Assembly: GCF_000744415.1 (NCBI RefSeq)
Contig: NZ_JQLW01000005.1
Span: 1-38,639, forward strand
Direction: 5' to 3'
From: Ghiorsea bivora
GTDB lineage: Bacteria; Pseudomonadota; Zetaproteobacteria; Mariprofundales; Mariprofundaceae
DNA length: 38,639 nt
Shown here: positions 1-38,639 of the stretch, one piece after another
Layout: each line of letters opens with the position of its first letter
Numbering within the stretch: position 1 is the first letter of the stretch
Notes under the pieces: model-generated
Databases searched by the model: none
The model's input: the letters and a program-made list of their open reading frames with translations, nothing else
Told to the model about the DNA's origin: nothing
Translations under genes and position numbers: made by a program

Positions 1-1104
1 TGGTGTAATCAATGTTACGTCCATAGCGACATTATCGCCAGGCATTACCATTTCAGTGCCTTCAGGCAACTTAACAGAACCAGTCACGTCAGTTGTACGG
101 AAGTAAAACTGTGGACGGTAACCGTCGAAGAATGGCGTGTGACGACCACCCTCATCTTTGTTCAAAATATATGCTTCAGCTTTGAACTCAGTGTGTGGTG
201 TGATTGAACCAGGCTTAGCCAATACTTGACCACGCTCAACGTCTTCACGTTTGGTACCACGTAACAATGCGCCAATGTTGTCGCCTGCTTCACCACGATC
301 CAAAAGCTTACGGAACATTTCAACACCAGTACAAGTTGTTGTTGTTGTGTCACGAATACCAACGATTTCAATGTCGTCACCAACATTCAATACGCCTTGC
401 TCGATACGACCTGTTACAACAGTACCACGACCGGAGATTGAGAACACATCTTCGATTGGCATCAAGAATGGTTTATCAACATCACGTGCTGGTGTTGGGA
501 TATAAGAATCCACAGCATCCATCAATCGCATAATAGCTTGTGAACCGATTTCAGAAGTATCACCTTCCAATGCTTTAAGCGCAGAACCAGTGATTACTGG
601 AATGTCATCACCTGGGAAATCGTAAGAGTCTAGAAGTTCACGAACTTCCATTTCTACCAATTCAAGTAGCTCTTCGTCATCAACCATGTCTGCTTTGTTC
701 AAGAACACAACCAAGTGAGGAACATTTACTTGGCGAGCAAGCAATACATGTTCACGAGTTTGTGGCATTGGACCATCTGCAGCCGATACAACCAAGATAC
801 CACCGTCCATTTGTGCAGCACCAGTGATCATGTTTTTCACATAGTCAGCATGGCCTGGGCAATCAACGTGTGCATAGTGACGTGTTGCTGTTTCGTATTC
901 AACGTGTGCAGTTGAAATGGTAATACCGCGCTCACGCTCTTCTGGAGCACCATCGATGTCTGCATAGTCTTTAAACTCTGCGCCACCAGCTTCAGCCAAT
1001 ACTTTGGTGATTGCTGCTGTCAATGTGGTTTTACCATGATCCACGTGACCAATGGTACCAATGTTCACATGCGGTTTATTACGTTCAAACTTTTCCTTAG
1101 ACAT
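1..1104 (-). CDS. tuf: Elongation factor Tu (3' end outside window)
   Basis: EF-Tu is the GTPase that delivers aminoacyl-tRNA to the ribosome. The first 368 codons are present and the C-terminus lies beyond the left edge. The N-terminus reads [19 protein letters not shown], followed by the P-loop GHVDHGKTT, the switch I motif RGITIST, the DCPGHADY motif and NKAD. Domains 2 and 3 follow, with [13 protein letters not shown] and [24 protein letters not shown]. The ATG at 1104 is preceded by an AGGAG-type ribosome binding site and lies 10 bases downstream of the fusA stop, the normal str operon order. An oddity is a run of five threonines in domain 2 (codons ACA ACA ACA ACA ACT, about 321-335), where E. 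coli has a mixed sequence. Confidence 0.98.
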
Positions 1105-1114
1105 TTACTCTCTC

Positions 1115-3193
1115 CTAACCTTTCACACTTGCAATAATTTCTTCAGTAATATTACGTGGGACTTCTTCATAATGTACGAACTGCATGGTATATGTTGCGC
1201 GACCTTGCGACATAGAGCGCAAAGCAGTCGAATAACCAAACATTTCTGACAATGGAACTTCTGCATCAACAACCTTGGCAATACCACGATCACTCATACC
1301 TTGAATTTTACCACGGCGGCGATTCAAATCACCAACAACATCACCCATATAATCTTCAGGTGTTGTCACTTCAACTTTCATCATTGGCTCAAGGATCACT
1401 GGCTGACATTCAGAACAACCTTTACGGAAACCCATAGACGCAGCAACTTTAAACGCCATTTCATTGGAATCCACATCATGATAAGAACCGTCAACCAAGG
1501 CAACTTTGATGTCTACCATTGGGAAACCAGCAAGAACACCATTGTTCATTGCTTCTTCACAACCTTTACCTACTGCCGGGATATATTCACGAGGAACCAC
1601 ACCACCGGTAATCTTGTCTTCAAACTCAAATCCGCCGCCGGCTTCTAATGGTTCAATTTCCAACCAAACATGACCAAACTGACCACGACCACCAGACTGA
1701 CGCACAAATTTACCTTCAAACTTACCAGAACCACGAATGGTTTCACGGTATGCTACTTGCGGCTTACCAATATTGGCATCTACGTTGAATTCACGACGCA
1801 TACGATCCACAAGAATCTCTAAGTGAAGCTCACCCATACCAGAAATAATGGTTTGACCTGTTTCTTCATCTGTTTTAACACGGAAAGAAGGATCTTCTGC
1901 TGCCAATTTACCAAGGCCAACACCCATTTTTTCTTGGTCAGCTTTTGTCTTAGGCTCAATCGCCACCGAAATTACCGGCTCTGGGAATTCCATGCGCTCA
2001 AGCACAATTGGGTTGTCCATGTCACAAAGTGTATCACCAGTGGTTGTTGCTTTAAGGCCAACAGCAGCTGCAATATCACCCGCACGAACTTCTTTAATTT
2101 CTTTACGGTCATTTGCATGCATTTGCAAGATACGACCAACACGCTCACGTTTGTTTTTCACAGAGTTCAATACATAAGAGCCTGATTCCAAAACACCTGA
2201 ATATACACGGAAGAAAGTAAGCACACCCACAAATGGGTCAGTCATGACTTTAAATGCCAATGAAGAGAATGGCGCATCATCAGATGACGGGCGAGAATCT
2301 TCTTCATCAGAATCAATTTTAACACCTTTAATAGCAGGAACATCAACTGGAGAAGGCATGTAATCAGTTACTGCATCCAATAATGTCTGAACACCCTTGT
2401 TTTTAAATGCTGTACCACACAACACTGGGATAATTGATATATCAAGAACCGCTTTACGAATTGCTTTTTTAAGTTGTGCCAATGGAATCTCTTCACCTTC
2501 TAAGTGAAGCTCCATCAATTCTTCATCAACCATAGATACCGCATCCATCAACACTTCACGATATTCATCAGCTTGATCTTGAAGCTCAGCAGGAATCTCT
2601 TCTACCGAGTAATCAGAGCCCATAGCTTCATCATTCCAAATAAATGCTTTCATGCTCACAAGGTCAATCACACCCTTAAAACCATCTTCAGCACCAATAG
2701 GCACATTCAACGGCACAGCATTATGACCAAGTTGGGTTTCAATTTCACTTACAACGCGAAAGAATTCAGCACCAGTACGGTCCATTTTGTTTACGAATGC
2801 GATACGCGGAACACTATAACGGTCAGCTTGGCGCCAAACAGTTTCAGATTGCGGCTGAACGCCACCCACCGCACAGAAAACGCCTACAGCGCCATCCAAT
2901 ACACGCAAAGAACGCTCCACTTCAATCGTGAAGTCCACGTGACCAGGTGTATCAATAATATTAATATGATGGTTGTTCCAGCTACAGGTTGTAGCTGCAG
3001 ATGTGATAGTAATACCACGCTCTTGCTCTTGCTCCATCCAGTCCATTGTTGCCGCGCCATCGTGAACTTCACCGATTTTATGCGAAACGCCAGTATAGAA
3101 AAGGATACGCTCTGTGATGGTGGTTTTACCCGCATCAATGTGCGCCATAATACCAATGTTACGCACACGCTCTAGTGGTGTCTGTCTTGCCAC
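1115..3193 (-). CDS. fusA: Elongation factor G
   Basis: EF-G is the translocation GTPase of protein synthesis and also acts in ribosome recycling with RRF. The protein is 692 aa, the usual bacterial length. Visible motifs are the P-loop AHIDAGKTT near residues 17-25, [10 protein letters not shown] in switch [10 protein letters not shown] and NKMDR. The domain IV/V sequences [15 protein letters not shown] and [16 protein letters not shown] are also present. The start is a GTG at 3193 with a strong AGAGGAG ribosome binding site. It sits between rpsG and tuf, as in the canonical str operon. The gap to rpsG is about 100 bases, long enough for an internal promoter. Confidence 0.98.
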
Positions 3194-3227
3194 GATACTA
3201 CTCCTCTTCTAACCTAAACTGTTTAGA

Positions 3228-3255
3228 ACAATATAAATCTTTTTTAATTTTTCAA
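3228..3255 (-). promoter_or_regulatory. Possible internal promoter upstream of fusA
   Basis: In the rpsG-fusA gap, the minus strand shows TTGAAA (3250-3255), a 16-base spacer and TATTGT (3228-3233). This is a fair sigma-70-type match. It would give extra transcription of fusA-tuf. A short dyad, CTAAAC-T-GTTTAG, lies just downstream at about 3213-3225. This is motif matching only. Confidence 0.28.
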
Positions 3256-3295
3256 ACCATGCCACTTTACGCAAGCGGCTAGCGACAAACTTAAC

Positions 3296-3766
3296 TTACC
3301 AGCGGAAGTGTGAAAACGCCTTGTTGGCTTCAGCCATACGGTGTGTTTCGTCACGCTTCTTATATGCACCGCCACGCTCATTGATTGCATCAACAAGCTC
3401 ATTGCCCAAACGCTCCGCCATAGTTTGCTCAGAACGCTTGCGTGAATATTCAATCAACCAACGCACTGCCAATGATTGCTGACGACGGTCAGACACTTCG
3501 ATTGGCACTTGGTATGTAGCACCACCAACACGGCGAGATTTAACTTCAACCAATGGGCGAATAGCTTCCAGTGCCTTATGAATCATATCAAGCTCTTTTT
3601 CGCCTGATTTTGCAGCTGCAATTTCCATCGCACCATAAACAATAGCTTCAGCTTTTGCTTTTTTACCATCCAACATAATCGCATTCACGACTGTTGAAAC
3701 AATTGTATCACCAAATTTTGCATCCGGAGTTAACGGACGACGTGTGACGGGACCTTTACGTGGCAT
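3296..3766 (-). CDS. rpsG: 30S ribosomal protein S7
   Basis: S7 nucleates assembly of the 30S head and contacts E-site tRNA and mRNA. The protein is 156 aa, the typical length. The N-terminus is MPRKGPVTRRPLTPDAKFGD. The conserved segments YQVPIEVSDRRQQSLAVRWL and RSEQTMAERLGNELVDA are also present. It follows rpsL by 15 bases and has a GAGGAA ribosome binding site. In E. coli S7 represses its own operon by binding the rpsL-rpsG junction. Here that junction is very short, so the same control cannot be assumed. Confidence 0.98.
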   Translation of the reverse strand: MPRKGPVTRRPLTPDAKFGDTIVSTVVNAIMLDGKKAKAEAIVYGAMEIAAAKSGEKELDMIHKALEAIRPLVEVKSRRVGGATYQVPIEVSDRRQQSLAVRWLIEYSRKRSEQTMAERLGNELVDAINERGGAYKKRDETHRMAEANKAFSHFRW

Positions 3767-3781
3767 TTCTTAATTCCTCTC

Positions 3782-4153
3782 TTACTTCGGACGCTTGGCG
3801 CCGTACTTCGAGCGAGCCTGCTTACGGCCTTCAACACCCGTAGTATCCAACACACCACGCAATACATGATAACGAACACCTGGCAAATCTTTTACACGTC
3901 CACCGCGAATCAACACAACACTATGCTCTTGCAAACGGTGACCTTCACCTGGGATATATGCTGTTACTTCATGACCATTGGTCAAACGAACACGAGCCAC
4001 CTTACGCAAAGCCGAGTTAGGCTTCTTGGGTGTCGTTGTATAAACACGCGTACAAACACCACGACGTTGTGGGCATGCTTGCAATGCAGGAACTTTGTTA
4101 ATTTTTCGCTTATCTTTACGAGACTTGCGAATCAATTGATTGATAGTTGGCAT
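3782..4153 (-). CDS. rpsL: 30S ribosomal protein S12
   Basis: S12 sits at the decoding centre and affects accuracy and streptomycin response. The protein is 123 aa, the normal length. The motif [17 protein letters not shown] carries the lysine whose mutation gives streptomycin resistance in E. coli, so the wild-type, sensitive-type residue is present here. The [10 protein letters not shown] and GVRYHVLRG segments are intact. The ATG has an AAGAGGTAACG ribosome binding site. Only 26 bases separate it from the stop of an ion channel gene. This is unusual, because rpoC often lies upstream of rpsL in proteobacteria. Confidence 0.98.
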
Positions 4154-4179
4154 CGTTACCTCTTAAAACTTTCCTCTAC

Positions 4180-4926
4180 TTACATCTTTGTTTTTTTAAG
4201 ACGCAGCTTCCGAGGGCGGCGAACCTTAGGGGCGAGCACATCGGCTGTCAACTTTTTTCTTAGCCTCTTATTCCCACTGCCTTTATCGGCATCGCCTGAG
4301 CTTATTTGTTCTACAAAATAGGTTAAATTTGCAATCATCAATGAATAAAGCGTTATGCCAAAAAGCATGGTCATCACTGCCAATATTCTGCCAGGAGGTG
4401 TAATCGGCACAATATCGCCATAACCCACGGTTGTAAGCGTAACAAACGCCCACCATAAACCATCGCTCACTGTTGAAAAAGAGGGGTTTATATCTTGCTC
4501 CAAAAGAAACATACCTGCACCGAACAAAAACACCACGCCAAACACAAGCGCCAAAGCAGCTGGCAAACTCTCGCCCGATAACACCAGCATATGCAGCAAC
4601 CTATGCCTGTTTTTACGAAATACCGTACTCAAACGTAATACAGGGGCTAATCCAGCAACTTTAAATGCCACCAACAAACGTAAAAAGGGAGAAGATAGCA
4701 ACACCACCAACACCAAATCCAACCAATTGGCTCTTAAATAACCATGTTTATCATCAGAAACATACCAGCGCAAAAAGAAAAGAAAAACAAACAGAAAAAG
4801 TATACTCACACCCAACCAATCAGGCGCAGCCTTCCAAAAGGGTGCGCCCACTGCCACCAAGGTAACTGTGAGCAGCAATGCATCCAGCACCTTCTTCAAC
4901 AAGATATGCCTATACTCTTTATCCAT
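4180..4926 (-). CDS. Voltage-gated-type potassium channel
   Basis: This is an inner-membrane ion channel of 248 aa. Hydrophobic segments near residues 15-30, 39-56 and 68-86 are followed by an S4-like stretch (about 83-110) with spaced Arg/Lys residues. Then come an outer pore helix segment (about 123-143), the potassium selectivity filter TTVGYGD (residues 165-171) and a final helix (about 182-203). This is the six-helix KvAP/Kch layout. The C-terminal tail (about 210-248) is strongly basic (RRPRKLRLKKTKM) and has no recognisable RCK domain. The start lies five bases after the YqhA-like gene with no clear ribosome binding site, so translational coupling is likely. Channel identity is secure from the filter, but gating and exact role are inference. 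Confidence 0.88.
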   Translation of the reverse strand: MDKEYRHILLKKVLDALLLTVTLVAVGAPFWKAAPDWLGVSILFLFVFLFFLRWYVSDDKHGYLRANWLDLVLVVLLSSPFLRLLVAFKVAGLAPVLRLSTVFRKNRHRLLHMLVLSGESLPAALALVFGVVFLFGAGMFLLEQDINPSFSTVSDGLWWAFVTLTTVGYGDIVPITPPGRILAVMTMLFGITLYSLMIANLTYFVEQISSGDADKGSGNKRLRKKLTADVLAPKVRRPRKLRLKKTKM

Positions 4927-4931
4927 GAACT

Positions 4932-5444
4932 TTAATGTTTTGCACTTGACTTATGACTAAAATAACTCGCCAGTGAAACCATTAAAATACCAGCACCCAT
5001 ATATAATATGTTTAAAGGGTCATCAAACGTCACATGCAGCACATTTTTAAAGAAGGCAACAATCAAAATCATCAAAATCACTTTGCCCAAACGATCCTTC
5101 AAATCATCAAGTGTATTGATGACTAAAATATTGCTCGACGATTTATCGCCGTGTGCAATCTCAATCTTATCAATAAATAATTCATACAATCCAAGCGCAA
5201 ATATCAATAAAACCGTTGCGAGAAGAAAATCATCAACCGCTGTGATAATATGACTGACTGCTCGCGTATGAAAATCAGGGTAATCTTTACCAAAGAATGT
5301 CATCTCAATATAATCAATCGCCAAATGCGCCATATCTGCCGCAGATAACAAAAACAATAACAACATCCCTACAATCGATGACACCACGGCCAACATCACA
5401 ACATACCGTGAATTCCATAGCATTGACTCAAAAAAACTTTTCAT
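4932..5444 (-). CDS. YqhA/UPF0114 family membrane protein
   Basis: This is a 170-aa membrane protein with no established function. The N-terminus MKSFFESMLWNSRYVVML resembles the start of E. coli YqhA (ERFLENAMYASRW), and the order of hydrophobic segments also matches UPF0114. Four hydrophobic helices are visible: about 15-40, 65-95, 120-140 and 145-160. The reading frame opens earlier, at 5486. The ATG at 5444 is preferred because GAGAGG lies just upstream and family members begin at this point. It forms a tight gene pair with the downstream potassium channel, suggesting ion or envelope homeostasis, which is inference. Confidence 0.75.
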   Translation of the reverse strand: MKSFFESMLWNSRYVVMLAVVSSIVGMLLLFLLSAADMAHLAIDYIEMTFFGKDYPDFHTRAVSHIITAVDDFLLATVLLIFALGLYELFIDKIEIAHGDKSSSNILVINTLDDLKDRLGKVILMILIVAFFKNVLHVTFDDPLNILYMGAGILMVSLASYFSHKSSAKH

Positions 5445-5498
5445 ACTTACCTCTCTAATATAAACTGTAATAGAGAGGCAAAGCAAAAGGCTTGCCAG

Positions 5499-6893
5499 TT
5501 ATATGAACGCAGCTGCCTTGGTCACCAGTTCGTCTTCATCAATCACTTTTTTATCAATCTTACAATACGCCGCACCTTCATCAATAATCACACGTACGTC
5601 TGCCACACCATCAAGCGCAAGCAATTGTTCGGTGATACGTTGCGCATGCTGTTCATCTTTTGCATCCACGCGTAAAGTAATGGTCGCCACATATGGCGGT
5701 TGTGCCATGGTTAATGCAATCAACCACCAGACTGTCAACATTGCCGCCACCACATAAAACACTGTTGCAAAATTTTGTGCAATCGGGTCATACAAGAAAC
5801 CACCCAATACCCCACCAATAAATGCACCAAAAAATTGCGATGTATTAAATACACCCACAGCCGTACCTTTTGCCCCTGCTGGCGCATATTTGGATACAAG
5901 CGATGGCATACTTGCTTCTAACGTATTAAATCCTGTAAAGAAAACCAACAATGCAGCCGCAACCCACCAAAGTGAGTCATGCGCCCAAGCAAACATAAGA
6001 CTAGCAATGATTAACATGGCAATGGCTGATAAAAACACTTGTTTCATTTTACGCTTGGCTTCTGCAATGATAATAAAGGGTACCATCAACATAAACGCCA
6101 CCAACATCACAGGCAAATACAACTTCCATTGTTCAGCAGAAGGCAATAAATTGTCACTAACCAAAACCAAAGGCAGCACCACAAACAACGCTGTTAGACT
6201 CATATGCAAAATCAAAACGCCCACATCCAAGCGTAGCAATGCTCCGTGACGCAATACTTCTTTAAACATGCTCGACGTTACTTCGCTGTCTGAATGGTGC
6301 CCCGTGTTTTCAGGGTCAGGCACCACCACATACAATACCAATATAGATAATAGCGATAACCCACCCGTGAACATGAAAATACCATTCACACCAATCCACT
6401 CATTGAGCAAAGGCGCAATCGCCATAGACACCGCAAACGACATACCAATCGTGATACCAATGCTTGCCATGGCTTTGGTGCGATGTTCTTCTCTTGTTAA
6501 GTCGGCAGTTAATGCAATCACAGCCGCGGCCACTGCACCCGAACCTTGAATCACACGACCAATTAATACGCCCACAATGTCATCCGACATACCCGCCATA
6601 AAACTACCCATGGCAAAAATGACCATACCTACAGCAATCACAGGTTTACGCCCAAATTTGTCGGACATCATACCAAAGGGAATTTGAAACAAGGCTTGCG
6701 TCAAACCATACGCACCGAGGGCAATACCCACCAACTCTGGGTGCTCAAGCGCACCATCAAGCCCATGTGCATAAGTTGAGAATACGGGTAAAATTAAGAA
6801 TAACCCCATCATTCTTAGGGCAAAAATACTGGATAATGCACTCACTGATTTACGCTCTTGCGCGTTCATACCTGATTGTTTTGATTTTCTCAT
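5499..6893 (-). CDS. yajR: YajR-like MFS transporter with C-terminal YAM domain
   Basis: This is a major facilitator superfamily proton-driven exporter of 464 aa. The MFS motif A appears as GMMSDKFGRKP in the loop between helices 2 and 3. It closely resembles E. coli YajR: SSIFALRMMGLFLILPVFSTY, IALGAYGLTQALFQIPFG, IGRVIQGSGAVAAAVIAL and AEAKRKMKQVF all have direct counterparts. Twelve hydrophobic segments cover residues about 20-390. A soluble tail (about 400-464) has the ferredoxin-like pattern of the YajR YAM domain, ending AYCKIDKKVIDEDELV. Substrate is unknown in the family. The next gene downstream begins about 55 bases on, so it may head a small transport operon. Confidence 0.88.
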   Translation of the reverse strand: MRKSKQSGMNAQERKSVSALSSIFALRMMGLFLILPVFSTYAHGLDGALEHPELVGIALGAYGLTQALFQIPFGMMSDKFGRKPVIAVGMVIFAMGSFMAGMSDDIVGVLIGRVIQGSGAVAAAVIALTADLTREEHRTKAMASIGITIGMSFAVSMAIAPLLNEWIGVNGIFMFTGGLSLLSILVLYVVVPDPENTGHHSDSEVTSSMFKEVLRHGALLRLDVGVLILHMSLTALFVVLPLVLVSDNLLPSAEQWKLYLPVMLVAFMLMVPFIIIAEAKRKMKQVFLSAIAMLIIASLMFAWAHDSLWWVAAALLVFFTGFNTLEASMPSLVSKYAPAGAKGTAVGVFNTSQFFGAFIGGVLGGFLYDPIAQNFATVFYVVAAMLTVWWLIALTMAQPPYVATITLRVDAKDEQHAQRITEQLLALDGVADVRVIIDEGAAYCKIDKKVIDEDELVTKAAAFI

Positions 6894-7031
6894 GCCAAGT
6901 AAACCTTCTTATATAATGGATTACGGCGAAGCTTACGCTTTAGATTGTGCTTGTCATTACTCACCACAGAGAAACACAGAGTTTTAATGGCCGTCACTAC
7001 CCGCTCAGGCAGAAATCTATTGCACAAGTGG

Positions 7032-7051
7032 ATTCCCGCCTGCGCGGGAAT
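7032..7051. repeat. dRS3-like palindromic repeat
   Basis: The sequence is ATTCCC, eight bases (GCCTGCGC), then GGGAAT. This matches the ATTCCC-N8-GGGAAT form of the neisserial dRS3 repeat. Similar GGATTCCCGC-GCGGGAATGAC palindromes are widespread in proteobacterial intergenic DNA. Only one copy is seen in this window. Confidence 0.6.
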
Positions 7052-7107
7052 GACAATGTAGAGAGTTGCTGCATGACGCAACAGTTCCGCAGGGTAATTC
7101 CCCTGCT

Positions 7108-7203
7108 ATAGCTGCGCCTCATCAACAAGTTAAAGAAGGGATAAAGCAAAATGCTTTGATTTTGCGCCCGCTTTAGTTTGTTGGTGAGGGGATACGCAGC
7201 TAT
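7108..7203. repeat. Nested inverted repeat, MITE-like hairpin element
   Basis: The left arm (7108-7135, ATAGCTGCG then CCTCATCAACAAGTTAAAG) is complementary to the right arm (7171-7203). The arms differ at a few positions, and the right arm has an extra five bases. Inside the loop lies a second stem, GCAAAAT (7146-7152) with ATTTTGC (7159-7165). The result is a roughly 96-base imperfect palindrome with no coding capacity. It could be a small non-autonomous repeat or a structured transcript. Confidence 0.55.
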
Positions 7204-7226
7204 TTAGGGCAGCTTTCTTTGGTTCG

Positions 7227-7246
7227 TTTCTTTGCTGCCAAAGAAA
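7227..7246. repeat. Short hairpin repeat
   Basis: TTTCTTTG and CAAAGAAA form a perfect 8-base stem around CTGC. The alternative pair GGCAGC (7208-7213) with GCTGCC (7234-7239) overlaps it. The sequence resembles the common TTTCTTTGG...CCAAAGAAA intergenic repeat of proteobacteria. There is no T-run on either side, so a terminator role is unlikely. Confidence 0.45.
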
Positions 7247-7271
7247 TGAACACTTAGTGCCAGCAATATGA

Positions 7272-7524
7272 TTACTTCTCTTCGCATTCAAACAGGGAGT
7301 TCGAATAACCTATATCCCTATCATCTTTCTCAACTCGAAGTTTCATCTCATTACATTCGTCCAGTGAATCAAATTCATCAACGACACCTGCATAAGTCCC
7401 GCCCATCATAATTGCTGCTGGAGAGTTGGGGTCTTTATAATACTTCTTTAGCTCATAGGTGGAGTCTTCAAAGCAGCCTTGAAGCAAAAAAAATCGTGCA
7501 TAAAAACATTAGAACTTTAATCAT
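7272..7524 (-). CDS. Small lipoprotein, frame broken at a T8 tract
   Basis: The readable downstream part (7272-7487) encodes about 71 aa, LLQGCFEDSTYELKKYY onward, with no family recognised. In its own frame only a TTG start is available. An ATG at 7524 has a good AGGTGAGAG ribosome binding site and encodes MIKVLMFLCTIF, then runs into a T8 tract (7486-7493) that puts it out of frame. With seven Ts the protein would begin MIKVLMFLCTIFLLQGC, a textbook lipoprotein signal with the LQGC lipobox cysteine. The gene is therefore a short outer-membrane-type lipoprotein that is phase variable, newly inactivated, or affected by a sequencing error. It lies 22 bases after the gcvPB stop. Confidence 0.55.
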
Positions 7525-7546
7525 ACTCTCTCACCTTTATCTCTTA

Positions 7547-9031
7547 TTAATCTTGCCAAACAAGCACAGGTTTCCGTGCTGCTTGGGTTTCATCCAAGCG
7601 GCGGCGGATGGGTCGCATAGGTGCATCATGCAAGGCTTGGGTATCTCCTGCTTCGCATTGCGCTGCAATCTCAAGCATAGCATCACAAAATGAATCCAAT
7701 GTTTCTTTGGACTCCGTTTCCGTTGGTTCAATCAGCATCGCACCATGCACAATGAGTGGAAAATAAACCGTCATCGGATGGAAGCCCAAATCAATCAATC
7801 GTTTGGCAATATCCAAGGTTTTTACGCCATGTTTATTTTGCCATTCATCGGTGAGCAAACACTCATGTTTACACAAACCTTCAAACGGTACGTGATACAC
7901 ATCTTTAAGACGACTCAACACATAGTTGGCATTAAGCACTGCATCTTGGGCAATTTTGTGGATATGATTATGTCCAAATGCGGAAATATAAGCATTGGCG
8001 CGCATATACACGCCCGATTGCCCCAAGGTGCTCAATACTGTGCCAATGGATTGCTCATCTTCAGTCAACACAGTGTACACATCACCATGTTTTTCAATGC
8101 GCGGCACGGGTAAGAATGGTTTAAGTGTGTCGTTCACAGCCACTGGCCCTGCACCTGGTCCACCGCCACCATGCGGTGTTGAAAATGTTTTGTGCACATT
8201 GATATGCAAACAATCCAAACCCATATCACCAGGTCGCGCTACGCCAACAAGTGCATTCAAATTTGCACCATCACCATACACAAGCCCACCTGCATCATGC
8301 ACAAGCTGGCAAATTTCTTTGATGTCAGATTCAAATGTGCCCGCCGTGTTCGGGTTGGTCATCATGAGGGCAGCAACATCATCATCCAAATGTTTCTTCA
8401 ATTCATCAAGGTCGATGCGTCCATCTGCACCAGATTTGATTTCAACCGTGTACATACCACATAATGCTGCTGATGCAGGGTTGGTGCCGTGTGCTGAATC
8501 AGGCACAAGCACTTTTTTACGCTTTTGCTCACCACGCGCATCCAAACATTTGCGAATCATCATCAAACCCACAAGTTCGCCGTGCGCACCTGCTGCAGGT
8601 TGCAAAGTCACATCCGTAAAGCCTGAAATTTCAGCCAACCAACCTTGCAACTCATGCAATAAACCCAAAATACCCTGCACTGAATCTTCAGGTTGGTCGG
8701 GGTGTACATGCGCCAAACCTGGCAAACGGGCAATTTGTTCATTCACACGCGGATTGTATTTCATGGTGCAAGAACCCAGTGGATAAAAACCTGTTTCAAT
8801 GCCGTGATTCCATTGGCTTAAGCGCACAAAATGGCGAACTGTTTCAGGCTCGGATAATCCTGGAATATTGGCAGCCTTTTTACGTTTAAATGCATCCAAA
8901 CTACTTGGTGCGTTGCCTTGCACACCAGGTAGACTGATGGATTCAGGTGCTTCATGGGCATGTTCAAACAATAAAGGTTCTTCTTGCTGGATACCTGATG
9001 TGGCTGAATATTTATGCATGTTATCACTCAT
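7547..9031 (-). CDS. gcvPB: Glycine dehydrogenase (decarboxylating) subunit 2
   Basis: This is the C-terminal half of the split P-protein of the glycine cleavage system. It carries the PLP cofactor and decarboxylates glycine, passing the aminomethyl group to lipoyl-GcvH. The protein is 494 aa. The PLP lysine is K281 in NVHKTFSTPHGGGGPGAGPV. GSCTMKYNPRVNE and LQPAAGAHGELVGLMMIR are conserved P-protein segments. The ATG overlaps the gcvPA stop by four bases (ATGA), and GGAGG precedes it. This is the last gene of the long glc-gcv run. Confidence 0.96.
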   Translation of the reverse strand: MSDNMHKYSATSGIQQEEPLLFEHAHEAPESISLPGVQGNAPSSLDAFKRKKAANIPGLSEPETVRHFVRLSQWNHGIETGFYPLGSCTMKYNPRVNEQIARLPGLAHVHPDQPEDSVQGILGLLHELQGWLAEISGFTDVTLQPAAGAHGELVGLMMIRKCLDARGEQKRKKVLVPDSAHGTNPASAALCGMYTVEIKSGADGRIDLDELKKHLDDDVAALMMTNPNTAGTFESDIKEICQLVHDAGGLVYGDGANLNALVGVARPGDMGLDCLHINVHKTFSTPHGGGGPGAGPVAVNDTLKPFLPVPRIEKHGDVYTVLTEDEQSIGTVLSTLGQSGVYMRANAYISAFGHNHIHKIAQDAVLNANYVLSRLKDVYHVPFEGLCKHECLLTDEWQNKHGVKTLDIAKRLIDLGFHPMTVYFPLIVHGAMLIEPTETESKETLDSFCDAMLEIAAQCEAGDTQALHDAPMRPIRRRLDETQAARKPVLVWQD

Positions 9032-10374
9032 GATGCCACCTCCATTGCAGAGATATAGTCGTTGATGTCGGCACCCTCAATCATTTCTGTGGTTGCCACC
9101 AACAAATGTTTACCATCGGAATCTTTCTCAATGGTTTCCAGTGGAATACCTGCAAAAATGTCTTGTTTGCGAGCTTCTGCGATAAATGCATCACGTTTTT
9201 CTTTGCTTTCAAAACTTAATACGGTTTCATTGTAGTGTGCACCATCGGCTGCGCTCACAGAACTTGGTAACTTCGATACCAATAAGTCCAAAGCAGCAGC
9301 CGAATGATTGGCTACTGTTGCTAAACCTGCATCACCCATCAGCGTCATATACGTTGCAGCTGCAGTACACATCAAACCTTGGTTGGTACAAATATTCGAT
9401 GTCGCTTTTTCGCGGCGAATATGTTGTTCGCGGGTGGATAATGTAAGCACAAAACCACGTTTACCGTCAGCATCGGTGGTCAAACCACAAACACGCCCTG
9501 GCATTTGACGCAGATACTTCTGTTTACAAGCAAACACACCCAAATGTGGGCCACCAAACGCCATAGGAATACCCAACGCCTGCCCTGAACCCACCACAAT
9601 ATCAGCGCCATATGCACCCGGTGATTCAATCAAACCAAATGCACTCACATCAGAAAATGCGACCACCATCAAACATTTATTGGCATCACATGCTTCACGC
9701 AATGGTGCCAAATCATAAACAGAGCCATAGAAATCAGGGTATTGCACAATTACACATGCTGTTTTCTCATCAATCTCAGCAATCACTTTGCTTAAATCCG
9801 TGCCAAACTTACCCATGCCCACTTCAACATAGTCACCTTCAAGACGGGATAAATAGTTCTCAGTAACTCTGCGGTAGCGCGGATTCACTGAACCTGCAAT
9901 CACAGTACGCGTTTTACGCGTAACACGGCGCGCCATCAGTGCTGCTTCAGCCGTTGCCGTTGCTGCTTCATACATGGATGCGTTGGATACATCCATACCT
10001 GTAAGTCGTGCAATCATGGTTTGGTATTCAAACAAAGCTTGCAATGTGCCTTGGGCAATTTCTGGTTGATAAGGTGTGTAAGCAGTTAAAAACTCACCAC
10101 GCGAAATCACATAATCCACCACCGCAGGCACAAAATGATGATACGTACCGCCGCCTAAGAAACAGCGGGTATTGCCTGCATGCCTATTCTTTTCCGCCGC
10201 TTTGGTAAACTTTTTTACAATGCCCGCTTCAGACAAAGCATCAGGCAGATTAAGACTGCCTAGTTTGGTATGAAATTCACTAGGGATATCAGCAAACAGC
10301 TCCATAATATGGCTGTGTCCCATGCTTTCCAGCATGGCTTGTCTATCACTATCGGTATGGGGTAAATATCGCAT
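9028..10374 (-). CDS. gcvPA: Glycine dehydrogenase (decarboxylating) subunit 1
   Basis: This is the N-terminal half of the two-subunit glycine decarboxylase, which forms an alpha2beta2 complex with GcvPB. The protein is 448 aa, typical for the split form. It begins MRYLPHTDSDRQAMLESMG. Typical segments are GGGTYHHFVPAVVDYVISRGEF, TPYQPEIAQGTLQALFEYQT and LTLSTREQHIRREKATSNICTNQ. It has no PLP lysine of its own, as expected for this subunit. A GAGAG ribosome binding site precedes the ATG. The stop overlaps the gcvPB start. An imperfect inverted repeat lies between gcvH and this gene. Confidence 0.95.
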   Translation of the reverse strand: MRYLPHTDSDRQAMLESMGHSHIMELFADIPSEFHTKLGSLNLPDALSEAGIVKKFTKAAEKNRHAGNTRCFLGGGTYHHFVPAVVDYVISRGEFLTAYTPYQPEIAQGTLQALFEYQTMIARLTGMDVSNASMYEAATATAEAALMARRVTRKTRTVIAGSVNPRYRRVTENYLSRLEGDYVEVGMGKFGTDLSKVIAEIDEKTACVIVQYPDFYGSVYDLAPLREACDANKCLMVVAFSDVSAFGLIESPGAYGADIVVGSGQALGIPMAFGGPHLGVFACKQKYLRQMPGRVCGLTTDADGKRGFVLTLSTREQHIRREKATSNICTNQGLMCTAAATYMTLMGDAGLATVANHSAAALDLLVSKLPSSVSAADGAHYNETVLSFESKEKRDAFIAEARKQDIFAGIPLETIEKDSDGKHLLVATTEMIEGADINDYISAMEVAS

Positions 10375-10388
10375 GATTTATCTCTCAA

Positions 10389-10448
10389 ACCACCAAAACA
10401 AAAGAACACAAAAGCAAAAACCTTCGTGTTCTTCCCGTTTTTCGTGGT
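10389..10448. repeat. Imperfect inverted repeat between gcvH and gcvPA
   Basis: The left arm ACCACCAAAACAAAAGAACAC (from 10389) pairs imperfectly with CTTCGTGTTCTTCCCGTTTTTCGTGGT (ending 10448). One strand reads as a CACCACGAAAAACGGGAAG-type intergenic repeat, a degenerate family seen in many bacterial genomes. The transcribed hairpin could modulate gcvH relative to gcvPA expression, but that is inference. Confidence 0.45.
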
Positions 10449-10451
10449 GAA

Positions 10452-10832
10452 TTAGTCGTCTAAAAATTCAGTATATTCTTCAGGGTTCATTAACTCAGCA
10501 GAAGCATTATTATCGCTAACCTTCACCTTAACAATCCAACCTGCCCCATAAGGGTCAGAGTTTACCAAGTCAGGCTCACCTTCTAGCGCTTCATTTACTT
10601 CAATCACTTCACCTGCCACTGGTGCATACACATCCGACACAGCTTTTACGGATTCAACAACACCATAAGCTTCTCCAGCATCTACACTGCGCCCCACATC
10701 AGGTAGCTCAACAAACACTATGTCGCCAAGTGCTTCTTGGGCATGGTCAGACACACCAAATGTTGCCGTATCACCTTCGATGCGCACCCATTCATGGTCT
10801 TTGGTATATTTCAAGTCCGTTGGTATTGACAT
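10452..10832 (-). CDS. gcvH: Glycine cleavage system H protein
   Basis: This is the lipoyl carrier that shuttles the aminomethyl intermediate among P, T and L proteins. The protein is 126 aa, normal for GcvH. The lipoylated lysine is K63 in GVVESVKAVSDVYAPVAG. The N-terminus YTKDHEWVRIEGD and the C-terminal PYGAGWIVKVK are typical. It starts one base after the gcvT stop, so the two are tightly coupled. No lipoamide dehydrogenase (L protein) gene is present in the window. Confidence 0.97.
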   Translation of the reverse strand: MSIPTDLKYTKDHEWVRIEGDTATFGVSDHAQEALGDIVFVELPDVGRSVDAGEAYGVVESVKAVSDVYAPVAGEVIEVNEALEGEPDLVNSDPYGAGWIVKVKVSDNNASAELMNPEEYTEFLDD

Positions 10833-10833
10833 A

Positions 10834-11928
10834 TTATTTCCTCACATTGGAACGCACAAATGGTGTTTTTGTACGTTCAGCCTCAATTTGTTTGCCGCGT
10901 ATTTCAACAGCTAATTGTCCTTCTGTCATGTGCTCAGGTTTCACATATGCCAAAGCCACGCCGCCACCTGCCAATGGTGAAAACATGCCCGATGTGATTT
11001 CACCGCTTTCTTCACCATCCACAAACACTTTATAATGTTCGCGTGGAATTCCGCGACCTACCAATTTCAAGGCAATCAACTTTTTCTGTGCGCCTTCTGC
11101 TTTGCGTTTTTCAACAGCTACTTTCCCAATAAAGTCGCCCTTATCCAATTTGGTAATCCACATTAATTTGGCTTCAACAGGGGTCACTACATCCGAAATT
11201 TCATGACCATAAAGGGCATAACCCATTTCTGTACGCAACATATCACGCGCAGCTAGACCAATCGGCACCGCACCTTGTTCAAGCAAAGCATTCCAAACAT
11301 CCACGGCAATACTGTTTGGGATATAAATTTCAAAACCATCTTCACCCGTATAACCCGTGCGCGACACAATGCCACCCGAACTGGAAATCTGACCTCTAGC
11401 AAACTTATAATAACCAATGGCTTCCAAATCAAAACCAACAATGGTTTGCAATGCAGCTTGTGCTTTTGCACCCTGCAATGCCAGCAATGTGGTGTCGTCA
11501 GATTCATCAGTGACGGTCACATCAAAATTCGCTGCCTCAGTCTGCAAATGCACCACATCTTTATAGCGATTCGCCGCATTGATGCACAAATAGTAGTTCT
11601 CATCATCGATTTTATAGGTGGTGATATCATCAATAAATGTACCCTGTTCGTTGAGCAATGCAGAATATTGCACCTGCCCATCCACAAGTTTGGACACATC
11701 ATTGGTGGTCACATATTGCAAGAAATTCAAAGCACCTTTGCCCTGAATACGAACTTGCCCCATATGTGTGATATCAAAAATACCCGCTTCGCCATCACGA
11801 ACCGCAGTATATTCTTTAAGGGCACCGTTTTTGTATTGCACAGGCAATTCATAACCCGCAAATGGTACGATTTTACCACCCAGCTTCACATGCTCATCAA
11901 AGAGTGGTGTTTTTAGTAAATCTGTCAT
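10834..11928 (-). CDS. gcvT: Glycine cleavage system T protein (aminomethyltransferase)
   Basis: It releases ammonia from aminomethyl-lipoyl-GcvH and transfers the one-carbon unit to tetrahydrofolate, giving 5,10-methylene-THF. The protein is 364 aa. It begins MTDLLKTPLFDEHVKLGGK. Diagnostic segments are DITHMGQVRIQGKGALNFLQ, SRTGYTGEDGFEIYIPN and ARDMLRTEMGYALYGHEI. The ATG has GGAG a few bases upstream. About 120 bases separate it from the aminotransferase gene upstream. That gap has foldable sequence but no glycine riboswitch that I can recognise. Confidence 0.97.
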   Translation of the reverse strand: MTDLLKTPLFDEHVKLGGKIVPFAGYELPVQYKNGALKEYTAVRDGEAGIFDITHMGQVRIQGKGALNFLQYVTTNDVSKLVDGQVQYSALLNEQGTFIDDITTYKIDDENYYLCINAANRYKDVVHLQTEAANFDVTVTDESDDTTLLALQGAKAQAALQTIVGFDLEAIGYYKFARGQISSSGGIVSRTGYTGEDGFEIYIPNSIAVDVWNALLEQGAVPIGLAARDMLRTEMGYALYGHEISDVVTPVEAKLMWITKLDKGDFIGKVAVEKRKAEGAQKKLIALKLVGRGIPREHYKVFVDGEESGEITSGMFSPLAGGGVALAYVKPEHMTEGQLAVEIRGKQIEAERTKTPFVRSNVRK

Positions 11929-11947
11929 TTATTCTCCAATCAATGGC

Positions 11948-11961
11948 GCGACTAAAGTCGC
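11948..11961. repeat. Short palindrome upstream of gcvT
   Basis: GCGACT-AA-AGTCGC is a perfect 6-base inverted repeat, 20 bases upstream of the gcvT start. The flanking GGCGCGACTAAAGTCGCACTTCC resembles a common REP-like repeat (GCGACTTTAGTCGC) of gammaproteobacterial intergenic DNA. A cis-regulatory role is possible but unproven. Confidence 0.45.
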
Positions 11962-11987
11962 ACTTCCTATTTACAAGTCCATGGAAG

Positions 11988-12040
11988 GGGGCTCAAGGTG
12001 AATGGCAAAGCCAGAGAGAGCACCCTAGGGTGTTAGCCCC
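11988..12040. other. Foldable element upstream of gcvT
   Basis: GGGGCT (11988-11993) pairs with AGCCCC (12035-12040). The enclosed sequence holds GGC-AAA-GCC (12004-12012) and a perfect 12-base palindrome CACCCTAGGGTG (12021-12032). This gives a three-way-junction-like fold. It lies between the aminotransferase stop and gcvT, where a leader RNA or intergenic repeat could sit. It does not match the glycine riboswitch consensus as I know it. Confidence 0.35.
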
Positions 12041-12049
12041 ACATGCTTC

Positions 12050-13228
12050 TTATTCGCCGTATGATGCTAAAGTTGCTGCCATAGCTTTTTGAGCATCCAC
12101 ATTCGCGCCAACACGACCCAATACTTCACCCAATGCAGACACACATTTAAGTACATTATCTTTACGGCAAGCATAACCCATTAAACCAATACGCCATACT
12201 TTACCAGCCATTACACCAAGACCCGCACCAATTTCAAGGTTATAATCATTAAGCAACATACCACGCACTTGTGCATCATCCACACCATCAGGAATAGTCA
12301 CTGCATTTAATTGCGGCAAACGGTCTGCTTCAGGAACAACAAAGGTTAAACCCAAAGCTTCCAATCCTGCTTTGAGTGCATTGTGATGTTTGGCATGACG
12401 CGCCCATGCATTTTCTAACCCTTCATCTTGCAATAAAACCAAGGATTCATGCAATGCATACAATGCATTAATTGGTGCAGTATGATGGTAGGCACGTTTG
12501 GCACCTTTACCCCAATAACCCATGACAAGATTCAAGTCCAAAAACCAGCTTTGTACTTTGGTTTTACGATTTTGAATACGTTCAACCGATGCTTGGCTAA
12601 ATGACACAGGTGATAAACCTGGCGTACAAGACAAACATTTTTGTGTGCCCGAATAAATCGCATCAATGCCCCAATCATCCACACGAAGTTCTGTACCACC
12701 CAATGAAGTCACTGCATCCACAATAGTCAAACAATCATGGGCATGAGCCAAATCGCACATCGCTTTCACATCTGTCGTTGCACCCGTTGAAGTTTCAGCA
12801 TGCACAAAAGCAACCGTTGTTGCTTCAGGATGCGCTTTAAGTGCAGCCTCCAGTTTCGCAGGGTCACAAGCTTGCCCCCATTCATCTTCAACCATGACTG
12901 CAGTAGCACCACAACGTTCCACGTTTTCTTTCATGCGTCCGCCAAATACACCATTTTGGCATACAATCACTGTATCTCCTGCTTCAACAAGGTTCACAAA
13001 ACATGTTTCCATACCAGCAGATCCTGGTGCTGACACGGGAATGGTTAGTTCATTTTTGGTTTGAAAGGCATATTGCAAAAGCCCTTTCATTTCATCCATC
13101 ATTTGCACAAACAAAGGATCCAAATGACCAATCGTTGGACGACTCATGGCTTCTAAAATACGTGGGTTCACATCTGAAGGACCTGGTCCCATCAGTGTAC
13201 GTTGTGGTGGGTGAAATGATGATGTCAT
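12050..13228 (-). CDS. Serine/alanine-glyoxylate aminotransferase (class V)
   Basis: This is a PLP enzyme that transfers an amino group to glyoxylate to make glycine. Serine (yielding hydroxypyruvate) or alanine (yielding pyruvate) is the donor. The protein is 392 aa. The N-terminus carries LMGPGPSDVNPRILEAMSRP. The PLP lysine is K197 in YSGTQKCLSCTPGLSPVSF, with VDAVTSLGGTELRVDDWGID just before it. This parallels human AGT ([27 protein letters not shown]). An AGAGG ribosome binding site precedes the ATG. Neighbouring glycolate oxidase and glycine cleavage genes support a glyoxylate-to-glycine role. The donor amino acid cannot be fixed from sequence alone. Phosphoserine or aspartate donors are less likely here. 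Confidence 0.9.
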   Translation of the reverse strand: MTSSFHPPQRTLMGPGPSDVNPRILEAMSRPTIGHLDPLFVQMMDEMKGLLQYAFQTKNELTIPVSAPGSAGMETCFVNLVEAGDTVIVCQNGVFGGRMKENVERCGATAVMVEDEWGQACDPAKLEAALKAHPEATTVAFVHAETSTGATTDVKAMCDLAHAHDCLTIVDAVTSLGGTELRVDDWGIDAIYSGTQKCLSCTPGLSPVSFSQASVERIQNRKTKVQSWFLDLNLVMGYWGKGAKRAYHHTAPINALYALHESLVLLQDEGLENAWARHAKHHNALKAGLEALGLTFVVPEADRLPQLNAVTIPDGVDDAQVRGMLLNDYNLEIGAGLGVMAGKVWRIGLMGYACRKDNVLKCVSALGEVLGRVGANVDAQKAMAATLASYGE

Positions 13229-13315
13229 GTCTTACCTCTCATAAAAGATTTAATTCGATACATTATAGATAAATGTACGTGATGCACCCTCAAGCTGTTT
13301 AGGGATACTCCAAAA

Positions 13316-13603
13316 TCACGTCGGCCAAAGTTGCATACCTAATACCGTGAACTGCACAGTGAATGCTAAACAAAGCATGGTTGCCAAGCCATAAAGCAAT
13401 GTGAAACCTACGGCTCGAATCTGCTGAATACCAATATAAAGCCCTGCAATAGATACGAAAAATGCAAATTCATTCATCACCAACAAACTCAAAAGCGGCA
13501 CTGCCCTTGCACCATTATTGTCAACCATATTGCCTAAAACAATAATGGGCATAAATGTTAAACTTAAAACCACTGCGATATATGGAAAGTAAATCTTTTT
13601 CAT
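13316..13603 (-). CDS. Small multi-pass membrane protein, unknown function
   Basis: This 95-aa protein has no recognised family. It has three hydrophobic segments, about residues 5-25, 35-58 and 65-90, with short polar links. The ATG at 13603 (MKKIYFPYIAVVL) is chosen because GAGGAAGAG precedes it. An upstream GTG in the same frame lies inside the BASS gene and has no such site. The ATG is about ten bases after the BASS carrier stop, so the two are probably co-translated. It could be a small partner of the carrier, but nothing in the sequence proves this. Confidence 0.6.
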   Translation of the reverse strand: MKKIYFPYIAVVLSLTFMPIIVLGNMVDNNGARAVPLLSLLVMNEFAFFVSIAGLYIGIQQIRAVGFTLLYGLATMLCLAFTVQFTVLGMQLWPT

Positions 13604-13613
13604 GTTCTCTTCC

Positions 13614-14549
13614 TCATACAGGCAAAACCACACCCGTTTTTTGCCGCCTTAACACGGCCGTCAAAGCCGCTGTGGTTACAATGCACCACACTGCAAACAG
13701 AGCTGCGGGCAATGCCGTCTGTGGCTCAAAATGAGCCAGTGCCAAAGCCACACCCAACCCCGCATTTTGCATACCAATCTCAATGACCAAGGTGATTTTA
13801 TAGCTGGTTTTAAAATGAAACAGTGTCGCCACCACATAACCAAATACATAACCCAAAGCATTCACCATGATAACCAACGCAGCCACCCAAGCCGTCAGCT
13901 GCGAAATTCGCTCCTGATTGGCTGCCACAGCATAACTACAAATGATAATAATGGCGATAGATGCCAATGCAGGCGCAACATCTTCAATCTGATGATGCCA
14001 AGTTTCAAGCTTGGGTTTAAGCAACATCGCCACAAACAAGGGTAAAACAACAATCAAAAAAATCGTTTGCATCATAGGCCAAAACGGAATCGGCAACCAC
14101 ACGCCCCCTAACCACTGCATTAAGGCTGGTGTTAACAGTGGTGAAAGCATGGTTGCAATCAATGTCATACCAATAGAAAAAGCAACAGCACCGCCTGCAA
14201 GGTATGTCATCACATTGCTTGCCATCGCACCTGGCGCACAACCTACAATAATAAAGCCCAAAGCTAATGCCGCTGGATAATCCAAAGCCACCAACACGGA
14301 TGCCGCAGCAAAACCCAAGAGCGGCATGATTGTAAACTGACTTATAACACCAATGGTAATATATTGTGGCCTACGCAGCGCTTGTTTGGCTTCGTCTAAG
14401 GGCAATACCAACCCCACAGCAAACATGGTAATCGCAAATAACCACAAGAAATAATCTTTAACCAACAAAAACACAGGTGGATAAAAATATGCCACAACAG
14501 CACAAGCCAAGGTTAAGGCTGCCATATGATTGGAAATCCATTTGAACAT
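13614..14549 (-). CDS. BASS-family (bile acid:sodium symporter-like) organic anion carrier
   Basis: This is a sodium-coupled or sodium-linked carrier of the SBF/BASS fold, 311 aa with about ten hydrophobic segments. Two family signatures are clear. GCAPGAMASNVMTYLAGG (about 103-120) forms one discontinuous helix crossover. IGMQNAGLGVALALAHF (about 260-276) forms the other, which contributes to the sodium and substrate sites. Plant BASS proteins move pyruvate (BASS2) and glycolate (BASS6). This gene lies inside a glycolate/glyoxylate/glycine gene run, so a small organic acid such as glycolate or glyoxylate is a reasonable guess. A GGAG ribosome binding site precedes the ATG. It follows the kinase stop by four bases. 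Confidence 0.85.
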   Translation of the reverse strand: MFKWISNHMAALTLACAVVAYFYPPVFLLVKDYFLWLFAITMFAVGLVLPLDEAKQALRRPQYITIGVISQFTIMPLLGFAAASVLVALDYPAALALGFIIVGCAPGAMASNVMTYLAGGAVAFSIGMTLIATMLSPLLTPALMQWLGGVWLPIPFWPMMQTIFLIVVLPLFVAMLLKPKLETWHHQIEDVAPALASIAIIIICSYAVAANQERISQLTAWVAALVIMVNALGYVFGYVVATLFHFKTSYKITLVIEIGMQNAGLGVALALAHFEPQTALPAALFAVWCIVTTAALTAVLRRQKTGVVLPV

Positions 14550-14553
14550 GTGG

Positions 14554-16650
14554 TTAATGCTCCTTAGCTACAGGAAAGAACACCTCAAAAGTAGTACCTT
14601 TGCCGACCTTTGATACCACATGTAACCCACCATGATGCCCCCGCATAATACCCAAAACAGCACTCATGCCTAAACCTCTACCCGTAAACTTGGTTGTAAA
14701 AAAAGGGTCAAATATTTTTTGTAACGTAACTGCATCCATGCCGCAACCCGTATCCTCAACCGTTAACTTCACAAACACCCCAGCTTGCATCGCTTCACCT
14801 TCAACCAATGCTTCAATCATCATTTGATTCAAATCAACCTTACTTGTTTGTACCCGCACCACACCTTTATGTTCCGAAATGGCTTCAGATGCATTGATAA
14901 TCAAGTTCATAATCACCTGTTGAATTTGCCCTACATCACCCTCAACTTTAGGTAAATCAGTCATCAAACGCATCTCAACTTTAACCGATTTATTCACTGT
15001 CGCCGATAACAGCTGCGATATACCCTTCACTGTTTGTGAAATATCCAATCGTTTCACAAAAAATGCACCCTTGCCAGAATAAGCAAGCATTTGCTCACAA
15101 AGTGCCGCAGCATTTTCACTGGCTTTGACAACCTGTTGCAAATGTTGCTGTAACTTCGGCTCATGTTTCAACTTTTGCATGGCCATACCCGCATGCCCCA
15201 TAATCACAGTCAATAAATTATTAAAGTCATGCGCAATGCCTCCTGCCAATACACCCAAACTTTCCAAGCGTTGCGTATGCTCAGATTGTTTCTGTAAACG
15301 TTTTCGCTCAGTTACATCTCTCGCAAACAACGTGAATAAGGTCTGTTTCCCCACCCCATACACTTCGGATATACTAACCTCTGTGCATTTATCCTTTTCT
15401 GCCAGTAAACCAGCCTTCACCTCTTGCACCCCCTGCAACAACATGGGATGTTTATGCACAAAAGCGGCAAAACTCGGCTCTTCATGCGCCCATTGAGGAA
15501 AAGCAAACAAGTCATACACATATTTACCTTGTAGCTTATAACCGCGGCATGTAAACAGTTTCTCCGCAGCAGGATTTACATCCAACACCTTGCCTTGATG
15601 GTCAATATTAATTACAGCATCCGAGGCCATCTCCAAAATCGCGTGTTTTCTTTCCTCGCTACCTACCAATTGGCGCAAAGTGAACACCAATAAAATAGTT
15701 AAACCAATACCCAAAGCACCACTTAAGTAAAAAAACAAAAAATTACGATCAAACCAATACACAACATGCGTCGTGTTTACCGCAATATCCTGCCCTAAAA
15801 TATGCGGTGTTGTTTGCTCAAGCATAAAACCCGACCACCATGCAGGTTCTGTCACAGAAGCAAAATTAAAAGTAAACGGGCGACCTTCTGCAGGCTGATA
15901 GACGACAACAGAGACACTGGTATCATTCGGTACTGACGCAGGCGCCAACAACGTCTCTATATCCAAACCCATTCCAAGCACGGCATTCACCAAGTCTGTT
16001 CGATTTTGCTGAAAATAGGGGTCTGATACACCAACATAACCTGCATACAATGCCTCAAACATCCATAAACGCGGTATTTGTTCATCCAAGCGCATCACCA
16101 GCGATATCACCTCATCACCTGTAATCACATCATGTAAGGTTTCCGCCAATAAAGGTTGTCCTAACAAATCTAAACCCAACAGTGGCACATGAGATACATC
16201 ATAAGGCTCTACAAAACGAATCGGAAAATAATACGCACGTGCTGGTGAAGGTTGCCATGTCTTACCATCATCATTACCGATTTGGTAATCAATAAAACCT
16301 GCATCATGCATCTCATTCTCAAATGAATCACGCTGCTGTTGTGAAATTTTGGGAGCAAACACCACTGTTGAAACGAAATTGTACTTGGCAAACAAGTGTT
16401 CAGCATTCAAACGTAAAGTATCACTTTCAATACCATTTGCCGCATACAAGGAAGCCGTCAATCCACTCAACTCATTGCGTATTTGTGCCATACGCATTTC
16501 AATATGTTCAACCACATGATTATGGTATTGTTCAAACTTATTTTTTTCTAAACCCAATAGATACATAAAAGCAAAAAACATCATACCCAGTGTTAACACT
16601 GCACCCAGTATCAGGCTAATCAGCAACACTGGGTGGGATTCTGTTTTCAT
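14554..16650 (-). CDS. CHASE-PAS sensor histidine kinase
   Basis: This is a membrane sensor kinase of 698 aa. The order is a first membrane helix (about 9-32), an extracytoplasmic CHASE-like domain (about 60-290, with YYFPIRFVEPY and GLDLLGQPLLAETL) and a second helix (about 304-327). Then come a PAS domain (about 335-450) and an H box LAGGIAHDFNNLLTVIMGH with phospho-accepting H474. The catalytic domain has QVIMNLIINASEA, VEDTGCGMD and GRGLGMSAVLGIMRGHHGG. There is no receiver domain, and no response regulator gene is found in the window. The ATG overlaps the stop of the periplasmic binding protein gene by four bases (ATGA), which points to a ligand-sensing pair. Confidence 0.92.
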   Translation of the reverse strand: MKTESHPVLLISLILGAVLTLGMMFFAFMYLLGLEKNKFEQYHNHVVEHIEMRMAQIRNELSGLTASLYAANGIESDTLRLNAEHLFAKYNFVSTVVFAPKISQQQRDSFENEMHDAGFIDYQIGNDDGKTWQPSPARAYYFPIRFVEPYDVSHVPLLGLDLLGQPLLAETLHDVITGDEVISLVMRLDEQIPRLWMFEALYAGYVGVSDPYFQQNRTDLVNAVLGMGLDIETLLAPASVPNDTSVSVVVYQPAEGRPFTFNFASVTEPAWWSGFMLEQTTPHILGQDIAVNTTHVVYWFDRNFLFFYLSGALGIGLTILLVFTLRQLVGSEERKHAILEMASDAVINIDHQGKVLDVNPAAEKLFTCRGYKLQGKYVYDLFAFPQWAHEEPSFAAFVHKHPMLLQGVQEVKAGLLAEKDKCTEVSISEVYGVGKQTLFTLFARDVTERKRLQKQSEHTQRLESLGVLAGGIAHDFNNLLTVIMGHAGMAMQKLKHEPKLQQHLQQVVKASENAAALCEQMLAYSGKGAFFVKRLDISQTVKGISQLLSATVNKSVKVEMRLMTDLPKVEGDVGQIQQVIMNLIINASEAISEHKGVVRVQTSKVDLNQMMIEALVEGEAMQAGVFVKLTVEDTGCGMDAVTLQKIFDPFFTTKFTGRGLGMSAVLGIMRGHHGGLHVVSKVGKGTTFEVFFPVAKEH

Positions 16651-17594
16651 GGTGAAACTTTCACTGCTTTAAATAATATCTCCGCAGGAAGATGTATATT
16701 TGCTTTGTTTAATAACTTAAGATTTACAAACGTTTCCCAACGTCGATTGGCAACCACAGGAATGCGACGCAATGGTTTACCTTGCAACACATGTATTGCC
16801 AGCTGCACCATCCAGTCCCCTTGCTCTTGCGCAATTTTGGTCATCGCAAACATGGTGTATGGTGTCATAAAGTCATAGGTGGTTACAGTGAATGTCTGTG
16901 CATGTTGTTGCACAAACTGTTGCACCAGTTGCTTATCCCAATCTGCAATGCCAGCAACATTATTGAGCACAATCATGTCTGCCGATTGTCCAGCCAAATA
17001 CGCTTGTTTCCAAGCCTGCACATTATCAACAAACATCGCTCGTACTTGCACACCTTCTTGGGCATATATCTTTTTCAACCAATGAAATTCTTTGCTATCC
17101 GTCGCCACACCTTTAACACCAATAAAAAACACATCATTTACATCATCCAAACTTTCACGTGCTGCGCGCAAAATGGCTTGAATAGGCGAGACTTCAATCA
17201 TACCCGTTGCATTAGAATAAGGATAACCATAAGCCTCAGCGGTCCAGTTGATACCGCAAAACACAAAAGGGATAGCGTTACCTTGGTAGTAGGGTTTCAC
17301 CAAATATTTGGATGCATTGTCATCGGAGACCAAAACAACATCTGGGTTAATGCGGGTAATAAGCTGTCTTGCTTCCAGCGCCTTTTGCTTGCCATAAACT
17401 TCTGAAGTATGCCGTTTGGTATCCATATAAAATACCGTTAAATGACACTGGCCTTGCAAACCTTGGCGCACCTCTTGTTCAATCGCATCACTCCAAGCGT
17501 AACCCGCATGGTAAGAATTGATATATACACACTCCTTAGCTTGAACTGCGCTTGATAGCACACAAAAAGCCAACAGTAGGAGTGCATGTTTCAT
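16647..17594 (-). CDS. Periplasmic ABC-type substrate-binding protein (PF04392-like)
   Basis: This is a secreted binding protein of 315 aa. It has a clear signal peptide, MKHALLLLAFCVLSSAVQA, cleaved after AQA-type residues near position 19. The mature part has the two-lobe periplasmic binding fold of the ABC_sub_bind family, with INSYHAGYAWSDAIEQ, INPDVVLVSDDNASKYL, IPFVFCGINWT and TTYDFMTPYTMFAMTKIAQEQG. No ABC permease or ATPase gene is near. Instead the histidine kinase follows with a four-base overlap, so it probably presents a ligand to that sensor rather than feeding transport. It begins two bases after the glcF stop. The ligand is unknown. Confidence 0.85.
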   Translation of the reverse strand: MKHALLLLAFCVLSSAVQAKECVYINSYHAGYAWSDAIEQEVRQGLQGQCHLTVFYMDTKRHTSEVYGKQKALEARQLITRINPDVVLVSDDNASKYLVKPYYQGNAIPFVFCGINWTAEAYGYPYSNATGMIEVSPIQAILRAARESLDDVNDVFFIGVKGVATDSKEFHWLKKIYAQEGVQVRAMFVDNVQAWKQAYLAGQSADMIVLNNVAGIADWDKQLVQQFVQQHAQTFTVTTYDFMTPYTMFAMTKIAQEQGDWMVQLAIHVLQGKPLRRIPVVANRRWETFVNLKLLNKANIHLPAEILFKAVKVSP

Positions 17595-17596
17595 AT

Positions 17597-18808
17597 TTAA
17601 CCCTCGGTATTAAGCAGCGTAACCCAATGTACTATTTCTACGTTAGCACCTGCGGCCAAATGATGCAAACACCCTATATTGGCTGTGGCTATGATTTGCG
17701 GCTTATGTTGCATAAGGTTCATCAACTTATTATCGCGTAAAGTTTGTGAAAGTTTAGGCTGCAGTATTGAATAGGTTCCTGATGAACCACAGCACAAATG
17801 CGCATCGGCAACAGGCATCAGCTCGTAACCCAAACCTGTTAATATGCTTTCCACACTGCCATTTAATTGTTGCCCATGTTGCAAAGTGCATGGTGCATGA
17901 AAGGCAATACGCTTGGTTTGAGTCAATTTGAACTGACTCAAATCTTCTTCGCTCAAAACTTGCACAATATCTTTGGCTTTATCGGAGATAATCTTGGCAT
18001 TTTCTGCATATTCAGGATCATCTTTAAGCAGGTGACCGTATTCTTTAATTTCTAAAGCACATGCACTTGCCGTGGATAAAATAGCTTCCACACCCAATTC
18101 AACAAACGGCATCCATAAATCAATATTTAAGCGTACGCGTTTGAGCGCTGCATCTTTTGCATTCAAATGATTTTCTACTGCACCGCAACATTGCGCTTGC
18201 AGAAGTCGCAATGTTTGAATACCCAATTTATCCAAAACATGCGCTGCTGCCACATCAATTTCAGGCGACATGGCGGGTTGCACGCAACCTTCAATCAATA
18301 AAACTTTTCTTAAATGCTCTTTTTTAGGGAAACCTACGGTTTTTTTCGATTTTGGTATCTTTTGCTTAAGTTCTAATGGCAAAACAGGTCGAAACAGTCG
18401 CCCTAAACCCAAAAGCGTGGAAAACAAGGTTCTGCTGGGCAACACTTTAACCAATGCACTACGCAACAACCTTTGCTTGAATGGACGTTGCACTTTTTCT
18501 TCCACCATGGCTTTACCAATCTCTGCAAGATGTGCGAATTCCACGCCCGATGGGCAAGTGGTTTCACAAGCCCTACATGTGAGACATCTATCCAAATGTT
18601 GCTGTGTTCTTTCGGTAACCTCACCGCCTTCCAACATTTCTTTAATCAAATAAATACGACCGCGCGGACCATCCAACTCGTCACCCAACGCTTGATAGGT
18701 TGGGCAGGTTGCAGTACAAAAACCGCAATGCACACAAGAGCGTAAAATATCATTGGCTTCTTTGCCTTGTGGTGTATCTAAAATGGATTGTGGAATATTG
18801 GTTTGCAT
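17597..18808 (-). CDS. glcF: Glycolate oxidase iron-sulfur subunit
   Basis: GlcF is the electron-transfer subunit of membrane-associated glycolate oxidase and passes electrons toward the quinone pool. The protein is 403 aa. Two ferredoxin-type 4Fe-4S motifs are present, C25-C28-C31-C35 (CVHCGFCTATCP) and C75-C78-C81-C85 (CLTCRACETTCP). Two CCG motifs follow in the C-terminal half (QCCGAVENHL and CCGSSGTYSILQP). The ATG overlaps the glcE stop by one base (TAATG). With glcE and glcD it makes the standard three-subunit enzyme. Confidence 0.95.
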   Translation of the reverse strand: MQTNIPQSILDTPQGKEANDILRSCVHCGFCTATCPTYQALGDELDGPRGRIYLIKEMLEGGEVTERTQQHLDRCLTCRACETTCPSGVEFAHLAEIGKAMVEEKVQRPFKQRLLRSALVKVLPSRTLFSTLLGLGRLFRPVLPLELKQKIPKSKKTVGFPKKEHLRKVLLIEGCVQPAMSPEIDVAAAHVLDKLGIQTLRLLQAQCCGAVENHLNAKDAALKRVRLNIDLWMPFVELGVEAILSTASACALEIKEYGHLLKDDPEYAENAKIISDKAKDIVQVLSEEDLSQFKLTQTKRIAFHAPCTLQHGQQLNGSVESILTGLGYELMPVADAHLCCGSSGTYSILQPKLSQTLRDNKLMNLMQHKPQIIATANIGCLHHLAAGANVEIVHWVTLLNTEG

Positions 18809-19881
18809 TATAAATCCTTATACATGCGCCCAGCATTTAAAATACCTTTGGGGTCAAAGCTATGTTTGAGCTTTTGATGCAACTTCATCAGTGCAGGTTG
18901 CAATGGAGCAAACACTTCTTCTGTTCTATCACCACCACGCATGATTCTGGCATGCCCACCCAAAGCTTTGGCATACGTTTGCACGCGTTCAAAAGGCAAG
19001 TTCGATTTCAACCAACGCTGCGCACCACCCCAGCCGACAAACCAATCACTGGTTTGCGTGTCATCAAGCAGTTCAAATGAAGCAGCAGGCGGCACAGACA
19101 ATCGATACAACACCTTATCCGTTTCAAAGAAATCCAGTTGATGTTCCCTCAAATCTTTCCAGAAGTTTTTACCATCATCAAATAAACTACCACCAATCTC
19201 TTGCATGCTTCGCGCCACAGCCGATGGTGTACCACAAATCCTAAAGTAACCCATATTACCATCTGCGCACATTGCCGTCACGGGCAACGGTGTACCAGCC
19301 CAATGGTTCATCAGTTTTATGGCTTGCGCAAAACCTGCATCAATCACTACAGTCTGCTCTGCCAAACGATGGGGTAAAATTTTGAGCGATATATCAAGCA
19401 AAACACCCAATGTACCAAGGCTTCCTGCCATCAAGCGGGACACATCAAAACCCGCCACATTTTTCATCACTTCGCCACCAAACCTTAGCTTCTCACCTTT
19501 ACCATTCAGCATGGTGCAACCCAATACATAATCACGACATGAGCCTGCATAAGGTCTTCTTGGCCCTGAAAAGTTACATGCAACCGTACCACCAATGGTC
19601 GCCTTTTCTCCAAAATATGGTGGATCAAAGGGTAAACGCTGACCATGTTCATCCAAGGCTACGGCAATATCCGCTAACCTTGTTCCAGCACGTACCGTAA
19701 TCACCAATTCGCTAGGCATATAATTCACCACACCTTGGTGTTCACGAACATGTAAAAGTTCACCCACAGGCTCTCGCCCATACCACGATTTACTATCACC
19801 ACCGATAATGTTTAATGCAGTATCTGAGGCATAAGCTTCTTGCACTTGCCTCTGTAATTCCAGCGTCTTATCACTCATCAT
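18808..19881 (-). CDS. glcE: Glycolate oxidase FAD-binding subunit GlcE
   Basis: GlcE is the second flavin subunit of glycolate oxidase. The protein is about 357 aa, near the family norm. The FAD-binding PCMH-type domain shows ELVITVRAGTRLADIAVALDEHG, GGTVACNFSGPRRPYAGSCRDYVLG and NVAGFDVSRLMAGSLGTLGVLL. The C-terminus ends FDPKGILNAGRMYKDL. Two adjacent ATGs (19881 and 19878) compete as starts, and a TTG lies just before. The ribosome binding site is weak, so translation may depend on coupling with glcD. A short GCAGAGAACGCAAAG-like repeat fills the gap to glcD. Confidence 0.93.
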   Translation of the reverse strand: MMSDKTLELQRQVQEAYASDTALNIIGGDSKSWYGREPVGELLHVREHQGVVNYMPSELVITVRAGTRLADIAVALDEHGQRLPFDPPYFGEKATIGGTVACNFSGPRRPYAGSCRDYVLGCTMLNGKGEKLRFGGEVMKNVAGFDVSRLMAGSLGTLGVLLDISLKILPHRLAEQTVVIDAGFAQAIKLMNHWAGTPLPVTAMCADGNMGYFRICGTPSAVARSMQEIGGSLFDDGKNFWKDLREHQLDFFETDKVLYRLSVPPAASFELLDDTQTSDWFVGWGGAQRWLKSNLPFERVQTYAKALGGHARIMRGGDRTEEVFAPLQPALMKLHQKLKHSFDPKGILNAGRMYKDL

Positions 19882-19896
19882 CAATACTCGGCGAAA

Positions 19897-19915
19897 CTTT
19901 GCGTTCTCTGCGGTT
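19897..19915. repeat. Degenerate CGCAGAGAACGCAAAG intergenic repeat
   Basis: The 39-base glcD-glcE gap contains CTTTGCGTTCTCTGCGGTT, the reverse complement of AACCGCAGAGAACGCAAAG. This belongs to the same loose family as the repeats at 6962-6981 and 10421-10448. It resembles widespread intergenic repeat sequences of other bacteria. Confidence 0.4.
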
Positions 19916-19923
19916 CAATATCA

Positions 19924-21378
19924 TTAAAACCGCTCCAGTTCAGGGTGTGGCAATTGTCCATTATGCACATGCATTCGCCCAAGCTCTGCGCAGCGATGCA
20001 AGGTTGGCACTGCTTTACCAGGGTTCAACAAACCCTCGGCATCAAATGCATCTTTCACCGCATGAAACTGACTTAATTCCAGTACTCCAAATTGCACACA
20101 CATCGAATCCAGTTTTTCTACGCCAACACCATGCTCACCTGTAATCGTACCACCCACCTGCACACATAATTGTAAAATCTTTTGACCAAAGGCCTCTGTT
20201 TTCTCTAGTTCACCTGATTTATTGGCATCATATAAAATTAAGGGATGCATATTGCCATCACCTGCATGAAATACATTGGCAACAGGCAAACCAAATTCAT
20301 CAGACCACGCTGATATTTGCTTTAAAACTTCTGCCAGTCTTGCTTTGGGAATAGTGCCATCCATACAATAATAATCAGGAGCCAAACGCCCTACCGCAGG
20401 AAACGCTGCTTTTCGCCCTGCCCAAAATTGCAAACGTTGCTTTTCATCTTTAGACACTTGGGTATCTACCGCACCTGCTTTTCTTAAAACAATTTCAACC
20501 TTTTCGATAAAATCCATAACACCATGTTCTGTGCCATCAATTTCACACAATACAATGGCCTGCGCATCCGTAGGGTAACCCACCTTGGCATAGGCTTCAG
20601 CAGCTTGAATAGCCAAATGATCCATCATCTCTAAACCCGCAGGCACAATACCTTCAGAAATAATATTACATACAGCCTGACCTGCTTTTTCAATATCATC
20701 AAACACAGCCATACAAACCTTGGCGACTTCAGGTTTAGGCAAAAGTTTCACTGTCACCTCCACCATGACCCCCAACAAACCTTCCGAACCATGCATTAAT
20801 GCCAGTAAATCATAACCTGCATCATCCAAGTTCTTTCCACCCAGTTCAATCAACTCACCATCAATCGTAAGAAATTTTAAACCCAAAACATTATGCACGG
20901 TCAAACCGTACTTTAGACAATGTACACCGCCTGAATTTTCCGCCACGTTGCCACCAATCGTGCACGCAATTTGTGATGACGGGTCTGGGGCATAATACAA
21001 ACCATGCGTTGCCACAGCTTCGGAAATTGCAAGGTTTCGCACGCCAGGCTGTACAGTCGCTGTACGATTAGCCAAATCAACATCCAATATCTTATTAAAC
21101 TTGGCTAATGATAAGACCACAGCACCTTGGGTTGGCATCGCACCCCCAGCCAAACCTGTACCTGCGCCTCGCGCAATAATCGGCGTATGATGCTGTTGGC
21201 ACAGTTGAATAATAGCTTGTGCTTGCGTTATGGTTTCAGGCAAGGCAACAGCAAGTGGCAGCCCACGGTACACCGACAAACCATCACATTCATAGGGTTT
21301 CAACTCTTCTTCAGAGGTCAGTAAGGATGATGCTGGCAAAAGCTTTGCCAACAATGATAACAACGGTTGTTCTGTCAC
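19924..21378 (-). CDS. glcD: Glycolate oxidase FAD-linked subunit GlcD
   Basis: GlcD is the catalytic flavoprotein that oxidises glycolate (or D-lactate in relatives) to the 2-oxoacid. The protein is 484 aa. The FAD domain shows TPIIARGAGTGLAGGAMPTQG, PDPSSQIACTIGGNVAENSGG and GSEGLLGVMVEVTVKLLPKP. The FAD-oxidase C domain has NVFHAGDGNMHPLILYD and GGTITGEHGVGVEKL, ending in DAEGLLNPGKAVPT. The start is GTG at 21378 with GGGAGG just upstream. It heads the minus-strand glc-gcv run. The gap before it also holds the terminator of the DUF481 gene. Adjacent glcE and glcF favour glycolate over lactate as substrate. Confidence 0.95.
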   Translation of the reverse strand: MTEQPLLSLLAKLLPASSLLTSEEELKPYECDGLSVYRGLPLAVALPETITQAQAIIQLCQQHHTPIIARGAGTGLAGGAMPTQGAVVLSLAKFNKILDVDLANRTATVQPGVRNLAISEAVATHGLYYAPDPSSQIACTIGGNVAENSGGVHCLKYGLTVHNVLGLKFLTIDGELIELGGKNLDDAGYDLLALMHGSEGLLGVMVEVTVKLLPKPEVAKVCMAVFDDIEKAGQAVCNIISEGIVPAGLEMMDHLAIQAAEAYAKVGYPTDAQAIVLCEIDGTEHGVMDFIEKVEIVLRKAGAVDTQVSKDEKQRLQFWAGRKAAFPAVGRLAPDYYCMDGTIPKARLAEVLKQISAWSDEFGLPVANVFHAGDGNMHPLILYDANKSGELEKTEAFGQKILQLCVQVGGTITGEHGVGVEKLDSMCVQFGVLELSQFHAVKDAFDAEGLLNPGKAVPTLHRCAELGRMHVHNGQLPHPELERF

Positions 21379-21458
21379 CTGACCTCCCTTAATCTTGTGA
21401 AAGCTTATGCAACAGTCAGGCTATTGTCGATACACACAATATAGGGTTTTTACGGCAC

Positions 21459-21481
21459 AAAAAAGGGCGGCAAAGCCACCC
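21459..21481 (-). terminator. Rho-independent terminator after the DUF481 gene
   Basis: On the minus strand GGGTGGC-TTT-GCCGCCC forms a 7-base stem with one G-T pair, and six Ts follow. It lies about 40 bases downstream of the DUF481 stop and before glcD. It separates the two transcripts. Confidence 0.82.
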
Positions 21482-21520
21482 TCTCCTTTTTCCCTTTATT
21501 TTACCTTTATATTTAGACGT

Positions 21521-22216
21521 TTAGTAAGAAAACACCAAAGAAGCAGATAAAATTGTATCCGATGCTTTGGTTCCCACTGGTGCTTTTGAGTTGTTTTGTA
21601 CTGCATAAGAAACTTTGCTTGATAAGTTTCCTGCCACTTGGTTGGTAAGCGCTGTGACGGAGTTGGTGATATAACCTTCTTTACCACCTTCCGTTTTCAA
21701 CTCTTGCGAGAAGATTGCCGTTTCACTAATTTTCCAATTAAACACAGTTGATGCGCGCACTACAGTATCGGATATTTTTGCGCCTGCCACAGCTTCAGTT
21801 TGCCTGGCACCTGCACCAACTTCTGCATTCCACTGTTTGTCATCTGATTTAAGAATATCAAAACCATAACCCACTGTTTCACTGATACGACTGTTGTAAC
21901 CACCAAACTTATCTTGCTCATAAGCAAAACGAACAAACAAATAACTTGGACTCAATCCTTTCCAATCTTCCTGAATAGAAAAGTTATACTTCTCAGATGT
22001 TACAGCACCAGCATCTTTGGATTGTAATGCTCCTGCCTCAGCTGTGCTGCGCCAATCATCACCATCATTAATGGCTTTACCTTTCACATTTAGTGAACTT
22101 GTATCCGTATTACCACCCGTTTGCACAAAGCCCAATTCAGCATTACCTGCCCAGTCCTGTGCAGCAGCCGGTCCCGCAAACCCCAACAACGTTATCAACA
22201 TGAATATGTTACGCAT
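21521..22216 (-). CDS. DUF481 family outer-membrane protein (YdiY-like)
   Basis: This is a predicted outer-membrane beta-barrel of 231 aa. It has a signal peptide MRNIFMLITLLGFAGPAAAQ, with cleavage after AAA-Q. The mature start DWAGNAELGFVQTGGNTDTS is the hallmark of the DUF481 family (often GELGLVLTSGNTD). Alternating polar/hydrophobic strands run to a C-terminal aromatic, ending LVFSY, as barrels do. Its function in the family is not established. A GGAG ribosome binding site precedes the ATG. It is monocistronic, ending at a strong terminator, and is divergent from panB. A GATAATTATC palindrome (22273-22282) sits in the shared promoter region. Confidence 0.85.
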   Translation of the reverse strand: MRNIFMLITLLGFAGPAAAQDWAGNAELGFVQTGGNTDTSSLNVKGKAINDGDDWRSTAEAGALQSKDAGAVTSEKYNFSIQEDWKGLSPSYLFVRFAYEQDKFGGYNSRISETVGYGFDILKSDDKQWNAEVGAGARQTEAVAGAKISDTVVRASTVFNWKISETAIFSQELKTEGGKEGYITNSVTALTNQVAGNLSSKVSYAVQNNSKAPVGTKASDTILSASLVFSY

Positions 22217-22308
22217 ACCTTTCTCCTTTTAAATCGCGGCGCATAGTAACGAGCCCCCTTCATTTAGCATGCGATAATTATCACCCGATTGAACAAAACA
22301 GCCTGCTT

Positions 22309-22336
22309 TTGTGAAATGCCCGCTACATGTTATGCT
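22309..22336 (+). promoter_or_regulatory. Possible panB promoter
   Basis: TTGTGA (22309-22314), a 16-base spacer and TATGCT (22331-22336) make a plausible sigma-70-type promoter. Transcription would begin near 22343. This supports the panB start at 22415 and argues against earlier in-frame starts at 22289 or 22316. This is motif evidence only. Confidence 0.35.
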
Positions 22337-22414
22337 TGGGCGCAAGATAACTCTCCAGAAGACGGTACTCCCATGTTTGCAAGCAAACACGAGACTGAAG
22401 CGGAACGGGGCAAT

Positions 22415-23188
22415 ATGAAAAAGAAAACAACTGCTGCCACTTTATTGGCGGCAAAAAATGCGCAACAACCACAAGTCTGGTTGACTGCCTATGATGCTGG
22501 CGCAGCCCGCATGGCTGAAGAAGCTGGCGTAGATGTCATTCTTGTGGGTGACTCTGTTGGCATGGTCAACCTTGGTTATGATAGCACCATCCCTGTTACT
22601 GTTGATGATATGATACTACACACTGCTGCCGTTGTACGTGGTAGAACAAAAGCATGGGTCGTCTGCGACTTACCTTTTGGCTCTTACCAACAGTCTCCTG
22701 CGCAGGCTTTAAAAACCAGCGCACATATCTTGCAGCTAACTGGCTGTGATGCCGTCAAACTTGAGGGCGGAAAACCCATGGCAGATACGGTTCGTTTTTT
22801 AAGCGAGCGCGGCATTGCTGTTGTTGGTCATGTTGGTTTAACACCGCAGTCTGTTAAACAATTTGGCAACTACAAACAACGCGGGAAAAACCAAGAAGAA
22901 TCCCAAAACATTTATGATGATGCCTTAGCCTTAGCCGATGCTGGTGCAGTTGCCGTGGTACTCGAATGTATCCCTGAGCAGCTTGCTGCAAAAATTACAA
23001 ACAACATCAATATTCCCACTGTAGGTATTGGTGCAGGCTCTGCATGTGATGCACAAGTCTTGGTATGGCATGATGTACTGGGTTTATCCGAACACACACC
23101 CCCTTTTGTTAAACCCTATGCCCATTTAAGACAAGATGCTGTAACTGCCATTCAAAACTGGGTTGCCGATGTGCGTAAGCAAGCATGA
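22415..23188 (+). CDS. panB: 3-methyl-2-oxobutanoate hydroxymethyltransferase
   Basis: PanB is the first step of pantothenate synthesis. It transfers a hydroxymethyl group from methylene-THF to ketoisovalerate, giving ketopantoate. The 257-aa protein has VILVGDSVGMVNLGYDSTIPV and LGDS-type metal ligands. DAVKLEGG, GHVGLTPQSV and IPTVGIGAGSACDAQVLV are also present. The open frame reaches back to 22289. The start MKKKTTAATLLAAKN at 22415 is chosen because PanB proteins begin here and a likely promoter lies inside the earlier extension. The ribosome binding site is weak. Its stop overlaps panC by four bases. Glycine cleavage elsewhere in the window makes the methylene-THF it consumes. Confidence 0.96.
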   Translation: MKKKTTAATLLAAKNAQQPQVWLTAYDAGAARMAEEAGVDVILVGDSVGMVNLGYDSTIPVTVDDMILHTAAVVRGRTKAWVVCDLPFGSYQQSPAQALKTSAHILQLTGCDAVKLEGGKPMADTVRFLSERGIAVVGHVGLTPQSVKQFGNYKQRGKNQEESQNIYDDALALADAGAVAVVLECIPEQLAAKITNNINIPTVGIGAGSACDAQVLVWHDVLGLSEHTPPFVKPYAHLRQDAVTAIQNWVADVRKQA

Positions 23189-24051
23189 AAGTCATCACAT
23201 CCATTAGCGAACTACAACATATCTTGGCCAATTATCACCAAGAGCAGGTCGCCTTTGTACCCACAATGGGCTGCCTACACCAAGGTCACCTTTCACTGAT
23301 ACGCAAAGCCAAACGATTGGCTGATATTGTGGTGGTTAGCATTTATGTAAACCCTTTACAATTCAACGACAAGAACGACTTGAAGAATTATCCCAAACCT
23401 TTTGAAACCGACATACAGCTCTGCCAAGAAGAAGGTGTAGACTTTGTTTTTCATCCTGAAAACCTTTATGCAAACACACCCATGCAAGTCGCCCTACATG
23501 TAAACAATTTAAGCCAAAGTTTATGTGGCTTACATCGACCAGGGCATTTTGATGGTATGATTACCGTTGTGAACATTCTGTTCAACATCATACGCCCAGA
23601 CTTGGCTATTTTTGGTGAAAAAGATTTTCAACAATTAAGTATTATTCGGCACATGGTTGCTGACTTACATATGCCTATCGATATTATTGCGGGTGAAACA
23701 GTACGCGAGCAGGATGGTCTTGCCTTAAGCAGCCGCAATCGGCACTTAACCGCTGAACAACGCCGCCAAGCCGCTGCAATTCCGCAAGCTTTACAAGCCG
23801 TCATACAAACGTATCAAACCAACAAAGCTATTCCATCCTGCCTAGCTGCAGGGCAAAATATACTTGATGCTCACGGGATTAAACCTGACTATTTTGGTGT
23901 TTATGACGAACAACACCTGCAGGCTGTAAACAGCTTAACCACGCATGACCCCATACCTGCCCGTGTATTTATAGCCGCCACCATTGGTTCAACACGACTG
24001 ATTGATAATATGCCACTCATCACCCCACCCGCTAAGGATACCCAACCATGA
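23185..24051 (+). CDS. panC: Pantothenate synthetase
   Basis: PanC joins pantoate and beta-alanine using ATP, through a pantoyl-adenylate. The protein is 288 aa. The signatures [49 protein letters not shown] and [15 protein letters not shown] are all present, including the HLGH-like HQGH nucleotide motif. The ATG lies within panB (ATGA), and the stop overlaps panD the same way. The last residue blocks are typical of the family. Confidence 0.97.
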
Positions 24052-24431
24052 AAGTTACCATGCTTAAATCAAAACTACACCGTGCCACTGTGACCCATGC
24101 AGAGTTAGATTATGAAGGCTCATGTGCTATTGATGCCAACTTAATGAAAGCAGCCAATATTTTACCTTTTGAGCAACTGCATATTTATAATGTCAGCAAT
24201 GGTGAACGCTTTAGTACATACGCCATCGTTGCACCCGAAAACAGCTACACCATTGGCATCAATGGGGCTGCGGCACATAAAGCCAAAGTAGGAGATACCC
24301 TTATTATCTGTACCTACACCGTACTCAAAGCAAAAAAAGCAAAAAGCTTTTCACCTAAACTTGTTTATTTAGATGTAAACAACCATATCAGCCACCAAAC
24401 AAAGGGCGAACTGGCGCAAGATAAAACATAA
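24048..24431 (+). CDS. panD: Aspartate 1-decarboxylase
   Basis: PanD makes beta-alanine from aspartate for PanC. It is a pyruvoyl enzyme made by self-cleavage of a proenzyme. The cleavage site G24-S25 is intact in [24 protein letters not shown] and [13 protein letters not shown], followed by [19 protein letters not shown], are conserved. The protein is 127 aa. The start overlaps panC by four bases, completing a panBCD operon able to make pantothenate from ketoisovalerate and aspartate (ketopantoate reductase is not in the window). Confidence 0.97.
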
Positions 24432-24540
24432 ACCTGTTTGGGGCACTTGCCTTTATTTCGTTTGTATCGCAATAGCAAGCTGTTCAGTGTATATTTCGCC
24501 ACCTGATTGGATGACTTTAAATTTTCTATTGGAGGAAATG

Positions 24541-25491
24541 ATGGGAAAACGCATTTGTATTATTGGCGGCACAGGATTTGTTGGGCGTGTGATTGCACGG
24601 CAAGCTGTCGACGCTGGGCATCAAGTCATCGTCACATCACGTCATCCAGAGCGCGCCCGTGATATGTTAGTGAAAGGCATACAAGTGCTTAAATCTGATA
24701 TTACAACAGGCAAAGGCATTGCCCAAGCTGTACAAGATTGTGACACCGTCATTAACCTTGTCGGTTTATTGTTTCCTACAAGGAAAAATACTTTTGAAGA
24801 GGCACATACAAAGGGTGCCAAACGAATAATTGAGGTCTGCGAAAATGCAGGTGTTTCACAATTGCTACACATGAGCGCCTTATTAAGCGAAGATGCAATA
24901 TCGCATACAGAATATGGTAAAAGTAAACACCAAGCTGAAGAATTGGTACGCCAGTCGGATTTAAACTGGACCATATTCCGCCCTTCCATTATTTATGGTG
25001 AGCATGACTCTTTTTTAATGCGTTTTAAAAGCTTGTCTGCTACGGGATCTGTATTGCCTGTTATCGCAGCTGACACAAAATTCCAGCCCGTGTGGGTTGA
25101 AGATGTAGCCCGTGCTTTTGTCAGTAGCATTGCTAACCCCAAGGTTACGAAACATGTGTATACCCTTGCAGGCAATGATGTGTACACGCTTAAAACGATG
25201 CTTAACATGTGGATGAAAGCATTGGGGCGCGAGCGCACCTTGATTTCCATGCCCAATATAGCTGCAAAAATTTTGGCTTCTATATCCAAACTTCTTCCCG
25301 TGCCCGTCATCACCAATGATCAGCTTAAATTATTACAGTATGACAATATTGCCCAAGGCGAAGCATTCCCAAACATTTTTGGTTCACCTTCATCATTTGA
25401 AAGTTTACTGCCTATCATTGCCAGTGGTGGACAAGCAACGCACATTCAACACATGCTTGATGAAGCCCGCACGCACTACCGTAAATCATAA
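24541..25491 (+). CDS. NDUFA9-like NAD(P)-binding protein
   Basis: This is an atypical short-chain dehydrogenase of the complex I NDUFA9-like family, 316 aa. The nucleotide motif IGGTGFVGRVIARQAVDAG is near the N-terminus. TVINLVGLLFP and MSALLS follow, with the YGKSKHQAEELVR active-site-type YxxxK and WTIFRPSIIYG. The frame opens at a GTG at 24487. The ATG at 24541 is chosen because GGAGG is five bases upstream. Proteobacterial homologues are often annotated as complex I NDUFA9 subunit family proteins, though a role in complex I is not shown here. The stop overlaps plsY by one base. Confidence 0.82.
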   Translation: MGKRICIIGGTGFVGRVIARQAVDAGHQVIVTSRHPERARDMLVKGIQVLKSDITTGKGIAQAVQDCDTVINLVGLLFPTRKNTFEEAHTKGAKRIIEVCENAGVSQLLHMSALLSEDAISHTEYGKSKHQAEELVRQSDLNWTIFRPSIIYGEHDSFLMRFKSLSATGSVLPVIAADTKFQPVWVEDVARAFVSSIANPKVTKHVYTLAGNDVYTLKTMLNMWMKALGRERTLISMPNIAAKILASISKLLPVPVITNDQLKLLQYDNIAQGEAFPNIFGSPSSFESLLPIIASGGQATHIQHMLDEARTHYRKS

Positions 25492-26081
25492 TGGATATAC
25501 AACAAAGTTTTCTTCTACTTAGCCTTGCCAGCTATTTTGTTGGTGCTATTCCTTTTGGGATTTTATTTGCCCGTTGGCTTACAGGTAAAGACCCACGAGA
25601 ACATGGTAGTGGCAACACAGGTGCAACCAATGCGCTAAGAACAGGTGGCAAAAAAGTTGGTATTTTAACCTTAATCGCCGATGTTCTAAAAGGCGTAATT
25701 CCCGTTTCTCTCGCTTTACAACTCGAATTGAATCAATCACAAGTACTCATTGTCGCCCTTGCTGCATTTTTTGGGCATATCTTCCCTGTATATTTGAAGT
25801 TTAAAGGCGGTAAAGGTGTTGCTACCATGTTTGGGGTCATGCTACCTTGGGCTCCCGCCACTGCAGCCTTGGCCTTTGCAGTGTGGTTTGTTGTTTTTAA
25901 AGTCTTTCGCTATGTATCCATTGCATCTATTTCCGCAGCGTTTGCATTACCGCTTATCGCATGGTTTATGCATGATAGTAATGGCGCATTAATGGCTTGC
26001 CTGATTATCGGTGGTGCCGTCACAATGCGTCACCATGATAATATGAGTCGATTACTGGCTGGAACTGAAACCAAAACTTAA
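25491..26081 (+). CDS. plsY: Glycerol-3-phosphate acyltransferase PlsY
   Basis: PlsY is an inner-membrane enzyme that acylates glycerol-3-phosphate from acyl-phosphate, making lysophosphatidic acid for phospholipids. The protein is 196 aa, with about five hydrophobic segments. The three conserved cytoplasmic motifs are present: GSGNTGATNALRTGGK, GHIFPVYLKFKGGKGVATMFG and RHHDNMSRLLAGTE. The ATG overlaps the NDUFA9-like stop (TAATG). It ends the plus-strand block and faces a shared bidirectional terminator. Confidence 0.96.
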   Translation: MDIQQSFLLLSLASYFVGAIPFGILFARWLTGKDPREHGSGNTGATNALRTGGKKVGILTLIADVLKGVIPVSLALQLELNQSQVLIVALAAFFGHIFPVYLKFKGGKGVATMFGVMLPWAPATAALAFAVWFVVFKVFRYVSIASISAAFALPLIAWFMHDSNGALMACLIIGGAVTMRHHDNMSRLLAGTETKT

Positions 26082-26123
26082 ATGGGGAAATGCTGATTGA
26101 TTGGCACCCTGCCAAACATCAGG

Positions 26124-26156
26124 AAGAGAAAGGAAAAGCGTGGTTTCCTTTCTCTT
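26124..26156. terminator. Bidirectional terminator between plsY and aroB
   Basis: AAGAGAAAGGAAA (26124-26136) and TTTCCTTTCTCTT (26144-26156) form a perfect 13-base stem with a 7-base loop. It sits between the convergent plsY and aroB. The stem is purine/pyrimidine-rich with no long T tail, so it should act in either direction. Confidence 0.8.
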
Positions 26157-26174
26157 ACAAATCAATCGCTTACG

Positions 26175-27275
26175 CTACTTATTAAACGAAGCAACCAACG
26201 CCCTAATATTCGCATCTGTCACATCTTCTGCAATATAGGCATCGCCAATATCACGCATCAATATATAACGAATCAAACTACCCACATTCTTTTTATCATG
26301 CCCCATAGCATCTAGCCAATCATCCGCTGAGAACTGAGGTATTTGCGTGGGAAGTTGTGCCGCCGTGAATATTTTGCTGACTGCCGCTTCTAGTCCTGAA
26401 TTTGCCACACCTAGCTGCTCAGACAACCGTGCTGCCATGATTGTACCCAATGCAACGGCTTCACCGTGCAAATAAGTTGTATAATGCGTCATAGATTCAA
26501 TAGCATGTCCAAATGTATGCCCAAGATTCAACAAAGCACGTTGCCCTTGTTCGGTTTCGTCAGCCATCACCACTTCAGCTTTATGCGCACATGAACGTAA
26601 AATGGCTTGGCTTATTTTATCCGCATCCAAATCAAGCAAAGCCTGCATGTTGGTTTGTAACCACGCAAAAAAATCTTTATCACGTATCAAACCGTATTTA
26701 ATCACTTCCGCTAAACCTGCAGGTACCTGCCTTGTTTCAAGTGTACCTAATACATTGGGGTCAATCCATACCAGTTTAGGCTGGTAAAATGCACCAATCA
26801 TATTTTTACCATGCGGGTGATTGATTGCCGTTTTACCACCCACGCTAGAATCAACCTGCGCCAATACGGTGGTCGGAATTTGAATGAATGGAATACCTCT
26901 GCGATAACATGAGGCTGCAAATCCCGTCATATCACCCACCACACCACCACCAAGAGCGATAATCGGTTCGTTTCGTGACAGTTTGCTGACCATCAATCTA
27001 TCCATGATGGCTGACCATTGTTCTACATTTTTATATTGCTCACCATCAGGAAGAATAAATGAAGATACCTGCCAACCCGTAGCTTCTAATGATGACTGCA
27101 CTGTATCCAAATATAATGGAGCAACCACATCATTACTTACAATCAAGCAACGGCTTGGTTGCTTAAATATGGATAACATCTGCTCACCAATATCTGGTAA
27201 GCACCCTGCTTGAATATGGATATCATAAGAACGTGCGCCCAAATCGACGCGATAAGTTTGGCTTTGTTTAGTCAT
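26175..27275 (-). CDS. aroB: 3-dehydroquinate synthase
   Basis: AroB is the second step of the shikimate pathway, turning DAHP into 3-dehydroquinate. It uses NAD and a divalent metal. The protein is 366 aa. The NAD loop GGGVVGDMTGFAASCYRRG and QIPTTVLAQVDSSVGGKTAIN are intact. The likely metal ligands are E190 (GLAEVIKYG), H253 (LNLGHTFGH) and H270 (LHGEAVALG). It starts five bases after the aroK stop. The pilMNOQ-aroK-aroB order matches that in many gammaproteobacteria. Confidence 0.97.
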   Translation of the reverse strand: MTKQSQTYRVDLGARSYDIHIQAGCLPDIGEQMLSIFKQPSRCLIVSNDVVAPLYLDTVQSSLEATGWQVSSFILPDGEQYKNVEQWSAIMDRLMVSKLSRNEPIIALGGGVVGDMTGFAASCYRRGIPFIQIPTTVLAQVDSSVGGKTAINHPHGKNMIGAFYQPKLVWIDPNVLGTLETRQVPAGLAEVIKYGLIRDKDFFAWLQTNMQALLDLDADKISQAILRSCAHKAEVVMADETEQGQRALLNLGHTFGHAIESMTHYTTYLHGEAVALGTIMAARLSEQLGVANSGLEAAVSKIFTAAQLPTQIPQFSADDWLDAMGHDKKNVGSLIRYILMRDIGDAYIAEDVTDANIRALVASFNK

Positions 27276-27280
27276 GCGCC

Positions 27281-27793
27281 CTAGTCTGACAGAAAATGAA
27301 TAATTTTGGCTACTGCTTCTTCATCAGTCAGTTTGCCTGTGTCCACATACAAATCTGCGACCTCTTCATACAAAGGATTCCTTTCTATACTTAGCGCTTT
27401 CATTTTGGCTAAAGGATCAATCTCAGCAAGCAAGGGGCGATTACTATCCCCAGTAATGCGCTTAGCCAATATCTCTGGACTTGCACCCAACCAAATCACT
27501 GAACCTGCTTGTTTCATCAAAAGGCGGTTATCCTCCGACAAAACAGCACCACCTCCCGTGGCAATAATATACGCTTGCTCAGTTTGTAAGGCTTTGGCTA
27601 AAATTTCACTTTCCATATCTCGGAAACTCTGCTCGCCTTCATCTCTAAATATTTCAGGTATACTTTTACCCGCTTGGGATACAATCTCATCATCCAAATC
27701 AATCAACTTTAACGACAAACGGGAAGCAAGCTGCTTCCCTAGAATCGATTTTCCAGAGCCCATTAGCCCAACAAGTATAATATTAGAGCCCAT
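27281..27793 (-). CDS. aroK: Shikimate kinase
   Basis: AroK phosphorylates shikimate at the 3-OH using ATP. The protein is about 170 aa. The Walker A motif GLMGSGKSILGKQLA is near residue 10. DLDDEIVSQAGKSIPEIF binds shikimate and magnesium, and the IATGGGAVL motif is present. The ATG at 27793 overlaps the end of the Ig-like lipoprotein gene by 11 bases. A TTG lies just upstream in frame. No good ribosome binding site is seen, so translation probably relies on coupling. Confidence 0.95.
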   Translation of the reverse strand: MGSNIILVGLMGSGKSILGKQLASRLSLKLIDLDDEIVSQAGKSIPEIFRDEGEQSFRDMESEILAKALQTEQAYIIATGGGAVLSEDNRLLMKQAGSVIWLGASPEILAKRITGDSNRPLLAEIDPLAKMKALSIERNPLYEEVADLYVDTGKLTDEEAVAKIIHFLSD

Positions 27794-29402
27794 CAATCGA
27801 TATTGTCGCCGATGGTGAAATTACTTCTATTTTTAAAACATCGCCCGTCAAATGACCTGTTACTGTTGTGTTTGTAAATGTAGGAACATAAACGGGCACA
27901 TTTGGTGTTGCCGGATTAGCCAAGTTATAAGTCACTGAAAATGGTACTGAGCTTCCTTGGTTACCTGTAATAGTACCTTTACTACCTGTCGCTGTAAAAG
28001 ACAAGCTTGTCTTATAAAGGCTAGTACTATCTATTGGGTTATTATAGCTATCAAGAACCGTAATAGAATAGTTGTCTGGCGCAATTAATGTTGGCGTTAC
28101 TGAGTAAGCTTTTGTAGATAGCACAACAACTATAGATTTCCATAACACTGTGTCCGCATCATGTAGACCATTAGGGCCTGTGTATAAACCATCCCCATTA
28201 CTATCATTGTAAGGCTCACCAGCATCAAACGCCCCATTTTCATTGGCATCCAAAAAAGGCTCACCTAAATCATGTAAAGCGGGGTTAAATGAATCACCTG
28301 CATCAAAAACACCATTATTGTTGTTATCACTAAATGCCTCCTGCCCTTTAATCATAGCAAGCACAGTGAGGTAACCGCCTTTACCTGTACCGGCGCCAAG
28401 CGGGTGACCTTTCAAGGTTGTGTAAGGATCCCCTCCAGCCGTTGTGTAAGTGCTTGTTGCAATACCTACTGAATCAGTAGATGCACTCGGTATACTACCC
28501 ACTTCCGTAATAAAACTAACCAAAGTACCTTGCCTAATCGGATTACCAAAAATATCAGCTGCAAAAACGGTAAATTTATTTGTGTTCCCTATTAAATCCA
28601 AACCTTCAAAGCTAGCTTTCTCAGTTTCAAAGCTAAAGTTTGTGCCAATGGCTTTACCACCTTGAACCGCCAAAGTACCTGTCGTGACTATATTGTTCGT
28701 CACGACAAGTGCATTCACACCTAATAGCCCAGCCTTGTTCCCGGCTGTTACTGTCACACTTACGCTGCCATTATTTGTTTGAACAGATGTTGGTGAAATG
28801 CTTTCACCACCACCTAAACCTGCAGAAATACTAAAATTAACAGTTGTTCCATCCGACACGGGATTGCCATAATTATCTGATACACCAAAGGTCATTACAG
28901 CAATTTGAGGCAAACCACTTCCTAGAACGCCAATTTGAGCTGGCTGTACACCTTGTAATGCTATAAGCGCTGGAGGTGAAGGCTGAATATCTACAGTAAT
29001 AATACCAGTTGCTGCACCTGATTGGGCTGTGATTGTAGCTACCCCTGCAACATTGTTCGCATTAAAAGTTGCCTTTGCAATGCCTCCTAAGGTTAAAACA
29101 GAACTTGTTATACTTGTCCCAGTTAAACTTGATGTAAACAGCACTTCAGTTCCATCAACGACAGCTGTACCATAACTATCAACTACATTTGCTGTTATCA
29201 CCGCACTACCTGTAGCAGCAATGCTTGTCGTTACAGAAGATGTCAAAGTGAGTGTTGTAGCAGGAAGGGACCCCCCAACACCGCTCGCACCTACCCCCGT
29301 TTGCGATGTTGTTATAGCGCTACCTGTAGGAGCAGTCCCACACGAAGCCAGTGCAAGAAGCACTACACATGTTGCAAGCCAAACTTTAAATATGCCCATC
29401 AT
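27783..29402 (-). CDS. Lipoprotein with Ig-like (Big-1/invasin-like) domains
   Basis: This is an envelope lipoprotein of about 539 aa. The signal MMGIFKVWLATCVVLLALASC has a LASC lipobox with cysteine near residue 21. The rest looks like repeated bacterial Ig-like folds, near 50-145, 150-250 and 255-345, with recurring VVDSYGTAVVDGTEV, SDNYGNPVSDGTTV and AADIFGNPIRQGTLV segments. About residues 365-420 carry three acidic loops, DNNNNGVFDAGD, DANENGAFDAGE and DSNGDGLYTG, like EF-hand or dockerin calcium sites. A final Ig-like segment follows. It lies between pilQ and aroK with a 6-base gap to pilQ, so a role at the pilus secretin or cell surface is likely. Start may be 29402 or 29399. Confidence 0.82.
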   Translation of the reverse strand: MMGIFKVWLATCVVLLALASCGTAPTGSAITTSQTGVGASGVGGSLPATTLTLTSSVTTSIAATGSAVITANVVDSYGTAVVDGTEVLFTSSLTGTSITSSVLTLGGIAKATFNANNVAGVATITAQSGAATGIITVDIQPSPPALIALQGVQPAQIGVLGSGLPQIAVMTFGVSDNYGNPVSDGTTVNFSISAGLGGGESISPTSVQTNNGSVSVTVTAGNKAGLLGVNALVVTNNIVTTGTLAVQGGKAIGTNFSFETEKASFEGLDLIGNTNKFTVFAADIFGNPIRQGTLVSFITEVGSIPSASTDSVGIATSTYTTAGGDPYTTLKGHPLGAGTGKGGYLTVLAMIKGQEAFSDNNNNGVFDAGDSFNPALHDLGEPFLDANENGAFDAGEPYNDSNGDGLYTGPNGLHDADTVLWKSIVVVLSTKAYSVTPTLIAPDNYSITVLDSYNNPIDSTSLYKTSLSFTATGSKGTITGNQGSSVPFSVTYNLANPATPNVPVYVPTFTNTTVTGHLTGDVLKIEVISPSATISIDGL

Positions 29403-29408
29403 AACCCC

Positions 29409-31904
29409 TTATACGCCTGATTTACCCTGCATAATTTTTGGCGTGATAAAAATCAACAATTCAGTTTTATTATCCCGCTTGGTTTCACTTTTAAATAACC
29501 AACCTAAAACTGGAATCTCTGACAAATAAGGCACCGATGTTTTATCAAAAGCTTTCTCTCGCGTATAAACACCACCAATGACGATAGTTTCACCATTTTT
29601 AACATACACATTTGTCGTAACAGCTTTAGAATCAATACCTGTAGCACCATTAAACGTTGCTGGTGAATCTTTTGTCACAACAATATCTAAAATTACTCCG
29701 CCATCAGCAGTGATTTGTGGCGTAACATCCAATGTCAATGCAGCCTTAGTTAAAGTTGTTGTTGCAGGGTTATTTGCTGAGCCAGGCGTTACGATTGGTA
29801 CCAATGAGCCTTGCGTTACCGACGCCTGCTTCAAATTACTGGTCACAATACGTGGATTGGATACAATTTTTGCGGTTCCATCTGCTTGCGCTGCAGAAAG
29901 CTCTAAATCCAAGTTTATTGCATTGCTAAATGAACCTAAACTGAAACCAATAGACCCCCCGTTTCCTGTAGCAGGTAAATCAACTAGGAATCCTCGTCCT
30001 GTTGCTGCGGTTTGCCCACCAGCTAAAATAGCATTGGCATTTGATGCAGTTATGCTCGATTGTACGCCACCCGTAGTCGCACCGCCTGTAGTCACACCGC
30101 CCGTAGCTGTAGACCCAATAGCAACTGCACCTGGAAAGTTCGTATTTGTACTCCGGTTAACACTACCACCCCATCGAACACCAATACTGTGTGTAAACTG
30201 ATCCGATGCCTCAACAATTCTAGCCTCAATTAACACCTGTTTAATTGGCGTATCAATTGCCTTAATCAAACGTTTTATATTGTTTATCGCAGATAAAGTG
30301 TCTTTGATAATAATCGTATTCGTTCGTTTATCAATTAAGATGCTTCCTCTGCTAGACATTAAACCTGAATTATCCGCACTAGGCATAGCGCCTTCTACTT
30401 TTGCACCTTTTTTAGCTGTCTTTGAGGCATCTTTGAGCATGGTTTTCACATCTTCAACTTTTGTATAACTCAAAGTAATAAACTCAGTAACCAAAGGTTC
30501 TAGCTGTAATGAACCTTTTCTTGCTTCAATTTTAGATTCATATTCAGAACGCAGCACTTCAACAGGCGCAACCCTTAACACATTGCCCGCCTGCTCTTTA
30601 CCAAGCCCACGTGCCGACAAGATAAGCTCCAATGCTTGATCCCAAGGCACATCAACCAACCGCATGGTAAGTGTACCTGTTACATCATCCGACATAATAA
30701 TGTTCAAGTCGCTCATTTCAGCAATCAACTTCAATGCGTTTCGTATATCAATGTCTTTAAAATCAAACGTGACTTTCTCACCTTTATAGGTGAATTCAGA
30801 ATCTCCCTTACCTTTGCCACGTGTAGAGACTGCGACTTCTTCAGGTACAAAGTTCATCGTAAACACATTTCCTTGCTGAAAACTTGTGGTTTCCACGGTT
30901 TCACGCGTGCGGACTACAATGCGAACATTCTCACCATTTTTGTATGTATCAATTTGCGATAGCGGGCCTGCAAATGCACGTAAATCTTGGGTACGTTCCT
31001 GCCCTTGTTTTAAAGATGCATTTTTAATATCAATGATTGTTTTGCCTTCATCATCACTCACCAATACAACTGGATTGGTCACATCAGTGCGAATCATAAC
31101 TCTCGCCAGACGACCGTTGGGTTGGAAATCCACACTTTCCACTTTTGCAGAACCTGTTTCAATATGTTCAACTTGACCGAAACGGATAACAAACTGCTCT
31201 GGCGAAGCTTCAATTTGTTGTTCCATTTGACCTACGTGATTCAAGTCTACGACCAAACGCAAGCGATCTTCTGCTTCACCGACTGTGATTGCTTTAACAC
31301 GTTGGCTAGAAAACTGAAAACGCTCCTTGTTTAACTGTGACTTTCCACCCCAAAAATCCACAACCAACGTTCTGTTTTTATTGGTTAAAAATGAATTATG
31401 GCTAGCATCTAAATTAAAGCCCTTGAGTACAACCTCAGTCATATCACCTTTATCTTTAACCTGAAGTTTTTTAACTACAGCTTTATTACCTACAGCTTGC
31501 TTTGATTTCACTGCCTGGAAGTGAACAACCAACGATTGTGCTTGCTCATCCACCTCATAACTTAATGATTCACTCAAGGCAATCTCTATACGCACACCAA
31601 GTTCATTTTTCTTGGGAAACACATTTGTAACACCAGCGCCTGCACCTTTAATCGCTACAACTGCGGCGTCAATATCTGCATTAGGAAAAGTCATCACCAA
31701 CCTTGGTGGCTCATTCAAATCAAAAATTTGATATTCTAATGGTTCATCTGACTCAATAATCAACATATCGCCATCTTTCGAATCAAGCAGAGATACATTG
31801 CTTATGGTTCCCGCCCAAGAAGCTGATGTAATCATCAGCATAGAAACCAAAAAACAGGCCTTCAACCAGCTACACAAGGCATAAGAACCATTATTTTTTT
31901 TCAT
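29409..31904 (-). CDS. pilQ: Type IV pilus secretin PilQ
   Basis: PilQ is the outer-membrane secretin through which the type IV pilus passes. It is 831 aa from the ATG at 31904 (MKKNNGSYALCSWL), preceded by GAGGAG. An in-frame start at 31961 is less likely because it lacks a signal at the N-terminus. The signal peptide ends near SASWA. Two AMIN-like peptidoglycan-binding regions follow (about 25-120 and 150-260), then an N0/STN region with DIDIRNALKLIAEMSDLNI, a secretin N region and the secretin core ending VPYLSEIPVLGWLF and ELLIFITPKIM. A Gly/Thr-rich insert (TGGVTTGGATTGG) lies in the core. It directly follows pilO, with no pilP. Confidence 0.95.
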   Translation of the reverse strand: MKKNNGSYALCSWLKACFLVSMLMITSASWAGTISNVSLLDSKDGDMLIIESDEPLEYQIFDLNEPPRLVMTFPNADIDAAVVAIKGAGAGVTNVFPKKNELGVRIEIALSESLSYEVDEQAQSLVVHFQAVKSKQAVGNKAVVKKLQVKDKGDMTEVVLKGFNLDASHNSFLTNKNRTLVVDFWGGKSQLNKERFQFSSQRVKAITVGEAEDRLRLVVDLNHVGQMEQQIEASPEQFVIRFGQVEHIETGSAKVESVDFQPNGRLARVMIRTDVTNPVVLVSDDEGKTIIDIKNASLKQGQERTQDLRAFAGPLSQIDTYKNGENVRIVVRTRETVETTSFQQGNVFTMNFVPEEVAVSTRGKGKGDSEFTYKGEKVTFDFKDIDIRNALKLIAEMSDLNIIMSDDVTGTLTMRLVDVPWDQALELILSARGLGKEQAGNVLRVAPVEVLRSEYESKIEARKGSLQLEPLVTEFITLSYTKVEDVKTMLKDASKTAKKGAKVEGAMPSADNSGLMSSRGSILIDKRTNTIIIKDTLSAINNIKRLIKAIDTPIKQVLIEARIVEASDQFTHSIGVRWGGSVNRSTNTNFPGAVAIGSTATGGVTTGGATTGGVQSSITASNANAILAGGQTAATGRGFLVDLPATGNGGSIGFSLGSFSNAINLDLELSAAQADGTAKIVSNPRIVTSNLKQASVTQGSLVPIVTPGSANNPATTTLTKAALTLDVTPQITADGGVILDIVVTKDSPATFNGATGIDSKAVTTNVYVKNGETIVIGGVYTREKAFDKTSVPYLSEIPVLGWLFKSETKRDNKTELLIFITPKIMQGKSGV

Positions 31905-31960
31905 CTCACTCTCCTCACCAAACCTGACAACTTTTTTGCACCCAACTCTTGTGTACAACA

Positions 31961-32569
31961 TTACTTACGTCGTTTATTCTTTTTATTTTCAGCTTGTACA
32001 AATCGATAGGTCACAGCTTGCCCTTTAATCTTTAAAAAACCGCTGTTCGCATTATCCACAACCAGTGATAAATTCTTCACATCCACAATCCGAGGCATTT
32101 CACCCACCCGTTTCAAAAAGGTTAACAATTGACGGAATGATCCTGTCACATCTAAAGACACTGGCACTTCAGCATAAATGCTTTTCACCGTTTCTTTTGA
32201 TGGCTTAAATGTTGTAAAATTTAAACCTGAATCCTTACCTGCCCAAGTCACACCTTCTAATAAATCAGGAATTTGCGACTTCTTGGGCAACATATTCAAC
32301 GCCACTTTCAACTGCTTCTGTAGCTGTTTATACTCTTCTTTCTTTTTAGGTATATTACTTGCCAAGCGTTTATTTTTACTTAAAGCAACCCGTTGATGTT
32401 CCACCTGAATCTTTTCATTGGCAATAGCTTCTTGCAACGGCGTCCACACGGCAACAAAGTAACCTACAGCAATCAATACAAGCACCACAACCAAACCTGC
32501 AACTTTGGTTGCCATAGGCAATGGAATTAATGGGCGAAGCGCATCTAGGTTCAAAGCATCAAGGTTCAT
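31961..32569 (-). CDS. pilO: Type IV pilus inner-membrane protein PilO
   Basis: PilO is an alignment-complex protein that pairs with PilN in the inner membrane. The protein is 202 aa, with a short cytoplasmic start, one membrane helix (about 21-43), a coiled coil (about 50-95) and a periplasmic ferredoxin-like domain with FRQLLTFLKRVGEMPRIVDVKNL. It overlaps pilN by four bases. The basic tail ENKKNKRRK is a small local feature. The next gene is pilQ. Confidence 0.92.
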   Translation of the reverse strand: MNLDALNLDALRPLIPLPMATKVAGLVVVLVLIAVGYFVAVWTPLQEAIANEKIQVEHQRVALSKNKRLASNIPKKKEEYKQLQKQLKVALNMLPKKSQIPDLLEGVTWAGKDSGLNFTTFKPSKETVKSIYAEVPVSLDVTGSFRQLLTFLKRVGEMPRIVDVKNLSLVVDNANSGFLKIKGQAVTYRFVQAENKKNKRRK

Positions 32570-33150
32570 TTAGCCTCTCCTTTTGCCTTCGTTATAGCTT
32601 CTTGTTCAGCAAGGGTTAATCGATGAAAGGTCAGCACAAATTGACGAACTTTGATACCTTCAGCTTCCGCCTCTTTATCCACAGTTAAGCGCACATCATC
32701 AAAGTAAATGGATGTTTCTAGTGCCCGCATAAAGTTTGCCACAGCTTTACTGCTTTCGCCCAAACCAGTTAACGACAGAGACCCTGCATCATCTTTTAAA
32801 GCAACCAACCAAATATTCTGTGGAATTGCTTGGGCAATCGCAACCAAAGTATTAAACGAGCGGAAGCGACCTGCTTGTAACTCATCAACAATTTGTAACT
32901 TACTCTCCACATCCCTTCTCAAACTATCTAAATTACGCAACTCACCAATTTTTTTCGAAAGCTGTGCATTTTGCGTTTTCAGCAGTGCTTGCTCTGCTTG
33001 TAAGTCGGTCAGCTCTTGCGTAGACCATATATCAATCACTATAATCATACCAACAACCAACAATATGGATGAGACAAACACAGTAATATATTCGATAATT
33101 TGTTTTTTTCGGAACTCGGCTCTGTGTGGTATAAGATTAATGCGAATCAT
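32566..33150 (-). CDS. pilN: Type IV pilus inner-membrane protein PilN
   Basis: PilN links cytoplasmic PilM to PilO. The protein is 194 aa. The N-terminal motif MIRINLIPHRAEFRKKQ is the conserved segment that binds PilM. One membrane helix (about 21-45), a coiled coil (about 50-90) and a small periplasmic domain follow. Its start overlaps the pilM stop by four bases, and its stop overlaps pilO. Confidence 0.94.
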   Translation of the reverse strand: MIRINLIPHRAEFRKKQIIEYITVFVSSILLVVGMIIVIDIWSTQELTDLQAEQALLKTQNAQLSKKIGELRNLDSLRRDVESKLQIVDELQAGRFRSFNTLVAIAQAIPQNIWLVALKDDAGSLSLTGLGESSKAVANFMRALETSIYFDDVRLTVDKEAEAEGIKVRQFVLTFHRLTLAEQEAITKAKGEAK

Positions 33151-34244
33151 GAATCAAAACCTCGCATCGCTAAACCAACAGGTACCATCAACATTGGTCC
33201 CATCGCTTGAATTTCATCAGCATCAAACTTATTCCGTGGCACAATGATATTATCAAAAGGGTTTAAAACCTTCGCTTCAATACCAAGCCGCTGGTCCAGT
33301 TCAATATCAATATCAGGAATCAAAGCACAACCACCGCTAAGCATCAGCTTTTGCACTGGGTATTCAGCGTTGTTTGCACCATAAAAATCAAGAGAACGGC
33401 CGATTTCAGAGCTTAAATTACTAAAAAACTCTTCAATAACATTAGGATCAATATCTGAGAAATTTTCTTTTTTCATTTTTTCCGCAGCACTAAAACTAAT
33501 GGCATGAGCCTTTTGTATCGCCTCGGTTAAGTTTTGCCCACCATAAAACTGATCGCGAACAAACGCCATTTGCCCATCACGCATAATATTAACATTAATA
33601 ATATTGGCACCTATATTAATCAATGCATAAGCCGCCGATTCATCTGTCTCTGTATCCATGGCTTCTGCTGCATCTATCGCTGTTGTGTCTTGCGTATAAA
33701 CACCCGTTTCTTCCACCGCATTTTCTAGCGCAAACACCGAACAGTCCACACAAGTGGTATGCAAACCAGCCTCACTAAGCACCAATTGGTAATCATCAAT
33801 AATTTCACGTTTGCAAGCCACCAGCACAACATCCATATGCTCAGGGTCTTCTTCTGTTTCACCTAAAATTTGAAAGTCTAAGTATACATCTTCAATATCA
33901 AAGGGAACATGTTGGTCTGCTTCAAACTCAATCTGAGATTCTAGTTCAAACTCTGTTGCTGTTGGCACTTGAATAACTTTAATAATTACAGCATTGCCCG
34001 ACACTGCCAAGGCCACATTTCTTGTGTTTGTTTGCGCCTGCTCTAGGGCATCCAACAAAGCCTGTGATACCGCAATCGAATCAATCACCGTGTTTTCCAC
34101 AATAGCATCACGAGGCAATGGCACATTGGCTATTGCTTTAAGCTCATAACCTTTTTTACCATGCGTCAATTCAATCAACTTAATCGCTGACGCACTAATA
34201 TCAATACCCATTACAGGCTCTTTTTTACGCGAAAAAAGCTTCAT
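33147..34244 (-). CDS. pilM: Type IV pilus assembly protein PilM
   Basis: PilM is a cytoplasmic actin-like ATPase-fold protein that docks on PilN. The protein is 365 aa. It begins MKLFSRKKEPVMGIDISASAIKLIEL, with the phosphate-1-type loop near residue 13-22. DVYLDFQILGE, NIGANIINVNIMRDG and GGCALIPDIDIELDQRLGI fit the family. The ATG at 34244 is preferred to an upstream GTG at 34250, because GAGGGG precedes it. A likely promoter lies about 40 bases upstream, so pilM may begin a transcript. Confidence 0.95.
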   Translation of the reverse strand: MKLFSRKKEPVMGIDISASAIKLIELTHGKKGYELKAIANVPLPRDAIVENTVIDSIAVSQALLDALEQAQTNTRNVALAVSGNAVIIKVIQVPTATEFELESQIEFEADQHVPFDIEDVYLDFQILGETEEDPEHMDVVLVACKREIIDDYQLVLSEAGLHTTCVDCSVFALENAVEETGVYTQDTTAIDAAEAMDTETDESAAYALINIGANIINVNIMRDGQMAFVRDQFYGGQNLTEAIQKAHAISFSAAEKMKKENFSDIDPNVIEEFFSNLSSEIGRSLDFYGANNAEYPVQKLMLSGGCALIPDIDIELDQRLGIEAKVLNPFDNIIVPRNKFDADEIQAMGPMLMVPVGLAMRGFDS

Positions 34245-34262
34245 TTGCACCCCTCAGCTAAG

Positions 34263-34284
34263 GCGTTACTAACACTCATAACGC
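34263..34284 (-). promoter_or_regulatory. Inverted repeat in the pilM leader
   Basis: GCGTTA and TAACGC flank a 10-base loop. The repeat lies just downstream of the predicted -10 box, around the expected transcription start. It could be an operator or a weak terminator of the gene upstream. No T-run follows. Confidence 0.3.
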
Positions 34285-34285
34285 T

Positions 34286-34314
34286 AACGTAGTGAAAAGA
34301 ATAGCTAAAGTCAA
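34286..34314 (-). promoter_or_regulatory. Possible pilM promoter
   Basis: On the minus strand TTGACT (34309-34314), a 17-base spacer and TACGTT (34286-34291) form a fair promoter. The -35 box is strong and the -10 box is weak. Predicted initiation is about 35 bases before the pilM ATG. Confidence 0.4.
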
Positions 34315-34327
34315 ACATTCGAAAGCA

Positions 34328-35404
34328 TTAATTTAACGCTTGATAATCATATCTACGTAAAACTATCGTGCCCTGATTGACATTAATATTATCTACAGCC
34401 TGCTGGTCATATACCAAAACATACCTATCATCAGAAGTCTTATTTTTCGTAAACGCACCATAACCCGTGATAATTGAGCCATTGACATAACTCATATGGA
34501 TACCTGTATCATAACTTGAATTACCGGGTTCCCACTCCAATGGGCCTGGGGTATAAATGATGCCATTCATATTAGAGTGCGCATGCATGTCTAACAAACC
34601 ACCAGAATACATAGTTGCAGGGATATCTCGCCATTTCGAATCAAGTACTGCGTAACCTGTCGCGTTATCTTGTGTCACATTGAAGTACATACTTTCGTTA
34701 CCTTGGAAGCCCTGTACTGCCGCCTGATTCAATGCGCCTTGATCCACACCAAAATTATAGGGTAAACCCATAGGGCAACCAGCCCCTGGTAAAAGCCCAT
34801 CTTGCGAACAGCTATTTAATAACTGACTATACAAGCCTTGCGCATCGGCAATACCAACACGCGGCGCAGCACCGCCTGACAATACATGATTCCATTCATC
34901 AGCCGTAATATCTAAAGCAGCTAAAGCAACCTTCCATCCATGCATATAACCCGTTGGGAACATAAGGTGCATTTTATCACCTATATTTGTACTGGCTGCA
35001 CAATCTTGTATACCAATACAAAAATCTCCAGCTAACGTATTACCGGGCCAAGAAGCTACTGGCCAATCCGTAGCCTTACTTTGGTCTAAGGTTTTAGCCA
35101 TTAAATCGTAATAATAACGTAGTATATCTGCCTCAATGCCTGCAACTTGACCTACACGCACAGGTTTACTCATGCTTAGCAGGCTACTAGCAATAGTTGG
35201 CAAGCTAGCTTGCTCACCTGCTGACCCAACACTGGCAACCATAGCTACAAGCCCTTGACTGCTTGGGTTGTCTGCGGTTGTAGTTCGACTTTGCAAACGC
35301 ATTGTCCCTGCTGCTGACACACCAATTTGCGGCGGCAACATGCCCTCAGACCATGGGAAGTAACCATCATATGGAGAAGCTAGGTTTACAGCATTGCCCT
35401 GCAT
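34328..35404 (-). CDS. Unrecognised protein, probably the separated C-terminal part of the PilX-like gene
   Basis: The open frame gives 358 aa from an ATG at 35404. No family is recognised. There is no signal peptide, no membrane helix and no ribosome binding site at this ATG. The protein is rich in Gly, Ala, Asn and Thr and has cysteines near DFCIGIQDCAAS and SCSQDGLLPGAGCPMG, with later YSGGLLDMHAHSNMNG and LEWEPGNSSYDTG. The frame is open upstream of the ATG back into the end of the PilX-like gene (WFGLNDAASPMQG), 16 bases from that gene's stop. A single-base frame change would join them into a protein of about 1,030 aa. I treat it as a continuation candidate, not an independent gene. Confidence 0.55.
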   Translation of the reverse strand: MQGNAVNLASPYDGYFPWSEGMLPPQIGVSAAGTMRLQSRTTTADNPSSQGLVAMVASVGSAGEQASLPTIASSLLSMSKPVRVGQVAGIEADILRYYYDLMAKTLDQSKATDWPVASWPGNTLAGDFCIGIQDCAASTNIGDKMHLMFPTGYMHGWKVALAALDITADEWNHVLSGGAAPRVGIADAQGLYSQLLNSCSQDGLLPGAGCPMGLPYNFGVDQGALNQAAVQGFQGNESMYFNVTQDNATGYAVLDSKWRDIPATMYSGGLLDMHAHSNMNGIIYTPGPLEWEPGNSSYDTGIHMSYVNGSIITGYGAFTKNKTSDDRYVLVYDQQAVDNINVNQGTIVLRRYDYQALN

Positions 35405-35420
35405 AGGCGATGCTGCATCG

Positions 35421-37409
35421 TTAAGACCAAACCATATTCACACTATTGGCTGATACTAACGTATTTGTTGCAGCACTACCAACCGCAGGTGCAGGATTAC
35501 CTAACCGACTTGGAGAGGTTGCATTCGCATTTGGGTTTGTTTGTGGTGCGGCTGTAGGGAATGGCAAAGGATTGTTGCCCATAAACCTTGGCATCACAGG
35601 ATTGATCATCACATTATGCTCAATTGCCAAGTATACATCTGGTGATTCCAAAGGACTTAATAAACGTTCACCATCGGCAGGATTAAATACAGTATCTGTA
35701 CCCGCTCCTGGTGAGCCACCAGTTGGATTGGCTTGGATATTATAATCTGCAAAGTAATCAATCAAAAGTCCGCCATACACGATTAGCCGCGCATTTGAGC
35801 CTAAATAACCATCATCATCGGGTACGGCACCATCTGCAACCGTAAAAGGATATTGCCCCCCAAGTGTTGCGGGATCAGTGATTGAACCTGTGTATAAATT
35901 TGCACAACTCCCTTTTTTCTTACAAGCCATCAACTTATTAAAATCATAGCTGCCATTGGAGGCATCGCCTGCACTTTCAATAACATGAAGCTGGGTTGGT
36001 GTTCCATTACAAGTTGCTGTAACTCCTGAATCGGGCACTGCTGGAAACATCAATCTAACCATGCCAAACATGGGAATACCATTGGCGATATTATATTGAA
36101 TCTGTGCAATATTTAATCGCCCCGTAACAGGTGCAAATGCACGCACCGTACCACCCGAAGCAGCACTAACAATAGCATCTACAGATTGGCGCAAAGCTTC
36201 AGCTTTACTGCAATATATACCATTGCCAAACTGACCATCGTTAGCAGCTGTAAATGGCGCTGTTTGACACGTAAACTGCTCTGCTGCCCAACGATATGTG
36301 TCCATACTAAATAACTGATTGCTTGAACTTGAAAAATAATTAACTTGATCTGATGTACCCAACAGTGGTGCATTCACTAATTTTTGTGGCAACAGATTGG
36401 CAGGCAAATCTAATCCTGTTGTATCTTGAGCCACCGATGCCCAGTCAACCTTAAACGCTGTTTTTGTACCATGTCCGGCATACAAGAGATAAGGTACGGT
36501 ACTAAAAGTTGCCCCCGTTTGCGACCCCGTACCATTACGAAAACCTTTACCACCGGAGCCAATGGCTGTATTGGATGCCAACGCCGTACCTGAAGGCACT
36601 GAACCCAGTGCATATGGCGCTTGTGTAACCTCAATAACTGTACTGCCATTACCCGTTGCACTTGCTGTCCAAGGCGAGGCATTCGCATCTCGGTTTGCAG
36701 GTGGTGTTGCAGGTGGATTACAAATATCCGCAAAATTTACGCCTGACGGGGCATTGGTCATCGCGCTCACTCCTGTAAGCAAATTATTGATTACACTTTG
36801 CGATTCGCGCATCAACTGCCTCGCCTGCCCAGACCTGCCCAAAGCATACGTCACCATCTTACAACCTGCTGCACACGTAGCACCCGCTGTTAAATCCACA
36901 GGCGTTTGGTAAGGAAAAGCTGGGGGCGTTTCATTATTAAAAGATGTTACCCAGACCGCAACTTGCGGTGTTGTACCCACCCCCCAACTACTATTGGCTA
37001 CCTTGCTAATTCCTGTTGCTGTAAGATTAAAAACAAAAAACTGATTGGTCGCACTTTGAATATCAGCATCGGTTGGCATCGCTGCATCATCAATCGAAGA
37101 TGGTGTAAAAGAACCTTCATAAGGGGCGATGGGTGATCCTCCTATGCCAGCAACATAGCTTGTTAGTGTTTGCGCATCAGCAATACCTTGCACTGTATCC
37201 TTAACCCAGTACCAGTATGCTTGGGTAAGCCCAGTTTCTGCTGCCGCTGATGCTCTGTCCATTTGCACAGCCATACGCGATATTTTTGTTTCTATCACTG
37301 TCTTATAAGCTGCAGTTATGCCCAACAATGTTAATATAGCCAACAGCACTAAAGACGTGACAAGGATAAAACCCTGTTGCCCTTGCTGTTTAAAGTTTAC
37401 TTTTTTCAT
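35421..37409 (-). CDS. pilX: PilX-like pilus assembly protein (long form)
   Basis: This is a 662-aa protein with a type IV prepilin-like N-terminus: KQQGQQG then FILVTSLVLLAILTLLGI. The likely peptidase cut is G13-F14. The +5 residue is Thr rather than Glu, as in PilX-type minor pilins. Helix sequence continues AAYKTVIETKISRMAVQMDRAS. A long Gly/Asn/Thr/Ala-rich exported region of about 580 aa follows. PilX proteins are usually under 250 aa, so this is very long. The ATG at 37409 has GAGGTG upstream. An upstream TTG at 37418 is less likely. It lies directly after pilW. The stop may be a frameshift product (see the next gene). Confidence 0.75.
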   Translation of the reverse strand: MKKVNFKQQGQQGFILVTSLVLLAILTLLGITAAYKTVIETKISRMAVQMDRASAAAETGLTQAYWYWVKDTVQGIADAQTLTSYVAGIGGSPIAPYEGSFTPSSIDDAAMPTDADIQSATNQFFVFNLTATGISKVANSSWGVGTTPQVAVWVTSFNNETPPAFPYQTPVDLTAGATCAAGCKMVTYALGRSGQARQLMRESQSVINNLLTGVSAMTNAPSGVNFADICNPPATPPANRDANASPWTASATGNGSTVIEVTQAPYALGSVPSGTALASNTAIGSGGKGFRNGTGSQTGATFSTVPYLLYAGHGTKTAFKVDWASVAQDTTGLDLPANLLPQKLVNAPLLGTSDQVNYFSSSSNQLFSMDTYRWAAEQFTCQTAPFTAANDGQFGNGIYCSKAEALRQSVDAIVSAASGGTVRAFAPVTGRLNIAQIQYNIANGIPMFGMVRLMFPAVPDSGVTATCNGTPTQLHVIESAGDASNGSYDFNKLMACKKKGSCANLYTGSITDPATLGGQYPFTVADGAVPDDDGYLGSNARLIVYGGLLIDYFADYNIQANPTGGSPGAGTDTVFNPADGERLLSPLESPDVYLAIEHNVMINPVMPRFMGNNPLPFPTAAPQTNPNANATSPSRLGNPAPAVGSAATNTLVSANSVNMVWS

Positions 37410-37424
37410 CACAAACACCTCAAC

Positions 37425-38180
37425 TTAATCAAAAACTGTATTTGGATACACCTGCACATAACGCCAAATACGACGTTTACTGCCAGCAGGTAACGCCGCC
37501 CCCAACACGTCAACCACGGCACCCTTATTAGCTGCATCAATTTCAATTTCTAACAAGACAGTAAAAGCGGGTATGTTATAAGTATTGCCCTGCACATCAC
37601 CGACAAACTTCGGAGGCAATGCAGGTGGTACGCCACTATAACTAGCACGCCCATCGCCAGTTGCTCCATCTCGGAAGACACGAAAATTGGTTACTCGCAT
37701 ACCTGTCGTTTCACCCAGTACAGGATCAAAGCCCACCAAACCAACAGTTGCACTACAAGCCGAGTTATCTCGATTAAAATACAGTTTCCACTGTGTAGAA
37801 GCCGTTCCTGTCCCGCCACGGTAACGGTAACAGCGAACCGCCTGATAATCATTAGCAGCACTGGCCGAATTATCCCACACATTCATGCTTAACCACGTAC
37901 TGGAAGAGGTTGCCGAACCATCAAATTTTATACTTGCCACACCCGCACCCGAAGCTTCTAAACTAGAGGCTGAAATAAGCGCACCTTGGATGTCCCGCGC
38001 GATAAAACGCAATGTAAACTCTAAATCTTGAACCGCATCTCCACGTTTACCTTGGTACTTATATTGCGTAGATTGCGATGTAAAATTAAGCAATAGTCCT
38101 CCCAAAATAACCATCGCAATGACAAGCGTAATCATCAACTCAATTAAAGTGAAACCACGCTCAGTCGTTATACGCTTCAT
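37425..38180 (-). CDS. pilW: Type IV pilus minor pilin PilW-like
   Basis: This is a 251-aa minor pilin. The prepilin signal is MKRITTERG then FTLIELMITLVIAMVILGG, with cleavage at G9-F10 and the conserved Glu at +5. The region DLEFTLRFIARDIQGA resembles the PilW N-terminal domain. Two cysteines (CYRYRGG, then DNSACSATVG) may pair in the globular part. The ATG abuts the preceding gene's stop (TAAATG). The order pilW-pilX follows minor pilin operons of other bacteria. Confidence 0.85.
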   Translation of the reverse strand: MKRITTERGFTLIELMITLVIAMVILGGLLLNFTSQSTQYKYQGKRGDAVQDLEFTLRFIARDIQGALISASSLEASGAGVASIKFDGSATSSSTWLSMNVWDNSASAANDYQAVRCYRYRGGTGTASTQWKLYFNRDNSACSATVGLVGFDPVLGETTGMRVTNFRVFRDGATGDGRASYSGVPPALPPKFVGDVQGNTYNIPAFTVLLEIEIDAANKGAVVDVLGAALPAGSKRRIWRYVQVYPNTVFD

Positions 38181-38639
38181 TTAACAGCCTGCAGCTTTTG
38201 CTAAGTCTTTAAGCATCTTAGCAGTTTTTTCGCCCGACTTTTTCGGATCTGAAGACCAGTTGCTCACAGCACTATTATAGTTGCTCTGGGCGTTTGTTAA
38301 GTCACCAGAGTTTTGTACAGGAATGGTACCTGCCGTAAGCGCTGCGATTGCACCGTTAATATTACCCACACCTGCAACTGTTAATGGGTTACTTATTGGC
38401 GCATATGCAGATAAGGCACTACAATTATTAAACTTCTTCGCATCCTTCCATTTCTTATCAAAACCTTTTTGGAAATTCATATTTGGCAACCAAGACGTAA
38501 CTACCCCTACATCAAGCCATGTCACCGCCCCCCCAGCAGGTGGTGTTGTGCCTGTAGTAGGTGTTGTGCCTGTGGTAGGCGTTGTGCCTGTGGTAGGCGT
38601 TGTGCCTGTGGTAGGCGTTGTGCCTGTGGTAGGCGTTGT
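38181..38639 (-). CDS. Thr/Pro-repeat protein (5' end outside window)
   Basis: The open frame continues through the right edge, so the true start is not visible. The visible part is about 152 codons. A GTTPTT hexapeptide repeat (five copies plus part) leads into PPAGGA and then a C-terminal domain, VTWLDVGVVTSWLPNMNFQK onward. That domain contains two cysteines (NNCSAL and the final C) and ends KMLKDLAKAAGC. I do not recognise the family. Its position directly before pilW suggests a minor pilin, such as a PilV-like protein, or a surface subunit with a Thr/Pro linker. An internal GTG at 38525 is probably not the start. Confidence 0.6.
   Translation of the reverse strand, partial: TTPTTGTTPTTGTTPTTGTTPTTGTTPTTGTTPPAGGAVTWLDVGVVTSWLPNMNFQKGFDKKWKDAKKFNNCSALSAYAPISNPLTVAGVGNINGAIAALTAGTIPVQNSGDLTNAQSNYNSAVSNWSSDPKKSGEKTAKMLKDLAKAAGC
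38543..38639. repeat. 18-base tandem repeat encoding GTTPTT
   Basis: Five full 18-base units (GTGTTGTGCCTGTAGTAG, then GTGTTGTGCCTGTGGTAG, then three identical copies of GCGTTGTGCCTGTGGTAG) plus a partial unit reach the window end. On the minus strand they read Gly-Thr-Thr-Pro-Thr-Thr in frame. The repeat number beyond the window is unknown. The length is a multiple of three, so copy-number change would lengthen or shorten a linker without breaking the frame. Confidence 0.9.

Follow-up and report, generated by a model that had tools for sequence, protein, structure and literature searches.

Midway through a run of glycolate and glycine genes in Ghiorsea bivora, the gene for a secreted PF04392-type periplasmic binding protein (PBP) overlaps by four bases the gene for a CHASE-PAS sensor histidine kinase. 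This arrangement raises the question whether the two proteins act as one receptor and, if so, whether that receptor serves the glycolate-to-glycine (C2) pathway. The initial annotation, made from the sequence of the window (the whole 38,639-nt stretch of DNA analyzed here), suggested that the PBP may present a ligand to the kinase and guessed at a glycolate, glyoxylate, or amino acid signal.

The gene pair and its surroundings

The open reading frames (ORFs), the Pfam matches, and the ATGA overlap of the pair were all verified. Its place inside a C2 run was also borne out, with glcD, glcE, and glcF upstream and genes for a transporter, an aminotransferase, and the gcvT, gcvH, gcvPA, and gcvPB products downstream. 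The gene order is glcD-glcE-glcF-PBP-kinase-SBF-AGXT-gcvT-gcvH-gcvPA-gcvPB, all on the minus strand:

19924..21378, minus: glcD, first gene of the run (NCBIfam, 782 bits, under the cut-off of 897)
18808..19884, minus: glcE (NCBIfam, over cut-off)
17597..18808, minus: glcF, 2 nt before the PBP gene (NCBIfam, over cut-off)
16647..17594, minus: PBP, secreted PF04392-type periplasmic binding protein, 315 aa (Pfam PF04392, over cut-off)
16647..16650, minus: ATGA stop/start overlap of the PBP and kinase genes, 4 nt (sequence)
14554..16650, minus: CHASE-PAS-HisKA-HATPase sensor histidine kinase, 698 aa (Pfam)
15895..16413, minus: CHASE domain, kinase residues 80-252 (Pfam, fold model)
13614..14549, minus: SBF/BASS-family transporter, 4 nt after the kinase gene (Pfam SBF, over cut-off)
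13316..13633, minus: conserved 105-aa ORF between SBF and AGXT, without a Pfam match
12050..13228, minus: class V aminotransferase, here called AGXT (Pfam)
10834..11928, minus: gcvT (NCBIfam, over cut-off)
10452..10832, minus: gcvH (NCBIfam, over cut-off)
9028..10374, minus: gcvPA (NCBIfam, over cut-off)
7547..9031, minus: gcvPB (NCBIfam, over cut-off)

"AGXT" is a name taken from context, since the aminotransferase meets no equivalog cut-off; the SBF gene product scored 165.7 bits against PanS, under the cut-off of 400. Judging by the spacing of the genes, the pair is very probably co-transcribed with glcDEF and the gcv genes. Between positions 7000 and 22400, 17 promoter-like sites were counted against 32.3 in shuffled sequences, and 23 terminator-like sites against 15.5. 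The total of sigma-54 sites in the window (62, with 60.75 expected) was not above chance; one site with a single mismatch lies at 21336-21350 on the minus strand, within the start of the glcD ORF. A plasmid search using the pair gave zero matches.

The PBP matches PF04392 with an E value of 5.9e-9 (36 bits, curated cut-off 25.9), and its residues 1-20 look like a signal peptide upon inspection of the sequence. The kinase matches CHASE with an E value of 1.8e-11 (44.6 bits, cut-off 25), and PAS, HisKA, and HATPase_c were also matched by Pfam. Its position between two hydrophobic helices (around residues 9-34 and 306-330) places the CHASE domain outside the cytoplasm. The H, N, G1, F, and G2 motifs are all present (AHDFNN at 473, NLIINAS at 582, DTGCGM at 633, FDPFFTTK at 647, and GRGLGMS at 657), and His474 is the likely phospho-acceptor. 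Pfam found no receiver domain in the kinase and no GntR-type DNA-binding domain in either protein.

As the initial annotation had stated, neither a transporter of the ABC type nor a response regulator lies nearby. A scan of 31 further window proteins, which passed over 5 of the 38 non-overlapping ORFs (mostly short or at an edge), found no ABC permease or ATPase. The genome has 57 receiver-domain matches, none of them inside the window; on this contig the closest is at 79 kb. In the 2.15-Mb genome, PF04392 and CHASE have one match each, and because these sole matches stand side by side, the pairing exceeds chance. Of 16 genomes of the genus that were searched, only three have CHASE (G000, G011, and G012). 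The nearest named record to the window PBP is the PBP of a Ghiorsea metagenome-assembled genome (84% identity), and in G011 the pair lies between glcF and SBF, as in the window.

PF04392 proteins and CHASE transducers in other bacteria

A scan of contigs gave 180 confirmed PBP relatives, and the best 80 of these 180 loci were used. Domains were scanned in 65 transducers encoded next to the PBP gene (60 on its downstream side, 5 on its upstream side), in batches of 31 (batch A3) and 34. The other 15 of the 80 loci comprise seven where the contig ends at most 0.8 kb past the PBP (L024, L038, L053, L075, L089, L090, and L091), two whose kinase-like ORFs were missed by a start filter (L066 and L078), and six without a downstream ORF of 400 aa, upstream ORFs being left out (L079, L081, L082, L083, L084, and L086). 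Several loci were taken as the same contigs as entries of the genome set, five because the contigs are equally long (L013/G011, L015/G104, L016/G101, L017/G102, and L031/G121) and one because the match positions nearly agree (L014/G107), and the class table counts G-handles only.

CHASE was found in 53 of the 65 scanned transducers, that is, in 31/31 of batch A3 and 22/34 of the second batch. The remaining 12 gave no CHASE match; Cache and MCP domains occur in the second batch, where two transducers carry chemoreceptor signalling domains. The outputs are mixed, with HATPase_c in 17 and 12 transducers of the first and second batch, GGDEF in 13 and 18, and EAL in 12 and 18. Most downstream transducer genes begin no more than 30 nt from where the PBP gene ends (47/60), and 33/60 overlap the PBP gene, as judged by first-start ORF calls. 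Pairs were found in Zeta-, Gamma-, and Alphaproteobacteria and in Magnetococcales.

A quick PBP tree implies at least seven changes between kinase and GGDEF outputs; well-supported branches alone force five changes for the kinase label and four for GGDEF. PBP and CHASE distances are correlated (r = 0.76 over 39 pairs; none of 2000 permutations reached this value), with species relatedness contributing part of the correlation, and the value among pairs with differing outputs is r = 0.64. In two other genomes (G048 and G051), one ORF combines a related domain with a PAS-kinase sequence, the kinase part having been recognized by eye. A dedicated contact between PBP and CHASE domain would produce this pattern of adjacency, output swapping, and fusion. 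The co-receptor reading is well supported by the sequence comparison, and we consider a partnership of the two highly probable. The suggestion that the PBP presents a ligand to the kinase thus gains support from comparison, CHASE being retained beside the PBP across swapped outputs. The pairing was not described among the matches listed in the open-licence literature. If it is real, dozens of CHASE kinases and CHASE-GGDEF-EAL proteins would merit study together with the adjacent PBP, not as direct sensors, and a small soluble protein could serve ligand discovery.

Predicted folds, ligand, and known receptors

The AlphaFold2 model of the PBP (pLDDT 95.5) has as its nearest solved folds the PF04392-type proteins CD0873 (6hnj, Z 24.8; 6hni, Z 21.9), VC_1101 (3lkv, Z 22.8), and TrpX, also known as SP1069 (3lft, Z 22.4), with the next row at Z 17.2. 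Profile matches to these relatives range from E 1.1e-10 to 7.2e-7, and identities in structural alignments are 11-17%. The structure of XylFII-LytSN (5xsd), a binding-protein-activated receptor, is also listed among the fold matches.

According to the portions of PMC6816091 available to us, tyrosine, phenylalanine, and tryptophan are the ligands of CD0873, VC_1101, and SP1069, which bind the amino and acid groups alike and choose the side chain through two residues that differ between them. These side-chain-selecting Ala/Glu and Tyr/Gln positions map, via sequence alignment, mostly to N/T/S and A/P in the proteins studied here, so that an aromatic ligand is not implied. E134 of the PBP is invariant (56/56) and aligns to an Asp of the solved amino-acid-binding relatives. 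Together with the ligands of those relatives, as far as the source describes them, this residue hints at an amino-acid-like ligand. Of the signals guessed at in the initial annotation, an amino-acid-like one would fit better than glycolate, which is not favored since the solved relatives hold Tyr, Phe, and Trp and since one related genome with the pair (G102, see later) has no GlcE match.

The model of the CHASE domain (pLDDT 89.5) is nearest to PcrK (6k62, Z 22.9) and AHK4 (3t4s, Z 22.4), histidine kinases that share this CHASE fold with the window kinase (6k62 and 3t4j, Z 22-23). The AHK4 CHASE structures hold cytokinins, that is, they bind ligand directly, and the CHASE domain of PcrK is also known as a direct sensor. 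For neither PcrK nor AHK4 do we know of an adjacent binding protein, unlike the window kinase.

Receptors of the BctC-BctE and NspS-MbaA type offer a closer parallel in that, in the parts of PMC9602780 consulted, a binding protein acts on the extracytoplasmic domain of a membrane receptor whose outputs include kinases and c-di-GMP enzymes, as in the PBP-CHASE set. They differ from the window pair, in which the PBP is of PF04392 type, the receptor domain is CHASE, and no cognate transporter was seen in the window. In Pseudomonas aeruginosa (AruS/PA4985), a binding protein gene likewise lies near the gene for a kinase with a CHASE-type domain; there the families are CHASE5 and SBP_bac_8, and the excerpted report states that the sensor domain was insoluble and the interaction could not be demonstrated (PMC11113362). 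The main text of PMC7804937, on a CHASE-PAS-DGC-EAL protein, does not contain the term "binding protein." Relative to the known binding-protein-activated receptors, as portrayed in these excerpts, the PF04392-CHASE pairing would be what is new.

A possible C2 link and the output

The window PBP falls in a clade of eight genomes with a support of 100/100, or of 99 in a 56-row tree when G105 and G128 are left out. In all three clade genomes with GlcE (G000, G011, and G128), the pair lies inside the glc run. In G128, which belongs to another genus and whose PBP is only 57% identical, the order is glcE-glcF-PBP-kinase-AGXT. In G102 it is PBP-kinase-folD-AGXT-gcvT-gcvH-gcvPA (folD named by eye), and GlcE had no match in this genome, which is 95% complete; the common factor is therefore AGXT and not glycolate oxidase. 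Three lineages of the pair (window/G011, G128, and G102) place it 0-2 genes upstream of AGXT. A neighbor resembling pepA, named by eye, flanks the pair in G101, G104, and G107; in G105 the contig stops at the PBP. Within the clade, the PBP tree does not resolve the deepest forks, whereas in the kinase tree G102 groups with the pepA-side genomes. Both ancestral retention and repeated gain would fit. A role in the C2 pathway, partly supported by gene context, is possible and would be limited to this clade.

If the two proteins form a two-part receptor, the secreted PBP would close on a small extracytoplasmic ligand, the loaded PBP would dock on the CHASE domain and alter kinase activity, and the kinase would phosphorylate a response regulator. 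This regulator would be encoded elsewhere, because the window kinase lacks the C-terminal receiver of its relatives: clade kinases carry one in G128 and G101 (Pfam), G104 and G107 (by motif), and G102 (by eye), whereas in the window and in G011 the kinase ends with its ATPase domain. The signal would be amino-acid-like and come from the glyoxylate/glycine/serine node, and the output would adjust the glycolate-to-glycine operon. For the Mariprofundaceae clade, we hold this signal and this output tentatively, at slightly less than an even chance. The receptor model as a whole, running from ligand-loaded PBP through CHASE domain and kinase to a distant regulator with a C2 output, we regard as evenly poised. 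The broader proposal, that a PF04392-CHASE family with exchangeable outputs was recruited in Mariprofundaceae as a periplasmic photorespiratory/glycine-node sensor controlling the glycolate-to-glycine operon, is rather doubtful. We know of no earlier membrane two-component sensor for this pathway, so the pair would be the first. Against a C2 model, Rubisco-derived glycolate would arise in the cytoplasm (the genome has one RuBisCO match), whereas the window sensor faces the periplasm.

The pair could instead be a PBP-CHASE receptor of a general kind with an unrelated ligand, sitting in the C2 operon for expression only and having its regulon elsewhere, an alternative that we take seriously while thinking it somewhat improbable. 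The pepA-side neighbors in the clade favor it, and so does the wider sample: no glc, SBF, AGXT, or gcv genes were found in the fetched flanks, some of them short, of 75 wider loci (L018-L092) at E <= 1e-5, a 23% GlcF-like match in L051 being left uncounted. Across the 80 loci, the fetched flanks held no GlcE homologue, that of L013 containing only the end of glcF. At the level of whole genomes, GlcE exceeded the cut-off in 21 of the genomes of 38 loci chosen from the 80, a count without a background rate. Within the genus, all further genomes with a readable downstream side of glcF, eight in number, have glcF without the pair beside it (G001, G002, G004, G006, G008, G009, G010, and G015), and in G004 and G015 glcF is directly followed by SBF; in G003 and G007 the contig stops at glcF, and G005, G012, G013, and G014 have no clear GlcF. 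Elsewhere in the class, G017 has glcDEF-AGXT without the pair, and in G023 glcDEF-AGXT lies at 1.35 Mb and a 43% identical pair apart from it, at 1.96 Mb. Among 78 Zetaproteobacteria genomes, 12 have the PBP (E <= 1e-20), 21 have GlcE over cut-off, and 4 have both (G000, G011, G023, and G128). The association is not significant (4/12 with the PBP versus 17/66 without, Fisher p = 0.72), with absences that are soft because many of the 78 genomes are incomplete, and co-occurrence thus failed as support for a C2 role. Homologues of the pair do not, however, always sit with unrelated pathways: the three clade lineages preceding AGXT, and the retention of the pair in the glc run of every clade genome with GlcE, speak against a purely general receptor.

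A further possibility is that the PBP feeds a transporter, either the SBF protein or a distant ABC importer, while the kinase senses alone through CHASE or PAS. The SBF gene 4 nt after the kinase and the direct sensing by the CHASE domains of AHK4 (from its structures) and PcrK would agree with this. Nevertheless, we know of no SBF carrier that needs a binding protein, ABC genes were not seen among the window proteins scanned, and unrelated loci also have CHASE transducers next to the PBP while their fetched flanks show no SBF homologue, which makes this reading unlikely. It is more improbable still, to the point of being very hard to sustain, that the kinase takes its main input (redox or cofactor) through its cytoplasmic PAS domain, with the periplasmic pair acting only as a modulator. 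PAS is indeed present in the window kinase and PAS families are frequent in the neighboring transducers, but any single PAS family occurs in at most 23 of the batch A3 transducers, all of which carry CHASE, and the window kinase and that of G128 do not have the same number of PAS copies.

If the two-part receptor does serve the C2 pathway, autotrophic iron oxidizers would run their salvage of glycolate and glycine in response to a metabolite sensed outside the cytoplasm. Such a membrane sensor would contrast with GlcC and GlcR, which control glcDEF as GntR-family DNA-binding regulators according to the available parts of PMC11323563. A two-component glycolate sensor was not described among the matches listed in the open-licence literature, and "glycolate" did not occur in the Zetaproteobacteria papers that were text-searched.

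In the search for a partner regulator by co-occurrence, proposed in the initial annotation, the orphan NarL-type regulator C10:162001 is present in 16/16 genus genomes and hence uninformative, while C6:261353 is present in 5/16 at E <= 1e-40 (both pair-bearing genomes plus G003, G005, and G006) and may be considered a weak candidate. Gene neighbors were read for 49 of the 57 receiver matches using a home-made kinase profile; the other 8 are in ORFs 731-920 aa long. Further candidates are three DNA-binding regulators, two of NarL type and one of NtrC type, whose genes have no kinase gene immediately next to them. The strongest candidate, C9:20868-21320, is a protein with a single receiver that may be the partner of the window kinase; regulators encoded near the pair in G101, G104, and G105 share 51% identity with it, and its gene divergently adjoins that of another hybrid kinase.

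Transporter and small ORF downstream of the kinase gene

Two genes of the minus-strand glc-AGXT run lie between the CHASE-PAS kinase gene and AGXT (a class V aminotransferase, named from context):

13614-14549, minus strand, SBF/BASS-family transporter, PanS-like below the cut-off
13316-13633, minus strand, 105-aa ORF between the SBF gene and AGXT, without a Pfam match

The SBF/BASS-family transporter is possibly a glycolate or pantoate carrier. Plant BASS6 transports glycolate, and panBCD lies divergently, on the far side of the DUF481 gene. A transporter gene of this family is also included in the run of four genus relatives (G004, G015, G009, and G010) and is inverted in a fifth, G008. The 105-aa ORF shows 79% identity in G015 and 75% in G010.

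Possible binding-domain fusions and a single-receiver family

Domains related to the binding domain occur inside long ORFs of 937 to 1169 aa at loci L005, L006, L008, and L009, which belong to two further genomes of proteobacteria; at L005 and L006, PAS-kinase parts are read in the same ORFs. When the predicted CHASE domain was compared with solved structures, it matched the second half of PDB 5ere, a 540-residue extracellular ligand-binding receptor (Z 15.8, ninth match), which is perhaps a natural binding-domain/CHASE-like fusion of solved structure.

Another contig of the genome that holds the window encodes a single-receiver protein (G000:C9:20868-21320, equivalent to L199:968-1420) from a family whose C-terminal tail contains Cys. 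Members of this family are located near the binding protein–kinase pair in three relatives.

Borders of the glc genes

By eye, a GC hairpin accompanied by a T run was seen on the minus strand at about 21450-21480, between DUF481 and glcD. This hairpin looks like a terminator, which would delimit the glc run; it is absent from the matches of a scan of the window for terminator-like sites. In the relative G006 (locus L155), three ORFs 3' of glcF share an identical protein start, which suggests that repeated mobile-element insertions interrupt the run after glcF.
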